Of a DNA stretch of 64,000 nt, positions 1 to 64,000 are shown in pieces; position 1 is the stretch's first letter, and every line of letters starts with the position of its first letter. This stretch comes from Streptomyces brevispora (GTDB taxonomy: Bacteria; Actinomycetota; Actinomycetes; Streptomycetales; Streptomycetaceae). The notes beneath the pieces are model-generated. The model was not told the DNA's origin and searched no databases. It worked only from the letters and a program-made list of their open reading frames with translations. The DNA lies in assembly GCF_007829885.1 (NCBI RefSeq), contig NZ_VIWW01000002.1, positions 186,001 through 250,000 on the forward strand, given 5' to 3'. The position numbers and the translations under genes are program-made.

Positions 1-3182
<3,182 letters not shown>

Positions 3183-3195
3183 CGGACGCCGGAGC

Positions 3196-3241
3196 ACCAC
3201 CCCGGTCCCCGGCCGAAGCGACGGCCGGCGACCGGGGTGGT
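3196..3241 (+). terminator. Terminator after the NRPS gene
   Basis: Two 20-nt arms (3196-3215 and 3222-3241) pair at 19 of 20 positions around a 6-nt loop, starting 14 nt after the NRPS stop. There is no U-tract, which is usual for high-GC actinomycete terminators. It separates the peptide synthetase from the sugar transport operon. Confidence 0.8.
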
Positions 3242-3423
3242 CAGCACGGCCGGAGGAAGCCCGTTCGCCGGGGCTTCTCCGGGATACCCGCAGGCGCGGG
3301 GCGCCTGAGCCCGTCGGCGCACGGCAGGTGCGGGCCGCCATGACGCACCGGTCCGCAGGGATGCCGGAACGCGCGCACGGCAAGGCGTGCCGTCGCGGCA
3401 GGAAGGGCCGCGTGGCAAAGGTC

Positions 3424-3547
3424 TTGCAACGTTAGAAAAATTGCTTCCGGCGGTATGACAGCACGGCGCCGGGCAGCTGTCCAGTGGTGCGGCGGCAACC
3501 GGTGGGATGGGGGCCGCCGTTCGGCCCGGTCGACTCCGAAACGTTTT
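3424..3547. promoter_or_regulatory. Two upstream AACGTT-core operator-like sites
   Basis: TTGCAACGTTAG (3425-3435) and GAAACGTTTTGG (3538-3549) carry a central CG-centred palindrome of the kind bound by LacI-family repressors. They lie upstream of the transporter promoter, in a 600-nt stretch (3183-3796) that holds no convincing gene. The LacI gene at the end of this cluster is the natural candidate to bind them. This is read from sequence only. Confidence 0.4.
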
Positions 3548-3568
3548 GGAAACGCATCGACAACGCTC

Positions 3569-3606
3569 TTGCCGCCTGTGCCGCACCGCCTATATAACGT
3601 TGTAAA
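3569..3606 (+). promoter_or_regulatory. Promoter with overlapping LacI-type operator for the sugar ABC operon
   Basis: TTGCCG (3569-3574) and TATAAC (3593-3598) are separated by 18 nt, a good housekeeping-type promoter. The -10 box runs into TATAACGTTGTAAA (3593-3606), a palindrome centred on AACGTT, so a bound repressor would block RNA polymerase. The binding-protein gene starts about 190 nt downstream. Confidence 0.5.
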
Positions 3607-3796
3607 CCGAGCCGCCGAGAGGCCGCGCAGGCTCTCACGACCGCAGTTCGTGCAGCTGGGGGCCACCCCGGTGAAGCACTGGCGGGGGTCGTGAGGAATG
3701 CAGTGACATCAGCCGCCGAGCGGCCGATGCATCGTCCAGCCATGCCCGACCGCACGCCCGTCGGTGTGCCGTCATCCCGCCAAGGAGCTCCCGCGC

Positions 3797-4882
3797 ATGA
3801 TGATCCAGCGCCGAACCCGTACCCTCGCCGTGGCCTGTCTCCTCGCCGCCACCGCCACGCTGGCCGCCTCCGGCTGTTCCAAGTCGGAGGGCTCCGACAA
3901 CGCGTCCGCTGACAGCAGCCAGGGCGCCCAGGCGGCCAAGTCCCCTGAGACCTCGTCCGGTTCCGGCTGCTCGCTGCAGACCTACGGGTCGCCGAAGCTG
4001 GACCTGAAGGACGCGGTGGTCGGCTTCTCCCAGTCGGAGAAGGAGGCCAACCCGTTCCGGATCGCCGAGACCCAGTCCATCAAGGACGAGGCCAAGAAGG
4101 TCGGCGTCAAGAAGCTGCTCACCACCAACGCCCAGTCGCAGCTGTCCAAGCAGATCAGCGACATCCAGGACATGCTGTCCCAGGGCGCCCAGTTCCTCAT
4201 CGTCGCCCCGCTGAACTCCGACGGCCTGGAGCCGGCGCTGAAGGCCGCCGCCGCCAAGAAGGTCCCGGTCCTCACCATCGACCGCAAGCTCAACTCCACC
4301 GCGTGCAAGGACTATGTGGCCTTCCTCGGCTCCGACTTCGTCGAGCAGGGCAAGCGTGCGGCCGACGCGATGATCAAGACGACCAGCGGCAAGGGCAAGG
4401 TCGCCATCCTCCTCGGTGCCTCGGGCAACAACGTCACCACCGACCGCACCAAGGGCTTCGTCGACCAGCTCAAGGCCAAGGCGCCCGGCCTGGAGATCGT
4501 CGCCCAGCAGACCGGCGAGTTCGCCCGCGACAAGGGCCAGCAGGTCATGGAGCAGCTCATCCAGTCCAAGCCCGACATCACCGCCGTCTACGCGGAGAAC
4601 GACGAGATGGGTCTCGGCGCGGTCACCGCGCTGAAGGCGGCCGGCAAGAAGCCCGGCAAGGACGTCAAGATCGTCTCCGTCGACGGCACCCGCAACGCCG
4701 TTCAGGCCCTGGTCAACGGCGAGTACAACGCCGTCATCGAGTCGAACCCGCGCTTCGGCCCGCTGGCCTTCGCGACCGCCCAGAAGTTCTACGGCGGCGA
4801 GGAGATCCCGGAGAACGTCATCATCTCCGACCGCGCCTACGACGAGACCAACGCCAAGGCCTCGCTCGGCGGCGCGTTCTGA
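3797..4882 (+). CDS. Sugar ABC transporter substrate-binding lipoprotein (YtfQ-like, CUT2)
   Basis: This 361-residue protein begins with a lipoprotein signal peptide ending in a lipobox (LAASGC), so it is anchored to the outer face of the membrane. The mature part is a Peripla_BP_4 fold resembling ribose/galactofuranose binding proteins of the YtfQ type, with VGFSQSEKEANPFR at the start of the first lobe and DITAVYAENDEMGLGA near the hinge. The start at 3797 was chosen because AAGGAG lies 11 nt upstream. It is the first gene of an importer operon with the ATPase and two permeases. The adjacent aldose epimerase suggests an aldose such as galactose or arabinose; the exact sugar cannot be read from the sequence. 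Confidence 0.9.
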   Translation: MMIQRRTRTLAVACLLAATATLAASGCSKSEGSDNASADSSQGAQAAKSPETSSGSGCSLQTYGSPKLDLKDAVVGFSQSEKEANPFRIAETQSIKDEAKKVGVKKLLTTNAQSQLSKQISDIQDMLSQGAQFLIVAPLNSDGLEPALKAAAAKKVPVLTIDRKLNSTACKDYVAFLGSDFVEQGKRAADAMIKTTSGKGKVAILLGASGNNVTTDRTKGFVDQLKAKAPGLEIVAQQTGEFARDKGQQVMEQLIQSKPDITAVYAENDEMGLGAVTALKAAGKKPGKDVKIVSVDGTRNAVQALVNGEYNAVIESNPRFGPLAFATAQKFYGGEEIPENVIISDRAYDETNAKASLGGAF

Positions 4883-4932
4883 CTGTGACCGGCCCCATCT
4901 GCCCGTAGTACCCGCAGGGATGCCACCGGGAC

Positions 4933-4968
4933 GGGCGGGGCGCGTACCGATCCGTACGCGCCCCGCCC
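4933..4968 (+). terminator. Intra-operon stem-loop between binding protein and ATPase genes
   Basis: Two perfect 15-nt arms (4933-4947 and 4954-4968) surround a 6-nt loop. The hairpin lies between the first and second genes of one operon, so it probably acts as a partial terminator or 3' RNA-stabilising element that gives more binding protein than ATPase, as is common in ABC operons. Confidence 0.65.
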
Positions 4969-5076
4969 CCCCGCCCGCACCGGCACCCGGCGGCTGAACC
5001 GCCGCCACGACGCTCCCACCCGTCGCGGCGGCCACCGGGCCCACACCCTTGGAAGAGCGGAAGGCCAAGACCAGCC

Positions 5077-6729
5077 ATGGCACCACCCGAAGCAGTACCG
5101 CAGCCGCCGGAGCCGGGCGCCGCCGCGAAGGAGGCACCCGTGCCGGCCGCCGCGGAGGAGATCACCGCACCGGCCGGCGCCGTCCTCGAAGCCCGCTCGG
5201 TTAGCAAGCGTTTCCCGGGCGTCGTCGCCCTCGACGACGTCACCTTCTCCCTGCGCGCCGGGGAGACCCACGCACTGGTGGGCGAGAACGGAGCCGGCAA
5301 GTCCACCCTGATCAAGGTGCTGACCGGTGTGTACCAGCCCGACGAGGGCGAGCTGCGGCTGACCGGACAACAGGTGTCCTTCGCCCGGCCGTTCGAGGCG
5401 CAACAGGCCGGTATCTCCACGATCTACCAGGAGGTGAACCTCGTCCCGCTGATGAGCGTGGCGCGCAACATCTTCCTGGGACGTGAGCCGAAGAACCGTT
5501 TCGGCCTGATCGACTTCGGCCGTATGCACCGCGAGACCACCGAACTGCTCGACGGCTTCGGCGTACGCGTCGACCCGAAGCGGCCCCTGCACACCCTGGG
5601 CATCGGCACCCAGCAGATGGTCGCCCTCGCCCGCGCCGTCTCGGTCAACGCCCAGGTCGTCATCATGGACGAACCCACCTCCTCGCTGGAACCGCGCGAG
5701 GTCGAGACCCTCTTCCGGGTCATCGAGGACCTGCGCGAACGCGGCATCGCGGTGCTCTACGTCAGCCACCGCATGGATGAGCTCTACCGGATCTGCGACC
5801 GCGTCACCGTGCTCCGCGACGGCCGCCACATCCACACCGGCGACCTCGCCGACCTCGACCGCATGCAACTCGTCTCGATGATGCTCGGCCGTGACATGGC
5901 GGAGGTCAGCCGCTCCGGCCTCACCAGCTTCGGCCCCGAGGGCCACGACGCCGCGCGCACCCCGGTGCTCACCGCGACCGGCCTTTCCCGCAACCACCAA
6001 CTCCACCACATATCACTGTCGTTGTACGCCGGTGAGGTGCTCGGCCTCGGCGGTCTCCTCGGCTCGGGCCGCAGTGAGACCGCGAAGGCCCTGGCCGGTG
6101 CGCTGAGCCTGGACTCCGGTGAGATCGGGGTCGGCGGACGCACCCTGCGCAGGCTCACCTCCGCCGGCGCCATCCGGGCCGGCATCAGCCTGCTGCCCGA
6201 GGACCGCAAGGCCGAGGGCATCGTCCCCGGCCTCTCGGTCCGCGAGAACATCGTGCTGGCCGCGATGCCGCGGCTCTCCCGCGCCGGTGTCGTCTCCCGC
6301 GCCAGGCAGGACCGCATCGTCGACATCTTCATGAAGCGGCTGCGGATCAAGGCGGCGAGCCCCGAGCAGAAGGTCGGCGAGCTCTCCGGCGGCAACCAGC
6401 AGAAGGTACTGCTGGCCCGCTGGCTCTGTCTGGAGCCCAAGGTCCTGCTGCTCGACGAGCCCACCCGCGGCATCGACGTCGGCGCCAAGGCCGAGGTCCA
6501 GAGCCTCATCGACGACCTCGCCCGCGAGGGCCTCGCCGTCCTGCTCATCTCCTCCGACATCGAGGAACTCATCGAGGGCGCCGACCGCATCGTCGTCCTG
6601 CGCGGCGGCGCGGTCGCGGGCGAACTGGCGGGCGACGAGGTGGCCGAGAGCCATCTGCTCGAAGTGCTCGCCGACCACTCACCGGCGCCCGCAGGGAAGG
6701 CCCCGGCCGCTCAGGAGGACCCCCGATGA
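5077..6729 (+). CDS. Sugar ABC transporter ATP-binding protein (YtfR/RbsA-like)
   Basis: The 550-residue protein has two tandem ABC cassettes, as in RbsA and MglA. The N-terminal cassette has Walker A GENGAGKST and Walker B VVIMDEPTSSLEP but a weak signature. The C-terminal cassette has a degenerate P-loop (GLLGSGRSE), a full LSGGNQQK signature and VLLLDEPTRGIDVGA. This asymmetry is normal for CUT2 ATPases. An Ala/Pro-rich extension of about 30 residues precedes the first cassette, so a later start is possible. It overlaps the next permease gene by 4 nt (ATGA), implying coupled translation. It powers sugar import with the two following membrane proteins. Confidence 0.92.
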   Translation: MAPPEAVPQPPEPGAAAKEAPVPAAAEEITAPAGAVLEARSVSKRFPGVVALDDVTFSLRAGETHALVGENGAGKSTLIKVLTGVYQPDEGELRLTGQQVSFARPFEAQQAGISTIYQEVNLVPLMSVARNIFLGREPKNRFGLIDFGRMHRETTELLDGFGVRVDPKRPLHTLGIGTQQMVALARAVSVNAQVVIMDEPTSSLEPREVETLFRVIEDLRERGIAVLYVSHRMDELYRICDRVTVLRDGRHIHTGDLADLDRMQLVSMMLGRDMAEVSRSGLTSFGPEGHDAARTPVLTATGLSRNHQLHHISLSLYAGEVLGLGGLLGSGRSETAKALAGALSLDSGEIGVGGRTLRRLTSAGAIRAGISLLPEDRKAEGIVPGLSVRENIVLAAMPRLSRAGVVSRARQDRIVDIFMKRLRIKAASPEQKVGELSGGNQQKVLLARWLCLEPKVLLLDEPTRGIDVGAKAEVQSLIDDLAREGLAVLLISSDIEELIEGADRIVVLRGGAVAGELAGDEVAESHLLEVLADHSPAPAGKAPAAQEDPR

Positions 6730-7700
6730 CCCAGGCCACGCTCTCCACACCCGCCGCCCGCCCCCTGGCGCGGCTGCGCGACCCCGCCTGGTACCAGGAG
6801 TACGGCGTGTACCTCGCCGTCGCGGTGGTGCTCCTCTTCAACGCGCTGTTCACCGAACACTTCATGACCGCGGACAACCTTCGCACCCAGCTCGTCCAGG
6901 TCGCCCCCATCGTCATCGTCGCCCTGGGCATGGCCCTGGTGATCGGCACCGAGGGCGTCGACCTCTCCGTCGGCTCGACCATGGCGGTGGCCGCCGCGCT
7001 CCTGCCGCTCTACCTCGGGTACGGGCTGGTGCCCGCGCTCGTCATGGCGCTGCTGGCCGGTGCGCTCGTCGGAGCGGTCAACGGCACGCTGGTCTCCCTC
7101 GTCGGGCTCCAGCCGATCGTCGCCACACTCGCGCTGTTCGTCGGCGGCCGCGGCCTGGCCCTGGTCATGGCGGACGGTCAGCTCAAGCAGATCGTCAACC
7201 CCGACCTGCTCTCGCTCGGCACCGGATCCTTCCTCGGCATCCCGCTGGTCGTGCTCATCGCCGCGGTCCTCGCGGTCGCCGTCGCCTTCCTGGTCCAGCG
7301 CACCACCTTCGGCCGCCAGGTCGTCGCCATCGGCGGCAACCGGTCCGCCGCCTCCCTCGCCGGACTGCCCGTACGCCGGGTACTGATCGGTGTGTACATG
7401 CTCTGCGGAGTGCTGGCCGCACTGGCCGGCATCCTCGCCACCGCCAGGCTCACCGCCAGCGACCCCTCCTCTCTGGGCACCCTCATGGAGCTCTCCGCCA
7501 TCACGGCGGTCGTGGTCGGCGGCACCCCGCTCAACGGCGGTTCCATCCGCGTACTCGGCACGGTCGCGGGTGCCCTGCTGATGCAGCTGCTGCGCGCCAC
7601 CCTCGTCAAGCACGACCTGCCCGACTCCACCGCACAGATCGCCCAGGCGGCCATCATCATCGCCGCCGTCTACGTCGCCCGGGAGCGTCGGTCCCGATGA
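6726..7700 (+). CDS. Sugar ABC transporter permease (YtfT-like)
   Basis: This 324-residue, strongly hydrophobic protein is a BPD_transp_2 family permease of the ribose/galactofuranose type. Typical family signatures are GTEGVDLSVGSTMA in the middle and VVGGTPLNGGSIRVLGTVAGALL near the C-terminus. It overlaps both neighbours by 4 nt, fixing its place in the operon. It should pair with the next permease to form the transmembrane channel. Confidence 0.92.
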   Translation: MTQATLSTPAARPLARLRDPAWYQEYGVYLAVAVVLLFNALFTEHFMTADNLRTQLVQVAPIVIVALGMALVIGTEGVDLSVGSTMAVAAALLPLYLGYGLVPALVMALLAGALVGAVNGTLVSLVGLQPIVATLALFVGGRGLALVMADGQLKQIVNPDLLSLGTGSFLGIPLVVLIAAVLAVAVAFLVQRTTFGRQVVAIGGNRSAASLAGLPVRRVLIGVYMLCGVLAALAGILATARLTASDPSSLGTLMELSAITAVVVGGTPLNGGSIRVLGTVAGALLMQLLRATLVKHDLPDSTAQIAQAAIIIAAVYVARERRSR

Positions 7701-8758
7701 ACGAAACCTCACCCGCCCCGGTGGCCCAGGCCCCGGCGCCGCGCAAGACCCCCGCAGCGGCCGGCGGCGGCGCGCCCCGCCCCGTGACCGGCGCCCCACC
7801 CCCGCTCGGGCAACGGCTCGCCGAACTCCTCCAGCGCCAGGGCGTGCTCGCGGTCCTGCTCACGGTCGTGATCGTCGCGTCCTTCATCTACCCGACGTTC
7901 GCCACCCTGGACAACGCCCGCGGCGTGACCGTACAGGCGTCGTTCCTCGCCGTGGTGGCCCTCGGCATGACCATGGTCATCATCACCGGCGGCATCGACC
8001 TGTCCGTCGGATCCGTCTTCGCGCTGGGCGGCGTCCTCGCCGCCTGGGCCTCGCAATGGGGCTTCCTGGCCGCGCTGTTCGTACCACTCGTGGTGTGCGG
8101 TGCGATCGGACTGCTCAACGGCTTCCTGGTCGCCCGCGCCGGGATGGCACCGTTCATCGTCACGCTCGCCACCCTGCTGGGGGCCCGCGGCATACTCCTC
8201 GCCTTCACCGACGAGGGGGCCACCACCTACCTGGTCCCCAAGGGTTCGGCCTTCGCCGAGCTCGGGCAGGGCAGCGTCCGGGGCTTCGGCTACCCGATCC
8301 TGATCGCCCTCGTGCTGTTCGGCATCGGCGGGCTGGTGCTGCAGCGCACCTCGTTCGGACAGACGCTCTTCGCGGTGGGCGGCAGCAGCGACGCGGCCAC
8401 CCTGATGGGCCTGCCCGTGGCCCGTACCAAGGTCCTGGTCTACGCGCTCAGCGGACTGCTGGCCGGACTTGCCGGCGCGCTCAACGCGGCCAGGCTGTCG
8501 TCCGGGGTCACCATCGTCGGCGTGGGCATGGAACTCGACGCGATCTCCGCCGTCGTCATCGGCGGCACGCTCCTGATCGGCGGCGCCGGATCGATCAGCG
8601 GAACGCTCTGGGGCGTACTGCTGCTCGCCGTCATCCAGAATCTGATCAACCAGATCGGCTCGCTGAATTCCTCGTACCAGTCGGTGGTCAGCGGGGGGTT
8701 CCTTATCGTTGTCGTCGTGGCACAGCGCTACCTGGCGCGCAGCCGCAGAACCACTTGA
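7697..8758 (+). CDS. Sugar ABC transporter permease (YjfF-like)
   Basis: The 353-residue protein is the second BPD_transp_2 permease of the importer, with [15 protein letters not shown] and [17 protein letters not shown] signatures. A Pro/Ala-rich cytoplasmic N-terminus of about 45 residues precedes the first membrane helix. The start overlaps the previous stop (ATGA). Two different permeases plus a double-cassette ATPase match the YtfQRT-YjfF layout. Confidence 0.92.
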
Positions 8759-8872
8759 ACCCGTACCACTTGAACCCGTGCCGGGGCCGCGGTCCCGGCA
8801 CGGGGCGAGCCGAACCGGGGCAGAGCCGGGCCACTGCGCTTCAACGCGCGTCAAGTCGATTCAGGGAGTGCC

Positions 8873-9886
8873 GTGGGCGTCAGCCTCAAGGACGTTGCGC
8901 AACGGGCGGGCGTATCCATCAAGACCGTGTCGAACGTGGTGAACAACTATCAGCACGTCACACCGAAGATGCGCGCCAAGGTGCAGCAGGCCATCGACGA
9001 GCTCGGCTACCGTCCGAACCTCACCGCCCGGCATCTGCGCAAGGGCCGCACGGGCATCATCGCCCTCGCCGTCCCCGAGTTCGGCAACCCGTACTTCGCG
9101 GAACTGGCCGGTGAGGTCGTCGACGCGGCCGCCCGGCACGACTACACCGTGCTGGTCGACCACACCGGCGGTCTGCGGGAGAAGGAGCTCCTGGTCAGCC
9201 AGGGATTCCGGTCCCATGTGATCGACGGCCTCATCCTCAGCCCCATCCATCTGGAGACCGAGGACCTGATGGCGCGCACCGAGACCGCCCCACTGGTGCT
9301 GCTGGGCGAGCGCGAGTACGAGGCCCCGTACGACCACATCGCCATCGACAACGTGGCGGCCTCCCGCGAGGCCGTGCGCCATCTCATCGATCAGGGGAAC
9401 CGGCGGATCGCCTTCCTCGGCTCACGCACCGGCCGCGAACGGCAGCCGGCCCATCTCCGGCTGCGCGGCTGGCGTGAGGAGCTCGCCGCCGAGGGCATCA
9501 CCCCCGACGAGTCGCTGGTCGTGGTCACCGACGGCTACGGCCGCGAGGACGGGGCCACGGCGATGGCGGCCCTCCTGGACCGCGGGGAGCAGCCCGACGC
9601 CGTGTTCGCGTACAACGACCTCATCGCCATCGGGGCGATGCGCACCCTCTCCGAACGTGGCCTGCGCATTCCCGAGGACGTCGCCGTCGTCGGGTTCGAC
9701 GACATCGAGGAGAGCCTCTACGGAGCCACCACCCTGACCACGGTCGCTCCGGACAAGAAGGCCATCGCCCGGCTCGCCGTCGACAGCCTCGTCGAACGCC
9801 TCTCCGGCGACCCGGTGCCCGCACCCCGGCGGCCCCGGCCCGGCTACCGGCTCATCGTCCGGGAATCCACCGCCCCCCGGCCCTAG
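8873..9886 (+). CDS. LacI-family transcriptional regulator of the sugar importer
   Basis: The GTG start has CAGGGAG about 5 nt upstream. The 337-residue protein has an N-terminal LacI helix-turn-helix (SLKDVAQRAGVSIKTVSNVV) and hinge, followed by a periplasmic-binding-like effector domain ending in VGFDDIEESLYG. It lies 114 nt after the permease genes in the same direction, so it probably senses the imported sugar and represses the operon. AACGTT-core palindromes near 3425, 3540 and 3595 are its candidate targets. Confidence 0.9.
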   Translation: MGVSLKDVAQRAGVSIKTVSNVVNNYQHVTPKMRAKVQQAIDELGYRPNLTARHLRKGRTGIIALAVPEFGNPYFAELAGEVVDAAARHDYTVLVDHTGGLREKELLVSQGFRSHVIDGLILSPIHLETEDLMARTETAPLVLLGEREYEAPYDHIAIDNVAASREAVRHLIDQGNRRIAFLGSRTGRERQPAHLRLRGWREELAAEGITPDESLVVVTDGYGREDGATAMAALLDRGEQPDAVFAYNDLIAIGAMRTLSERGLRIPEDVAVVGFDDIEESLYGATTLTTVAPDKKAIARLAVDSLVERLSGDPVPAPRRPRPGYRLIVRESTAPRP

Positions 9887-9893
9887 AAAATGC

Positions 9894-9932
9894 CCGGACC
9901 GCGCCGGACTCCGCGAGCCCGGCACGGTCCGG
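9894..9932 (+). terminator. Terminator after the LacI gene
   Basis: Nested arms CCGGACCG (9894-9901) with CGGTCCGG (9925-9932), and GCCGG with CCGGC inside, form a strong stem. It lies 8 nt after the regulator stop, so the epimerase gene may be partly transcribed on its own. Confidence 0.7.
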
Positions 9933-10054
9933 ACGAAGACCGCCAGGGCCCGTCGTCGAACCGCGGTCCGCCCCGCGCGGCGCCCGGCACACCCGCTCCG
10001 GCCGTACCCGCCCAGCCCGGCCGTCCGCTCGTCCGCTCGTCCCAAGGATCTCTG

Positions 10055-11128
10055 ATGCCTCGCCCCACCGTGAACCGCAATCCGTTCGGCGCCCATGGGA
10101 ACACGGACGTCGATGTCTGGACGCTCGATTCCGGCGCCGGAGTCCGGGCCGAGATCCTCACCTACGGCGGCATCCTGCACCGCCTCACCGTGCCGGACAC
10201 CGCCGGAGCCCCCGCGTCCGTCGTCCGGTCGCTGCCGGGCCTGGACGACTACACGGGCGGCAACCCGTTCTTCGGCGCTCTCATCGGCCGCTTCGCCAAC
10301 CGCATCGCGTACGGCCGGTTCACCCTCGACGAGGCGGAGTACCAGGTCCCCGCCACCGACCGGGGGCACGCCCTGCACGGCGGGCCCGGCGGCTTCCACA
10401 CCCGTGTCTGGCAGGCGGCCGGGGAGGCCACCGACGCGGCCGCGACGCTCCGACTCACCCTGCACAGCGCCGACGGCGACATGGGATTTCCCGGAGCGCT
10501 GGACGTCACCGTCACCTACGCCCTCGACGCGGCGGGCACGCTGGCCCTCGACTACACCGCGACCACGGACCGCCCCACCGTCGTCAACCTCACCAACCAC
10601 GCCTACTTCGACCTCGCCGCACAGGGCGACATCCGCGGCCACACGCTCCAGGTGGACGCCGACAGCTACCTTCCCGTCGACGAGGACGGCATCCCCGAGG
10701 GCCCGGCCACGACGGTGCACGCCACCCCGTTCGACCTCACCGCCCCGTGCACCGTCGGGGAACGGATCGCGCTCCCCGACGAGCAACTGCGCAGGGCGGG
10801 CGGCTTCGACCACTGCTGGATCCTCCGCGCTCCCGGGACGGGACTGCGCCGGGCCGCCCGTCTCACCGCCCCCGGGGCCGGCCGGATCATGGAGGTGTGG
10901 ACCACCGAACCCGGCATCCAGGTCTACACCGCCAACCAGCTCGACGGCACCCTCGCCGCCCCCGGCGGCGGGCGCCACGACCGCCACAGCGCCGTCTGCC
11001 TGGAGACCCAGCACCTGCCCGACTCGCCCAACCGGCCGGACCACCCCGGCACCGTCCTGCGCCCGGACGAAGTCTTCCGCAGCCGGACCGAGTTCAGGTT
11101 CCCGCACCTCGCCGCCGTCACGGGCTGA
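10055..11128 (+). CDS. galM: Aldose 1-epimerase (galactose mutarotase family)
   Basis: The 357-residue protein interconverts alpha and beta anomers of aldoses in the cytoplasm. Family motifs are NRIAYGRFTLD, GHALHGG, NLTNHAYFDLA (with the catalytic His) and CLETQHLPDSPN (with the catalytic Glu). The frame is open for 165 nt upstream, but 10055 was chosen because AAGGAT precedes it and the protein then begins as the family does. It follows a CUT2 importer and LacI regulator, which fits feeding an imported aldose into metabolism. It converges on the amylase gene across a shared terminator. Confidence 0.9.
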   Translation: MPRPTVNRNPFGAHGNTDVDVWTLDSGAGVRAEILTYGGILHRLTVPDTAGAPASVVRSLPGLDDYTGGNPFFGALIGRFANRIAYGRFTLDEAEYQVPATDRGHALHGGPGGFHTRVWQAAGEATDAAATLRLTLHSADGDMGFPGALDVTVTYALDAAGTLALDYTATTDRPTVVNLTNHAYFDLAAQGDIRGHTLQVDADSYLPVDEDGIPEGPATTVHATPFDLTAPCTVGERIALPDEQLRRAGGFDHCWILRAPGTGLRRAARLTAPGAGRIMEVWTTEPGIQVYTANQLDGTLAAPGGGRHDRHSAVCLETQHLPDSPNRPDHPGTVLRPDEVFRSRTEFRFPHLAAVTG

Positions 11129-11151
11129 GCCCCCGGCCGCGCCCATGAAAC

Positions 11152-11191
11152 GGCCCGGCCCGCGGATGTCGCACACTCCGCGGGCCGGGCC
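11152..11191. terminator. Bidirectional terminator between epimerase and amylase genes
   Basis: Perfect 15-nt arms (11152-11166 and 11177-11191) enclose a 10-nt loop. The hairpin sits between two convergent stop codons and can serve both strands. Confidence 0.85.
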
Positions 11192-11206
11192 TCCTGGCAT
11201 GCCGTG

Positions 11207-14200
11207 CTACTTCAGGTACGGACCCGCAGCCCCGACCTTCCCCGGAGCGGCGTTGCGGCCGCCGAGGTCCAGGACGTAGACCCGCATGTTGCCCTTGCCG
11301 GGGGCCGCCACGGTCAGCCTGCCGTTCGCCACCACCTGGGTGTCACCGGTGACGGCGTCCTTGTAGGTGCCGTTGGGGACACCGGTGTACGTGGCCGCGC
11401 CGGTGACCGTCACCAGGGCGAAGCTGTCCACTCCGCTGGCGGCGTCGGTATAGCGCCGCTTGTACGCCATTCCCCCGGTGATGCCCTCGGTGGAGTACTG
11501 GCCCATCTGCAGGGCCGGCACCGCACGGCGGATGTCGTTGAGCCGCTGGACATGCTTGACCAGGGGCTTGCTCAGCGTGTTCGCGACCTCGCCGGTGGCC
11601 GACGAGACCTTGCCGAAGTCGGACGCCTCGACCGTGCCCGCGAGACGGTCGCCGTAGTAGGCGCGGCCGGTGGTCGCCAGCGGGCAGCTGGGCCCGCAGT
11701 CGATCTTCTTGCCGGCCTGGAACTCAACCTCCGATCCGTAGTACAGGGTCGGGATGCCGCGGAACGTCCACATCAGGGCCATGTTCTCGGCCCAGGCGTC
11801 GGTGCCGCCCGCATAGCGCTCACCGCTCTTGTTGGGACCGTAGTCGTGGCTGTCCACGTAGACGACGTTGTACGTGGCGTCGTTGTAACTGTCGTCCGAG
11901 TCCTTGCCGTTGTTGTACGCGTTGTTGGCATCCCCGAAGTTCATGTGCATCCGCATGTCGATGACGTTCATGCCGGAGAACTTGCTGTGGTCGGGCGTGT
12001 GATAGGCGTTCCCGTCCAGGAAGGAGTTGGTGGACGTCGGCTGCGCCCCGGTGCCCAGCTTCTCCTCGTGGTCGTACATCTCCAGTGCGGCCTTGGTGTC
12101 GTCGGCGTCGTACTCCTTGCGCTCCTTCCACGTGAAGAACTGCGCGGAGTGGTTGACCGATCCGCGGTTCCACTTGTCGTTGACGAACGCGCCCACCTCA
12201 CCGAAGACGAAGAAGTTCTTCGCCGCCTCCGCGCCGAACTGCTGGGTGACGCGCTCCTGGATCGCCGGCAGGAACCGGCGGTTCCAGGTGGTGCGCGGAA
12301 TGTGAACGGCGGTGTCGATGCGGAAGCCGTCGACGCCCATGTCGATGTACTTGTTGTACGCCCCGATCAGGTAGTTCTGGACGGGTGCCGACTCGGTGTT
12401 GAAGTCGGCCAGGTCGTCGTGCAGCCAGCAGGAGCGAGAGTCCTCGCCCTCCCAGTTCCCCAGCCAGCAGTTGTGGTAGTACGCCTTCGGGAACATGCCG
12501 GAAGTGGGGTTCGGCCACTGGCAGTTGTAGATCCTGTAGCCCTCCGGGGAGGTGTACTGCGTGGGCTTGCCCCAGTCCACGCAGGTGTTGCCGGCCGGCT
12601 CCTCGGTGGACCACAGGTCACCGTTGTAGTACGACTTGCCGGTCTTGGGATCGATCGTCAGACCGTCGTACGCGAAACCTTCCTTCTTCTCGTCGTAGTA
12701 CCAGCTCCATTGGCTGTCCCGGACCCCGTAGACGGTCGGCGTGTACAGGCCCTTGGCGCCCCAGCGCGAGGAGTGGTTGTAGACGACGTCCTGGTAGATC
12801 TTCATGCCCTTGGCGTGCGCGGCGTTTATCAGGTCCTGGTACGAGGCGCCCGCCGATTCGAGCCGGGGGTCGACCTTGTAGAAGTCGTAGCCGTGATAGC
12901 CGTGGTAATCGTAGTCGGACCGGTTCAGGACCACCGGAGTGATCCAGATCGCGGAGAACCCGAGCCCCTTGACGTAGTCGAGCTTGTTGACCAGGCCCTT
13001 GAAGTCCCCGCGGAACATCGGGTCGTTATTGGCGGCGTTGCCGGACTTCACATCCTGGTTGCCGCCTCTGTTGTTGCTCGCGTCCCCGTCGTTGAAGCGG
13101 GCGGTGAGGACGAAGTAGATCGGGTCCTTGCGCGGGTCGGTGCCCAGCGGCTTGCCCGTTGCCGGAGCCGTGGGCCTGGTCCCCGTGGTCGCCTTGGCGG
13201 CGGTCGAGGGCGCAGAGGTGTTGCCCGCCGCGTCGACCGCCCTGACGGTATAGCTGTATGCCGTCTTCTCCTCCAGGCCCGCATCGGAGAAGACGGTCGA
13301 GCCGACATCGCTCACCATCGTGCCCTTGCTGCCCCCGGTACGGGTGACCTGGTATTTCGTCACTCCCCGGTTGTCGCTGGACGGTTCCCAGGTGAGGACG
13401 ACCGATACGCCGTCCGCGTCGGCCTTCACGGCGGTCGGGACGGTGGGTGCCTCGGTGTCCGGCGGTTCGGCGACGCACGGGTCCGCGGCGTCCTTGGTGA
13501 CCTTCCGGTCCTTGACCGTGGTGACGCCCGCCGGGATGAGATAGTCGCTGCCGTTGTTGTTGTCCCAGACCCCGTTGCCGTTGTTGAACGCGGCCTGCAT
13601 CTCCGTGGCGGCGCCGAGGTCGACCGAGCGCTTCACCCATCCGGTGCAGGCCGCTTCCATGCCGACGCCCGGCACGGTGGTCCAGGAGCCGCCGGTGGGC
13701 CGGTAGTGCAGGTTGGTGGTGCTCCAGCCGACGGTCGTGGTCGAGTAGTAGACCGTCGCGTTGTTCCCCGTACCGGGCGAGGGGCCCGGGTCGGTCCCGG
13801 TTCCGGCGCACGGGTCGCTGTGCGCCACCACGCCGTCCTTGACGGTGATGGTGCCGGTCCCCAGCGCGTAGTTCTTCCCGGAGTTGTTGTCCCAGATCCC
13901 TGATCCGTTGTTGAAGGTGGCGGCCAGTCCCGATGAACTGCCCAGCGAAACGGTCTTCTTGACCCAGTCCGTGCACGCGGCCTCCATGCGCACGCCGGGC
14001 ACGGCGGTCCAGGAGCCGCCGTCGGGCGCGTAGTGAAGGTTGTACGCGGACCAGTCACGGGTCTTGGTGTAGTAGAAGACCGTTGCCGTGTTCTCCGCGG
14101 CCGCCACGGGTACGGCGGATGACGGTCCCGCCGGGTCCGGTGCGGCGGTGAGCAGGCCCAGCAGTCCGGCAGCGGCCGCGGCGGCTGCGAGGGGGCGTCT

Positions 14201-14227
14201 GAGCCGCAGGTGAGGGGAGCGTTTCAT
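11207..14227 (-). CDS. Secreted alpha-amylase with two starch-binding modules
   Basis: The ~1006-residue protein has a signal peptide (MKRSPHLRLRRPLAAAAAAAG), two tandem CBM25-like starch-binding modules (each with FNNG and WDNN), a fibronectin type III domain and a GH13 catalytic domain. Catalytic residues are Asp in GFRIDTA (~638), Glu in FGEVG (~677) and Asp in VDSHD (~795), with DVVYNHSS as region I. The C-terminus is a beta domain. The start at 14227 was chosen for its signal peptide and the upstream GGAGAG, rather than an ATG 159 nt earlier. It degrades starch or glycogen outside the cell. The exact GH13 subfamily is not certain. Confidence 0.93.
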   Translation of the reverse strand: MKRSPHLRLRRPLAAAAAAAGLLGLLTAAPDPAGPSSAVPVAAAENTATVFYYTKTRDWSAYNLHYAPDGGSWTAVPGVRMEAACTDWVKKTVSLGSSSGLAATFNNGSGIWDNNSGKNYALGTGTITVKDGVVAHSDPCAGTGTDPGPSPGTGNNATVYYSTTTVGWSTTNLHYRPTGGSWTTVPGVGMEAACTGWVKRSVDLGAATEMQAAFNNGNGVWDNNNGSDYLIPAGVTTVKDRKVTKDAADPCVAEPPDTEAPTVPTAVKADADGVSVVLTWEPSSDNRGVTKYQVTRTGGSKGTMVSDVGSTVFSDAGLEEKTAYSYTVRAVDAAGNTSAPSTAAKATTGTRPTAPATGKPLGTDPRKDPIYFVLTARFNDGDASNNRGGNQDVKSGNAANNDPMFRGDFKGLVNKLDYVKGLGFSAIWITPVVLNRSDYDYHGYHGYDFYKVDPRLESAGASYQDLINAAHAKGMKIYQDVVYNHSSRWGAKGLYTPTVYGVRDSQWSWYYDEKKEGFAYDGLTIDPKTGKSYYNGDLWSTEEPAGNTCVDWGKPTQYTSPEGYRIYNCQWPNPTSGMFPKAYYHNCWLGNWEGEDSRSCWLHDDLADFNTESAPVQNYLIGAYNKYIDMGVDGFRIDTAVHIPRTTWNRRFLPAIQERVTQQFGAEAAKNFFVFGEVGAFVNDKWNRGSVNHSAQFFTWKERKEYDADDTKAALEMYDHEEKLGTGAQPTSTNSFLDGNAYHTPDHSKFSGMNVIDMRMHMNFGDANNAYNNGKDSDDSYNDATYNVVYVDSHDYGPNKSGERYAGGTDAWAENMALMWTFRGIPTLYYGSEVEFQAGKKIDCGPSCPLATTGRAYYGDRLAGTVEASDFGKVSSATGEVANTLSKPLVKHVQRLNDIRRAVPALQMGQYSTEGITGGMAYKRRYTDAASGVDSFALVTVTGAATYTGVPNGTYKDAVTGDTQVVANGRLTVAAPGKGNMRVYVLDLGGRNAAPGKVGAAGPYLK

Positions 14228-14382
14228 TCGTCTCTCCAGGAGGGAGTGCGACGACCTCCCGGCCGCCGCAGCCGACAACGCGGTGCTCATCGAGCGGCCG
14301 CGGGTCCCGCCGGAGAACCCGGACGCGCCTCGGGGTTCGGGCGAGCAGTGCAATCGACAGCAAGAACTATCTGAATTTTTCT

Positions 14383-14394
14383 GCAATCTTTTGC
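14383..14394. promoter_or_regulatory. Possible operator upstream of the amylase gene
   Basis: GCAA-TCTT-TTGC is a small inverted repeat about 155 nt upstream of the amylase start, next to a second TGCAATCG copy at 14349. LacI-type maltose regulators of Streptomyces bind TTGCA-rich repeats upstream of amylase genes, so this is a candidate only. Confidence 0.25.
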
Positions 14395-14518
14395 GGTCAG
14401 GAAGTTACCGGGGCATGACAGGTTCGTAAAGAGCCCGGACGGCGCCGGTTGTCCGGGCTCCTGCGGCGATCGGCGACGCTCGTCCGGGGACCGACCACCT
14501 GCCCCGACGCTCAAGAAG

Positions 14519-14569
14519 TTCGACCGGGCGGAGGCGGAACCGCCTTCGACCGGGCGGAGGCGGAACCGC
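14519..14569. repeat. 25-bp direct repeat, two copies
   Basis: TTCGACCGGGCGGAGGCGGA followed by ACCGC occurs at 14519-14543 and again at 14545-14569. It lies in the ~460-nt non-coding stretch between the amylase promoter region and the DUF305 terminator, where no gene is seen. Confidence 0.8.
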
Positions 14570-14689
14570 AGCCCGATGCTCCGGAACGGCGTCCCGCCTG
14601 CGGTACATCGGGCGGCAGGGGATGCGTCACCAGAGCCTGGGCGACGCAGATCCCGCAGGGGCCGCAACGGGCGACGGCGACGCGTTGCA

Positions 14690-14736
14690 CGGCGCACCTT
14701 TCCCCCCGAGGGACCCGGTGGGGGAGAGGTGCGCCG
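14690..14736 (-). terminator. Terminator of the DUF305 gene
   Basis: CGGCGCACCT (14690-14699) pairs with AGGTGCGCCG (14727-14736), and an inner run of five C pairs with five G. It begins 10 nt past the DUF305 stop on the minus strand. Confidence 0.7.
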
Positions 14737-14745
14737 CGTGATTCG

Positions 14746-15414
14746 TCAGGAGGAGAGCGCGCGCATCCGGCCGATCTCGGCGGTCTGCTGGGCGATGACG
14801 TCGTCGGCCATCTCCTCGACCTGGACGTTGTTCCCCTCCGACAGCACCGCGGTCGCCATGGTGACCGCACCCTGGTGGTGGGTGATCATCCGCTTGAGGA
14901 ACAGCTGATCGAAGGCCGTGCCCTTCGCGGCGCGGAGCTGTTTCAGCTGGCCGGCGGTGGCCATACCGGGCATCGCGCCGTGGTCGTGGCCGTCGGCCTG
15001 CTCCGGCCGGCCGTGGCGGCTGAGCCAGCCCCTCATCGCGCCGATCTCGGGCTGCTGGGCCGCGGTGATGCGCTCGGCGATCCGCTTGACCGCGGCCGAG
15101 CCGGAACGCGAGGGGACCAGTTGGGTCAGTACCAGCGCCTGGGCGTGGTGCTGGATCATCAGCCGAACGTAGCGCACGTCCGCCGAGTTGGGGGTGTCCA
15201 CCCCGGCCTCCTTCGCGGCCTGTGAAGCCGACAGCGTACGCGCGGGCTCCCCCGGCTTCCCGGGAGCCACGACCGAACCACCCCCGCCCGCACGGTCCTT
15301 CGAGCCGTTGGCACCGCCGCCCCCGTCGCAGCCGGCCGAGGCGAGCACGGCGGCGCTGACGACGACGATGAGGGCGAATCCGCGGAACCGCCGGACCTGA
15401 CGACAAATCAACAA
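14746..15414 (-). CDS. DUF305 lipoprotein
   Basis: The product has an N-terminal lipobox (VLASAGC), a Gly-rich linker and a DUF305 domain with the paired motifs MIQHHAQAL and MITHHQGAV, whose His-His pairs are typical metal-ligand candidates. An HDHGAMPGM segment between them adds further His and Met. The start is uncertain: GGAGG at 15420-15424 favours TTG at 15414 or 15411 over an upstream GTG at 15459. It is divergent from an LVIVD-repeat gene, an arrangement often seen in Streptomyces. A copper-related extracytoplasmic role is possible but unproven. Confidence 0.85.
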   Translation of the reverse strand: MLICRQVRRFRGFALIVVVSAAVLASAGCDGGGGANGSKDRAGGGGSVVAPGKPGEPARTLSASQAAKEAGVDTPNSADVRYVRLMIQHHAQALVLTQLVPSRSGSAAVKRIAERITAAQQPEIGAMRGWLSRHGRPEQADGHDHGAMPGMATAGQLKQLRAAKGTAFDQLFLKRMITHHQGAVTMATAVLSEGNNVQVEEMADDVIAQQTAEIGRMRALSS

Positions 15415-15589
15415 AGCAACCTCCGTTGACACATGGGTGGTTGCGCTCTGTCCTAGCACGTCAACACACAGCTGCGATCAGAAACTTTCATTACGTCTCT
15501 GTTGCCATCTGTTGGTGTGCCCGTGAGAAGGACGATACTGCCGGGGTCCGTGAACCGGTCAACTACATTCGGATCCAAGGGAGGACGCA

Positions 15590-17080
15590 GTGACCTCGTT
15601 GCACACCACCCCGGTGCGGCGCAGACGTCTGGGCGTGGCGGCTGCCGCCGCCGGGCTCTTCGCGACTCTGCTGATGGCCGGACCCGCGGCCGCGACACCC
15701 GACCCAGGTGACTCGACCGCAATCCGAACCGACGCTTCCACACGCCAAGAGGCGGAGGCGACCGCCGCGATCAGGAGCGGGGAGATACCCGGCGTGGACG
15801 AGATCGTCCACAGCCGCAACATCACCCACCTCGCCAACGTCCCGAAGGACGCGCTCCAGGGGCTGAACACGGACCTGGCGTTCCAGGGGAAGTACGCCTT
15901 CGCCGGGAACTACGACGGCTTCAGAATCTTCGACATCAGCAATCCGAAGTCGCCGAAGACGGTTGCCCAGGTCCTGTGCCCCGGATCGCAGAACGACATC
16001 TCCGTCTCCGGGAACCTGCTCTTCCTGTCCACCGACTCCTCGCGCAGCGACAACTCGTGCTCGAGTACCACACAGCCCGCCACGGAGAAGTCCTCCTGGG
16101 AGGGCATGAAGGTCTTCGACATCAGCGACAAGCGCAATCCGAAGTACGTCGCCGCCGTCGAGACCGCGTGCGGATCGCACACCCACACGCTCGTCCCCGA
16201 GCGCAAGAACGTATACGTGTACGTCTCCTCGTACTCACCGAGTGAGGCGTTCCCGGACTGCCAGCCCCCGCACGACGGGATCTCCATCATCAAGGTGCCG
16301 CGCCAGGCACCCGAGGAGTCCCGCGTCGTGAACTTCCCGGTGCTCTTCCCGGACGGCGGAAACCCGGGCGCGCCCACGAACCCGGGCGTTTCCAGGACCA
16401 CCGGCTGCCACGACATCACCGTGCTGCCGTCCAAGGACCTGGCTGCCGGTGCATGCATGGGTGACGGTCTGCTGTTCTCCATCAAGGACCCGGAGCACCC
16501 GAAGATCATCGACCGGGTGCAGGACAACGTGAACTTCGCGTTCTGGCACTCGGCGACGTTCAACCAGCGAGCGGACAAGGTCGTTTTCACCGATGAGCTC
16601 GGCGGCGGTGGAGCGGCGACCTGCAACGAGGAGATCGGCCCGAAGCGCGGCGCCGACGGCATCTACGACATCGTCGGCAGGGGTGACCATCGCAAGCTGG
16701 TCTTCCGCAGCTACTTCAAGATCGACCGTCCGCAGGCCGACACCGAGGTCTGCGTCGCCCACAACGGTTCGATCATCCCGGTCAAGGGCCGTGACCTGAT
16801 GGTTCAGGCCTGGTACCAGGGCGGAGTCTCGGTGTGGGACTTCACCGACTCCTCGAAGCCGAAGGAGATCGGCTTCTTCGAGCGCGGTCCCGTCAGCACG
16901 GACCAGGTCACCACGGCCGGCCCGTGGTCGGCGTACTACTACAACGGCTACATCTACTCCAACGACATCGCCAAGGGCTTCGACGTCCTGAGGATCGACG
17001 ACCGGCGCACCGATCCGGCGAAGCGGGTGCGGACGGACGAGCTCAATGTCCAGACGCAGCCGGACTACTTCGACCGCTGA
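15590..17080 (+). CDS. Secreted LVIVD-repeat protein
   Basis: The 496-residue product starts with GTG and an Arg-rich signal peptide (PVRRRRLGVAAAAAG) ending near PAAAT. The mature part contains beta-propeller-type LVIVD repeats, for example GFRIFDISNPKSPK, MKVFDISDKRNPKY and VSVWDFTDSSKPKEI. His-containing segments (CGSHTHT, CHDITV, FWHSATF, CVAHNG) recur at blade-like spacing and could bind a metal. It shares a 175-nt intergenic region with the DUF305 gene, suggesting joint control. Its enzymatic function, if any, is unknown. Confidence 0.85.
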   Translation: MTSLHTTPVRRRRLGVAAAAAGLFATLLMAGPAAATPDPGDSTAIRTDASTRQEAEATAAIRSGEIPGVDEIVHSRNITHLANVPKDALQGLNTDLAFQGKYAFAGNYDGFRIFDISNPKSPKTVAQVLCPGSQNDISVSGNLLFLSTDSSRSDNSCSSTTQPATEKSSWEGMKVFDISDKRNPKYVAAVETACGSHTHTLVPERKNVYVYVSSYSPSEAFPDCQPPHDGISIIKVPRQAPEESRVVNFPVLFPDGGNPGAPTNPGVSRTTGCHDITVLPSKDLAAGACMGDGLLFSIKDPEHPKIIDRVQDNVNFAFWHSATFNQRADKVVFTDELGGGGAATCNEEIGPKRGADGIYDIVGRGDHRKLVFRSYFKIDRPQADTEVCVAHNGSIIPVKGRDLMVQAWYQGGVSVWDFTDSSKPKEIGFFERGPVSTDQVTTAGPWSAYYYNGYIYSNDIAKGFDVLRIDDRRTDPAKRVRTDELNVQTQPDYFDR

Positions 17081-17096
17081 GCAGACGGACCGGACT

Positions 17097-17148
17097 GCCG
17101 TTGGGCCGTACGGCCTGATGGTGCCGACCGCCGTTGGGCCGTACGGCC
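17097..17148. repeat. 19-bp direct repeat, two copies
   Basis: GCCGTTGGGCCGTACGGCC occurs at 17097-17115 and 17130-17148. Each copy contains the palindrome GGCCGTACGGCC. They lie in the 3' region of the LVIVD gene just before its terminator. Confidence 0.85.
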
Positions 17149-17165
17149 CCGTGGCCCGGCTGCCG

Positions 17166-17205
17166 CACCGGTCCCGCAGGGGTCCCTCACCTTGCGGGAC
17201 CGGTG
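17166..17205 (+). terminator. Terminator after the LVIVD gene
   Basis: Perfect 13-nt arms CACCGGTCCCGCA (17166-17178) and TGCGGGACCGGTG (17193-17205) flank a 14-nt loop. Nothing else is seen between 17206 and 17386. Confidence 0.8.
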
Positions 17206-17386
17206 TTCACCCGGGAGCCGTACTTCACCCGCGTGACGGTTCATTGACCGCTGGGCCGCACCGGGACATGCTGTACACCCGCGTAGACCGGAGGCGGACC
17301 GTCAGGAGCCGCGCGCTCCGCGGGACCCGGTCCACCGGGGCGACCGCTGGTTCCGGCGACGCAGGGGATCGCCGGAATCAGACGTC

Positions 17387-17610
17387 TCAGGCCGCCTCGT
17401 ACCGGTGCGCCCGAGCGCCCCGCCACTCGACCCACTCGGGCTTGTCCAGGATCCGCTCGGGTCGTCGAGCCCCGCACCCTCCAGGAACACGATCACATCG
17501 TGGTCGGAGTGCGCGAGGCCGAGTATCTGGACCCGCCCGTCACGCTGCACGGTGACGCGTCGCCCGCCCGAGGGGGACGGACGGAAGATCACGATCGGGG
17601 GAGAAGTCAT
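17387..17610 (-). pseudogene. Small conserved actinomycete protein, interrupted by a one-base frameshift
   Basis: The first frame reads MTSPPIVIFRPSPSGGRRVT up to FLEGAGLDD and then becomes unlike protein. The neighbouring frame continues as ERILDKPEWVEWRGARAHRY and stops at 17387. Restoring one base near 17460 joins them into a 74-residue protein of a type I recall from Streptomyces genomes (GGRRVT and WVEWRG blocks), with no known function. Both halves are well preserved, so this is a very recent lesion or a sequencing error. GGAGG lies only 1 nt before the ATG, which is unusually close. Confidence 0.65.
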
Positions 17611-17723
17611 GCCTCCAGGGTGCGACGCGCCGACGGTCGCCGCACAGCGAACCGGAAACCGGACGCGGAGCAGATCGTGGAGAGGTACGGAGGGCGAAAG
17701 GGGGTCGCCCGACCGGGCAGCGG

Positions 17724-17903
17724 TCAGGCGGCGGACCTGGCGCCGCCGCCCGTGGCGGCGGCCCACTCGACCAGCAACCGCTGGTACTCCTCCTCGTCCT
17801 CCGGCGACAGACGTCCGCCCGAGCGCTGCCACAGTTCGCGAATGTCTTCATTCACCACTGCGGCGGAACGCACGGAGCCGGACGGGCACGGAGTCGGGGG
17901 CAT
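17724..17903 (-). CDS. Small hypothetical protein
   Basis: The conserved-looking core is VNEDIRELWQRSGGRLSPED followed by EEEYQRLLVEWAAA, an acidic helical protein. The ATG at 17903 gives 59 residues; GTG codons just before NEDIRE give about 42. I recall short Streptomyces proteins with this core but know no function. It lies upstream of the frameshifted small gene on the same strand. Confidence 0.55.
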   Translation of the reverse strand: MPPTPCPSGSVRSAAVVNEDIRELWQRSGGRLSPEDEEEYQRLLVEWAAATGGGARSAA

Positions 17904-17973
17904 ACCTACCAGGCTAAGGCCACGATGTGACAATCCGACCCATTGGGCGCAAGGGACATCTCTCACATGTTCG

Positions 17974-18675
17974 TCAGGCAACCTCGGGCACCAATCCGAG
18001 CTCCCGTAGTCCGTGCGGCCGCTCGGCCAGCGGTGCGTGCTTCACGAACCGCACCTCACAGCCCAGTGCGGCGGCTCCGCCGTCCGCGTGCCGGCTGTCG
18101 CCGACCATCACCACATCTGTCGGATGCTGTCCCAGAAGTGTGCAGGCGGTGCGGAAGAGTCGTGCGTCCGGCTTCTGGATGCCGTGCTCGAAGGACAGCA
18201 CATAGGCGTCGACGAAGGCGTCCAGGCCGTGCGCCCGGAAGACCGGCCGCAGATCCCATCCGATGTTGCTGACCACTCCGATCCGGATGCCGCTGTCGGC
18301 CAGTGCGCCCAGCACCTCGGCCGCGTCCGGATACGGGGCCCAGGCCGCCGGGGTCCGGTGCCGTTCGTACAGCGCGTCGTACAGCCCGGGGTCCGGCAGT
18401 GCGACCTGGCGGGCCAGACCGGTGTACGCGACCCGGTGCAGGTGCGCGCTCTCGTCACGGGAGGCCCAGGCCTCGGCCAGGGTCTCCGGGACCCGCGGCG
18501 CAGTGGGCCCGCCCGGTAGTGCGCAGGCGGCCTCCAGCTCCGTTGCGTACCGGTCGAAGGCGGCCTCGTCCACGCTCAACCCCAGCTCGGCCAAGGCCGC
18601 GGCGAGCCAGGACCGGACGGACTCGATCCGGAACAGCGTTCCGGAGAAGTCGAAGAGCACACCCTTGATCTGCAT
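17974..18675 (-). CDS. HAD-family hydrolase
   Basis: The 233-residue protein has the four HAD motifs: DFSGT (nucleophile Asp), VVSNIG, GIQKPD with the conserved Lys, and MVGDSRHAD with the metal-binding acids. Motif I has Ser where phosphatases usually have a second Asp (DxDGT). This resembles dehalogenase- or phosphonatase-like subgroups, so plain phosphatase activity is uncertain. A helical cap of ~100 residues separates motifs I and II. It lies 47 nt after the PAP2 gene on the same strand. Confidence 0.85.
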   Translation of the reverse strand: MQIKGVLFDFSGTLFRIESVRSWLAAALAELGLSVDEAAFDRYATELEAACALPGGPTAPRVPETLAEAWASRDESAHLHRVAYTGLARQVALPDPGLYDALYERHRTPAAWAPYPDAAEVLGALADSGIRIGVVSNIGWDLRPVFRAHGLDAFVDAYVLSFEHGIQKPDARLFRTACTLLGQHPTDVVMVGDSRHADGGAAALGCEVRFVKHAPLAERPHGLRELGLVPEVA

Positions 18676-18722
18676 GGCCTCGATCCTCTCCAACGCGCCG
18701 ACGACGCGGCAAGGGCGACTTT

Positions 18723-19418
18723 TCAGTCGCCGGGCAAAGGCCGCCCACGCGACTCGTACCGTTCGAATCCGGCCACCGCGAACGCGACCAGTGCGGCCCC
18801 CAGCAGCCACCCGCCCAGCACATCGGACGGCCAGTGCACGCCCAGGTAGAGCCGGGTCGCACCGACCCCGAGCACCGAGACCCAGGCCGCCGCCAGAGCC
18901 GCCCGCCACATCCGGGGTCCGGTGCCGTGCCGCCGCAGCAGCCACAGCAGCAGTCCGCAGCTCACCACGGCCGTCATCGCGTGCCCGGAGGGGAACGCCG
19001 CGTAGTGGGCGGAGTCCACCGGGTCCGGCCACCGGGGACGCTCCCGGCCGACAGCGGCCTTGATTGCCTGCTGGAGCAGGCTGGAGGCCAACGTCGTCGC
19101 AGCGACCCAGCCCGCGAGCAGCCGGGCGCCGCGCCACCACAGGGCCACCACGGCAACGGCGATCAGCGCGCGCATTGTCCAGGGGTCCCACAGCCAGTCC
19201 GTCAGCACCCGGTTGACGTGGACGAGGCCGGGCTCCGTCACCGCCCGCCGGTGCAGGGCGTCGGAGACCGTACGGTCCAGGTCCATCAGCGGGGACCACC
19301 GCACGGCGACCAGGACCAGCAGCACCAGGGCGAGGGCCGCACAGACAGTCCCGGTCCGCAGGGCCTGCCGAGAGGAGCGGGTGTGGTTCGGACGGGAGAG
19401 GAGCGTGGAGTGATGCAT
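18723..19418 (-). CDS. PAP2-superfamily membrane phosphatase
   Basis: The 231-residue membrane protein has the three acid-phosphatase motifs: KAAVGRERPR, FPSGHAM and TRLYLGVHWPSD. About six hydrophobic segments surround them. Such proteins remove phosphate from lipid or isoprenoid phosphates at the outer membrane face, for example phosphatidic acid or undecaprenyl pyrophosphate. Substrate cannot be told from the sequence. Confidence 0.88.
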   Translation of the reverse strand: MHHSTLLSRPNHTRSSRQALRTGTVCAALALVLLVLVAVRWSPLMDLDRTVSDALHRRAVTEPGLVHVNRVLTDWLWDPWTMRALIAVAVVALWWRGARLLAGWVAATTLASSLLQQAIKAAVGRERPRWPDPVDSAHYAAFPSGHAMTAVVSCGLLLWLLRRHGTGPRMWRAALAAAWVSVLGVGATRLYLGVHWPSDVLGGWLLGAALVAFAVAGFERYESRGRPLPGD

Positions 19419-19508
19419 GGAAGGATCCTCGCCGACGAAGGGTGTGCCGGGCCATCCCGGTACCCCGTTTCCGGGCGGGGCGTCCCGTTGTCCCCCGGCT
19501 CTGTCCCG

Positions 19509-20444
19509 CTAACCCAGGGCGCTGAGCGCCGGAACGACCGCGACCAGCAGCGGAATCGCCGGTACGAGCGCGGCCGCCGCGGTCAGCCGCAGCCGGCGGC
19601 CCGCGGTGAGGCGCCCCGCGGGCGCCAGCAGCCGGCTGACCCGAAGCGGCACCGACGCGTCCGGTGTCGGGCATGGGCCGAACACACCCCGGTCCTCGTT
19701 GAGTTCGACCAGCGCCAGGGCGATCGTCAGCCGGCCGAAGCGTCGTGAGGCCACATCGTCGGCGGCCAGCTCCACGAGCCGGTGCATCTCACCGCGGAAG
19801 GCCGCGAACACCGGCACCTGCGGAAACCCGGATGCCAGCGCGGCGGAGCAGTTCAGCAGCCAGTCGTGGCGCGCGTTCGCATGACCCTGCTCATGCGCGA
19901 GCACCGCATCCAGCTGACGGCCCTTCAGCCTTCCCAGCGCCGCTGTGGTGATGACCAGTTGGGGCGCCGCACCCGGCAGCCACCAGGCATCGGGGCGTTC
20001 CCCCTCCAGCACCACCAGCCGTTGACTTCCGGGCTCCTCGCCGGGCATCAGCGGGGAACGAACCAGGAGTTCGGCACGGCGCTGCCTGCGCCGCAGCTGC
20101 GCCCGGTGGATCTCCCGGGTCAGCATCGCGGCCGTCCACACACCGCCGAGAGCCAGCAGTACGGCCATCACCGCCGACCACGGTCCGTATGCCGCGAGGG
20201 CATACGCGTCGACGACAGCGTGCGGCGCGGGTGCGAAGACCTGGCCGCGCACCGCCTGCCAGGCCGCGGCCGCGCTGAACGTCATGGACAGTCCGAACGA
20301 GAGCAGCACACCGGCCACCACGCACTGCCACACCCACAGCGCCACAACGGGCTCGCGCTCCGGCCATTCGGCCCGCGCCATCAGCCGCGGGGTCACGACA
20401 GCGGCCAGTGCACCGAGCAGCAGCAGCGCGAGGGAGACCAACAT
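19509..20444 (-). CDS. M56-family membrane metalloprotease
   Basis: The 311-residue protein has N-terminal membrane helices, a zinc motif HEQGH (184-188) in a cytoplasmic domain, a downstream acidic helix (VELAADDVASRR) and a C-terminal hydrophobic tail. This is the BlaR1/MecR1-like M56 layout without a beta-lactam sensor domain. In actinomycetes such genes usually follow a BlaI-type repressor; here the upstream same-strand gene is DUF5134, so no regulator partner is visible. Confidence 0.85.
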   Translation of the reverse strand: MLVSLALLLLGALAAVVTPRLMARAEWPEREPVVALWVWQCVVAGVLLSFGLSMTFSAAAAWQAVRGQVFAPAPHAVVDAYALAAYGPWSAVMAVLLALGGVWTAAMLTREIHRAQLRRRQRRAELLVRSPLMPGEEPGSQRLVVLEGERPDAWWLPGAAPQLVITTAALGRLKGRQLDAVLAHEQGHANARHDWLLNCSAALASGFPQVPVFAAFRGEMHRLVELAADDVASRRFGRLTIALALVELNEDRGVFGPCPTPDASVPLRVSRLLAPAGRLTAGRRLRLTAAAALVPAIPLLVAVVPALSALG

Positions 20445-20530
20445 GGCGTCAGCCTATGAGGGGTACGGCACACACGGGTATGGCTGCGCTCGCCAAGTGA
20501 CGTACGCCACGGTTTGCCCGGCCCGCTCCC

Positions 20531-21121
20531 TCAAAGAGTGAGCAGCATCGCGAACATCGATATCCCCATGGTCAGCCGGCAGGCCAGCGCCAGCTCCGGC
20601 AGCATGGTCCAGCCCGTCGCCGGCGCTCCGCCCGTCGCGGGCCCGCCACTGGTCGCCGTCGCGGCCACCGGGATCAGCCGGGCGCCCGAGCGCAGTACGT
20701 AGACGGCGTAGTAGGCGAGGAGGAGTCCGGTCAGCAGCGGTACGCCCCCGGCCGCGGCCATGGCGTGCGATCCATGACCGCCGTGCGCCGCGCCGCCCGG
20801 CCCCGCCATCGCGACGGCCATGTAGACCATCGCCGAGGAACCGACCAGATGATGCAGATGGTGACCGCTGCGGCGGGAGAACCAGAGGGCGCGCAACGCG
20901 GCGACGCAGAACAGCGCCGCGTACACGGCCCATCCCCACGCGGGCGGGGCGAAGACGGCCGCGGGCACCGCCATCGCGGCCATGCCGAAGCCCATCAGGG
21001 CCTCCGCCCGCGCCGTCCTGCGCTCCTCCGCTGTCCCGCTGCGGGTACGCAGCAGGCAGTACGCACCGGTCAGCGCGCACAACGCCATCAGCAGCCAGCC
21101 GGACATCGCCTGTCCATGCAC
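20531..21121 (-). CDS. DUF5134 membrane protein
   Basis: The ~196-residue protein has several hydrophobic segments and His-rich loops (SGHHLHHL and GGAAHGGHGSH) typical of DUF5134. The GTG at 21121 was chosen because a GGGGGAGG ribosome-binding site lies 6 nt upstream; an earlier start at 21148 has none. It is 87 nt upstream of the M56 gene and may be cotranscribed. The His clusters suggest metal binding, which is inference. Confidence 0.8.
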   Translation of the reverse strand: MHGQAMSGWLLMALCALTGAYCLLRTRSGTAEERRTARAEALMGFGMAAMAVPAAVFAPPAWGWAVYAALFCVAALRALWFSRRSGHHLHHLVGSSAMVYMAVAMAGPGGAAHGGHGSHAMAAAGGVPLLTGLLLAYYAVYVLRSGARLIPVAATATSGGPATGGAPATGWTMLPELALACRLTMGISMFAMLLTL

Positions 21122-21265
21122 AGCAGACCTCCCCCGGGCGAACGACATCGCCGTTGCCTAGTCGATGCCCGGGGCAGGACACCCGTACGCGGCGCACTGG
21201 GGTACTGGGGGAGCGCGCGGCGGGGGTGCAATGGCGACGTGGCCCGGTGGGAGCGGCCCCGGACG

Positions 21266-21652
21266 TCAGGGCCGGAAGCGCAGTGGGTGGTCCCCCGGCA
21301 CCTCGACGACGGCGATGCGGACCCCGTCCGGATCGGAGATCCACATCTCGTCGAGTCCCCAGGGCTCACGCCGAGGTGCCCGCAGGACCTCCACCCCGTG
21401 GGCCGACACCTCCTCGTACGCCGCCCGCACATCAGCCACCTGGAGCCACAGCAGCAGCCCGGGAGCCGGTGGCGCGTCGCCGCGTCCAGAGAGTTCGAGG
21501 AAGCCGCCGCCCAGGAAGTAGACCGTCCCCCGCTCGGGACCGGTGCCGAATTCCCGGTAGACCGGCAGTCCGAGGGACTCCCCGTAGAACGCACGTGACC
21601 GTTCGGGATCCGTGGGGCGCAGCAGGATCCGGCTGCTCAGCACATGAACCAT
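21266..21652 (-). CDS. VOC (glyoxalase-like) family protein
   Basis: The 128-residue protein has the paired beta-alpha-beta modules of the vicinal oxygen chelate fold. The first begins SSRILLRPTDPERSRAFY and the second LLLWLQVADVRAAYEEV, ending in WGLDEMWISDPDGVRIAVVE. The fold suits metal-dependent dioxygenase, isomerase or antibiotic-binding roles. The acid in the last strand is kept; specificity is unknown. Confidence 0.85.
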   Translation of the reverse strand: MVHVLSSRILLRPTDPERSRAFYGESLGLPVYREFGTGPERGTVYFLGGGFLELSGRGDAPPAPGLLLWLQVADVRAAYEEVSAHGVEVLRAPRREPWGLDEMWISDPDGVRIAVVEVPGDHPLRFRP

Positions 21653-21793
21653 GATCCGGAGCGTAGTGCCGCGAGCCAGGCCTTTCGTCCGGATCATGCC
21701 GGGCTCGCAGGGTCCCGGCGCGAGGACCTCGACTCCTGACGAGGGAGTTACTCTGCAGCGGCACGGCCACAGCAGAGAAACGGAGAGCCCCTC

Positions 21794-22351
21794 ATGAACA
21801 CCGCCCCGCCCCGGGACTCGGGAGAGCTGACCTTCCGAGACGCGACCGACGCAGATGTGCTCGCGCTCGTCGAGCTGATCCAGTCCGCGTACCGCGGTGA
21901 CTCCAGCCGCGCCGGATGGACCACCGAGGCAGACATCCTGCAGGGGCAGCGCATCGACCCGCAGGGGGTCCGCGCGGTCGTGGAGGCCCCCGGCAGCCGG
22001 CTGCTCGTGGTGGAGCGCGACGGTGAACCGGTCGCCTGCTGCCAGCTCGAGCACCGGGGTGAGGCCGCCTACTTCGGCATGTTCGCGGTCCGCCCCTCGC
22101 TCCAGGGCGGGGGACTAGGCAAGGTGATCATCGCCGAGGCCGAGCGCACGGTACGGGAGAGCTGGGGGGCGCGGGAGATGCACATGACCGTGATCTCGGT
22201 CCGGCACGACCTGATCGCCTGGTACGAGCGGCGCGGCTACCGCCGCACGGGAGAGCTGAGCCCGTTCCCGTACGGCGATGAGCGCTTCGGTGTTCCGCAG
22301 CGCGACGATCTCGCCTTCGAGCTGCTGGTCAAGGACCTGTCGACGGGCTGA
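21794..22351 (+). CDS. GNAT-family N-acetyltransferase
   Basis: The 185-residue protein has the GNAT core with an acetyl-CoA loop around RPSLQGGGLGKVIIAEAE and a C-terminal WYERRGYRRTGE motif. GGAGAG lies 8 nt before the ATG. The substrate is unknown. It is convergent with the phosphodiesterase gene, 7 nt away. Confidence 0.87.
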   Translation: MNTAPPRDSGELTFRDATDADVLALVELIQSAYRGDSSRAGWTTEADILQGQRIDPQGVRAVVEAPGSRLLVVERDGEPVACCQLEHRGEAAYFGMFAVRPSLQGGGLGKVIIAEAERTVRESWGAREMHMTVISVRHDLIAWYERRGYRRTGELSPFPYGDERFGVPQRDDLAFELLVKDLSTG

Positions 22352-22358
22352 GCAGTGG

Positions 22359-23093
22359 TCATGCGGTGAATCGGCCCGCGCGGCGGATCTCCGGGAAGTC
22401 GGTGGTCGCGCCGTCGAGCCCGAGCCCGCGGGCGAGCCGCAGGTGGTCCTGGGTGTTGACCACCCAGCCGACCACCGTCAGCCCCTCGGAGTGCGCCCTC
22501 TCGACCAGTTCCAGGGTGATGCGCCGGACGTTGAGCACCAGCCGGGTGGCGCCCACCGCCTTCGCGCGGTCCGTCACGTCGTCGCCCCAGCGGCTGGCGA
22601 CGAGCGCCGTGCGCACCCCGGGAACCAGTTGCGCGATCTCGGCGATCGCCTCGTCGTGGAACGAGATCACCTCGACCCGGTCGACGAGATCGCGCCGCCG
22701 CATCACCTCCGCCAGCGTGCGGGCGGCGGCCACGTCCTTGATCTCCGCCTGCAGCGGGGATCCCACGGCGTCGAGAACCTCCTCGAAGACCGGCACCCGC
22801 TCACCCCGGCCGGCGTCGAGTTCGCGCAGTTCGGCCAGGGTCTTCTCCGCGATCGGGCCCTTGCCGTCGGTCGTACGGTCCACTTCGGCGTCGTGCATGA
22901 CGGCGAGGGCGCCGTCCTTGCTCAGGTGAAGGTCCAGTTCGATGAGGTCCATCCCGGCCTGCTCGGCGTGGACGAACGAGCGCAGGGTGTTCTCCGGTTC
23001 GACACCCATCACCCCGCGATGACCGATGGTGAGAAAAGGCAAGGCACTCTCGCTTCCGTCGACGGCGTCTCCCCGTGTGCTGCTCCTACCCAT
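22359..23093 (-). CDS. Glycerophosphodiester phosphodiesterase
   Basis: The protein has the GDPD signature GHRGVMGVEPENTLRSF followed by ELDLHLSKDGALAVMHD, supplying the catalytic His pair and metal-binding Glu/Asp, and it ends with the usual TIM-barrel strands (VVGWVVNT). It hydrolyses glycerophosphodiesters to glycerol-3-phosphate and an alcohol. No signal peptide is seen. The start is ambiguous: ATG at 23093, or TTG at 23042 with GAGAG just upstream, which matches the usual N-terminus better. Confidence 0.87.
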   Translation of the reverse strand: MGRSSTRGDAVDGSESALPFLTIGHRGVMGVEPENTLRSFVHAEQAGMDLIELDLHLSKDGALAVMHDAEVDRTTDGKGPIAEKTLAELRELDAGRGERVPVFEEVLDAVGSPLQAEIKDVAAARTLAEVMRRRDLVDRVEVISFHDEAIAEIAQLVPGVRTALVASRWGDDVTDRAKAVGATRLVLNVRRITLELVERAHSEGLTVVGWVVNTQDHLRLARGLGLDGATTDFPEIRRAGRFTA

Positions 23094-23573
23094 GCGGCAC
23101 CACGGTATGACCGCACATCGGCAGCCCAGTGCCCCGCCGCGGCGAGCGGGCCGGCCGGGCGAGCGGGGCGCCGTGGCCCCGGACATCGGCTGCGGCGAGC
23201 AGGAACCCGGTGATGACGGCTGCGACCAGAACGGCAGGATGTTCACGCGGCGGTGCTCCAGGGCGGTACGGGAGGGGTTGACGCCGTCCGTCCCACCGGC
23301 AGCGGCGCGCGCCCCGCGAGCTGTGTCACTCATGCGTGGGCGTGTCCCGCACGCACTTGCCGGGCAGGTGTGCGAAGGCGGCGGGGGCCTCGTCCCCCTG
23401 GCCGACCCCGCACGGCCATCGTCCCGATGAAGCGTCTGCCGCAATGCGATGGCGCAGGAAAAATAGCGGTGACCATGGGGTCGGACAGGATAATTTTCAG
23501 GTCTCCACTTGTCTCAAGGAACCGCACACGGATACGGTTGCTTGACGCGAGGTTCTCCCGTGAAGGAAGTGTT
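23094..23573. other. Intergenic region without a recognised gene
   Basis: This 480-nt gap between divergent genes shows no frame with convincing protein character. An AT-rich patch at 23487-23500 contains GATAAT and could be a -10 box for the DUF6421 gene, but no good -35 box matches it. Confidence 0.4.
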
Positions 23574-24971
23574 ATGACGGAAATTCTTGTGCACGACGTC
23601 GCAGTCGGCGGCATAACCGCAGCCCCGCGGGTGATCGAGCACCCGGCCTGGCCCGCGCTCAAGAATGCCGTGGAGGAGATCCGGCCCTGGCAGTCGAAGG
23701 ACGGCTCCATCGACTTCGAGGCCGAGGGTGCGCCGTCCCCGGCGGTCGCCGGGGCGACGCTGGACCGGGTGACAGCCGCGGTCGAACAGCTCTCCCCGCT
23801 GCTCCCGCACGACGCCGCGTATCACCGAGCCCTTGTCATGGACCTCCGTCGCTGGGCGGCCACCGGCTTCGGCGTCCCGGACTTCCTCGACTCGCTGCTC
23901 GCCTTCCAGCCGGCCAAGGACCGCACCGACGGTCTCCAGCACCTGGTCGTCTTCGCGATGTACACGCAGAACGGCAACCCCGACCGCAACCTCGAAGCGG
24001 TCGTGCTCCGGATGGTCTGGCCCGAGTGGCTCGCCGACCTGGAGGCGACCCGCTACGACAACCCGCTGTTCTGCGGGATCACCTTCGAGGACTTCACCTC
24101 CGGGTACGACACCAACTCCGCGGTGCTCTTCCCGGAGACCATCGCCGTGCGCGAGGCCCCCGAGCGCTTCAGCTGGGGCGGCATCTTCTGCGACCGGGAG
24201 GCCGCCCGCTTCCGCCGGGTCACCGAGGCGTCCGTCGAGCTCCTCGGCGTCGAGCTGCCCGAGGACATCCGCGAGATGGTCGGCGACCAGCAGCGCTGCG
24301 AGCAGGCCTTCGTGCTCTGGGACATGGTTCACGACCGCACCCACAGCCACGGTGACCTGCCGTTCGACCCGTTCATGATCAAGCAGCGCCAGCCGTTCTG
24401 GATGTACGGCCTCGAAGAGCTGCGCTGCGACCTCACCGCCTTCAGGGAGGCCGTGAAGCTGGAGGCCGACGGCTTCGGCCAGGGCCGCGACGTGCAGTAC
24501 GCCGTGCTGTTCGACCGGATGTTCCGCTTCCCGGTCACCGGCGAGCGCGTCCGCAACTACGACGGTCTCGGCGGCCAGCTGCTCTTCGCGTACCTCCACA
24601 AGCACGATGTCGTGCGCTGGACCGACAACACCCTGAAGATCGACTGGGAGCTGGCCCCGCGGATCACCAACCAGCTCTGCGACGAGATCGAGAAGCTCTA
24701 CCGCGACGGCATCGACCGCCCCAAGCTCGTCCACTGGTTCGCCGCCTACGACCTGGTCGCCACCTATCTGGCACCGCACCCCGGCTCCCTGTGGGCCAAG
24801 GGCCCCGACGCCCTGGACCTCTCCCAGCCGCCCCGCAAACTCGTCGACGACGTGCTTCCGGACGAGTTTCCCCTGAGCATGTTCTATGAAGCGCTCTCCA
24901 AGAAGCTGAAGAACGTGATCGCCTCCACCAAGGGGATCACCGCCGCGGACGCCGGGCGGGCGGCCGCGTGA
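23574..24971 (+). CDS. DUF6421 family protein
   Basis: This is a 465-residue soluble protein, recognised from a widespread Streptomyces family now called DUF6421. It contains a striking WDMVHDRTHSHGDLPFD segment with three His and several acids, plausibly a metal site. AAGGAAG precedes the ATG. Its stop overlaps an alternative start of the SDR gene, and DUF6421, SDR, threonine aldolase and the transglutaminase-like gene follow each other closely, so they are probably one operon. No function is known. Confidence 0.85.
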   Translation: MTEILVHDVAVGGITAAPRVIEHPAWPALKNAVEEIRPWQSKDGSIDFEAEGAPSPAVAGATLDRVTAAVEQLSPLLPHDAAYHRALVMDLRRWAATGFGVPDFLDSLLAFQPAKDRTDGLQHLVVFAMYTQNGNPDRNLEAVVLRMVWPEWLADLEATRYDNPLFCGITFEDFTSGYDTNSAVLFPETIAVREAPERFSWGGIFCDREAARFRRVTEASVELLGVELPEDIREMVGDQQRCEQAFVLWDMVHDRTHSHGDLPFDPFMIKQRQPFWMYGLEELRCDLTAFREAVKLEADGFGQGRDVQYAVLFDRMFRFPVTGERVRNYDGLGGQLLFAYLHKHDVVRWTDNTLKIDWELAPRITNQLCDEIEKLYRDGIDRPKLVHWFAAYDLVATYLAPHPGSLWAKGPDALDLSQPPRKLVDDVLPDEFPLSMFYEALSKKLKNVIASTKGITAADAGRAAA

Positions 24972-24997
24972 GTGCACGGAGCGAGGAGGCGGTGGCC

Positions 24998-25765
24998 ATG
25001 AACGGAAACGGCAAGGGCAACGGGAGCGGTGCGCTCGAAGGTGCCGTGGTCGCCGTGGCGGGTGCGGCCGGACCGGCCGGCCGGGCCACGGTGCTCCGGC
25101 TCGCCGAGGCGGGTGCGGTCGTCGTCGCGTCTGACGCGAACGCCACCCGGCTCGCCGAGGCCGTGGACGCGGCCCGCTATGCCCATGGTGGCGCCACCGT
25201 CACCGGGGACACCGTGGATCTGCTCGACCTCGGTGCGGCCCGTGAGTGGGCCGAGCGGACGGAGAAGGAGTTCGGCCGGATCGACGGGCTCGTTCACCTC
25301 GTGGGCGGCTGGCGCGGAAGCGCAAGCTTCGCCGAGACGGACCTCGCGGACTGGACGGTGCTGGAGAAGCTGCTGATCCGTACCGTCCAGCACACCTCAC
25401 TCGCCTTCCAGGGCGGTCTGCAGCGCAGCGACCGCGGCCGCTATCTGCTGATCAGCGCGGCCGGGGCGAGCCATCCCACTGCGGGCAACGCCGCGTACGC
25501 CGCGTCGAAGGCGGCGGCCGAGGCCTGGACCCTCGCGCTCGCGGACGCCTTCCGCAAGGCGGGGGGCGAGGACGGGTCGCGGAGCGCGGCTGCGATCCTG
25601 GTCGTGAAGGCACTGGTGCACGACGCGATGCGCGCCGAGCGCCCGAATGCGAAGTTCGCGGGCTTCACCGACGTCAAGGAGCTGGCCGATGCCATCGCCG
25701 GCGTCTGGGACCGGCCTGCCCCGGAAGTGAACGGAAAGCGCCTGTGGCTGACCCCGCAACCGTAA
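24998..25765 (+). CDS. SDR-family oxidoreductase
   Basis: The 255-residue short-chain dehydrogenase has a variant nucleotide-binding loop (AGAAGPAGR), LVHLVGG in place of the usual NNAG, and the catalytic Ser-Tyr-Lys set in LISAAGASHPTAGNAAYAAS followed by Lys. The ATG at 24998 has GAGGAGG 8 nt upstream; a GTG at 24968 overlapping the previous stop is the alternative. It overlaps the threonine aldolase start by 22 nt. Substrate unknown. Confidence 0.87.
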   Translation: MNGNGKGNGSGALEGAVVAVAGAAGPAGRATVLRLAEAGAVVVASDANATRLAEAVDAARYAHGGATVTGDTVDLLDLGAAREWAERTEKEFGRIDGLVHLVGGWRGSASFAETDLADWTVLEKLLIRTVQHTSLAFQGGLQRSDRGRYLLISAAGASHPTAGNAAYAASKAAAEAWTLALADAFRKAGGEDGSRSAAAILVVKALVHDAMRAERPNAKFAGFTDVKELADAIAGVWDRPAPEVNGKRLWLTPQP

Positions 25766-26823
25766 GGACCGACGCGCGTCGGCATCACGACCCGCAGGTA
25801 CGCGGTTTCGCCAGTGACAACTACGCGGGAACCCACCCGGAGATCCTGGCGGCCCTCGCCCTCGCCAACGGCGGCCATCAGATCGCCTACGGCGAGGACG
25901 AGTACACCGGTCATCTCCAGCGCGTGATGCACAGCCACTTCGGCCCCACCGCCGAAGCCTTCCCGGTCTTCAACGGAACCGGCGCCAACGTGGTCTCGCT
26001 CCAGGCGATGACCGACCGCTGGGGTGCGGTCATCTGCGCGGAATCCGCCCACATCAACGTGGACGAGGGCGGCGCCCCGGAGCGGGTCGGCGGCCTCAAG
26101 CTGCTCACGGTGCCCACCGAGGACGGCAAGCTCACACCCGAGCTCATCGACCGGCAGGCCTACGGCTGGGACGACGAGCACCGCGCCATGCCGCAGGTCG
26201 TCTCGATCACCCAGAACACCGAGCTCGGCACGGTCTACACACCCGGCGAGATCCGCGCCATCTGCGAGCACGCCCACGGGCACGGCATGAAGGTCCACCT
26301 CGACGGGGCCCGGATAGCCAATGCCGCGGCCTCCCTGGACGTACCGATGCGTACCTTCACCAATACCGTCGGCGTCGACGTGCTCTCCTTCGGCGGCACG
26401 AAGAACGGGGCGATCTTCGGCGAGGCCGTCGTGGTCCTGAACCCCGATGCCGTCCGCGCCATGAAGCATCTGCGTAAGCTGTCGATGCAGCTCGCCTCCA
26501 AGATGCGATTCGTCTCGGTGCAACTGGAAGCACTGCTCGCAGGCGACCTGTGGCTCCGCAATGCCCGGCACGCGAACGCCATGGCCCAGCGGCTCGCCGA
26601 GGGGGTCCGCGCGGTGGACGGCGTGGAGATCCTCCACCCCGTCCAGGCCAACGCGGTCTTCGCGCGCCTGCCGCACGCGGTGAGCGAGCGGCTGCAGAAG
26701 CGCTTCCGGTTCTACTTCTGGGACGAGAAGGCCGGAGACGTGCGCTGGATGTGCGCCTTCGACACCACGGAGGACGATGTCGACATGTTCCTCCTCGCGC
26801 TGAAGGAAGAGATGGCGGCCTAG
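25744..26823 (+). CDS. Low-specificity threonine aldolase (beta-eliminating lyase family)
   Basis: The 359-residue PLP enzyme begins with FASDNYAGTHPEILAAL and carries the PLP Lys in SFGGTKNGAIFGEAVV; HLDGARIANAA holds the Asp that contacts the pyridine nitrogen. It cleaves threonine or other beta-hydroxy amino acids to glycine and an aldehyde. The GTG at 25744 was chosen because GGAAAG lies upstream and the protein then starts where relatives do. It overlaps the SDR gene, so the two are translationally coupled. Confidence 0.9.
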   Translation: MADPATVRTDARRHHDPQVRGFASDNYAGTHPEILAALALANGGHQIAYGEDEYTGHLQRVMHSHFGPTAEAFPVFNGTGANVVSLQAMTDRWGAVICAESAHINVDEGGAPERVGGLKLLTVPTEDGKLTPELIDRQAYGWDDEHRAMPQVVSITQNTELGTVYTPGEIRAICEHAHGHGMKVHLDGARIANAAASLDVPMRTFTNTVGVDVLSFGGTKNGAIFGEAVVVLNPDAVRAMKHLRKLSMQLASKMRFVSVQLEALLAGDLWLRNARHANAMAQRLAEGVRAVDGVEILHPVQANAVFARLPHAVSERLQKRFRFYFWDEKAGDVRWMCAFDTTEDDVDMFLLALKEEMAA

Positions 26824-26829
26824 CCATTC

Positions 26830-27497
26830 ATGCATGATTATGCGGCCGACCGGAAAGTGATTGACTTCCGGTTGGCCGCATACTTGCGCTCGGCGGCCAT
26901 GGAACTGACTCAGCAGGTCCCCGCGATCTCGGCCTATCTCATGGCCGACGAAGCGATCGACCATGAGCATCCGCTGGTCAGGGAGACGGCCGCGCACCTG
27001 CGTTCCGAAACCGAAGACGCATACACATACGCCGCTGCCGCCTTCGACTTCGTACGTGACGCCATCGCGCACTCCGCCGACACGGGCGACACGCGGGTCA
27101 CCTGGCGCGCCTCGGACGCCCTGGCGACCCGCAACGGCATCTGCCACGCCAAGTCCCACGCCCTGGCCGCCCTGCTGCGCGCGGAGGGTATTCCGGCGGC
27201 CCTGTGCTATCAGCGACTCGCGGGCGGCAACGGGGACCCGGGCCCGTGCACGGACTGATCGCGCTTCGGCTTCCCGGCCGGGACCGCTGGGACCGTCAGG
27301 ACCCGCGGGGCAACCGGCCGGGCGTCGACGCGCGGTTCTCGCGGGAAGAGGAGCGGCTGGCCTGGCCCGTCCGGCCGGAGTTCGACGAAATGGACTATCC
27401 AGTGCTCTACGCCGCACCGCATCCGCTGGTTCTGCGCGGCCTGCGGGCCGCGGCCGACCGCGCCCAGCTCTGGCACACGCTTCCGGCAGCGCTCTGA
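26830..27497 (+). pseudogene. Transglutaminase-like cysteine peptidase, frameshifted
   Basis: Frame one encodes a transglutaminase-like domain with the nucleophile in RNGICHAKSHALAALLRAEG, then ends PGPCTD and a stop at 27258. The neighbouring frame continues with the expected VHGLIALRLPGRDRW, RQDPRGN and a natural end at 27497. One missing base in the run near 27235-27245 explains the break. The intact protein would have about 222 residues. The truncated product lacks the likely catalytic His and Asp. It starts 7 nt after the threonine aldolase gene. Confidence 0.75.
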
Positions 27498-27739
27498 TCC
27501 GTGACGAGGCAAGGCGGCCCATACCCCTGGCCGTCACCGATTCCGGTGAGGCGCGAGCCCTCGCCCGGCACTTCACGCACCTCGCGGTCGGGGCGCACGG
27601 CTTGGCCGACGGGCCCGGCGGCGAAGCCCGGTCGGCGCTGCTGGGCGAGGTCACGCGCCGCCTCGCCCCACGACTCGACGGCCGGTCTCCGCACAAGGCC
27701 CCCGCATGGCCGCCGGGCGCGGCCCGTACGGCGGAGTGA
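27498..27739 (+). pseudogene. Coding-like remnant of unknown identity
   Basis: One frame (IRDEARRPIPLAVTDSGEAR then ALARHFTHLAVGAHGL) has strong G/C third positions and protein-like composition up to a stop at 27737-27739. It has no usable start codon except a CTG overlapping the previous stop. It may be the remains of a small gene or a gene with another frameshift. I do not recognise the family. Confidence 0.3.
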
Positions 27740-27770
27740 CGTTTCAGCCGTTGCCGCGAACCGGTCGGCG

Positions 27771-28493
27771 TCAGCTCCGCTCGCGGACCTCGGCGGGCGT
27801 CGGGGCCGTACCGCCCAGATGCGCGGGCACCCACCAGGTGTCGCTCGCGTCCTTCGGGCGCACCGGGTAGGCGCGCTGGGCGGCCTCGAGGAGCTCCTGC
27901 ACGCGCTCTCGCAGCCGACGGGTGATCGCGCCCGCGTACTGGTCGGTGGGGGCCTCCACCGGCTCGCCGACGCGGATCGTCACCGGGATGTGGCTGCGCC
28001 TGAAGTTGCGCGGCCGGCCCTTGGTCCACAGCCGCTGTGTTCCCCACAGCGCCATCGGGATCAGCGGCACCCCGGCCTCCTGGGCCAGTCGTGCGGCACC
28101 CGACTTGAAGTTCTTCAGCGTGAAGGACTCCGAGATCGTCGCCTCGGGGAAGACACCGACGATCTCACCCGAGCGCAGCGAGGCGAGGGCGTGCGCATAC
28201 GCGTCCTCGCCCTGCTTGCGGTCGACGGGGATGTGCTTCATGCCGCGCATCAGCGGTCCGGAGACCTTGTGACGGAACACCGATTCCTTCGCCATGAAGC
28301 GGACGAGCCGCTTCTGCGGCAGCGTCGCGAGCCCGGTGAAGATGAAGTCCAGATAGCTGATGTGATTGCTGACCAGAACCGCGCCACCAGTCTTCGGGAT
28401 GTGCTCCGAACCCTGGGTGTCGATCTTCAGGTCGAGCGCCTTGAAAAACGTGCGAGCGGCGCCGATGACCGGCCGATAGACGAGTTCTGCCAT
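27771..28493 (-). CDS. 1-acyl-sn-glycerol-3-phosphate acyltransferase family (PlsC-like)
   Basis: The 240-residue protein has the acyltransferase motifs NHISYLD (catalytic His and Asp), FMAKESVFRH, and FPEATIS (substrate binding). It transfers an acyl chain to lysophosphatidic acid or a related acceptor at the membrane. The ATG at 28493 gives the usual N-terminus MAELVYRPVIGAARTFF; the frame is open further upstream but without a ribosome-binding site. Confidence 0.88.
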   Translation of the reverse strand: MAELVYRPVIGAARTFFKALDLKIDTQGSEHIPKTGGAVLVSNHISYLDFIFTGLATLPQKRLVRFMAKESVFRHKVSGPLMRGMKHIPVDRKQGEDAYAHALASLRSGEIVGVFPEATISESFTLKNFKSGAARLAQEAGVPLIPMALWGTQRLWTKGRPRNFRRSHIPVTIRVGEPVEAPTDQYAGAITRRLRERVQELLEAAQRAYPVRPKDASDTWWVPAHLGGTAPTPAEVRERS

Positions 28494-28711
28494 CTGGGGG
28501 AGACCCTTCTTCAGCGCCTGGGGAGGGTTCTCCCGGCGGAAGTTACGCAGCCGTAGGTTTTCGGCATTGCGCCGATCGTGCCCCATGCGCGTCGCGGTGG
28601 CCAGTCTCGGCGGGCGCGGGGCGCGAGATTCTCGTCACGTGGAACGGCCGGGAATGTCCCGGCGACCGCGAGCGCTGACCCTTTGCGTAGAGCTCTGACA
28701 GGAGGCCGAAG

Positions 28712-29038
28712 GTGGACGGGCGGACAGACGTGAACAAGCTGGATTCCGCCCAACTCGGCGTGGAACTGGGTGAGCGGGCGACTCTCGTCCAGTTCTCCAG
28801 CGCCTTCTGCCAGCCCTGCCGGGCCACCCGGCGCACACTCGCCGAGGTGGTGGGAATGGTCGACGGCGTCACCCATGTGGAGATCGACGCCGAGGCGCAT
28901 CTCACTCTGGTGCGAGCGCTCGACATCAGCAGAACCCCGACCGTACTGGTGCTCGATGCCTCCGGCCGGATCGTCCGACGGGCCGTCGGGCAGCCACGCA
29001 CCGTCGATGTCGTGGCCGCGCTGGGGCAGGCGATATGA
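28712..29038 (+). CDS. Thioredoxin-like protein
   Basis: The 108-residue protein has the thioredoxin fold with an active site FCQPCRATRR (CxxC with Gln-Pro between the Cys) and the cis-Pro segment SRTPTVLVLD. The GTG start has AGGAGG 6 nt upstream. It lacks a signal peptide, so it should act in the cytoplasm as a dithiol reductant. It is divergent from the acyltransferase and upstream of the flavin reductase. Confidence 0.85.
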   Translation: MDGRTDVNKLDSAQLGVELGERATLVQFSSAFCQPCRATRRTLAEVVGMVDGVTHVEIDAEAHLTLVRALDISRTPTVLVLDASGRIVRRAVGQPRTVDVVAALGQAI

Positions 29039-29074
29039 CGGGCCGTGATGCATCTCCCACCTTGTGGGACGGTC

Positions 29075-29104
29075 TTGACTGCACCCACCACGCATCGTCA
29101 GTCT
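29075..29104 (+). promoter_or_regulatory. Promoter placing transcription at the leader-peptide start
   Basis: TTGACT (29075-29080) and a weak CAGTCT (29099-29104) are 18 nt apart. A transcript from here would begin at or next to the ATG at 29111, giving a leaderless message. Confidence 0.4.
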
Positions 29105-29110
29105 GACGTT

Positions 29111-29191
29111 ATGCCGCCAGTACTCCTTCTCTACGGCCGGGTCCATGTCGACCTCGTCCGCTACGCGAGCGCGCGCTGTCCGGATGCCTGA
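29111..29191 (+). CDS. Putative Cys-containing leader peptide
   Basis: This 26-codon frame starts ATG CCG and contains RVHVDLVRYASARC before its stop. It matches the short actinomycete leader peptides with an R-x-H-V-D-L-x-R core and a Cys near the end, often found just upstream of sulfur or redox genes. It ends 46 nt before the flavin reductase start. By analogy, stalling at the Cys codon could couple downstream expression to cysteine supply; that is inference. Confidence 0.7.
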   Translation: MPPVLLLYGRVHVDLVRYASARCPDA

Positions 29192-29237
29192 GCATCCACG
29201 GCCCCGCACTCCCGACGCGCAGAAGGACGACATCTCC

Positions 29238-29744
29238 ATGACGGCATCACCCGAGCTCGGCCATACCCGTACGGCATCCCCGGACCTCCTTCGCTCCGTG
29301 TTCCGGCAGCACGCCGCCGGAGTCGCCGTGATCACCGCCGCCGGTGACCGGCCGGTCGGCTTCACGGCGACCTCCCTCAACTCCGTGGCCGCCGAGCCAC
29401 CGCTCATCTCCTTCGGCGTGGGGACCTCGTCCTCCAGCTGGCCGGTCATCGCGGAGGCGGAGCACATCGGCGTCCACGTACTCGGCGAGCATCAGCAGGA
29501 GCTGGCCGCCACCTTCGCGCGCAGCGGCGCCGACCGGTTCGGTCCGTCCACCTATTGGCGCAGTGGGCCGGAAGGTGTTCCGGTGCTGGACGGCGTGCTG
29601 GCATGGCTGGTGTGCCGGGTCGTGGCGCGGATTCCGGCGGGGGACCACCGGATCGTGATCGCCCAGGCGGTGGTCGGGGATCCGGCCGGATCCGGGCGGC
29701 CGCTTGTCTATCACCAGGGACGGTTCACGGCTCTGCGAGACTGA
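29238..29744 (+). CDS. Flavin reductase-like FMN-binding protein
   Basis: The 168-residue protein has the split-barrel flavin reductase fold, with FRQHAAGVAVITA and GFTATSLNSVAAEPPLISFG forming the FMN site and RIVIAQAVVG near the end. It uses NAD(P)H to reduce free flavin for a partner monooxygenase, none of which is adjacent. The ATG at 29238 follows GAAGGACG at a rather long distance; an ATG at 29184 is possible but overlaps the leader peptide. Confidence 0.85.
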   Translation: MTASPELGHTRTASPDLLRSVFRQHAAGVAVITAAGDRPVGFTATSLNSVAAEPPLISFGVGTSSSSWPVIAEAEHIGVHVLGEHQQELAATFARSGADRFGPSTYWRSGPEGVPVLDGVLAWLVCRVVARIPAGDHRIVIAQAVVGDPAGSGRPLVYHQGRFTALRD

Positions 29745-29834
29745 GAACCCCTTGGTGGCACATGGGCGCCGGGCGTTGGGCAGATCACAGTGCAAAGCGC
29801 TTGCTTATAGGGCATGCACTGGGTGTACTGGCGA

Positions 29835-29844
29835 GTAATATTAC
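29835..29844. promoter_or_regulatory. AT-rich palindrome upstream of etfBA
   Basis: GTAATATTAC is a perfect 10-bp palindrome in an unusually AT-rich patch (29800-29850), about 100 nt upstream of the etfB start. It could be an operator or part of a promoter. Neither is shown by sequence alone. Confidence 0.35.
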
Positions 29845-29945
29845 GGTCGGAGCGCCAGCCGCCCCGACCGGAAATCGCCCCATCAGGCGCCTATGCTGCG
29901 TGCAACAAGGCAGCCCGGAAATGACGATGCAGTAGGAGAGCCGGC

Positions 29946-30731
29946 GTGAGCTTGAGGATCGTTGTCTGTGTGAAGTACGTGCCCGACGCGACCGGTGACC
30001 GGCATTTCGCCGATGACCTGACGTTGGATCGTGAGGATGTCGACGGTCTGTTGTCGGAGCTGGATGAGTACGCGGTCGAGCAGGCGTTGCAGATCGCGGA
30101 CGAGGCTGATGATGCGGAGGTCACTGTGTTGACGGTGGGTCCGGAGGATGCCAAGGACGCGTTGCGCAAGGCGTTGTCGATGGGTGCGGACAAGGCTGTT
30201 CACGTCGAGGACGACGATCTTCACGGTACGGATGCGGTGGGTACGTCGTTGGTGCTGGCGAGGGCGGTCGAGAAGACGGGTTATGACCTGGTGATCTCGG
30301 GGATGGCGTCGACGGACGGCGCGATGGGTGTGGTTCCGGCGCTGCTCGCGGAGCGGTTGGGGGTGGCGCAGGTGACGTTGTTGTCGGAGGTGGCGGTTGA
30401 GGGTGGTGTGGTGACCGGGCGTCGTGATGGTGATACCGCGTCCGAGCGGGTTGAGGCGTCGTTGCCGGCGGTGGTGTCGGTGACGGATCAGTCGGGTGAG
30501 GCCCGGTATCCGTCGTTCAAGGGGATCATGGCGGCGAAGAAGAAGCCGGTGGTGTCGCTGGATCTGGGTGATCTGGGTCTGGATGCGGGTGAGGTGGGTC
30601 TGGGTGGTGCGTGGACGGTGGTGGATTCGGCGGTGCAGCGTCCGGCGCGGACGGCGGGCACGATCGTGAAGGACGAGGGTGAGGGCGGCAAGCGGCTGGC
30701 CGAGTTCCTGGCGGGTCAGAAGTTCATCTGA
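29946..30731 (+). CDS. etfB: Electron transfer flavoprotein subunit beta
   Basis: The 261-residue protein begins with RIVVCVKYVPDATGD and continues with NEYAVEQAL-like and VTVLTVGPEDAKDALRKAL segments typical of EtfB. With EtfA it carries FAD and passes electrons from acyl-CoA and other dehydrogenases to the membrane quinone pool. The GTG start has AGGAGAG upstream. The sense strand is unusually rich in G and T (GGT, GTG, GCG codons), unlike its C-ending neighbours. Confidence 0.92.
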   Translation: MSLRIVVCVKYVPDATGDRHFADDLTLDREDVDGLLSELDEYAVEQALQIADEADDAEVTVLTVGPEDAKDALRKALSMGADKAVHVEDDDLHGTDAVGTSLVLARAVEKTGYDLVISGMASTDGAMGVVPALLAERLGVAQVTLLSEVAVEGGVVTGRRDGDTASERVEASLPAVVSVTDQSGEARYPSFKGIMAAKKKPVVSLDLGDLGLDAGEVGLGGAWTVVDSAVQRPARTAGTIVKDEGEGGKRLAEFLAGQKFI

Positions 30732-30811
30732 GCCGGTTGTCCGTTTCTCGTTGTCCGTTGTCGTTGTCTGTCCTGGTTGTTTCGTCTCGATCTGCGGGAG
30801 ATTGAAGTTTC

Positions 30812-31774
30812 ATGGCTGAGGTTCTCGTCTTTGTCGATCATGTGGATGGTGCGGTCCGCAAGCCCACGCTGGAGCTTTTGACGCTGGCGCGTCGGATCGG
30901 TGATCCGGTCGCGGTGGTGCTGGGTGGTGGTGCGGGGGTGGCTGCCGGTGTGCTGGCGGAGCATGGTGCGGTGAGGGTTCTGGCCGCGGATGCGCCGGAG
31001 TTCGCGGAGTTCCTTGTGGTGCCGAAGGTGGATGCGCTGCAGGCCGCGGTCGAGGTGGTGTCGCCGGTGGCGGTGTTGCTGCCGTCGTCGGCGGAGAACA
31101 AGGAGATCGCGGCGAGGCTCGCGGTCCGGATCGGTTCGGGGATCATCACGGACGCGACGGATCTGGAGGCCGGTGAGGAGGGTGTGGTTGCGACGCAGTC
31201 GGCGTTCGCCGCTTCGTTCACCACGAAGTCCCGGGTGTCGCGGGGTGCTGCGGTTGTCACGGTGAAGCCGAACTCGGCTCCGGTCGAGGCTGCTCCGGCG
31301 GCGGGTGTGGTGGAGGAGTTGGTGGTGGTGTTCTCGGCGCTGGCGCGGGGGACGAAGGTGCTGTCGCGGACGCCGCGTGAGTCGACGGGGCGTCCGGAGC
31401 TGACGGAGGCGGCGATCGTGGTGTCGGGTGGCCGGGGTGTCAATGGTGCGGACAACTTCCGTGTCATCGAGGCGCTCGCGGACTCGCTGGGTGCTGCGGT
31501 GGGTGCCTCGCGTGCGGCGGTGGACGCGGGCTGGTACCCGCACACCAACCAGGTCGGGCAGACCGGGAAGTCGGTCTCGCCGCAGTTGTACATCGCTTCC
31601 GGTATTTCGGGGGCGATCCAGCACCGGGCCGGTATGCAGACGTCCAAGACGATCGTCGCGATCAACAAGGACGCCGAGGCCCCGATCTTCGACCTCGTCG
31701 ACTACGGCGTCGTCGGTGACCTCTTCAACGTCGTCCCCCAGCTCACCGACGAGGTCACCGCCCGCAAGAACTGA
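30812..31774 (+). CDS. etfA: Electron transfer flavoprotein subunit alpha
   Basis: The 320-residue protein has the EtfA C-terminal FAD-binding block GQTGKSVSPQLYIASGISGA followed by IQHRAGMQ and FDLVDYGVVGDLF. It follows etfB by 80 nt with a likely ribosome-binding GGGAG. The first ~240 codons are G/T-rich like etfB. From about 31540 the codons return to the C-ending style of the rest of the window. Confidence 0.93.
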   Translation: MAEVLVFVDHVDGAVRKPTLELLTLARRIGDPVAVVLGGGAGVAAGVLAEHGAVRVLAADAPEFAEFLVVPKVDALQAAVEVVSPVAVLLPSSAENKEIAARLAVRIGSGIITDATDLEAGEEGVVATQSAFAASFTTKSRVSRGAAVVTVKPNSAPVEAAPAAGVVEELVVVFSALARGTKVLSRTPRESTGRPELTEAAIVVSGGRGVNGADNFRVIEALADSLGAAVGASRAAVDAGWYPHTNQVGQTGKSVSPQLYIASGISGAIQHRAGMQTSKTIVAINKDAEAPIFDLVDYGVVGDLFNVVPQLTDEVTARKN

Positions 31775-31816
31775 CCCGCCGGACAGCACACGGCACACAG
31801 GCACGACCCGCAGTCC

Positions 31817-31848
31817 GGGGCCGCACGGTGAACCCACCGCGCGGCCCC
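31817..31848 (+). terminator. Terminator of the etfBA operon
   Basis: GGGGCCGC (31817-31824) pairs with GCGGCCCC (31841-31848), and CGGTG inside pairs with CACCG, leaving an AACC tetraloop and one mismatch. It lies 42 nt after the etfA stop. Confidence 0.8.
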
Positions 31849-31867
31849 GCAGCCCTTCCGGTCGCCA

Positions 31868-31894
31868 TTGACGCAGGTACGGCAGCCTTATAAC
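31868..31894 (+). promoter_or_regulatory. Possible promoter for the DUF6986 gene
   Basis: TTGACG (31868-31873) and TATAAC (31889-31894) are good boxes but only 15 nt apart, shorter than usual. The downstream start is at 31956. Confidence 0.4.
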
Positions 31895-31955
31895 TTCACC
31901 ATATGGATTGTTGATTCCGGGAAGCGGAAACAGCGAGAGCGTGGAGGGTGCGGAA

Positions 31956-33254
31956 ATGGGCCAGCAGGAGATGGTGGCGACGAGCCTCGCCGGTGCGGTC
32001 AGCGACGGGATCAGTGCCTCCCTCACCGAGGTGGACGCCGAACTCGCCCGCCGCTACCCCGGCGATCCCGGGACCCGTCAGCCCGTCCACACGGTCTACG
32101 TCCCCGGGGACACCTTCACCGCCGGCACCATCCGCTCCTGGGGCGACCAGGCACTGAAGGCCCTCGACGAGCACGCCCCCGACGCGGCCTCCCTCGCCGC
32201 GGTCCTCGGCATCCCGGACGAGCTCGCCGTGGCCGTCCACGACCGGGTGCGCGCCAAGCTGGAGCGCGAGCCGGTCGAGGACCTGCGGATCGACTTCGAG
32301 GACGGCTACGGTCCCCACTCCGACGCGGAGGAGGACGAGGCCGCGGCCCGGGCGGCGCGGCTGATCTCCGATGCGTACGGCAACGGCACGGCCGCCCCGT
32401 ACATGGGCATCCGGATGAAGTGCATGGAAGCCGCCGTGCGGGACCGGGGAATCCGCACCACCGATGTCTTCCTCAGCGGCCTGATGCGGGCGGGCGGGCT
32501 TCCGGCCGGGCTTGTGCTCACGCTGCCGAAGGTGACGTACCCCGAACAGGTCACCGCCTTCGTCCAACTCCTCGAAGCCTTCGAGAAGGTGCACGGGCTG
32601 CCCTCGGGACGGCTCGGCTTCGAGATCCAGATCGAGACCAGCCAGTCCATCGTGGCCGCCGACGGCACCGCCGCCGTGGCCCGGATGATCGACGCCGCGC
32701 AGGGCCGCGCGACCGGGCTGCACTACGGAACGTTCGACTACAGCGCCTGTGTCGGCGTCAGTGCCGCCTACCAGGCGAGCGACCACCCGGCGGCCGACCA
32801 CGCCAAGGCCGTCATGCAGGTGGCCGCCGCGGGCACCGGCGTACGTGTCAGCGACGGCTCGACCAACGTGCTGCCCGTCGGCCCGACCTCGCAGGTCCAC
32901 GACGCCTGGCGGCTGCACTACGGCCTCACCCGGCGAGCCCTGGCCCGCGCCTACTACCAGGGCTGGGACATGCACCCGGGCCATCTGCCGACCCGTTACG
33001 CGGCCGTCTACACGTTCTACCGCGAGGGCCTGGAGCAGGCCGCGGCCCGGCTTGCCGCGTACGTGGCCAAGGCGGGCGGCGACGTGATGGACGAACCCGC
33101 CACCGCCAAGGCGCTCAGCGGCTACCTGCTGCGTGGCATCGACTGCGGCGCCCTGGGCACCGCGGAGGTGGCCCGGCTGACCGGGCTGACCCGCGCGGAC
33201 CTCGACGGCTTCGCCTCACCGAGGCGCGGCGGGCTGACGGTCATGGCGCCGTAG
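31956..33254 (+). CDS. DUF6986 / HpcH-HpaI-like aldolase family protein
   Basis: The 432-residue protein resembles the TIM-barrel citrate lyase/HpcH aldolase superfamily, with RIDFEDGYGPHSDAEEDEAA and GFEIQIETSQSI supplying acidic residues expected to bind a divalent metal. The ATG at 31956 follows GGAGGG; a GTG-type start 48 nt earlier is less likely. The reaction is unknown; C-C lyase activity on an acyl-CoA or oxo-acid is the family expectation. It is convergent with the LacI gene over a shared terminator. Confidence 0.8.
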   Translation: MGQQEMVATSLAGAVSDGISASLTEVDAELARRYPGDPGTRQPVHTVYVPGDTFTAGTIRSWGDQALKALDEHAPDAASLAAVLGIPDELAVAVHDRVRAKLEREPVEDLRIDFEDGYGPHSDAEEDEAAARAARLISDAYGNGTAAPYMGIRMKCMEAAVRDRGIRTTDVFLSGLMRAGGLPAGLVLTLPKVTYPEQVTAFVQLLEAFEKVHGLPSGRLGFEIQIETSQSIVAADGTAAVARMIDAAQGRATGLHYGTFDYSACVGVSAAYQASDHPAADHAKAVMQVAAAGTGVRVSDGSTNVLPVGPTSQVHDAWRLHYGLTRRALARAYYQGWDMHPGHLPTRYAAVYTFYREGLEQAAARLAAYVAKAGGDVMDEPATAKALSGYLLRGIDCGALGTAEVARLTGLTRADLDGFASPRRGGLTVMAP

Positions 33255-33272
33255 CCGGTACCGCCGTCCATG

Positions 33273-33324
33273 GAGCCTCTCGGGTGACCTCTGATCGGGC
33301 GATCGAGGGTCACCCGACAGGCTC
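33273..33324. terminator. Bidirectional terminator between DUF6986 and LacI genes
   Basis: GAGCCT and TCGGGTGACC on the left (33273-33289) pair with GGTCACCCGA and AGGCTC on the right (33308-33324), with one C-C mismatch and an 18-nt loop. Confidence 0.8.
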
Positions 33325-33339
33325 TTCGCGGCCCCGCGC

Positions 33340-34455
33340 TCAGGACGGGCGCAGTTCGCCCGAACCGCGCGGGATGAGCTTGGTGGGGAGCTCCACACGC
33401 ACCGGTGCGTGGTCGGCGCCGTCGAGCCGGCGGAAGAGGTGCTCGGCCGCGGTGCGGCCGACGGCGGCGGCGTCCTGGGAGATGACGGTGATGCCGAGCA
33501 GGTCCGCGAGCTCGATGTCGTCGAAACCGACCAGGGCCACCGGGCGCTCCCGGCCGGCCAGGGCGCGTACCGCGGTCACCGTCACCCGGTTGTTGCCCGC
33601 GAACAGTGCGGTGACCGGTTCCGGGCCGCTGAGCATGGTCTCGACGGCCCGGCGGACCCGGTCGGGTTCCGTGGAGCCGAGTGAGACCCAGGAGTCCTGC
33701 ACGGCTATTCCGGCGTCGGTCATGGCGGTGTGATACCCGCGCAACCGCTCGGTGGCGGTGTGGATGCGGGGCTGGTCACCGATGAACCCGATCCGGTGGT
33801 GGCCGTGCGCGATCAGATGGGCGACGCCCTGACGCGAGCCGCCGAAACTGTCCGAGAGCACCATGTCGGCATCGATCCGGCCCGCCGGCCGGTCCACGAA
33901 GACGGTCGCGATGCCGGCCCTGATCTCCTGCTCCAGATAGCGGTGGTCGTCGCCGGCCGGAATCACGATGAGCCCGTCGACCCGGCGCGCACACAGCGCG
34001 AGCACGAGCTCCTGCTCGCGCTCCGGGTCCTCGGCGCTCGAACCGTTGATGAGCAGGGCGCCGTGCGCACGGGCGACCTCCTCGACGGCGCGGCTCAGCG
34101 GCCCGTAGAAGGGGTCGGCGAGGTCCTCCAGGACGAGCCCGATGGAGGCGGTACGGCCCTTGCGCAGCACGCGCGCGCTGTCGTTGCGGCGGAAGCCCAG
34201 CGCGTCGATGGCCTCCTGGACCCGGCGCACGGTGTCGGGCGTGACGCCCGGCTCGCTGTTGACCACGCGGGAGACCGTCTTGAGCCCTACTCCGGCACGC
34301 GCGGCCACATCCTTCATGGTCGGCCGGTTGCCGTAACGGGGCTCGGGGTGACGGGTGGTCTCGGCCACGGTGCGCTGTCCTGTCGTCGGGTGCGGGCTGT
34401 CCGGCGGGGCCGCGGGGAGTAGCGCGGACGGGCCGGAGGCTGTGGCGTCGAGCAT
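33340..34455 (-). CDS. LacI-family regulator of the alpha-galactoside cluster
   Basis: A LacI helix-turn-helix (TMKDVAARAGVGLKTVSRVV) lies about 45 residues after the first ATG, followed by the periplasmic-binding effector domain (VALVGFDDIELADLL). The N-terminal extension is Pro/Thr-rich; a GTG at 34368 would remove most of it. It is divergent from a ROK kinase gene, with the palindrome GACAACGTTGTC between them. The nearby alpha-galactosidase and sugar importer are its probable targets. Confidence 0.88.
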   Translation of the reverse strand: MLDATASGPSALLPAAPPDSPHPTTGQRTVAETTRHPEPRYGNRPTMKDVAARAGVGLKTVSRVVNSEPGVTPDTVRRVQEAIDALGFRRNDSARVLRKGRTASIGLVLEDLADPFYGPLSRAVEEVARAHGALLINGSSAEDPEREQELVLALCARRVDGLIVIPAGDDHRYLEQEIRAGIATVFVDRPAGRIDADMVLSDSFGGSRQGVAHLIAHGHHRIGFIGDQPRIHTATERLRGYHTAMTDAGIAVQDSWVSLGSTEPDRVRRAVETMLSGPEPVTALFAGNNRVTVTAVRALAGRERPVALVGFDDIELADLLGITVISQDAAAVGRTAAEHLFRRLDGADHAPVRVELPTKLIPRGSGELRPS

Positions 34456-34463
34456 AGGCCCTG

Positions 34464-34475
34464 GACAACGTTGTC
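34464..34475. promoter_or_regulatory. Palindromic LacI-type operator
   Basis: GACAACGTTGTC is a perfect 12-bp palindrome in the divergent region between the LacI and ROK kinase genes, 9 nt upstream of the first LacI ATG. Its CAACGTTG core is the classical shape of LacI-family operators and suggests autoregulation plus control of the kinase gene. Confidence 0.6.
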
Positions 34476-34548
34476 AGCTGAATGGAGACTGGGCAGACTA
34501 TTTACTGAAGCCGCAGGTCCCACCCCTCACCATCCGGAGCCCACACCG

Positions 34549-35511
34549 ATGCATACCGACCTCGTCACCGCGCTGGACATCGGCGGCACCAAGATCGCCG
34601 GCGCGTTGGTGGACGGCAGCGGCACGCTCCTCGTACGCGCGCAGCGCCCGACCCCCGCCCGCGAGAGCGGGGAAAGGGTGATGGAGGCGGTCGGTGAAGT
34701 GCTGGCCGAGCTGACGGCCTCACCGCTGTGGGGGCGGGCCTCGGCCGTCGGGATCGGCAGCGCGGGCCCGGTGGACGCCTCCGCCGGGACGGTCAGCCCC
34801 GTCAACGTTCCCGGCTGGCGTGATTTCCCGCTGGTGGAGCGGGTGAGCAGGGCGGCCGGAGGGCTGCCGGTCGAGCTGGTCGGCGACGGCGTCGCGATGA
34901 CGGCGGCCGAGCACTGGCTCGGCGCGGCCCGCGGTTACGACAACGCGCTGTGCATGGTCGTGTCGACCGGTGTCGGCGGCGGGCTCGTCCTCGGCGGCAC
35001 CCTGCGGCCCGGCCCGAGCGGCAACGCGGGACACATCGGGCACATCAGCGTCGACCTGGACGGCGATCCCTGCCCGTGCGGTTCACGCGGCTGCGTCGAG
35101 CGCATCGCCAGTGGGCCCAACATCGCCCGCCGGGCACTGGAGGGTGGCTGGCGGCCCGGCCAGGACGGCGACGCTTCGGCCGCGGCGGTCGCGGTCGCCG
35201 CGAGGGCGGGGGACGCGGTCGCCGTGGCCTCCTTCGAGCGGGCCGCGCAGGCACTGGCCGCCGGTATCGCCGCGACGGCCACGCTGGTCGAGATCGACAT
35301 CGCGGTGATCGGCGGGGGAGTGGCCGGTGCGGGCGACGTCCTGTTCGCCCCACTGCGCAGCGCCCTGCGCCGCTACGCCACGCTCTCGTTCGTCCAGCAG
35401 CTGACGGTGACGCCCGCGGTCATGGGCAACGACGCGGGGCTGGTGGGCGCGGCGGCCGCGGCATTCGCGGCGCGGGCCGGCGCGGACGGGGCGGTCCCGG
35501 TACAGGTGTGA
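34549..35511 (+). CDS. ROK-family sugar kinase
   Basis: The 320-residue protein begins with the ATP-binding DIGGTKIAGALVD and has the ROK zinc motif in GHISVDLDGDPCPCGSRGC followed by VE. It has no DNA-binding domain, so it is a kinase, probably for glucose or another hexose released by the adjacent alpha-galactosidase. GGAG lies upstream of the ATG at 34549. Confidence 0.88.
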   Translation: MHTDLVTALDIGGTKIAGALVDGSGTLLVRAQRPTPARESGERVMEAVGEVLAELTASPLWGRASAVGIGSAGPVDASAGTVSPVNVPGWRDFPLVERVSRAAGGLPVELVGDGVAMTAAEHWLGAARGYDNALCMVVSTGVGGGLVLGGTLRPGPSGNAGHIGHISVDLDGDPCPCGSRGCVERIASGPNIARRALEGGWRPGQDGDASAAAVAVAARAGDAVAVASFERAAQALAAGIAATATLVEIDIAVIGGGVAGAGDVLFAPLRSALRRYATLSFVQQLTVTPAVMGNDAGLVGAAAAAFAARAGADGAVPVQV

Positions 35512-35570
35512 ATCGTCCCCGAGGAGCGGGCCCGAGGTGCCGGGTCCGCCCGTCGCACGCGGGTGCCCGG

Positions 35571-37619
35571 TCAGCAGCTGATGCGGAGGTCGCCCCAGTC
35601 CGCGTGGTCGGAGTCGACACCGTCCCCTCCGTCGGTGACCACCAGGCGTACGACCTGCGCACCGCTCACATCCGCCGAGACAGGCTGCGCCGGCATCGCG
35701 TTGGTCAGTACCCCGGTCGAGGCCGCCTTCGTGCCGTCCGCCCATATCTCGAAGGTCACACTTCCCTTGGTGCCCTTCTCGTCGTCCACGCCGACCCGGG
35801 CCGTCACGGTGCCGCACGCGCCGCCCGCGTAGTACTCGACCGTGCTGTCCGCGTGCACCCCCAGCCCCTTCGCGTACACCTCGCCGCCGATGGTGAGCGG
35901 ATTCCCGTCGCCCGCCGCGCTCTCACCGTTGCTGGTGTCCTTCTCGACCGGTCCGTAGCCGTTCGACGCGGAGAGCTGCGGCAGATCGCTCAGAAAGCCG
36001 CCGCCGGCCGGTGGTGCCACCACCACATGGGCCTGGAAGGGCACGGAGGCGCGCACGTGCTTCCCGGCGGGCGAGCGGTACCGCGCGGTGAGCGTCAGGT
36101 CGTAGGTGCCGGTGGTCGTGCCGGCCGGGGCCGTCACCCGCCAGCGCGTGGTCAGCGCCCGTCCGGTGGGCAGCGCCGCGGCGGTCGTCGCCGAGTCGGC
36201 CCGGACCTGCCAGCCCGACGGCCCGGTGAGCGCCGCCGAGACCTTCAGGGCGGGTGTACGGCCCAGATCGGTGACCGTGGTCGTCAGCGGTGCGGTGCGT
36301 CCGGCCTCGACCAACGGGCTTCCTTGCAGGCCGAGTTCAGCGGCCGGCGGATGTGAGGTCCAGGTGCTGTCGGCGGCGACGCGCAGCAGTACGGTGCCAT
36401 GTGCCGCGACGGTCGCCGAGATGTCGCCCGCCGTGTTGTAGTCCGTGTGCTCCCACAGATCACGCATCGTGTACGCGGCGGCCCGAGGCAGTCCCGCCGC
36501 CGTGGCCGTCGTCGAGATCCGCTGTGCGCTCCCGGTCTCGTTGAACAGCGCGACCACCCGGCTGCCGTCGCGCATCTCCTTGGTGACGACCCAGCGTCCC
36601 CCGTCGGAGGAGAGCACGGTCCCCTGCTTGCCCAGCGGGTCCTGGTCGACCGCGATGACCTCGTGGTTGGAGAGGATGTCGAACGTCTCGGGCGTCACCT
36701 TGCGCAGATCGGAGCCGATGAGGAGCGGGGCGGCCATCACCGACCACATGGAGAAGTGGGTGCGGTACTCCGTGTCCGTCATCCCGCCGTTCCCGACCTC
36801 CAGCATGTCGGGGTCGTTCCAGTGTCCGGGCCCCGCGGCTGCGGCGAGCGGCAGATTCTGCTTCATGATCGACAGCATGCTGCTCCAGCTGTCGTTGATG
36901 TCGCCCGTCGTGCGCCAGAGGTTGCCGAGCTCCGCGGCCCATTCCCAGGGCTTGTTCTGCCCCCATTCGCAGATGCTGTAGACGATGGGCCGGCCGGTGG
37001 CGGCAAGCGCGTCCCGCATCGTCGTATAGCGCTCTTTCGCGTCGACGCCCTGATTGTTGCAGTTGTCGTACTTGAGGTAGTCGACGCCCCAGTCGGCGAA
37101 CTGCCGCGCATCGCTGTACTCATGGCCGAGCGCGCCGGGAAGTCCGACACTGTCGCAGGTCTTGGTGCCCGCGCTGGTGTAAATGCCGAGCTTGAGGCCC
37201 TTCGAGTGGACGTAATCCGCGACGGACTTGATGCCGTTCGGGAATCGCGCCGGATCGGCCACCAGCTTGCCGTCCGCATTACGCTGCGGCACGGCCCAGC
37301 AGTCGTCCAGATTGACGAACTGATAGCCGGCGTCCTTGAGGCCCTTCTCGACGAAGATATCCGCGATGCCCTTGACCATCGACTCGTTGAACTCGGCCCG
37401 GCAATGGGTCGAGTTCCAGTTGTTGAACCCCATGGGGGGTGTGAGAGCGAGATCGCTGCCGGCCCGCGCGCCGGGAACGGACACCGGTGCGGGGGCCGGT
37501 TCCGGGGAATCCGCGGCGGCGGGGAAGGCGACCCCCGCCGCGCACAGGAGGCCTGCGGCCAGCGCTCCGATGACTCTGCGGCGGCCTGTGCGGGCTGTAC
37601 GGGTTGGAAGATGACGCAT
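35571..37619 (-). CDS. Secreted GH27 alpha-galactosidase with NPCBM domain
   Basis: The 682-residue protein has a signal peptide with RTGRRRVIGALAAG, possibly Tat-dependent, then a GH27 catalytic domain starting TPPMGFNNWNSTHC. The nucleophile Asp is in YLKYDNCNNQ (~185) and the acid/base Asp in WNDPDMLEVGN (~271). A beta-sandwich domain, a NEW3-like segment and a C-terminal NPCBM domain (YAKGLGVHADSTVEYYAGG) follow. The start at 37619 has GGAGG 8 nt upstream. It removes alpha-galactose from oligosaccharides outside the cell for uptake by the divergent importer. Confidence 0.93.
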   Translation of the reverse strand: MRHLPTRTARTGRRRVIGALAAGLLCAAGVAFPAAADSPEPAPAPVSVPGARAGSDLALTPPMGFNNWNSTHCRAEFNESMVKGIADIFVEKGLKDAGYQFVNLDDCWAVPQRNADGKLVADPARFPNGIKSVADYVHSKGLKLGIYTSAGTKTCDSVGLPGALGHEYSDARQFADWGVDYLKYDNCNNQGVDAKERYTTMRDALAATGRPIVYSICEWGQNKPWEWAAELGNLWRTTGDINDSWSSMLSIMKQNLPLAAAAGPGHWNDPDMLEVGNGGMTDTEYRTHFSMWSVMAAPLLIGSDLRKVTPETFDILSNHEVIAVDQDPLGKQGTVLSSDGGRWVVTKEMRDGSRVVALFNETGSAQRISTTATAAGLPRAAAYTMRDLWEHTDYNTAGDISATVAAHGTVLLRVAADSTWTSHPPAAELGLQGSPLVEAGRTAPLTTTVTDLGRTPALKVSAALTGPSGWQVRADSATTAAALPTGRALTTRWRVTAPAGTTTGTYDLTLTARYRSPAGKHVRASVPFQAHVVVAPPAGGGFLSDLPQLSASNGYGPVEKDTSNGESAAGDGNPLTIGGEVYAKGLGVHADSTVEYYAGGACGTVTARVGVDDEKGTKGSVTFEIWADGTKAASTGVLTNAMPAQPVSADVSGAQVVRLVVTDGGDGVDSDHADWGDLRISC

Positions 37620-37740
37620 CGTTACGTTCCTCCGGACTCGTGCCGAATCAGGTGACGACATGTGCACGCCAAGACGAGCGATTACGTTAGAGCGTGTTGA
37701 AGTCTGTTGGAAGAGGGGTGGCGCCGGTTGTTCGGTATCT

Positions 37741-37780
37741 CGTCAAAACCCTTGACGGGGACCCTGGTTGGGGGTGTGAT
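37741..37780 (+). promoter_or_regulatory. Promoter with inverted repeat over the -35 box
   Basis: TTGACG (37752-37757) and TGTGAT (37775-37780) are 17 nt apart. The -35 box is the right arm of CGTCAA-AACCC-TTGACG (37741-37757), so a dimeric repressor there would block the importer promoter. The repeat differs from the CAACGTTG palindrome near 34470. Confidence 0.5.
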
Positions 37781-37828
37781 CCAAGCGCACGTTCGGTTGT
37801 GTTGGGTTACCTTCCGGAGGAGGGGGTC

Positions 37829-39172
37829 ATGGCGCGCTCGTACGACAGGTCAGATGTGCCCGGCAGTGTCGCAGGACATCGGATGTCCCGGCGAAGTCTG
37901 TTACGTGGCGCGGCAGTCGGTGCCGGAGCGGTCACGCTTCCCGCACTGCTCACCGCATGCGGCAGCGGTCCCGGCGGTGACGGCAAGACGATCACCCTTG
38001 GCTCGAATTCGTCCGACCCCGTTCCGAAGAAGGCGTTCGCCGAGGCCTTCAGTGCTTACGCGGCTCAGTCGGATGGCCGAAAGGTGAAGGTCAACACGGT
38101 TGACCACAACACCTTTCAGGAGAACATCAACCGGTACCTGCAGGGCAAGCCCGACGACGTCTTCATGTGGTTCGCCGGAAACCGCATGCAGTTCTTCGCG
38201 GAGAAGGGCCTGTTGCACGACATCAGTGACAACTGGCACGGCTACAAGGGCTTCTCCGCCGCTCTGAAGGCCCAGTCCAGCGGCGCGGACGGCAAGCAGT
38301 ACCTCACCCCGTACTACTACTATCCATGGGCCGTCTTCCACCGTAAGAGCCTGTTCACCGAACGCGGCTATCAGGCGCCGAAGACGCTGGACGAGTACGT
38401 GGCACTCGCCAAGCAGATGAAGAAGGACAAGCTGGACCCCATCGCGTTCTGCGACAAGGACGGCTGGCCCGCGATGGGCACCTTCGACTACATCAACATG
38501 CGGACCAACGGCTACGAATTCCACAAGAGCCTGATGGCCGGCGAGGAAGCCTGGACGGACAAGCGGGTCAGGGAGGTCTTCGACACCTGGCGCCGCCTCC
38601 TTCCGTACTGCCAGCAGGGCGCCAACGGCCGTACCTGGCAGGAGGCGGCGACCAGCCTCCAGAAGCGCGACGCGGGCATGGCGGTCTTCGGCCTGCCGCA
38701 CCCCGGGGCCCAGTTCTCCAAGACCGAACAGGGCGACCTCGACTTCTTCCCCTTCCCCGTCATCAACCCCGAACACGGCCAGGACGCGGTCGAGGCGCCC
38801 ATCGACGGGTTCCTGCTGGCGAAGAAGTCGAAGAACCTCAAGAACAAGAAGTCCCTGGAGAGCGCCAAGGACCTGCTGAAGTGGCTCGCCACCGGCAAGG
38901 CCGAGGACATCTACCTGAAGAGCGACCCGAACAACATCGCGGTCAACGACCAGGCGGACACCTCCCAGTACTCCGCGCTCCAGAAGAAGGCCGTCGACCT
39001 GGTCTCCGGGGCGAAGCAGATCTCCCAGTTCATGGACCGTGACACCCGCCCGGACTTCTCCTCCACGGTCATGATCCCGGCGATCCAGAAGTTCATCAGC
39101 AGTCCGAACGATGTGGACGGCCTGGTCAACGACATCGAACGGCAGAAGAAAAGCATCTTCACCTCGGACTGA
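37829..39172 (+). CDS. Sugar ABC transporter substrate-binding lipoprotein (CUT1)
   Basis: The 447-residue protein has an N-terminal twin-arginine-like signal (MSRRSLLRGAAVGAGAV) ending in the lipobox LLTAC. The mature region is an SBP_bac_1 type solute-binding protein (WFAGNRMQFFAEKGLLHDIS; WPAMGTFDYINM). GGAGGAGGGGG lies just upstream of the ATG. It opens an importer operon divergent from the alpha-galactosidase, so alpha-galactosides such as melibiose or raffinose are likely ligands. No ATPase gene is present; the general ATPase MsiK normally serves such systems. Confidence 0.9.
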   Translation: MARSYDRSDVPGSVAGHRMSRRSLLRGAAVGAGAVTLPALLTACGSGPGGDGKTITLGSNSSDPVPKKAFAEAFSAYAAQSDGRKVKVNTVDHNTFQENINRYLQGKPDDVFMWFAGNRMQFFAEKGLLHDISDNWHGYKGFSAALKAQSSGADGKQYLTPYYYYPWAVFHRKSLFTERGYQAPKTLDEYVALAKQMKKDKLDPIAFCDKDGWPAMGTFDYINMRTNGYEFHKSLMAGEEAWTDKRVREVFDTWRRLLPYCQQGANGRTWQEAATSLQKRDAGMAVFGLPHPGAQFSKTEQGDLDFFPFPVINPEHGQDAVEAPIDGFLLAKKSKNLKNKKSLESAKDLLKWLATGKAEDIYLKSDPNNIAVNDQADTSQYSALQKKAVDLVSGAKQISQFMDRDTRPDFSSTVMIPAIQKFISSPNDVDGLVNDIERQKKSIFTSD

Positions 39173-39188
39173 ACCTGGAGCACCGACC

Positions 39189-40103
39189 GTGTCGTTCATC
39201 TCGGGGCGGCGCACCGGACAACGGGGAACGCGGCGGTTCACCCGCCGCGACCTCGTCGTGCTCGGCGTGCTGCTCGGCATCCCAGTCCTGCTCGACATCG
39301 CCATCGTCTGGGGGCCGACCCTCGCCTCCGTCGCCCTCTCGTTCACCAGCTGGGACGGCATCGGCGACATCAAGTGGGTCGGTACGCGCAACTACGCGAA
39401 CCTGTTCACCAACTACCCGCAGTTCTGGCCGGCCGCCCGCCACAACCTGCTCTGGCTCGGCTTCCTCGGCCTGGTCGCCGCACCGTTCGGGCTGCTCCTC
39501 GCCGTACTCATCGACAAGGGCGTGCGCTTCAGCCGCTTCTACCAGTCGACCCTCTACATGCCCGTGGTGCTGTCCCTCGCCGTGGTCGGCTTCATCGCCC
39601 AGCTGATCTTCTCCCGCGACCAGGGCGCCCTCAACGCGATCGTCGGCGACACCCGGACGCCGACCGACTGGCTGGGCGATCCCGACCTCAACATCTGGAT
39701 GATTCTGCTGGCCGCCGCCTGGCGCCACACCGGCTACGTGATGATCCTCTACCTCGCCGGACTCAAGGCCGTCGACCCCTCGCTGAAGGAGGCCGCCGCG
39801 ATCGACGGCGCGAGCGAGACCCAGACCTTCTTCCGCATCGTCTTCCCCACACTCCGGCCGGTCAACGTCATCGTCGGGGTCATCACCGTCATCGAGTCGC
39901 TGCGCGCATTCGACATCGTGTACGCGGTCAACCACGGCCGCAACGGCCTCGAACTGCTCTCGGTACTTGTCACCGACAACATCATCGGCGAGGCCAGCCG
40001 GATCGGATTCGGCTCCGCCATCGCCGTCGTCCTGCTCGCCGTCTCGCTGGGATTCGTCGTGACGTATCTGGTCCAGGAGCTCCGAGGGGAGAAGAACCGA
40101 TGA
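39189..40103 (+). CDS. Sugar ABC transporter permease (MalF-type)
   Basis: The 304-residue membrane protein has the binding-protein-dependent permease signature EAAAIDGASETQTFFRIVFP. The GTG at 39189 follows TGGAG and comes 17 nt after the binding protein gene. It overlaps the next permease by 4 nt. Confidence 0.9.
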   Translation: MSFISGRRTGQRGTRRFTRRDLVVLGVLLGIPVLLDIAIVWGPTLASVALSFTSWDGIGDIKWVGTRNYANLFTNYPQFWPAARHNLLWLGFLGLVAAPFGLLLAVLIDKGVRFSRFYQSTLYMPVVLSLAVVGFIAQLIFSRDQGALNAIVGDTRTPTDWLGDPDLNIWMILLAAAWRHTGYVMILYLAGLKAVDPSLKEAAAIDGASETQTFFRIVFPTLRPVNVIVGVITVIESLRAFDIVYAVNHGRNGLELLSVLVTDNIIGEASRIGFGSAIAVVLLAVSLGFVVTYLVQELRGEKNR

Positions 40104-41011
40104 CCACCCGAGCCGCCGCCGTCCGGCCGGCACCCCCCGCCCCCACCACTGCCCGACGCAGGCTCCGCCCCGGCCGGCTCGGCGTGCACGCCTTCCTGAT
40201 GACGGTCTCGATCGCCTTCCTCGCGCCTCTCGTCCTCGCCGTGTACGCGTCGCTACGGCCGTACGACGAGACCTCCGAGTACGGCTACTTCTCGCTGCCG
40301 CGCCATCTCTCCCTGGACTACTACCGGCAGGCGTTCACCGACTCCGGCATGACGAAGTACTTCGTCAACACCATGATCATCGCGGTTCCGGGGGTGCTCG
40401 TCACCCTTTTCCTCGCCTCGTTCGTCGCCTTCGCACTCGCACGGCTGAAAATGCGCGGCGGGCTCGTCCTGCTGATGCTCTTCACCGCCGGGAACCTGCT
40501 TCCGCAGCAGGTGATCGTCACGCCCCTGTACGTCGTCTTCAACCGCATCCCGCTGCCGTACTGGATGTCCGACTCGATGACGATGTTCGACTCGTACTGG
40601 GCCGTCGTCCTGGTCCAGATCGGCTTCCAGCTCGGATTCTGCGTCTTCGTGCTGGCCAACTTCATGCGCACCCTCCCGCAGGAGATCCTGGAGGCGGCCG
40701 TCGTGGACGGAGCGGGCGTCTGGACCCAGTTCTGGCGGATCACCCTGCCCCTGTGCCGTCCGGCACTCGCCGCTCTCGGCACACTCCAGTTCACCTGGAT
40801 GTACAACGACTTCCTCTGGGCCCTGGTCTTCATCTCCGACGGCGACAAACTCCCGATCACCTCGGCACTGAACAATCTGCGCGGCCAGTTCTTCACCGAC
40901 TACAACCTGCTCGCCGCCGGCTCGGTGATCGTGGCGCTCCCGACCCTCGTGGTCTTCATGCTGCTGCAACGGCACTTCATCGCGGGGCTCACCCTGGGAT
41001 CCAACAAGTGA
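40100..41011 (+). CDS. Sugar ABC transporter permease (MalG-type)
   Basis: The 303-residue membrane protein carries the EAA loop EAAVVDGAGVWTQFWRITLP and ends with the usual HFIAGLTLGSNK. GGGGAGAAG precedes its ATG, which overlaps the preceding stop (ATGA). A terminator follows 45 nt later, closing the operon. Confidence 0.9.
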   Translation: MTTRAAAVRPAPPAPTTARRRLRPGRLGVHAFLMTVSIAFLAPLVLAVYASLRPYDETSEYGYFSLPRHLSLDYYRQAFTDSGMTKYFVNTMIIAVPGVLVTLFLASFVAFALARLKMRGGLVLLMLFTAGNLLPQQVIVTPLYVVFNRIPLPYWMSDSMTMFDSYWAVVLVQIGFQLGFCVFVLANFMRTLPQEILEAAVVDGAGVWTQFWRITLPLCRPALAALGTLQFTWMYNDFLWALVFISDGDKLPITSALNNLRGQFFTDYNLLAAGSVIVALPTLVVFMLLQRHFIAGLTLGSNK

Positions 41012-41055
41012 CGGCCCGACCTGGTGAGATGCCGGACACCGAGAGGGTCCCGCAG

Positions 41056-41093
41056 CCGAACGGCAGGCGCGCACACGCCCGCATGCCGTTCGG
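41056..41093 (+). terminator. Terminator of the CUT1 operon
   Basis: CCGAACGGCA (41056-41065) pairs perfectly with TGCCGTTCGG (41084-41093), and GGCG with CGCC inside. Confidence 0.8.
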
Positions 41094-41230
41094 TGGCTAG
41101 CCCGCTCAAAAAATCCCTACGGCAAAACCGATGTGATGAATACAGTGGCCCTCAGATTCATGCACCTCCCGGTGCGCGGGGTCCGCCTACTTCTTCCAAG
41201 CGCCCGGCGGCCCCGTTCCTGATCTCGGGA

Positions 41231-41426
41231 GGCGCAGCATCGGGGTGCCCGGTGCGCAGGCGACGGATACTTCTCCGACTGAGACCGACCGGCAACTGAC
41301 GGCCGGTCCACGAGAGGACCCGGGTTCGAATCCCGGCCGCCGTTCCACGGACCGACGGTAGCTCAGCGGCCCAGAGCACTATGTCTCCGTCACCGATTCT
41401 GATCTCGGGCACCCCATCGCTGAGCT
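41231..41426 (+). ncRNA. Putative Y RNA (YrlA-like) with a permuted tRNA-like module
   Basis: Ends: GGGGTGCCC (41242-41250) pairs with GGGCACCCC (41407-41415), extended outward by CAGC/GCTG across an ATC/ATC internal loop. A second helix joins GGCGACGGA (41259-41267) to TCCGTCACC (41386-41394) with one mismatch. Inside lie a 7-bp hairpin (41287-41308), a perfect tRNA T-arm (stem CCGGG/CCCGG, loop TTCGAAT, 41320-41336), an acceptor-like stem (41337-41343 with 41352-41358, 5 of 7 pairs), TA, and a perfect D-arm (GCTC-AGCGGCCCA-GAGC, 41361-41377). The T-arm precedes the D-arm, so this is a circularly permuted tRNA mimic, as described for bacterial YrlA RNAs bound by Rsr. The Rsr gene starts 25 nt downstream. 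The exact ends are uncertain. Confidence 0.75.
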
Positions 41427-41427
41427 T

Positions 41428-41444
41428 CCCCTCCATGCGAGGGG
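41428..41444 (+). promoter_or_regulatory. Hairpin that enfolds the ribosome-binding site of the Rsr gene
   Basis: CCCCTC-CATGC-GAGGGG is a perfect 6-bp hairpin followed by TTCTTC and then the ATG at 41452. GAGGGG is also the best ribosome-binding site for that ATG, so folding would hide it. The hairpin with its T-rich tail could also be the Y RNA terminator. Both roles are inferred. Confidence 0.55.
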
Positions 41445-41451
41445 TTCTTCC

Positions 41452-43077
41452 ATGTCCCGCTTCAACAAGCTCGGCACCCGTCCCGCCGCTGCCTCGGCCG
41501 TGCGGACCACGGGCATACGCACCAGCACGGCCAAGGGCGCCACCGGCTATCTCCGGGACGCCAAGTCCGAACTGTTCCTGCTGGCAGTGACCAACTTCGT
41601 CGCGCAGGACACCTTCTACGAGCGGGGCGGCGAGCGCGACGACCGCTACACCCAGCTCGTCCGCAAGCTCGCGGTGGAGGACCCCGAGTGGGTGGCCGGC
41701 CTGCTGAAGTGGCTGCGCGGCGAGGGCAACATGCGTACCGCCGCCCTGGTCGGTGCGGCCGAGTTCACCACCGAACGCCTCCTGCGGGAGGCGCCCGGCC
41801 ACTCCCGCCAGGTCATCGACTCGGTACTCCAGCGCGCCGACGAACCGGGCGAACTGCTGGCCTACTGGACGTCGAAGTACGGCCGCCGGCTTCCGAAGCC
41901 CGTCAAGCGCGGCATCGCCGACGCCGTGCGGCGCCTCTACGACGAGCGGGCCCTGCTCAAGTACGACACCGGCTCCAAGGGATACCGGTTCGGCGACGTC
42001 CTCAACCTCGTCCACCCCAGCCCGGCGAACGACAGGCCGTGGCAGGGAGACCTGTTCAAACACGCCATCGACCGGCGCAAGAACCGGGACGAGGAGATCC
42101 CGCACCTTCTCCACACGCTGCGCGCCCGCGACTCTCTGATGAAGATGCCTGTCGAGGACCGCCGCGGCGCCCTCGGCGACCCGGACGTCACGGACCTGTT
42201 CAACGAAGCGGGCATGACGTGGGAGGCACTGGCCGGCTGGCTCCGGGGCCCCATGGACGCGGCGGCGTGGGAGGCGGTCATCCCGTCCATGGGGTACATG
42301 GCGCTGCTCCGTAATCTGCGGAACTTCGACGAGGCGGGGGTCGGCGACGACGTGGCGGAGCAGGTGGCGAAGCGGCTCTGCGCCCCCGAGCGGGTGGCCC
42401 GGTCCCGGCAACTGCCCATGAGGTTCTACTCCGCGCACAAGGCCGCACCGTCCCTGCGCTGGGGGCACGCCCTCGACAAGGCGCTCACCGCCTCGCTCGC
42501 CGGCGTTCCGCGGCTGGACGGCCGGACGCTGGTCCTCGTCGACACGTCCGCCTCGATGGACGAGGCTTTCTCCCGTGACGGCTCACTCATGCGCTGGGAC
42601 GCCGCAACCGTCTTCGCCATCGCCCTGGGGCGCCGATGCGCACAGGCCGACGTGGTCTCGTTCTCCTCCACCCGTGAGTACTGGGACCAGCCGCCCGGTG
42701 CGAGGACGAAGGCGTTTCCGCTCGCCCCCGGTGGATCCCTCCTCGGCGATGTCCGGAAGTGGAAGGACGGGGGATGGTTCCTCGGAGGAGGCACCGACAC
42801 CGCCCTGGCCCTCCGAGAGACGTTCCGCGACCACGACCGAGTCGTCGTCATCACCGACGAACAGGCCGGTCACGACGGCCAGGAGGTCACCGAGGCCGTT
42901 CCCGGGACGACACCGATGTACACCTGGAACCTCGCCGGGTACGAAGCCGGGCACGCCCCGTCCGGCCGCGCCCGGCGGCACACCTTCGGCGGACTCACCG
43001 ACCAGGCGTTCCGCATGATTCCGCTCCTCGAAGCCGGGCGGGACGCGGCGTGGCCGTGGGAAGTCGCGGTCGCGTGA
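41452..43077 (+). CDS. rsr: TROVE-domain protein, bacterial Ro60 ortholog (Rsr)
   Basis: The 541-residue protein has the N-terminal TROVE helical-repeat ring (GYLRDAKSELFLLAVTNFV, then HSRQVIDSVLQRADEPGELL) and a C-terminal von Willebrand A domain with the metal site DTSAS (364-368) and VVVITDEQ. Ro60 proteins bind misfolded and Y RNAs and, in Deinococcus, work with PNPase in RNA decay. The adjacent Y RNA candidate supports a functional Ro ribonucleoprotein. The stop codon lies inside the first copy of a 29-bp tandem repeat. Confidence 0.93.
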   Translation: MSRFNKLGTRPAAASAVRTTGIRTSTAKGATGYLRDAKSELFLLAVTNFVAQDTFYERGGERDDRYTQLVRKLAVEDPEWVAGLLKWLRGEGNMRTAALVGAAEFTTERLLREAPGHSRQVIDSVLQRADEPGELLAYWTSKYGRRLPKPVKRGIADAVRRLYDERALLKYDTGSKGYRFGDVLNLVHPSPANDRPWQGDLFKHAIDRRKNRDEEIPHLLHTLRARDSLMKMPVEDRRGALGDPDVTDLFNEAGMTWEALAGWLRGPMDAAAWEAVIPSMGYMALLRNLRNFDEAGVGDDVAEQVAKRLCAPERVARSRQLPMRFYSAHKAAPSLRWGHALDKALTASLAGVPRLDGRTLVLVDTSASMDEAFSRDGSLMRWDAATVFAIALGRRCAQADVVSFSSTREYWDQPPGARTKAFPLAPGGSLLGDVRKWKDGGWFLGGGTDTALALRETFRDHDRVVVITDEQAGHDGQEVTEAVPGTTPMYTWNLAGYEAGHAPSGRARRHTFGGLTDQAFRMIPLLEAGRDAAWPWEVAVA

Positions 43078-43168
43078 ACCGGACCCACGGCGTCGCGGTC
43101 GCGTGAACCGGACCCACGGCGTCGCGGTCGCGTGAACCGGACCCACGGCGTTCCGGTCGCGTGAACCG
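43063..43168. repeat. 29-bp tandem repeat at the 3' end of the Rsr gene
   Basis: Three exact copies of the unit starting GTCGCGGTCGCGTGAACCGG lie at 43063-43091, 43092-43120 and 43121-43149, followed by a partial copy to 43168. The last five Rsr codons and the stop are in copy one, so the array arose by duplication of the gene end. Confidence 0.92.
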
Positions 43169-43302
43169 CTGATCAGCACCTCTGCCGACGCGGCCCCGTT
43201 GACGCCCGGACCGCGCAACCACGCCTCGGCCAGGCGCTCGGAGGGACGAAAGCGTTCGGACAGTGCGGTCCAGGGCTCCCGGTCGGCATCGGTCTCGGCC
43301 AT
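43150..43302 (-). pseudogene. N-terminal gene fragment fused into the repeat array
   Basis: A minus-strand frame from ATG 43302 reads MAETDADREPWTALSERFRP then SERLAEAWLRGPGV with strong G/C third positions, then runs into the tandem repeat and on antisense to the Rsr gene. The first ~50 codons look like a real gene start whose remainder is lost. Family not recognised. The rest of 43169-43458 holds nothing else I can support. Confidence 0.35.
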
Positions 43303-43458
43303 CCGTCGATTGAACAGCTCCGGAGTTGAATGATCAATGCCTTCTCATGTCCCTGGGCTGCGTACACACGCGGCCCGAACGGGCGGACATGCCTCCGATC
43401 GAGTCACACGGGCCCGCTGACCGAGGAAGTTGTCAGTGGGCGGTGCGATCCTTCTGAT

Positions 43459-43725
43459 ATGGACGAGATCATGCGGCGGCGCGTGTACGGCGCCGATCAC
43501 GACGACCCCGACCCGGGTCCCCGGCCGGGGCGTGTCTACCGGGAACTGGTGGGCGGCCCGCTCGACGGCCTGCTGCTGGATGTCACCGGCTGGACGGGGG
43601 TCGCCCTCGCGGACGGCACCGCCCTGATCACCGAGATCGGCTCCTACGGGGCCGGCGGCAGGGCCGAGTACGGACCGCGGGCGAACGAGCCGTACAAGTG
43701 GGACTGGCGGGGCGATACCCCCTGA
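43459..43725 (+). CDS. Hypothetical protein
   Basis: This 88-residue, acidic, cytoplasmic protein has RVYRELVGGPLDGLLLDVTG in its middle and ends YKWDWRGDTP. Similar short proteins with a GGPLDG block occur in Streptomyces without known function. The start may instead be the ATG at 43471; neither has a clear ribosome-binding site. Confidence 0.55.
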   Translation: MDEIMRRRVYGADHDDPDPGPRPGRVYRELVGGPLDGLLLDVTGWTGVALADGTALITEIGSYGAGGRAEYGPRANEPYKWDWRGDTP

Positions 43726-43983
43726 GCGCCAGGGCGTGTGCTGCACTACGGGCCGGTGGGATCGGCGGACGGCGGGCACTTCAACCTTCATGAGCCGGGC
43801 ACCGTCCGCGCCCCGCTCGCCGAGGCACGGCCCCGCGGCCGGTGCGCCGACACCCCACGGTCCGGCAATTGGATGGCTGGGCCTCTTCGACGCCGTGTCC
43901 GCGCGCCGGAACGAGGCTGCGCCCCACCGGACAGGCAGGCCGACGAGCGGTACCGGTCGTTCACCTGCGTGTCCCGCCAGGGC

Positions 43984-44160
43984 TCAGCGGCCCCGGTCCG
44001 AGGACTGCTGGGGCACGACCACCAGGAACGCGTCTTGTTCCAGGTCCATCACGACCTCCGCCGCGACACCCTCGACGCGGCGGGCCGCCGCGAACTCCTC
44101 CGCCGGCCAACTGCCCCGCGGACCTCCCGCGGGGAACTGCTCAAGCACGGTGCGAGGCAC
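43984..44160 (-). CDS. Small hypothetical protein (58 residues)
   Basis: The GTG at 44160 has GGGGG 6 nt upstream. The product contains VLEQFPAGGPRGSWPAEEFA and AAEVVMDLEQDAFLVVV, with strong G/C third positions, which supports a real gene despite its size. It resembles short Streptomyces proteins of unknown role that I recall near DNA-binding regulators. It is divergent from the TmrB/Nudix gene. Confidence 0.65.
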   Translation of the reverse strand: MPRTVLEQFPAGGPRGSWPAEEFAAARRVEGVAAEVVMDLEQDAFLVVVPQQSSDRGR

Positions 44161-44355
44161 GATGCACCCCCTGTCGTTCTCTCTGCTGTCGGCTCCAACG
44201 ACGCCCGGCCTTCCCCGTTACGGCTCCGAGCCGCCGTTCCCGCTACCCCGGGACACCTGCCTGTGGCTGCGTTCGTGCAACGGCATCGCCTCAAACGGGT
44301 TTTCGAGGGAGGGTGTTGCGGGCAAGCCACAGGGGGCTACGGAAGAGGGGGAACC

Positions 44356-45393
44356 GTGATCGTCTGGATCAACGGTGCGTTCAGCGCGGGCAAAACCAGC
44401 GCCGCGCGCGAACTGATCGATCTGATCCCGAACAGCACCTTCTACGACCCGGAACTGACCGGCGCGGGGCTGCGGCATCTGCTGCCCCAGAAGAAGCTCG
44501 CCGAGGTCACCGACTTCCAGGACCTGCCGATCTGGCGGCGCCTGGTGGTGGACACCGCGGCGGCCCTGCTCGCCGAGGTCGGTGGGGTACTGGTGGTGCC
44601 GATGACGCTGCTGCGACAGGAGTATCGCGACGAGATCTTCGGAGGGCTCGCTTCCCGGCGCATTCCGGTGCGCCATGTGCTGCTCTCACCCGACGAAACG
44701 ATCCTGCGGCAACGGATCGCCGGCCGAGTGGAAATCGCCGACGATCCGGAACACAGCGAACGGGTCCGTCAGTGGGCGTACGAGCACATCGGGCCCTACC
44801 TGTCGGCGCTCGACTGGATCACCGGGGACGCCCACACCATCGACAACAGCGCGCTCACCCCGCACGAGACCGCCGAGCTCATCGCCGAGGCCCTGGACAC
44901 GGGGGCGGCACCGGCCTGCGAGATCGTGCAGACACCCGACCCGACGTCGGAGACCGTCGCGGCGGGGGTGCTGCTCTTCGACGAGGACGGCCGGGTCCTG
45001 CTCGTCGACCCCACCTACAAACCCGGCTGGGAGTTCCCCGGCGGCGTGGTGGAGTCCGGTGAAGCCCCGGCACAGGCCGGGATCAGAGAGGTCGCCGAGG
45101 AGATAGGCATACGACTCGAACGGGTGCCGAAACTGCTCGTCATCGACTGGGAGGCGCCCGAGCCGCCCGGATACGGTGGGCTGCGGCTGCTCTTCGACGG
45201 CGGCCTGCTGCCGGGCCGGGAGGCCGAACGGCTGATGCTGCCCGGTTCCGAACTACGCGGCTGGCGGTTCGTCACCGAGGCCGAGGCGGCCATCATGCTG
45301 CCGCCCACCCGGTACGAACGGCTGCGCTGGGCGCTGCGTGCCCGCGAGCAGTCAGCCGTGCTCAACCTGGAGGCCGGAGTCCCGGTCGGCTGA
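44356..45393 (+). CDS. TmrB-like P-loop protein fused to a Nudix hydrolase
   Basis: The 345-residue protein joins two domains. Residues 1-~180 resemble the tunicamycin-resistance protein TmrB: MIVWINGAFSAGKTSAAREL with a P-loop, then FYDPE and LLVVPMTLLRQEY-like segments. Residues ~195-320 form a Nudix hydrolase with the box GGVVESGEAPAQAGIREVAE followed by EIG (from ~228). The GTG start follows GAGGGGG. The fusion suggests ATP-dependent phosphorylation and hydrolysis of a nucleotide-linked compound; the substrate is unknown. Its 3' end overlaps the convergent metallo-hydrolase remnant by 42 nt. Confidence 0.85.
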   Translation: MIVWINGAFSAGKTSAARELIDLIPNSTFYDPELTGAGLRHLLPQKKLAEVTDFQDLPIWRRLVVDTAAALLAEVGGVLVVPMTLLRQEYRDEIFGGLASRRIPVRHVLLSPDETILRQRIAGRVEIADDPEHSERVRQWAYEHIGPYLSALDWITGDAHTIDNSALTPHETAELIAEALDTGAAPACEIVQTPDPTSETVAAGVLLFDEDGRVLLVDPTYKPGWEFPGGVVESGEAPAQAGIREVAEEIGIRLERVPKLLVIDWEAPEPPGYGGLRLLFDGGLLPGREAERLMLPGSELRGWRFVTEAEAAIMLPPTRYERLRWALRAREQSAVLNLEAGVPVG

Positions 45394-46073
45394 GGCGTGC
45401 AGTACCGCGGCGGCGTCGGCGGTGACGGGATCACCGTGGCCGAAGCAGACCGTGGCCGGTTCCAGTGCCGCCGGCCGCTGGAACGAGGCCACGGCCTGCT
45501 CACGGTGGATGTTGAAGACGTCCAGCATCACCTGCCCGACGCCCCCCACGCAGTCCCCGGTGAACAGCACCCCGTGCGCGGGGAGATGGAGACCGATGGA
45601 ACCCGGGGTGTGACCGGGGGAGTGGATCACCCGCGCACCGCCGCCGAAGCCGATCGTCGAGCCGTCGGAGAGCTCGCGGTCGACCCGGGCCGGCGGGGCC
45701 GCGGGCACGGTCAGCGCGTGCTCGTACAACGGACGTTCCCCGTCCAGCAGCACCGGGTCGCCGATCTCCTCGTCGCCCCGGATCACTGGTGCGTCGAGCC
45801 GGTGGGCCAGAATCTCGGCGCCGTGGCGGTCGGCCAGTTCCTGGGCGGCGCCGTAGTGGTCGCGATGGCCGTGCGTGATGACGATCCGGGAGATGCGGGC
45901 GGGGGCCGGGCGATCAGGGTGAGATCCGCCCCGTCGCGCCAGAGGTACGCCTGACCGATCGGGAACCGGAACATGTGCAGCCGGGGAAGCACTTCGACGA
46001 GATCCGTGCGACGAACGTATGCAGCGGCGGACGTCCGCCGCACGGATCTACGCTCTGGGCGTGCTCCGCTCAA
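45352..46073 (-). pseudogene. Metallo-beta-lactamase-fold hydrolase, internally deleted and frameshifted
   Basis: The upstream frame gives VEVLPRLHMFRFPIGQAYLW up to LTLI and then loses protein character. The next frame resumes PARISRIVITHGHRDHYGAA and continues through VIHSPGHTPGS, FTGD and CFGHGDPV. All zinc ligands are present but in two frames. The usual DTG strand and following helix (about 20 codons) are missing at ~45900, so a deletion not divisible by three is likelier than a one-base error. The true start lies between 46073 and about 46000. Confidence 0.7.
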
Positions 46074-46150
46074 CGCGTAGCGGAGGCCGGCGGGCAGGGG
46101 CCGGCGGGCCCGGCCCGGTGTGACCCGGCCCGGATCAGTGCGACCCGGTT

Positions 46151-46186
46151 CGGCCCCGCCCGCCCGACCGGCCCCGCCCGCCCGAC
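46151..46186. repeat. 18-bp tandem repeat, two copies
   Basis: CGGCCCCGCCCGCCCGAC occurs at 46151-46168 and 46169-46186 in the G/C-only spacer downstream of the dipeptidase gene. Confidence 0.85.
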
Positions 46187-46200
46187 ACGGGCCGGGCTGC

Positions 46201-47565
46201 TCAGACCTTCTTGGAGGCGGCGTAGTTCCGCAGGAACAGCGCCTCGGCCACCGACATCCGCTCCAGTTCCTCGGGCGACACGCTCTCGTTCACCGCGTGG
46301 ATCTGCGCCTCGGGCTCGCTCAGTCCGATCAGCAGGATCTCCGCCTCCGGGTACAGCCCGGCGAGCGCGTTGCAGAGCGGGATCGAGCCGCCCATGCCGG
46401 AGGACTGCATCTCCTCGCCGGGGTACGCGACCCGCATGGCATCCGCCATCGCCGTGTACGCAGGGCTGGTGACATCAGCGCGGAACGGCTGCCCCTGGCC
46501 CACCTGCTCGACCGAGATCCGGGCACCCCACGGGGCGTGCGACCGCAGATGTGCGGTGAGCAGCCTCGTGGCCTCGTCGGCGTCGCCGCCCGGCGGCACC
46601 CGCAGGCTGATCTGTGCCCGTGCGCTCGCCTGCACCGAGGGCGTCGCACCGACGACCGGCGGGCAGTCGATGCCGATGACCGTGACGGCCGGCCGCGCCC
46701 AGATCCGGTCCGCGACCGTCCCCGTGCTGATCAGTTCGACCCCGTCGAGCACCTTCGCGTCCTTGCGGAACTCGGCCTCGGGGTACTGGAGACCGTCCCA
46801 CTGGGCATCGGAGGTGAGCCCGTCGACGGTCGTCGTTCCGTCCTCGGCGCGCAGCGACGCGAGGAGTTGGATCATCGCGGCCAGCGCGTCGGGCGCGGCG
46901 CCGCCGAACTGCCCGGAGTGCAGGTTCCCTTCGAGGGTGTCGAGCCGGACCCGCAGCATCGTCATCCCGCGCAGGGTCGAGGTGACCGTGGGCAGGCCGA
47001 CGCGGAAATTGCCGGTGTCGCCGATGACGACGGTGTCGGCGGCGAGCAGTTCCGGATGCGCCTGCGCATACTGCTCCAGACCTCCGGTGCCCTGCTCCTC
47101 CGAGCCCTCGGCGATCACCTTCACGGAGACCGGCACCCCGCCGTTCGCCTTGAGGGCGCGCAGCGCGAGGAGATGCATGATGAAGCCGCCCTTGCAGTCG
47201 GCCGAGCCCCGGCCGAACCAACGGCCGTCACGCTCCGTCAGCTCGAACGGCGGGGAGAGCCAGGCGGACTCGTCGAGCGGCGGCTGCACGTCGTAGTGCG
47301 CGTAGAGCAGCACGGTGGGCGCACCGGCCGGACCGGGCAGGAAGCCGTAGACGGACCGGCTGCCGTCCGGGGTGTCGAGCAGGGCGACGTCCTGGAAGTC
47401 CTCGGCGCGCAGCGCCCCGGCAACCCACTCGGCGGCGGCGTCGCACTCGCTCCTCGGGTACACCGCGGGATCCGCCACCGACTGGAAGGCCACCAGCTCG
47501 GCGAGCTCCGCCTTGGCACGGGGCATCAGAGAGGCGATGGTCCCGGAAATCGGATGGGCGGTCAT
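46201..47565 (-). CDS. M20-family dipeptidase
   Basis: The 454-residue zinc peptidase has the M20 ligands in YAHYDVQPP (His, Asp), GRGSADCKGG (bridging Asp), AEGSEEQGTGG (Glu pair) and IHAVNESV (His). A dimerisation domain around NLHSGQFGGAAPDAL interrupts the catalytic domain, as in carnosinase-like enzymes. It hydrolyses dipeptides in the cytoplasm. The ATG at 47565 follows AGGAG; the frame is open far upstream, but that part is not conserved in character. Confidence 0.9.
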   Translation of the reverse strand: MTAHPISGTIASLMPRAKAELAELVAFQSVADPAVYPRSECDAAAEWVAGALRAEDFQDVALLDTPDGSRSVYGFLPGPAGAPTVLLYAHYDVQPPLDESAWLSPPFELTERDGRWFGRGSADCKGGFIMHLLALRALKANGGVPVSVKVIAEGSEEQGTGGLEQYAQAHPELLAADTVVIGDTGNFRVGLPTVTSTLRGMTMLRVRLDTLEGNLHSGQFGGAAPDALAAMIQLLASLRAEDGTTTVDGLTSDAQWDGLQYPEAEFRKDAKVLDGVELISTGTVADRIWARPAVTVIGIDCPPVVGATPSVQASARAQISLRVPPGGDADEATRLLTAHLRSHAPWGARISVEQVGQGQPFRADVTSPAYTAMADAMRVAYPGEEMQSSGMGGSIPLCNALAGLYPEAEILLIGLSEPEAQIHAVNESVSPEELERMSVAEALFLRNYAASKKV

Positions 47566-47748
47566 GGGCACGCTCCTAGCAGGTGCGACGTTATGTGTAC
47601 GAATCCGTGTACTTGAGCGCTGCGAATGCGGCGTTGTGGTTACGACGGAGGCACGGCCGATCCTCCCACAGCAGGGGTCGGGCGGAACGCGCCGTAGGAT
47701 GCCGTGAGCAGCTTGGGCCACTGGTGGGATCGGGAGCAGAAGCACATC

Positions 47749-48966
47749 GTGAGCAGCGAGAACGCAGACGCCGGACATGAGCACGAAGAGTTGTCCGTGT
47801 GGGATGTCGTCGTAGTCGGCGCCGGACCGGCGGGAGCCTCCGCGGCATACGCGGCGGCGGTCGCCGGCCGTCGGGTGCTGCTGCTGGAGAAGGCAGAACT
47901 GCCCCGTTACAAAACGTGCGGTGGCGGCATCATCGGGTATTCGCGTGATTCGCTGCCGCCTGGATTCGAACTGCCCTTGCAGGACCGGATCCACGCGGTC
48001 ACGTTCTCGCTGAACGGCAGGCTCGCGCGGACCCGCCGCTCAAGGCGCATGCTCTTCGGGCTGATCAACCGCCCCGAGTTCGACGCGGGTCTGGTCGAGG
48101 AGGCGCAGAAGGCCGGTGCCGAACTCCGTACCGGCGCGACGGTGTCGCGGGTCGAGCAGCACGGTGCCGCGGTGCCGGACCGGCGCACGGTCGCGGTCGT
48201 GCTGTCCGGCGGCGAGACCGTCCTGGCCCGTGCGGTGGTGGGTGCGGACGGCAGTGCCGGGCGGATAGGAGCCCACGTCGGGGTGAAGCTCGACCAGGTG
48301 GACCTGGGCCTGGAGGCGGAGATCCCCGTTCCGCAGACGGTCGCGGAGGACTGGGCCGGCCGGGTGCTGATCGACTGGGGTCCCATGCCGGGGAGTTACG
48401 GATGGGTCTTCCCCAAGGGCGACACCCTGACGGTCGGTGTGATCTCGGCGCGCGGCGACGGTGGCGGTACCAAGCGGTACCTGGAGGACTTCGTCGCGCG
48501 GCTCGGTCTGGCCGGCTTCGAGCCGAAGATCTCCTCCGGCCATCTGACGCGCTGCCGCAGCGACGACTCGCCGCTGTCGCGCGGCCGGGTGCTCGTGTGC
48601 GGTGACGCGGCCGGTCTGTTGGAGCCGTGGACCCGCGAGGGCATCTCGTTCGCGCTGCGGTCGGGGCGGCTCGCCGGTGAGTGGGCGGTCCGTGTCGCGG
48701 AGTCGCACGACGCGGTGGACGCCCGCCGTCAGGCGCTCAACTACGCCTTCGCCATCAAGGCCGGGCTGGGTGTCGAGATGAGCGTGGGGCGGCGCATGCT
48801 GAAGCTCTTCGAGCGGCGCCCGGGTGTGCTGCACGCGGTGCTGACGGGATTCCGCCCGGCGTGGAACGCGTTCGCGGGGATCACCCGGGGGACGACCTCG
48901 CTGGCCGAGCTGGTTCGTTCGCATCCGCTGGCGCAGCGTGCGCTGTCCGTGATGGACCGCAAGTAG
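47749..48966 (+). CDS. Geranylgeranyl reductase-family FAD-dependent oxidoreductase
   Basis: The 405-residue flavoprotein has an N-terminal Rossmann motif VVVGAGPAGASAAYAAAVAG and ELPRYKTCGGGI, a VVGADGSAGRIG segment and the second FAD motif VLVCGDAAGLLEPWTREGIS. This family saturates isoprenoid double bonds, for example in menaquinone or phospholipid tails. The GTG at 47749 gives the usual N-terminus MSSEN; a GTG at 47704 is possible. Confidence 0.9.
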   Translation: MSSENADAGHEHEELSVWDVVVVGAGPAGASAAYAAAVAGRRVLLLEKAELPRYKTCGGGIIGYSRDSLPPGFELPLQDRIHAVTFSLNGRLARTRRSRRMLFGLINRPEFDAGLVEEAQKAGAELRTGATVSRVEQHGAAVPDRRTVAVVLSGGETVLARAVVGADGSAGRIGAHVGVKLDQVDLGLEAEIPVPQTVAEDWAGRVLIDWGPMPGSYGWVFPKGDTLTVGVISARGDGGGTKRYLEDFVARLGLAGFEPKISSGHLTRCRSDDSPLSRGRVLVCGDAAGLLEPWTREGISFALRSGRLAGEWAVRVAESHDAVDARRQALNYAFAIKAGLGVEMSVGRRMLKLFERRPGVLHAVLTGFRPAWNAFAGITRGTTSLAELVRSHPLAQRALSVMDRK

Positions 48967-49095
48967 CCACCGCCGTTCGCGGCGGGAACGCCAGAGGCCC
49001 GGCCGGACCGGACAGTTGCGCGGATCCGGCCGAGGCGGCGTGAGGGAGCCGGTGCGGGGGAGGCGGCGCGGGGAATCGGTTGTCGGGCCGGGCAG

Positions 49096-49554
49096 TCAGT
49101 CCTCGACGGTGATCCGGAAGACGGGGTGGTCGGGGCAGGCCGCGAGGAGTTCGGCGTCCGTGGACTTCGCCGTGATGCCCTGGAAGTACTGGTTGACCTC
49201 CCAGCCCCAGCGCTCCAGGTAGGCGCGGACGACGATCACCTTCTGCTCGTCGTCCGCGATCTCCACGGCGGTGAAGACGCGGTTCCTGCGGCCCTTGCGC
49301 AGTTCACCGCCGCCCGCGGCCCGCATGTTGCGAACCCACTGCGAGTGGCCACGGGCCGAGACCAGGTACTGCGCGCCCTCGTAGGTGTGAGGGTTGACGG
49401 GGATGCGCTGCATCTGACCGCTCTTGCGTCCGCGCACCGACAACTCCTGCGAGCCGAGCAGGCTGACGCCGTGCCGGGCGAGCCAGCCGATGACGCTGTT
49501 CAGCCGGACGTTGAGCGGGCTTCCCTGAAGGTAGTAGGCCTGCGGCTGCGACAT
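49096..49554 (-). CDS. Deazaflavin (F420)-dependent nitroreductase-family protein
   Basis: The 152-residue split-barrel protein has LSVRGRKSGQMQRIPVNPHT and YLVSARGHSQWVRNMRAAGG, the characteristic signature of the DUF385/Ddn-type family that uses F420. The start is ATG 49554 or an in-frame GTG 12 nt upstream. It is divergent from a TetR gene across a region with palindromic operators, so its expression is probably induced by a small molecule. Confidence 0.87.
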   Translation of the reverse strand: MSQPQAYYLQGSPLNVRLNSVIGWLARHGVSLLGSQELSVRGRKSGQMQRIPVNPHTYEGAQYLVSARGHSQWVRNMRAAGGGELRKGRRNRVFTAVEIADDEQKVIVVRAYLERWGWEVNQYFQGITAKSTDAELLAACPDHPVFRITVED

Positions 49555-49573
49555 GGTGATCCCCACTAATTGG

Positions 49574-49641
49574 GAGAGCGGTGCTCTCGCTTGAGATCAG
49601 TGTGCACCGGAGTGGTGCACTAAAGCAAGAGCACTGCTCTC
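49574..49641. promoter_or_regulatory. Operator array between divergent oxidoreductase and TetR genes
   Basis: GAGAGCGGTGCTCTC (49574-49588) is a perfect 6-3-6 palindrome, and AAGAGCACTGCTCTC (49627-49641) is a near-perfect second copy in reverse. Between them GTGCAC occurs at 49602-49607 and 49615-49620. The symmetric arrangement over both promoters fits binding by the adjacent TetR protein. Confidence 0.65.
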
Positions 49642-49682
49642 ATTATTGGTCGCCGCTCTGATCGCGTGGCAGGATGATGCCC

Positions 49683-50483
49683 ATGAGCGCTATCCGAGGA
49701 GCCAGGGAACGGGCCCGCATGGAGGTCACCGCCGCCATCAAGGACGAGGCGAGGAGGCAGCTCGCGGCCGAGGGCGCGGCGAAGCTCTCGCTGCGTGCGG
49801 TGGCGCGCGAGCTCGGCATGGTCTCCTCCGCGCTCTACCGCTACTTCCCCAGCCGCGACGAACTGCTGACGGCCCTGATCGTCGATGCGTACGACTCCGT
49901 GGGTGAGGCCGCCGAGAGTGCATACCGGACGGCCGGTCCGGGCCCTTCCGCGCCCGCTGCTCATCTGACCCGCTGGATCGCGGTCGCCTGTGCCGTACGC
50001 GACTGGGCGCTGGCGCACCCCCATGAGTACGCCCTGATCTACGGCTCGCCGGTGCCCGGCTACACGGCGCCGCAGGCCACCGTCGGCCCCGCGTCGCGCG
50101 TCGGCCTCGTCCTCATCGCCGTCGTCGAGGATGCCCACCGCACGGAGGGGCTCGCGCTTCCGCCGTTGGCCGAAGAGTTGCGCCCCGAGGCCGAGAGGCT
50201 CGCCGCGGACCTGGCCCCCGGCCTGCCCCCCGCGGTGGTCCCACCGCTCGTCGCCGCTTGGTCGCAGCTGTTCGGACTGCTGTCGTTCGAGATCTTCGGT
50301 CAGTTCAACCGGGTCGTGGAAGCCAGGGAGATCTTCTTCCGCCATGCCGTCGAGGAGCTGGCCCACACGGTCGGCCTGCTCGGCGGCGGCAGCCGCAGCG
50401 GCGGAACGGGCGGCAACCGCGGCGGTACCGGCACGGCAGGCCGAGCGCGGAGCCGACATCGCTCTGATCCCGGGCGCCCCTGA
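49683..50483 (+). CDS. TetR-family transcriptional regulator
   Basis: The 266-residue protein has a TetR helix-turn-helix (AAKLSLRAVARELGMVSSAL then YRYFPSRDELLTALI) and a C-terminal ligand domain of the TetR_C WHG-like type with HPHEYALIYGSPVPGY. The last ~40 residues are a low-complexity Gly/Arg tail. AGGA precedes the ATG. It probably represses itself and the divergent oxidoreductase through the palindromes between them. Confidence 0.88.
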   Translation: MSAIRGARERARMEVTAAIKDEARRQLAAEGAAKLSLRAVARELGMVSSALYRYFPSRDELLTALIVDAYDSVGEAAESAYRTAGPGPSAPAAHLTRWIAVACAVRDWALAHPHEYALIYGSPVPGYTAPQATVGPASRVGLVLIAVVEDAHRTEGLALPPLAEELRPEAERLAADLAPGLPPAVVPPLVAAWSQLFGLLSFEIFGQFNRVVEAREIFFRHAVEELAHTVGLLGGGSRSGGTGGNRGGTGTAGRARSRHRSDPGRP

Positions 50484-50639
50484 TCCCGGGTGTCCAGTGG
50501 GCCGGCCGCTTCGGCTGCTTCGGCCCCTCCCGCCCCTCCCACCCCTCCCCTCTCCGTTCGCCGTACTCCACAGGGAGTACGGGTGATCACCACGCCCGGC
50601 GGACGCCCGCGCGGTGGTCCGCGGTCTAGCGTGGCCGGC

Positions 50640-51992
50640 ATGGAACAGCAGCGCTCACAGACAAGCGACGGTCCCCCCGGTGACCAGGGCGGAACGCCGC
50701 GGCGACGGTCCTGGGCGCGCGCAGAACCGGACAGCGGGACTGCAGCGGCAGCGCACGGATCAGGGGGGCCCTGGAGCCACGGCGAGCCGCCGCGCTGGCT
50801 GACCGGAGTGCGGGCAGGGGCCACCACCCGTCTGCCGTGGCTGTCGACTCTGCTGCTCGGTGTCGTCGTCATGGTCGGATCGGGTATCGCGGCCCACGGC
50901 CAGCTCGGCGAGAAGGCCCCGCTGGACCTCTTCGCCCGGCTGCTCCTCCTCGTCTCCGTGGCCGTGCTGCTGCTGCGCCACCGCCACCCCGTCGTGGCCG
51001 TCTTCGTGAGTTCGACCGCGGCGATGGTCTACCTCGGTGTCGGTTACCCGTACGGTCCGGTCTTCCTGGCTGTCGCCGTGGGCTGCTTCAGTGCCGTCGT
51101 CGCCGGACACCGTCGGGCCGCGTGGTCGGCGGTCGGCATGGTGTGGCTGGGGCATCTCCTGGTCGCCCACTGGCTCTACCGCTGGCTGCCTCCCTCCGGT
51201 GACTCGGCCCCGCCCTGGGGGCAGGAACTGGGGGTCACCGCCTGGGCGGTGGCCATCGTCGCCGCCGCGGAGTTCGTCCGCGTACGCCGCGAACAGTGGG
51301 CCGCCCAGCGGATGGAACGGGCGGCCGCCGAGAAGCGGCGGGCCGACGAGGAACGCCTGCGGATGGCCCGCGAACTCCACGACGTCCTCGCGCACAGCAT
51401 CTCCGTCATCAACGTCCAGGCCGGTGTCGGCCTCGCCCTGCTCGACTCGGACCCCGAACAGGCCCGCACGGCGCTCACCACGATCAAGGCCGCCAGCAAG
51501 GAGGCGCTCGGCGAGGTCCGACAGGTCCTCGACACGCTTCGCACCCCCGGGGACGCGCCCAGGACGCCGGCGCCCGGACTCGACCGGCTGCCCGAGCTGG
51601 TGGAGCAGGCCGCGAGCACCGGCCTGAGCGTCACCGTCACGACGGACGGCGCACGCGGCGCCGTGCCGCCCGGCGCGGACCTCGCCGCGTTCCGGATCGT
51701 GCAGGAGGCGCTGACCAACGTGGTGCGGCACTCCGTTTCGCGTACCGCGGAGGTCGGCATCGGTTACGATCCGGGCCGCATCCGACTCCGTATCGACGAC
51801 CAGGGACCGGCCACCGGCACGGACGCCGGGGGCAGCGGCAACGGACTGGCGGGCATGCGGGAGCGGGCCGCGGCGCTGGGTGGCACGATCGAGGCGGGGA
51901 CCCGTCCCGACGGAGGCTTCCGGGTACGTGCCGAACTTCCGCTGCCGACCGACGGAACGGACCGGGCGCCGCACCGCCAGGAGGCATCGTGA
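50640..51992 (+). CDS. NarL-type sensor histidine kinase
   Basis: The 450-residue protein has a disordered N-terminus, about five membrane helices (residues ~65-215), then a HisKA_3 domain with the phospho-acceptor His in RMARELHDVLAHSIS and an ATPase domain with EALTNVVRHS and GNGLAGMRERAAALGG. TAGCGT lies 9 nt before the ATG, so the message may be leaderless. Its C-terminal codons and stop lie in the first unit of a 45-bp repeat that runs into the response regulator gene. Confidence 0.9.
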   Translation: MEQQRSQTSDGPPGDQGGTPRRRSWARAEPDSGTAAAAHGSGGPWSHGEPPRWLTGVRAGATTRLPWLSTLLLGVVVMVGSGIAAHGQLGEKAPLDLFARLLLLVSVAVLLLRHRHPVVAVFVSSTAAMVYLGVGYPYGPVFLAVAVGCFSAVVAGHRRAAWSAVGMVWLGHLLVAHWLYRWLPPSGDSAPPWGQELGVTAWAVAIVAAAEFVRVRREQWAAQRMERAAAEKRRADEERLRMARELHDVLAHSISVINVQAGVGLALLDSDPEQARTALTTIKAASKEALGEVRQVLDTLRTPGDAPRTPAPGLDRLPELVEQAASTGLSVTVTTDGARGAVPPGADLAAFRIVQEALTNVVRHSVSRTAEVGIGYDPGRIRLRIDDQGPATGTDAGGSGNGLAGMRERAAALGGTIEAGTRPDGGFRVRAELPLPTDGTDRAPHRQEAS

Positions 51993-52065
51993 GCCCGGCG
52001 AACGGACCGGGCACCGCACCGCCAGGAGGCATCGTGAGCCCGGCGAACCGGCCGGGCGCCGCACC
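51961..52065 (+). repeat. 45-bp tandem repeat duplicating a ribosome-binding site and start codon
   Basis: Units at 51961-52005 and 52006-52050 differ at only two or three positions, and a partial third follows to about 52065. Each full unit contains AGGAGG and an in-phase GTG (51989, 52034). The third GTG (52079), with its own GAGGGAG, is the normal regulator start. The 45-nt period keeps all three starts in the same frame. Confidence 0.9.
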
Positions 52066-52078
52066 AGAGGGAGACACC

Positions 52079-52744
52079 GTGATTCGCGTACTGCTCGCCG
52101 ACGACCAGCTGCTGGTCCGGGCGGGATTCCGGGCGCTCCTGGACGCCCAGCCGGACATCGAGGTGGCGGGCGAGGCCGCCGACGGCGGGGAGGCCGTCCG
52201 CCTGGTGCGTGAACTGCGGCCGGACACCGTGCTGATGGACATCCGGATGCCGCATCTCGACGGCCTCGCCGCGACCCGCGCCATCACCGAGGACCCCGGG
52301 CTGAACGAGGTGAAGGTGGTCATGCTCACCACCTTCGAACTCGACGAGTACGTCTTCGAGGCGATCCGTTCCGGAGCCTCCGGATTCCTGGTCAAGGACA
52401 CCGAGCCGGAAGAGCTGCTGCGGGCAGTCCGGGCGGTGGTCGCCGGTGACGCGCTGCTGTCCCCGGGCGTCACCCGCCGTCTGATCGCCGAGTTCGCGGC
52501 CCGCTCGAAGGAACCCGCGACGCCGACGGGTCTGAGCGAACTGACGGAACGGGAACGGGAAGTGATGGCCCTGGTCGGCATAGGGCTCTCCAACAACGAG
52601 ATCGCCCGCCGACTCGTCGTCAGCCCGCTCACGGCCAAGACCCACGTCAGCCGCACCATGGTCAAGCTCGGTGCCCGCGACCGGGCCCAACTGGTTGTCC
52701 TCGCCTACGAGTCGGGGCTCGTGCGACCCGGCTGGCTGGGCTGA
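52079..52744 (+). CDS. NarL/LuxR-type response regulator
   Basis: The 221-residue protein has a receiver domain with acidic DD near the start (VLLADDQLLVRAG), phospho-acceptor Asp in VLMDIRMPHLDG and Lys in FLVKDTEPEE. A LuxR helix-turn-helix follows (LTEREREVMALVGIGLSNNE and TAKTHVSRTMVKLG). The GTG at 52079 gives the canonical N-terminus MIRVLLADDQ. In-frame GTGs at 52034 and 51989, each with AGGAGG, would add 15 or 30 residues. The gene overlaps a convergent small gene by 40 nt. Confidence 0.92.
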   Translation: MIRVLLADDQLLVRAGFRALLDAQPDIEVAGEAADGGEAVRLVRELRPDTVLMDIRMPHLDGLAATRAITEDPGLNEVKVVMLTTFELDEYVFEAIRSGASGFLVKDTEPEELLRAVRAVVAGDALLSPGVTRRLIAEFAARSKEPATPTGLSELTEREREVMALVGIGLSNNEIARRLVVSPLTAKTHVSRTMVKLGARDRAQLVVLAYESGLVRPGWLG

Positions 52745-53022
52745 ACCGGTGGTACCGGATCACCCGGCGCCCCGATCTCGACAGTGGCGTCGCGGTGGCC
52801 GAACCGCCACAGTACGTCGATGACGCGCCCCATGAAGACGAGCCCGGCCACGCCGGCCGCGATCATGAGCAGCACGGACCGCACACCGCCGTGCGGTGCG
52901 AGGAACACGCTGGGGACGCTGACCGCGATGAACGCCCCTGCGGCCATCAGGGCTCCGGTCAGTACCGCGAAGCCGATCTCGACGGTCATGGCGTCACGGT
53001 CGGCCTGGCTGCGGTGTCCCAT
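52705..53022 (-). CDS. DUF6332-like small membrane protein
   Basis: The 105-residue protein has the family-like start GHRSQADRDAMTVEIGFAVL, two predicted membrane helices (LTGALMAAGAFIAVSVPSV; RSVLLMIAAGVAGLVFMGRV) and DVLWRFGHRD. Only a weak ribosome-binding site precedes the ATG. Function unknown. Confidence 0.75.
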   Translation of the reverse strand: MGHRSQADRDAMTVEIGFAVLTGALMAAGAFIAVSVPSVFLAPHGGVRSVLLMIAAGVAGLVFMGRVIDVLWRFGHRDATVEIGAPGDPVPPVQPSQPGRTSPDS

Positions 53023-53211
53023 GTCCGAAGTGTCACAGGTGCGGTGACCGGGGGACAACCCCGCTCTGCGGGATTTCGGCAGGAGCACCCGGTCCGTTTC
53101 GTCGGCCGGCACCACACGGGCGCAGCGACGGCAGCAGCCCTGTTCACCAGGCATTCCGGCAGGGCAGCCGGGAAGGAACGCGTGCGCCGCCGGAACAACC
53201 CCGCCCTGGCG

Positions 53212-53251
53212 TGAGCCGGCGCCCCCATCCGCGGAAGGGGGCGCCGGCTCA
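53212..53251. terminator. Strong hairpin, probable bidirectional terminator
   Basis: TGAGCCGGCGCCCCC (53212-53226) pairs perfectly with GGGGGCGCCGGCTCA (53237-53251). In the rest of the 53023-53381 gap only a minus-strand tail (53249-53341, RRLLLTALTVTGDPDLARP and then REHSAVTWS-stop) looks coding, probably the end of a lost gene. Confidence 0.75.
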
Positions 53252-53381
53252 GGACCAGGTGACGGCCGAGTGCTCGCGCCGCGGCCGGGCGAGATCGGGG
53301 TCGCCGGTCACGGTGAGGGCGGTGAGCAGCAGCCGCCGCGCTCAGCAGGTGAGCGGCGACGGCGCGGCGAAGAACCAGTGG

Positions 53382-53753
53382 TCAGGCACCCTGGGGGTGG
53401 GCGGAACGCGTCCGGCCGGAACCGCCGCGCAGCAGGCGCACGAACCAGCCGAGGGCGAACGACTGCACCAGCACGGACACCACCAGAGCCAGGTACACAT
53501 ACCAGTCGGGCCCGGCCGCCTCCGCGCCCCACATCGAGCTGCCGAGGAGGAAGAGGAGCACGGTGGGCGCCGCCAGGAAGAAGAGCCAGACACCTGAGAA
53601 CGAGGCGTCCTCGTGGGCGACGAACAGGGTGTCCACGGTGACGAACACGGCAGTGGCTGCCACGATTCCCAGATAGATCAGTGAGGCGGTGTTGCCGAAG
53701 GTCAGGCGTGCGACCGTGCGAAGGTGCTGGTTGGTTATGACCGGCTTGTTCAT
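53382..53753 (-). CDS. SCO4225-like small membrane protein
   Basis: The 123-residue protein has a short cytoplasmic N-terminus (NKPVITNQHLRTVARLTFGN) and three hydrophobic segments, as in the SCO4225 membrane protein family. GGAG precedes two adjacent ATGs (53756 and 53753); the second has the better spacing. Function unknown. Confidence 0.75.
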   Translation of the reverse strand: MNKPVITNQHLRTVARLTFGNTASLIYLGIVAATAVFVTVDTLFVAHEDASFSGVWLFFLAAPTVLLFLLGSSMWGAEAAGPDWYVYLALVVSVLVQSFALGWFVRLLRGGSGRTRSAHPQGA

Positions 53754-53832
53754 CATTGCTCCCCGTTGGTGGCTGACCTCTCCATCGTGCGTCCGGGGAA
53801 CCGTTTCTGCCTGAGTACGGCTACTCATTCGC

Positions 53833-55050
53833 TCAGGTGTGTGCCACGTTGCGGGCTCCGTACCCCAGCGCCGCCGCCGCGGTTGCCAGTAGGGCCACCG
53901 TGGTGAGAGCCGCGGGCAGTGAGAACCAGTCGGTCAGGAAGCCGATCGCCGGTGGTCCGAGCAGCATTCCGCCGTAACCGAGCGTCGAGGCCGCGGCCAC
54001 TCCGCCGGGACCCGCCAGCTCACCGGCCCTGCTGACCGCCACCGGGAAGATATTGGCCAGGCCGAGTCCGGTGATCGCGAACCCGAGGAGCGCGAGCCAG
54101 GTGGTCGGGGCGAGTGAACCGAGCAGCATGCCCGCCGCCGCGGTGCCGCCGCCCGCGACCAGGGTCCGGGTCTGGCCGAGCCGTTCGAGCAGTGCCGTGC
54201 CGCTGAGCCGGCCGGCCGTCATGGCCAGGGCGAACAGCGAGTAGCCGGCCGCCGCGATCCCGGGGTGGGCGTGCAGGTCCTGTTCCAGGTGGAGGGCGCC
54301 CCAGTCTGCCAGGGCGCCCTCGCCGTACGCCGTGCAGAGCGCGATCATGCCGAAGAGAAGCACCACGCGGCGCGCCCGTCCGGACAGGCGCTTGGGGCGC
54401 TGCTCGTTCGCGGCAGTCTGCGCCGCGGGTTTCGCAACGGTGTGCCGCAGCAGTGCGGGGCCCGCGACGGCTGTCACGAGCAGTCCGAATCCCGTCAGGA
54501 CGAGGAGATGCTTCGAGGGCGAGAGGCCGCCGGCGACGAGCCCGCCGAGCCCGGCACCGATCATGCCGCCGAGGCTGAACGCGGCGTGGAAACTGGGCAT
54601 CACGGGGCGTCGCAGAGTGGCGACGAGATCCACCGCGGCACTGTTCATGGCCACGTTCATCCCGCCGTACGCCGCACCGAACACCAGCAGCACCAGGCCG
54701 AGCGAGAGTGCAGTATGGGTCTGTGCGGGCAGTGCGATGCTGAGCGGGAGCAGGACGCCGCAGACCACGGTCACCCGATGGCTGCCGAAGCGGTGGCAGA
54801 GCCGGCCGGTGAGCATCATGGTGATCACGGCACCGGCGGATACGCCGAGTAGTGCGAGGCCGAGGGTGGCGGCCGAGGCGCCGGTCTGCTGCTTGATGGC
54901 CGGGATACGGACCACCCAGCCGGCGAACAGGAACCCGTCGAGGGCAAAGAATACGGTCAGCGCGGTACGGAGGCGGGAGAACGAGGGTGGGGCGGTGTCG
55001 CCGCCCGGTCCCCCCGGCAGGGCCGTCCGCAGTTTGTTTAGTTGCGGCAC
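53833..55050 (-). CDS. MFS transporter
   Basis: The 405-residue protein has about 12 hydrophobic segments with major facilitator features (GWVVRIPAIKQQTGASAATL; YGGMNVAMNSAAVDLVATLR; GLGLANIFPVAVSRAGELAG), as in the sugar/drug-like MFS branch often beside ROK regulators. The GTG at 55050 is likely the first base of the message: TATGCT and TTGCGT boxes lie 7-36 nt upstream. It is divergent from a ROK repressor. Confidence 0.88.
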   Translation of the reverse strand: MPQLNKLRTALPGGPGGDTAPPSFSRLRTALTVFFALDGFLFAGWVVRIPAIKQQTGASAATLGLALLGVSAGAVITMMLTGRLCHRFGSHRVTVVCGVLLPLSIALPAQTHTALSLGLVLLVFGAAYGGMNVAMNSAAVDLVATLRRPVMPSFHAAFSLGGMIGAGLGGLVAGGLSPSKHLLVLTGFGLLVTAVAGPALLRHTVAKPAAQTAANEQRPKRLSGRARRVVLLFGMIALCTAYGEGALADWGALHLEQDLHAHPGIAAAGYSLFALAMTAGRLSGTALLERLGQTRTLVAGGGTAAAGMLLGSLAPTTWLALLGFAITGLGLANIFPVAVSRAGELAGPGGVAAASTLGYGGMLLGPPAIGFLTDWFSLPAALTTVALLATAAAALGYGARNVAHT

Positions 55051-55086
55051 AAACTCAGCATAGAGGCCTGCGGACAACGTACGCAA
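55031..55086 (-). promoter_or_regulatory. Leaderless MFS promoter with XylR-like operator
   Basis: On the minus strand TTGCGT (55086-55081) and TATGCT (55062-55057) are 18 nt apart, placing the transcript start at the GTG (55050). AGTTTGT (55031-55037) and ACAAACT (55049-55055) form a 7-bp inverted repeat with 11 nt between, very like the Bacillus XylR box (TTAGTTTGTT...AACAAACTAA). XylR is a ROK protein, and a ROK gene lies next door. Confidence 0.6.
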
Positions 55087-55172
55087 GACGGTTGATGGCC
55101 GGGGTGGCGCGGGGAGCGAGGCCGGCCACCATGGCGTCGGCAACACCTCCGGATCATGGGAGACTCGCCCCC

Positions 55173-56387
55173 ATGAACGGCAAGGTGACCACCACCCGGA
55201 CGAAGTTGGAGAGGGGCCGCAGCGCGCTCGGACCCGCACTGGAACTGGTCCATACCGGACGCGCGCCCACCCGCGCCGTCCTCACCTCCGAGCTCGGTGT
55301 CACCCGCGCCACGGCGGGCGCTGTCGCCGCGGAGCTGGAGGCCCTCGGCCTGATCAGGGTGGACTCCAGCCCCGGTTCGGCCGCGGGCTCGCAGGGCCGG
55401 CCCTCGCACCGGCTGGCCGTGCGGGAGTCCGGGCCGGTGGCCGTCGCGGCCCAGGTCCACGCGGACGGCTTCCGGGCCGCGCTGGTCGGGCTGGGCGGCC
55501 GGCTCGTCGCGACCGCCCCGGGCTGTGTCACCGTCACGGCGGACCCGGCGCAGGTCATCGGTGAAGTCGTGGACGACTGCGCCCGGTTGCTGCGTGACAG
55601 CGGGCTGAGGTGTGTGGGTGCGGGGCTCGCCGTGCCGTCCGCGGTGGCCGAGCCGGAGGGCACCGCCCTCAATCCGCTTCACATCGCCTGGCCCGCGGGC
55701 GCCCCGGTCCGCGAGATCTTCGCCACATGCGTCCGCGAAGCGGGCATCGCCGGACCTGCGTTCACCGGCAACGACGTCAACCTCGCCGCCCTCGCCGAGC
55801 ACCGGCACGGGGCCGGGCGCGGCGCCCAGCACCTGCTCTGCGTGGCCACCGGCCACCGCGGCGTCGGCGGTGCGCTCGTCCTGGACGGCCGCCTGCACAG
55901 CGGGAGTTCGGGCCTGGCCCTGGAGGTCGGTCATCTCACGGTGAACCCGGAGGGCCGGCCGTGCCACTGCGGCGGCCGTGGCTGCCTCGACGTCGAGACC
56001 GACCCGCTGGCCTTCCTCACGGCGGCCGGGCGCGCACCCGGCCCCGAGGAGTCACTCCTCAAGCAGTCCGGGGACCTGCTGCGCAACGAGTACAACGACG
56101 TGGCGGTGCGCACCGCCGCCGAGGAGCTGATCGACCGGCTGGGCCTCGGTCTCGCCGGGCTGGTCAACATCCTCAACCCGGACCGGATCATCCTCGGCGG
56201 ACTGCACCGCGCGCTGCTCGACGCCGACCCGGAACGGCTGCGGGCCGTGGTCGCCGACCGCAGTCTGTGGGGACGCAGCGGCAGTGTGCCGATCCTGCCG
56301 TGCACCCTCGACCACAACAGCCTGGTCGGTGCGGCGGAGCTGGCCTGGCAGCCGGTGCTGGATGACCCCCTGGGCGCTCTCGCCTGA
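55173..56387 (+). CDS. ROK-family transcriptional repressor
   Basis: The 404-residue protein has an N-terminal winged helix (TRAVLTSELGVTRATAGAVA) fused to a ROK domain with GNDVNLAALAEHRHGAGRGA, the zinc motif GRPCHCGGRGCLDVE and an ILNPDRIILGG end. The kinase N-terminal ATP loop is replaced by VAVAAQVHADGF, so it is a regulator. It probably binds the AGTTTGT/ACAAACT box over the divergent MFS start, releasing it with a sugar-like ligand. Confidence 0.9.
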   Translation: MNGKVTTTRTKLERGRSALGPALELVHTGRAPTRAVLTSELGVTRATAGAVAAELEALGLIRVDSSPGSAAGSQGRPSHRLAVRESGPVAVAAQVHADGFRAALVGLGGRLVATAPGCVTVTADPAQVIGEVVDDCARLLRDSGLRCVGAGLAVPSAVAEPEGTALNPLHIAWPAGAPVREIFATCVREAGIAGPAFTGNDVNLAALAEHRHGAGRGAQHLLCVATGHRGVGGALVLDGRLHSGSSGLALEVGHLTVNPEGRPCHCGGRGCLDVETDPLAFLTAAGRAPGPEESLLKQSGDLLRNEYNDVAVRTAAEELIDRLGLGLAGLVNILNPDRIILGGLHRALLDADPERLRAVVADRSLWGRSGSVPILPCTLDHNSLVGAAELAWQPVLDDPLGALA

Positions 56388-56639
56388 GGCGCGGACGGGC
56401 GGACGGGCGGGTGGACGGACGGACGGCCGCGCGCCGGCGGGTCCGCGATCCCTCCGAACGCGAGGAACGCACCCGCCCGCGCCGCCGCCTGCTGAGCGCC
56501 GCCGCCCGGCGACCGGTGGAGGTGCCCGAGAACCACCCGGTGCGGTGTGACATCCAACTCCCCGCGCGGCAGGGTGAGTACGTCGGGTGTGGCGGTGTCA
56601 GCTCCGGATGGGCGGCGATCGGCGCACCCGTGTGGATGG

Positions 56640-57224
56640 TGCGCTGCCTGCTCGTTGCCACTACGTGCACGCCCGCCGAACCCGAGGCACGGGCCGGCAC
56701 ATGGCCGCCCTGCACCGTTGCGACGATCGTCGCCGCGCTGCCGTCCGGAACCAGGGGACGGGTGAACTCGCCGCGGTCCAGGCAGTCCTGGTCGATCGCG
56801 GACGGCCTGCCGCGAAGCCGCGCAATCGTCTCGTCCACGGGTGCCCGCAGTTCGTCGCTCGCCATGACCTCCGGGGCCATCGTCAGCCGGTCCACCGGGC
56901 AGCGCCGCAGTACATCGCGCTCACCCAGCGGGTGACGCGAGATCCGCTCGTACGCCGACCCGGGGGAGTCGAAGGCGCGGCCGGCCGGCGCAGCTCGAAG
57001 GCCGTACGCCGAATGGCCGCTGTGAGAGCAGGATCGGGCTTGCCGCTGACGTGGCGGTACATGCTGCCCTGGCCCGCGCCCGCGTGCTGCTGGATGGCCT
57101 CGGGACGCGTACCCACGTAGCCGCGCTCCCACAGAAGCTCCCGGTTGGCTTCGAGCAGACGGTCCGGCGGACACCGGGCGGGAGCAGCCGCCGACCCGCC
57201 GGCTACTCCCGCGGGGGTACGCAC
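56640..57224 (-). pseudogene. Decayed TetR-family regulator
   Basis: The helix-turn-helix part reads RLLEANRELLWERGYVGTRP and QGSMYRHVSGKPDPAL, then the frame is lost near 56990. Another frame continues DSPGSAYERIS, DVLRRCPVDRLTMAPEVMAS, DELRAPVDETIARLRG and GGHVPARASGSAG, the usual C-terminal domain of this subfamily. Substitutions and an abnormal end show real decay, not one sequencing error. A G/C microsatellite of GGACGGGC type lies at 56391-56430, and nothing convincing is seen from 56431 to 56639. It is divergent from the SHOCT/ABC operon it may once have controlled. Confidence 0.65.
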
Positions 57225-57325
57225 ACGGCCGCTGGCCGTACGACGACGCGGACCCCTCCCCGGAGACAGGCTCGGAAGCGACAGAAAGACGTGCAGGAGA
57301 ACCCTGAAACGAGGAGCTGACCGAG

Positions 57326-57616
57326 ATGAACACCCTGGCCTTCAATGGCGGACCCGGACCGTGGATCCTCCTCCTCCCGCTCATCTGGGCGACCGCCGTC
57401 ATCGGTGTCGTCACGGTCGCGCGTCGCACCGTATGGCGCCGCCGACGCGGCCCCTGGCAGGCCGGAGCCGCACAGGGCGGACCCGTCGAACCCTCACCGA
57501 TCGCGATGCTCGGGCGCCGCTTCGCCGCCGGGGAGATCGACGAGGACGAGTACTGGCGCCGCCTCTCCGTCCTCGACGAGCAGTTCGGCATCCGTGGCAA
57601 GGGCGGTGCGGCATGA
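57326..57616 (+). CDS. SHOCT-domain small membrane protein
   Basis: The 96-residue protein has one membrane helix (WILLLPLIWATAVIGVVTVA), a basic stretch, and a C-terminal SHOCT domain (PIAMLGRRFAAGEIDEDEYW). GGAG lies 9 nt before the ATG. It overlaps the ABC ATPase start (ATGA), so the three genes form one operon. Confidence 0.85.
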   Translation: MNTLAFNGGPGPWILLLPLIWATAVIGVVTVARRTVWRRRRGPWQAGAAQGGPVEPSPIAMLGRRFAAGEIDEDEYWRRLSVLDEQFGIRGKGGAA

Positions 57617-58389
57617 CCGCCACCGTCGCGACCACCGGCACCACGACCGCCGCCCGGGTCGTCGACGCGGTGAAGCTCTACGGCACGGGCGACACCGAAG
57701 TCAGGGCCCTGAACGGGGTGAGCGTCGACTTCCCGGCCGGCCGCTTCACCGCGATCATGGGGCCCTCCGGCTCCGGCAAGTCCACCCTGATGCACTGCGC
57801 CGCCGGCCTCGACACCCTCACCTCGGGGGCGGCCTACATCGGCGACACCGAACTCGGCACCCTCGACGACCGCAGGCTCACCCTGCTGCGCCGCCGACGT
57901 ATCGGATTCGTCTTCCAGGCGTTCAACCTCCTGCCGACGCTGACGGTCGCCGAGAACATCACACTCCCCATGGACCTGGCGGGGGAGCGCCCCGACCAGG
58001 CGCGGCTGGACGCGCTCATCGACACCGTCGGGCTGCGGGACCGCCTGCACCACCGGCCCAGCGAACTGTCCGGCGGCCAGCAGCAGCGGGTCGCCGTGGC
58101 CCGCGCCTTCGCGGGCGGTCCCGAAGTCGTCTTCGCCGACGAACCGACCGGCAACCTCGACTCGCGCTCCGGCCAGGAAGTGCTCCGGCTGCTCGGCCGC
58201 ACCGTCCGGCAGACCGGCCGCACCGTCGTCATGGTCACCCATGACCCGGTCGCCGCCGCTCATGCGGACGAAGTCGTCTTCCTGGCCGACGGCAGGCTCG
58301 TCGACCGGATGCCGGACCCCACCGCCGAACGCGTGCTCGACCGCCTCAAGGCGTTCGACCCCGCGCCGAACACCCAGGGGACCGCATGA
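57613..58389 (+). CDS. ABC transporter ATP-binding protein (MacB/LolD type)
   Basis: The 258-residue ATPase has Walker A GPSGSGKST, Q-loop FVFQAFNLLPTLT, signature ELSGGQQQRVAVARAF, Walker B VVFADEPTGNLDS and switch His MVTHD. The sequence class pairs with FtsX-like permeases, and the next gene is one. Stop and start overlap by 4 nt on both sides. Confidence 0.93.
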   Translation: MTATVATTGTTTAARVVDAVKLYGTGDTEVRALNGVSVDFPAGRFTAIMGPSGSGKSTLMHCAAGLDTLTSGAAYIGDTELGTLDDRRLTLLRRRRIGFVFQAFNLLPTLTVAENITLPMDLAGERPDQARLDALIDTVGLRDRLHHRPSELSGGQQQRVAVARAFAGGPEVVFADEPTGNLDSRSGQEVLRLLGRTVRQTGRTVVMVTHDPVAAAHADEVVFLADGRLVDRMPDPTAERVLDRLKAFDPAPNTQGTA

Positions 58390-60956
58390 CCAGCACCGGC
58401 GCCTCCGTACGCCTCAGCCTCTCCGCGCTCCGCGCCCACCGGCGCCGCTTCGTCGGCACCCTGACCGCCGTGCTGCTCGGCGTCGCCTTCCTCACCGGAA
58501 CGCTCATCATGGGGGACACCCTGCGCGCGAGCTTCGACACGATGTTCGGCAACGCCGCGAGCGGCACCGACGCGGTCGTCCGCAGCACCAACGTCGTCAC
58601 GGTCTCGGGCGATTCCGAGGGCACCCGGCAGCCGGTGAGCATCGCCCTCGTGCAGCCGATCGCGAAGCTTCCCCAGGTCGCCGCGGTCGCCCCCGACATC
58701 CAGGGCGCCGGCCAGCTGATCGGCTCCGACGGCAAGCCCATCGGCGGCCAGGGACCACCCACCCTCGCGGGCAACTGGATCGGCGACCCGAAGCTCAACC
58801 CCTACCGGATCGCCGAGGGACGGGCCCCGGCCGCGCCCGGCGAGGTCGTCGTCAACCGGGGCACCGCCGACAAGGGCGGGCTGAAGATCGGCGACACGAC
58901 CGTACTGCGTACCCCTGACCCGGTACATGTCACCGTCGTCGGCCTGGCCACCTTCGGCGGCGAGGACGGCATGGCACAGGTCACGTACACCGGGATGACG
59001 CTCGCCGACGCGGAGAAGCACCTCACACCGAAGCCCGGCCAGGCGTCGAGCATCCAGGTTCGCGCGGGCGCCGGCACCAGTCAGCGGGAACTCGTCGACG
59101 CGCTGCGCCCCGTCCTGCCCCCGAACACCGAGGCCATCACCGGGCAGGCCTCGGCAGCCGAGAACCAGGACAAGATCTCCGGCGCCTTCCTCAGCCTGTT
59201 CACCACCCTGCTGCTGGTGTTCTCCGGCATCGTGCTGCTCGTCGCGACCTTCTCCATCCACAACACCTTCGCCATCGTCGTCGCCCAACGCACCCGGGAG
59301 AACGCCCTGCTGCGTGCCCTGGGGGCCTCCCGGCGGCAGATCCTCGGCTCGACCCTTGTGGAGGCGACCGTGGTCGGCGTGATCGCCTCCGCGGCCGGTC
59401 TGGCCGGCGGCATCGGCATCGCCGCCGGACTCCAGGCGCTCTTCCCGGCGATCGGATTCCCGTTCCCGGCGGGATCCCTCGTCATCAGCGGTGTGTCCAT
59501 GCTGCTGCCACTCGGCGTCGGCCTCGTCGTCTGCGTTGGCTCCGCCCTCGTGCCCGCCGTCCACGCGGGACGCACCGCACCGCTCGCGGCCCTGCGGGAG
59601 ACCGCGGTCGACGACTCGGCGGCCTCCCGGCCCCGTGCCGTCACCGGGCTCGGGCTGCTGCTCGCCGCGGTCGCCGTAGTCCTGGCCGGTGCGCTGGTCA
59701 ACCCGTCCGTCTGGCTGTCGGTCGTCGGCGCGGTGCTGGCGCTCACCGCGTTCGTCGTACTCGGTCCGGTCGCCTCCACGTACGCCGTACGCCTCCTCGG
59801 GGCGCCGCTCGGCCGACTGCGCGGCGCCACCGGCCACCTCGCCCGGCGCAACGCGCTGCGCAGTCCCAAGCGGACCGCCTCGACCGCGACCGCCCTGATG
59901 ATCGGTGTCGCGGTGGTCTCGCTCTTCACGGTGTTCGGAGCCTCGCTGAAGGCCACCATGAATCAGACGGTCGACCGTTCCTTCGCCGGTGACGTCGCCA
60001 TCAGCGCACCCGCGTTCGGAGCCGGCGGCAGCGGTCTCAGCCCGCAGTTGGCCCCGGCCGTCGGCCGGCTGCCGGACGTGGACACCGCGGTGGGCCTCGG
60101 AAAGGGCGTCGCGGAGGTCAACGGCTCCGGGCGCGCCCTCACCGTCACCGACCCGGCCGCGCTGGCCAGGGTCTTCGACCTCGGCGAGGTCGACGGGACG
60201 ATGAAGTCGCTGGGCACGAACGGCATCGCGGTCTCCGACACCGAGGCGGGCAAGCGCGGACTGCACACCGGCTCCACCGCCCGGCTGACCTTCACCGACG
60301 GCAAGGAACAGACGTTCACCGTCCGCGCCGTCTTCGGGCAGTCGGAACTGGCCGGGGACTATGTGATCACCCGGCAGGCGTGGGCGCCTCATCGCGCCCA
60401 GGACTCCGACTCACTGATCGCTGTGTCCTTCAAGGCAGGGGTGTCCACCGCCGACGGGAAGGCAGCGGTCGCGAAGACCGCCGCCGCATACGGGAACCCG
60501 GATGTGCAGACCCGCGGAGAGTACGCACAGTCCTCGGCGGGCGGCATCGACATGATGCTCACCCTGGTCTACGCACTGCTGGCACTCGCCGTGCTCATCG
60601 CCCTTCTCGGCATCGCGAACACCCTCACCCTGGCCATCCATGAACGAACCCGGGAACTGGGTCTGCTGCGGGCCGTCGGACAGACCAGGAGGCAGCTGCG
60701 GGCCATGGTCCGCTGGGAGTCCGTGCTGGTCGCCGCGTTCGGTACGGCGGGAGGCCTGCTGCTGGGCGGTGCCCTCGGCTGGGTGCTGGTCAAGGCGTCC
60801 GAAGGGGCGGGCGACACGGCGTTCGCCTTCGCCCTCCCGCCGCTCAGGCTCCTGCTGATCGCCCTGGTGAGTGTCACCGCGGGTGCCCTGGCCGGCTGGC
60901 GACCGGCCAGGCGGGCGGCACGGCTCGATGTGCTCCGCGCCATCGCCACCGACTAG
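58386..60956 (+). CDS. FtsX/MacB-type ABC transporter permease
   Basis: The 856-residue membrane protein has an N-terminal helix (FVGTLTAVLLGVAFLTGTLI), an extracellular MacB-like region, and two FtsX domains (LVATFSIHNTFAIVVAQRTR with RENALLRALGASRRQI, and ANTLTLAIHERTRELGLLRA). With the ATPase it forms a complete mechanotransmission-type exporter or lipoprotein/peptide release system. The substrate is unknown. Confidence 0.92.
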   Translation: MTSTGASVRLSLSALRAHRRRFVGTLTAVLLGVAFLTGTLIMGDTLRASFDTMFGNAASGTDAVVRSTNVVTVSGDSEGTRQPVSIALVQPIAKLPQVAAVAPDIQGAGQLIGSDGKPIGGQGPPTLAGNWIGDPKLNPYRIAEGRAPAAPGEVVVNRGTADKGGLKIGDTTVLRTPDPVHVTVVGLATFGGEDGMAQVTYTGMTLADAEKHLTPKPGQASSIQVRAGAGTSQRELVDALRPVLPPNTEAITGQASAAENQDKISGAFLSLFTTLLLVFSGIVLLVATFSIHNTFAIVVAQRTRENALLRALGASRRQILGSTLVEATVVGVIASAAGLAGGIGIAAGLQALFPAIGFPFPAGSLVISGVSMLLPLGVGLVVCVGSALVPAVHAGRTAPLAALRETAVDDSAASRPRAVTGLGLLLAAVAVVLAGALVNPSVWLSVVGAVLALTAFVVLGPVASTYAVRLLGAPLGRLRGATGHLARRNALRSPKRTASTATALMIGVAVVSLFTVFGASLKATMNQTVDRSFAGDVAISAPAFGAGGSGLSPQLAPAVGRLPDVDTAVGLGKGVAEVNGSGRALTVTDPAALARVFDLGEVDGTMKSLGTNGIAVSDTEAGKRGLHTGSTARLTFTDGKEQTFTVRAVFGQSELAGDYVITRQAWAPHRAQDSDSLIAVSFKAGVSTADGKAAVAKTAAAYGNPDVQTRGEYAQSSAGGIDMMLTLVYALLALAVLIALLGIANTLTLAIHERTRELGLLRAVGQTRRQLRAMVRWESVLVAAFGTAGGLLLGGALGWVLVKASEGAGDTAFAFALPPLRLLLIALVSVTAGALAGWRPARRAARLDVLRAIATD

Positions 60957-61047
60957 CTAGCGCGAACCCCGTTCCGGCCACGCAGGCCAGGACGGGGCCA
61001 CACCCGGGGCGGCCGCAGCCCTGAGGGCAGGAACGACGGCGCGCCGC

Positions 61048-61071
61048 ACGGGTGGCGACAGTGCCACCCGT
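61048..61071 (+). terminator. Terminator of the SHOCT/ABC operon
   Basis: ACGGGTGGC-GACAGT-GCCACCCGT is a perfect 9-bp hairpin about 90 nt after the permease stop. Confidence 0.8.
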
Positions 61072-61104
61072 ACCACCACACATCCATCTCTGAGAGGCAC
61101 ACGC

Positions 61105-61620
61105 ATGGGCATCTTCCGGCACGACGAGAACACCGCGATCAACGGAGGCGGAGAAAGGTTCATCGTGCTCATCCCCCGCCCCCGCCGCAGGATCGGCCGC
61201 CCGCAGCCCAGCATCCCGGCCCCCGTTACCCGCTGCCCCAGCGTCGCCTTCCCGGTTCCTGGAGCAGGTGATGGCCGACCAAGACCTGGTCGACGTCGAC
61301 CCGAACGACCCCGGCGACGGCTCGATACCGGTCCTCCGGTGGAAGCGGGCCGGGACGGGGGCCCGCACAGCCCGGGCGGCCGCAATCGCCGAAACAGGCA
61401 AGAGAGCGGTGGCGATGTCGGTGGTGAGGTCCTTGACGTCCCACTGGGTCTCGTGGGCGTTGGCGGTGGAGTGCAGGAGGCCGTCGTCGCCGGGCTTCTG
61501 GTAAGCCAACTGAAAGACGGCGGTGGACTTCATGTCATGAACGGGAAGTCCTTCTTCAGCTGGTCCGGGTCGTTAGCGGCCTTGAGCCGCCGCCACAGGG
61601 GGTGGGGGCACCGGCCGCTA
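61105..61620 (-). pseudogene. Remnants of two overlapping genes next to a tRNA
   Basis: One minus-strand frame ends GRCPHPLWRRLKAANDPDQL then KKDFPFMT-stop at 61530, and its stop overlaps the ATG (61533) of a frame starting MKSTAVFQLAYQKPGDDGLL and then HETQWDVKDLTTDIATAL. Both have strong G/C third positions for 25-45 codons and then decay or lose frame. Such tight overlaps at the 3' side of a tRNA are typical of integrative elements, so they may be relics of one. I do not recognise the families. Confidence 0.35.
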
Positions 61621-61696
61621 CTCTCCGAGGCCGCCGGTAACGGGCGGCTCACGGCTGCGCCGGGGGCGGTGCGCCTCGGCGAGGCCGTCGGGAAGG

Positions 61697-61771
61697 CGGA
61701 ACCGGCCGGATTCGAACCGGCGTCCTCGCGGTTTTGGAGACCGCGCGCGACGACCTCTGCGCTACGGTTCC
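61697..61771 (-). tRNA. tRNA-Trp (anticodon CCA)
   Basis: Reading 61771 to 61697: acceptor GGAACCG pairs with CGGTTCC at 7 of 7; TA at 8-9; D-stem GCGC/GCGC; anticodon stem GCGGT/ACCGC with loop CTCCAAA; variable GAGGAC; T-stem GCCGG/CCGGC with TTCGAAT; discriminator G. Anticodon CCA and G73 fit tRNA-Trp. Base 26 is apparently absent and CCA is not encoded. The acceptor and D-arm differ from the usual Streptomyces tRNA-Trp that lies near secE-nusG, and no such genes are nearby, so it may be an extra copy. Confidence 0.88.
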
Positions 61772-61884
61772 GCCCCGTCCGCCATCTTAGGGATCCAGCT
61801 GCGGCCGCGATTCCGTCGCCCACTGTCCTCGCGACGAGACCGGCGGCTGGACAGGCCGACGGGTGGCCAGTTGTCTCCCACTGC

Positions 61885-62703
61885 CTACGGTTCTCGGACA
61901 TCCGAAGAGACCGCGATGAGGATCGGGCCCGATAGCCCCGTCACCGCCCGGGTCGAGTCCGCGAACACCTCCGTCGTCCACGCGGCCACATCCGTCGACC
62001 ACTCGCGCACGTCGCAGCGGAAGGCGAGCGCCCGGCGCAGGCCCTCGGCCTGCACCACCCCGGCGAGGGGACGGGCGAGTCCCGCAGTCATCGTGCCGGC
62101 GGGCTTGAGGGGCTCGACCGTCATGTGCCGGTACGTGCGTTCAAGCGCCGCCTCGCGGATCTCGGTAGCGCGCGCGGCGAGGTTCGCCGACGGCAGGGCG
62201 GACACGGTGACCGTCAGCGAGGCCGCGCCGGACGGGTCGGCGAGGGCGAACCAGTCCGCCACTTCGGCGAGTTCGATGCGGGCGTCCCCGGCACGGTGCA
62301 GCGGCACGAGGGCGTGTGCGCCGGTGAGGCGGACGGTGCCGACGCGGCGTAGCGCGTCCGAGAGGACCGTGATGACGGGCAGGATCGGGAGGCGGCGGGC
62401 GCGCTGCCTCTTGCCCGGAGTGTTCACGGGCCGGGGCAGCGAAGACTGCAGCCAGGCCAGCTGGCGGACCTGCCCGTCCTGTGTCCAGTCGCCGTCGGCG
62501 TCGTTGTGGTCCCAGCAGTTGTCGGCGGGGTTGTCCGTAAGAGCGGTGGAGCTCCAGGCGTAGGCGGACGCCCGCTTCACGGCGAGGCTGAAGACGTCCT
62601 CTTCGAGGTCGAACTCGGCGCTCACCCGGTCGATCCAGGGATGACGGTCCAGTACCCCGTGCAGTCCCACGATGAGGGTGGCGCCCGGACCGGTGTCGCT
62701 CAT
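61885..62703 (-). CDS. Hypothetical protein
   Basis: This 272-residue protein has AGGAG 9 nt before its ATG and consistent G/C third positions. It lacks a signal peptide or membrane helix. Segments such as DLEEDVFSLAVKRASAYAW and NCWDHNDADGDWTQDG stand out, the latter rich in Asp, Trp and Asn. I do not recognise the family. It is preceded by the small secreted protein gene on the same strand, 45 nt away. Confidence 0.65.
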   Translation of the reverse strand: MSDTGPGATLIVGLHGVLDRHPWIDRVSAEFDLEEDVFSLAVKRASAYAWSSTALTDNPADNCWDHNDADGDWTQDGQVRQLAWLQSSLPRPVNTPGKRQRARRLPILPVITVLSDALRRVGTVRLTGAHALVPLHRAGDARIELAEVADWFALADPSGAASLTVTVSALPSANLAARATEIREAALERTYRHMTVEPLKPAGTMTAGLARPLAGVVQAEGLRRALAFRCDVREWSTDVAAWTTEVFADSTRAVTGLSGPILIAVSSDVREP

Positions 62704-62748
62704 GGTCGTACTCCTGGATCAAGCGGGTGCGATGGCGTAACCAGAAAA

Positions 62749-63225
62749 TCAGACGCCGCACTTGACCGTGACCGGCTTCGTGTAGACCTTCTCCGGCGAG
62801 TCGCTCACGCCGATGAGGTCGACGTCGATCTTGGTGCGCCACTGGCGTTTGCTGAGGTTCGTGCACTTCTTGCGCGCGACGACCCGGCGAGCGCTGCCGC
62901 CGTTGCCGGACTTCAGGTTCTTCGCGTTCTTGGCGACCGAGTGCCACTTCTTGCCGGACTTCATCTGCAGCCAGATGGTGACCTTGGCCTTGGTGCCGGG
63001 GCCGCTGATGTGGGTCCACCAGGCGTGGGCCGACGCCGTGCGCGGCGGGGTGCTCGAGATGTGCACGCGATCGCCGTTGGTGATGAAGACGCCGGGGCCC
63101 TTCGCGGTGGCGGGCGCGGCCGTCGCGGGGGCGACGGTGGCGGGCGCGGCCGTCGCGGGGGCGACGGAACCGGCGAACAGCGCGGTGGTCAGAGCCACCG
63201 ACGTTAAGAGGGTGCGCATGTGCAT
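62749..63225 (-). CDS. Small secreted hypothetical protein
   Basis: The ~158-residue protein has a signal peptide (MRTLLTSVALTTALFAGSVA), an Ala/Pro/Thr linker made by a 30-bp DNA repeat, and a basic C-terminal domain (IWLQMKSGKKWHSVAKNAKN) with two Cys that could pair (KKCTNLS and VKCGV). GGAGG lies 11 nt before the ATG at 63225. It probably acts outside the cell; function unknown. Confidence 0.7.
   Translation of the reverse strand: MHMRTLLTSVALTTALFAGSVAPATAAPATVAPATAAPATAKGPGVFITNGDRVHISSTPPRTASAHAWWTHISGPGTKAKVTIWLQMKSGKKWHSVAKNAKNLKSGNGGSARRVVARKKCTNLSKRQWRTKIDVDLIGVSDSPEKVYTKPVTVKCGV
63106..63165. repeat. 30-bp in-frame tandem repeat
   Basis: The unit starting GGTGGCGGGCGCGGCCGTCG occurs exactly at 63106-63135 and 63136-63165. 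It encodes a repeated ten-residue Ala-Pro-Ala-Thr linker after the signal peptide of the secreted protein. Confidence 0.92.
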
Positions 63226-63917
63226 TGGTGTGGTGTCCTCCGTTGGTCGTGATGCCGTGTGCGCGGGATGCGCCAACGGTGGACGGAGCTGACACATGCG
63301 TGCCGTACCGGGCGTGCCGTACCCGCGTCGGTCGAGCGCGGGCGCGTGACATGACGTCAGCCCCGGGATCATCCCCGTGATCCCCGTTCCCCGTGGGCGG
63401 TCGGCAGGAGCGGTGCCGTCCGCGCGCACACCACGCTACGGGGGGAGCACGCTGCGGTGCAATCACACAATTGATGGCGATTCATCGACTCTTCGTGCGA
63501 GTTGCCGGTCAACTGGTGGGTTGACCGTTTCACGGTCATACCCGTTGACGCGGCCGGAAGCCCAGGGGCGATGGCCATCCTCTCGGTCTTGTGCAGAGGT
63601 GGAGCGTGGACCGCTCGGCTGTCAGTCAGGGCCTATCGGTGAGGTGCGGCCCCTGCTCGCCGAGCGAGGGTGCGCCATCAGTCCCGACGTGCGGCTGCGA
63701 ACCCTGACCGCGTCGTTGACCTTCTCGGCGCGAGAGGGAAGACCGGTGCCGGCGCCAAGGGCTCGGAGTACGGACCGGTGGACGCGTCGTGCCTCGGCGC
63801 GGCTTGTCCAGAGGGCGCATCTCGCCGTTCGTTCGGGTGACCGACGAGCGCGTAGTGGCGGCTCACGTCGTGAACGATGACGAGCGGACGCCTCAAGAGG
63901 CGCCCGCTCCTACTGCG
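63226..63917. other. Intergenic region without a recognised gene
   Basis: No frame in this ~690-nt stretch shows sustained G/C third-position bias or recognisable motifs. A short minus-strand stretch around 63810-63880 (VIVHDVSRHYALVGHPNE) looks coding-like but decays. A lower-GC patch lies at 63460-63550. Confidence 0.4.
63882..63909 (-). terminator. Terminator of the gene at the right edge
   Basis: GAGCGG and CGCCT (63882-63893) pair with AGGCG and CCGCTC (63898-63909) with one A-C mismatch and a 4-nt loop. It begins 9 nt after the stop of the gene entering from the right. Confidence 0.75.
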
Positions 63918-64000
63918 TCAGCCGACCGAAACGGACCGTGCCACCGAGGGCTGCACGTACTCCGGCGACATGATGCCGCTCAGGTCGAACGGCCCGTCGG
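63918..64000 (-). CDS. C-terminal end of an unidentified protein, truncated by the window
   Basis: The minus-strand frame reads DGPFDLSGIMSPEYVQPSVA and RSVSVG then stops at 63918. G/C-ending codons and the following terminator support a real gene end. Too little is visible to name it. Confidence 0.5.
   Translation of the reverse strand, partial: DGPFDLSGIMSPEYVQPSVARSVSVG

What the first reader, a model, noticed from the sequence alone, without database searches (positions are those of the whole stretch)
41231..41444. Unannotated Y RNA with a circularly permuted tRNA module directly upstream of a Ro60/Rsr gene
A perfect tRNA T-arm (41320-41336) and a perfect D-arm with GG in its loop (41361-41377) occur in reversed order, joined by an acceptor-like stem. 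The anticodon position opens into two long-range helices (41242-41267 with 41386-41415). Published bacterial YrlA RNAs have this tRNA-mimic architecture and bind Rsr. Here the RNA candidate lies 25 nt from a TROVE gene on the same strand. An additional 7-bp hairpin (41287-41308) is larger than I would expect and may be a lineage-specific module.
Basis: partly seen in the sequence, partly recalled or inferred. Interest (0 to 1): 0.85.

Follow-up and report, generated by a model that had tools for sequence, protein, structure and literature searches.

The report
tRNA-mimicking Y RNAs beside Ro60 gene
Just upstream of a bacterial Ro60 (Rsr) gene this Streptomyces genome encodes two Y RNAs that the standard RNA library does not call; one of them contains a transfer-RNA-shaped module with its parts in circularly permuted order, and its relatives across actinobacteria often carry a complete tRNA mimic including the anticodon arm, which described bacterial Y RNAs appear to lack.

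Summary
The finding is real and its reading is right, but incomplete. The T-arm, D-arm, long helices and extra hairpin lie exactly where stated. A covariance model built without the window finds the element at 84.8 bits (next best in the window 15.1). On 55 relatives 97.3% of pair cells are standard pairs and 21 of 31 pairs show double changes. Rfam YrlA scores it 25.3 bits (cut-off 69) and calls none of 20 relatives, though one sub-threshold relative reaches 55.9 bits.

New here: (1) a second, shorter Y RNA without tRNA module (41159-41241) lies directly upstream; arrays such as tRNA-like/short/tRNA-like are usual. (2) Short-unit matches occur in 93 of 96 rsr-bearing genomes, 4 genomes with rsr relics, and none of 88 without rsr. 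(3) About half of 276 related units contain an anticodon arm (5 bp, 7-nt loop, usually CUNNUAA): a whole tRNA permuted at nt 28/29. In the window this loop is expanded to 36 nt and holds the 'extra hairpin'. (4) The module's tRNA type switches repeatedly. (5) Unlinked copies sit between metK and priA.

Best reading: an actinobacterial Y RNA subfamily partnering Rsr; a new variant of a known kind. Transcription and binding are untested.

The parts
41118..41146 (+). Predicted promoter: TACGGC, 17 nt, TACAGT, with an A-rich stretch upstream
   Evidence: Positions; matching -10 (TASNGT-like) and -35-like elements with upstream A-run stand before the first unit of the arrays shown. The generic sigma-70 scan finds nothing. 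Inference.
41159..41241 (+). Short Y RNA without tRNA module: outer stem CCTCCCG/CGGGAGG, GGTGCG core, inner stem and loop, TGATCTC
   Evidence: Model R2: 76.6 bits, E 3.6e-13 in the whole genome (C2:227159-227241; the window was in the training set). Alignment and pairs.
   Evidence: Leave-one-out model R3: 84.8 bits, E 2.6e-18; covariation of relatives.
41242..41251 (+). 5' strand of the outer stem, paired with 41406-41415; followed by the invariant core GGTGCG (41251-41256)
   Evidence: 10 of 10 pairs; helix 1, 97.1% paired.
41262..41267 (+). 5' strand of the inner helix, paired with 41386-41391
   Evidence: helix 2, 97.6% paired, 5 of 6 pairs with double changes.
41273..41275 (+). tRNA positions 29-31 (CTC), paired with 41312-41314 (GAG, positions 39-41)
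   Evidence: relatives vary CCA/TGG, CGA/TCG, CCG/CGG, CTC/GAG, CCT/AGG.
41276..41311 (+). Expanded anticodon loop (36 nt in place of 7) holding the 7-bp hairpin 41287-41308
   Evidence: relative L006 with the same D-arm has CTC-CTGCTAA-GAG at this place (alignment).
41315..41316 (+). tRNA positions 42-43 (AG), paired with 41379-41380 (CT, positions 27-28) that follow the D-arm
   Evidence: compensatory changes at both pairs in relatives.
41320..41336 (+). T-arm
   Evidence: helix 3, 100% paired.
41337..41360 (+). Acceptor-like stem closed by a loop; weak in the window
   Evidence: R3 alignment; helix 4, 94% paired, 6 of 7 pairs with double changes.
41361..41377 (+). D-arm; loop AGCGGCCCA
   Evidence: helix 5, 100% paired.
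41400..41415 (+). TGATCTC core and 3' strand of the outer stem
   Evidence: TGATCTC-type core conserved in the aligned units.
41428..41444 (+). Leader hairpin CCCCTC CATG CGAGGGG whose 3' arm holds the likely ribosome-binding site of rsr
   Evidence: Sequence; function inferred, conservation not tested.
41452..43077 (+). rsr, TROVE/Ro60-family protein, 541 aa
   Evidence: Pfam TROVE 58.6 bits; profile matches 9l5y/9kop 8e-44 and Ro60 1yvp 2.4e-11.

Best explanation
The stretch 41159-41421 encodes two Y RNAs that partner the Rsr (Ro60) protein of the next gene. The first is a short stem with loop; the second carries a tRNA-shaped module with its parts in circularly permuted order. Both have the same core, GGUGCG facing GAUCUC in an interrupted stem, which I take to be the Rsr-binding site. 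The two RNAs and rsr are probably transcribed together from one promoter near 41118-41146 and cut apart later. By analogy with YrlA and the Deinococcus Y RNA, Rsr holds the stem while the outer module controls access to Rsr and tethers a nuclease such as PNPase, or recruits tRNA-acting enzymes. Shown here: sequence, structure by covariation, distribution, linkage. Inferred: transcription, processing, Rsr binding, PNPase tethering. In many relatives the module is a whole tRNA, anticodon arm included, permuted between nt 28 and 29; in the window the anticodon loop is expanded by a hairpin.
For: Covariation: 97.3% of cells paired against 81.9% in shuffles and at most 51.5% in slid controls; score 0.412 against 0.147; 217 double-change cells against 56. 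Leave-one-out model finds the window element at 84.8 bits. The same units lie upstream of rsr in most sampled loci of other actinobacterial genera and families (named genera include Kitasatospora, Streptacidiphilus, Nocardiopsis, Amycolatopsis, Actinoallomurus). 82 of 86 main-clade Streptomyces rsr loci have a T-arm upstream by the script's count, at least 48 have two; the element order is regular. Short-unit matches: 93 of 96 rsr genomes, 4 with rsr relics, 0 of 88 without rsr. Sub-threshold homology to Rfam YrlA up to 55.9 bits over the full model. Anticodon arm. Published role of YrlA: PMC8394870, PMC7790460.
Against: No transcript data. The lone-sequence minimum-energy fold does not form the whole tRNA-like module. 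Rfam's YrlA model does not call it at its cut-off. No separate promoter or terminator is seen for each RNA, so the units could stay parts of the rsr leader. No rtcB/rtcA genes are evident in the part of the neighbourhood read, unlike the Salmonella operon.
Confidence: 0.88

Rival explanations
1. A cis-acting leader of the rsr mRNA: Rsr binds the repeated stems in its own 5' untranslated region and controls its own expression; the structures need not exist as free RNAs.
For: Units lie in the rsr leader on the same strand; one shared promoter-like element upstream of the first unit; the hairpin 41428-41444 overlaps the likely ribosome-binding site.
Against: Copies of the short unit between metK and priA, unlinked to rsr, four of them followed by a tRNA-like unit. 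A tRNA-like module is not needed for autoregulation. YrlA precedents are free RNAs (PMC8394870). Both roles may coexist.
Confidence: 0.1
2. Remains of ordinary tRNA genes, or a junction between two neighbouring tRNA genes, that imitate a permuted tRNA.
For: Such a junction really imitates the Rfam YrlA model in this genome: tandem tRNA-Asn genes, 38.4 bits.
Against: ARAGORN finds no tRNA here; the flanking helices covary; the unit recurs at the same place in genera far apart; stem changes keep pairing.
Confidence: 0.01
3. The tRNA-like module acts mainly as bait: it presents an anticodon arm to tRNA-modifying enzymes or anticodon nucleases, and Rsr binding is only the scaffold. (This adds to the best explanation rather than excluding it.)
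For: 88 of 276 units have the loop YUNNUAA after a 3-bp stem, 0.005 expected in shuffles; U33 and A38 nearly fixed while 34 and 35 vary. The competitor idea was raised for YrlA in PMC7790460.
Against: No partner enzyme is known; about half of the units, and the window's own unit, lack a 7-nt loop; no experiment.
Confidence: 0.2

Closest known systems
YrlA (Rfam RF02553; Salmonella enterica, crystal structure 6CU1)
   Same: Encoded next to rsr; ends form a long stem; tRNA-like module in circularly permuted order with T-arm, acceptor-like stem and D-arm.
   Different: Scores 25.3 bits against a cut-off of 69. In the Rfam consensus the anticodon stem runs straight on into the long stem; many relatives of the window element have a whole anticodon arm there, and in the window its loop is expanded. 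Unit about 174-183 nt here; published range 90-150 (PMC8394870).
YrlB of the Salmonella rsr-yrlBA-rtcBA operon
   Same: A second Y RNA gene beside yrlA and rsr (PMC7790460).
   Different: I could not compare sequences. Here the short unit lies between tRNA-like units or before one, and no rtcBA is evident nearby.
Deinococcus radiodurans Y RNA and vertebrate Y RNAs
   Same: Ro60/Rsr-bound stem; from memory the vertebrate core (GGUCCGAAGG ... UUGAC) resembles GGUGCGAAGG ... UUGAUC here.
   Different: No Rfam hit to those families even at E up to 10.
tRNA-like domain of tmRNA
   Same: T-arm; a weak Rfam match here (15.9 bits).
   Different: tmRNA is not circularly permuted in this way and has no Rsr stem; the match covers the T-arm only.

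Membership tests
Bacterial Y RNA (Rsr-associated) | Gene next to rsr on the same strand | tested here: met
   class-wide.
Bacterial Y RNA (Rsr-associated) | Long stem formed by the two ends, conserved by compensatory change | tested here: met
   Helices 1 and 2.
Bacterial Y RNA (Rsr-associated) | Binds Rsr and is stabilised by it | not testable with these tools
   Only co-occurrence with rsr was measured.
YrlA type | Circularly permuted tRNA-like domain with T-, acceptor-like and D-arms | tested here: met
YrlA type | Rfam RF02553 gathering score (69 bits) | tested here: not met
   Window 25.3 bits; 0 of 20 relatives called; best relative seen 55.9 bits. Hence filed as a Y RNA subfamily outside the Rfam YrlA model.
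YrlA type | Anticodon stem opens into the Rsr stem, no anticodon loop | tested here: not met
   About half of related units have an anticodon-type hairpin; in the window it is present with an expanded loop.
YrlA type | Carries tRNA-type modifications (dihydrouridine, pseudouridine) | not testable with these tools
   Needs RNA.
TROVE/Ro60 (Rsr protein) | TROVE domain above the curated cut-off | tested here: met
   58.6 bits against 23; solved TROVE/Ro60 chains.
Ordinary tRNA gene | D-anticodon-T order and acceptor stem of the two ends | tested here: not met

The most novel reading that the evidence does not exclude
Actinobacterial Y RNAs contain complete tRNAs, anticodon arm included, circularly permuted at nt 28/29 and grafted on a Ro60-binding stem. 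The grafted tRNA type is exchanged repeatedly in evolution (Leu-type class II, initiator-Met-like, Glu-like, Met/Ile/Lys/Asn-like), and the module presents an anticodon loop to modification enzymes or anticodon-cutting nucleases as a sensor or bait, with Rsr as carrier. (The structural half of this statement alone I rate at about 0.75.)
Probability: 0.25. Interest if true: 0.8.

Novelty: new variant of a known kind. Interest (0 to 1): 0.58.

Why it matters
Bacterial Y RNAs have been studied in only a few species, and why they imitate tRNA is open. Streptomyces and its relatives offer a natural series: units with and without the tRNA module side by side, modules of different tRNA types, some with an anticodon arm, unlinked copies, and genomes where rsr decayed. 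That makes the purpose of the mimicry testable by swapping or deleting single modules in laboratory strains. It also shows that Rfam's YrlA model does not call these RNAs at its cut-off in the loci tested.

Tried and rejected
Rfam at gathering score: no hit in the window region nor in 20 relatives. Rfam YrlA over the whole genome: best hit is the junction of two tRNA-Asn genes, so a bare YrlA score near 25-38 bits proves nothing; this is why own models were built. Model R1 over the phylum: most hits outside Streptomyces around E 1e-5 match only the tRNA part and were set aside. Consensus scan for sigma-70 promoters and terminators: none. Assigning the window module to one tRNA: inconclusive (D half best Val, T half Thr/His; the D-loop AGCGGCCCA looks Glu-like by eye). 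First Rsr tree: half of the proteins were read on the wrong strand; discarded and redone. In one search the stem columns of the anticodon arm were indexed one off; one search has the right ones. The key paper (Chen 2014, PMC4201824) is not held, so whether it lists Streptomyces or anticodon arms could not be checked; no held paper found by the searches joins Y RNA, YrlA and an anticodon loop in this sense.

Full report
Observation. The gene that follows, 41452-43077, is a TROVE/Ro60 protein (Pfam 58.6 bits against a cut-off of 23; a profile of 15 relatives matches solved TROVE chains at 8e-44 and Ro60 at 2.4e-11). The last helix base is 36 nt from its ATG.

Is it more than chance? Rfam alone does not say so: YrlA scores 25.3 bits here, while the junction of two tRNA-Asn genes elsewhere in the same genome scores 38.4. 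I therefore used comparison. Of 199 Streptomyces genomes, 96 have a strong rsr match. In 82 of 86 main-clade rsr loci a T-arm with nearly all five pairs lies in the upstream region, in at least 48 there are two. Fifty-five units aligned and folded give 31 pairs, 21 with changes on both sides; with that structure 97.3% of cells are standard pairs, the covariation score is 0.412 against 0.147 in shuffles and at most 0.093 in slid controls. These controls do not fully correct for relatedness. A model built from 38 relatives without the window scores the window element 84.8 bits, E 2.6e-18, with the next match at 15.1 bits.

A second Y RNA. The comparison showed a shorter unit of the same kind directly upstream, 41159-41241, with the core GGTGCG and TGATCTC but a plain loop in place of the tRNA module. 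Its pairs vary less, so its covariation is modest: 7 of 17 pairs with double changes. The arrays follow a pattern: tRNA-like, short, tRNA-like, rsr in the largest group; short, tRNA-like, rsr, as in the window, in the next. Model R2 of the short unit rings in 93 of 96 genomes with rsr, in four genomes that hold only rsr relics beside it (G066, G125, G170, G186), and in none of the 88 genomes without any rsr match. Physical linkage accounts for much of this, but not for the copies far from rsr.

Unlinked copies. In the window's own genome R2 also finds a unit at C1:270715-270819 (52.1 bits, E 1.2e-7), between metK and priA. Eight more genomes have one at the same place; in four of them a tRNA-like unit follows at 62-77 bits. 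All nine genomes have rsr. G065 has a further array away from its rsr. The second rsr paralogue has a short unit of its own upstream.

Distribution. In the rsr loci of other families of the class the models find one to several units in most loci, up to 119.9 bits, and named loci from Nocardiopsis, Amycolatopsis, Streptacidiphilus, Kitasatospora and Actinoallomurus match. Rfam's YrlA model calls none of 20 loci at its cut-off, but below it reaches 55.9 bits over the whole model in one relative, so homology to YrlA is likely.

A complete tRNA. Over 276 distinct tRNA-like units, 142 have a 3-bp stem with a 7-nt loop directly after the conserved TACTT; shuffles give 22 on average, 40 at most. In 88 the loop reads YUNNUAA, against 0.005 in shuffles. 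Among 88 distinct segments chosen by length alone, the two variable stem pairs are paired in 84 and 80 cases against 55.6 and 55.7 in shuffles, and sliding by one to three columns drops pairing from 94.7% to at most 55.7%. Loop position 33 is U in 83 of 88, 38 is A in 80, while 34 and 35 vary. The letters after the D-arm pair with the two letters that follow this hairpin, again with compensatory changes (C-G 100, G-C 10 and rarer). In tRNA numbering this is the anticodon arm: pairs 27-43 and 28-42 use one end of the module, 29-41 to 31-39 the other, so the permutation point lies between nt 28 and 29. The published description of YrlA lists D-, T- and acceptor arms only (PMC8394870), and the Rfam consensus has no loop there.

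The window's own module. All 37 pairs of this model that I wrote out are standard pairs in the window: 27-28 = CT at 41379-41380, 42-43 = AG at 41315-41316, 29-31 = CTC at 41273-41275, 39-41 = GAG at 41312-41314. The loop between them has 36 nt and contains the 7-bp hairpin. Relative L006 with the same D-arm has CTC-CTGCTAA-GAG there. The spacing in the window is the longest of 123 modules, 50 nt against a median of 23. I read the extra hairpin as a genome-specific insertion into the anticodon loop, probably without a conserved role. The minimum-energy fold of the lone sequence beats the tRNA-like fold by 12 kcal/mol.

Change of tRNA type. In the unit next to rsr the D-arm is of a generic type in 40, of tRNA-Leu type in 22 and of initiator-Met type in 2 of 69 loci; in four units the D half matches a tRNA of this genome, tRNA-Leu in three cases that are listed, in 20 of 20 letters. 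On the Rsr protein tree the Leu label needs 14 changes, at least 6 forced by well supported branches (quick search, so approximate). Replacement of the module, or exchange of whole loci between strains, could both explain this.

Mechanism. Literature: Salmonella encodes rsr with YrlB and YrlA (PMC7790460); the Y RNA stem binds Rsr and the tRNA-like domain is reported to bind PNPase (PMC8394870); in Deinococcus this specialises PNPase for structured RNA (PMC7790460). I infer the same division of labour here: core stem for Rsr, outer module for a partner. The shared promoter-like element before the first unit suggests one transcript with rsr, cut into units. None of this is shown for Streptomyces.

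Verdict. The element works like, and most likely is, a bacterial Y RNA of YrlA type, in an actinobacterial subfamily that Rfam's model does not call and that differs in having arrays, unlinked copies and, in about half of the units, an anticodon arm. A new variant of a known kind.

Noticed in passing
Own genome C1:270715-270819 (L181 1501-1605, minus strand), between metK and priA: An orphan short Y RNA unlinked to rsr; the same place is occupied in eight more rsr-bearing genomes, in four of them followed by a tRNA-like unit.
   Followed up: partly
Upstream of the second rsr paralogue, e.g. G162:C1:469100-469187, G101:C1:8776090-8776178: A second clade of rsr has only a short Y RNA with a variant core (GATGCG) and no T-arm upstream in nearly all loci sampled.
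   Followed up: partly
G066, G125, G170, G186 (L226-L229): Decayed rsr genes with a Y RNA still beside them; natural cases of a Y RNA without its protein.
   Followed up: partly
Rsr-proximal units, e.g. L062, L064, L075, L082 (Leu type), L010 and L036 (initiator-Met type), L225 (Glu-like, unlinked): The tRNA-like module resembles different tRNAs in closely related genomes, including class II tRNA-Leu with a long variable arm.
   Followed up: partly
L081 (G032), unit at -240: The acceptor-like loop has grown by a short tandem repeat (TGTGTCAGAATTC-like units).
   Followed up: no
window 43060-43170: A repeat of about 30 bases (GTCGCGTGAACCGGACCCACGGC) in three to four copies directly after rsr.
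   Followed up: no
G000:C1:1484393-1484505: The junction of two tandem tRNA-Asn genes scores higher than many true Y RNAs with the Rfam YrlA model: a trap for annotation.
   Followed up: yes
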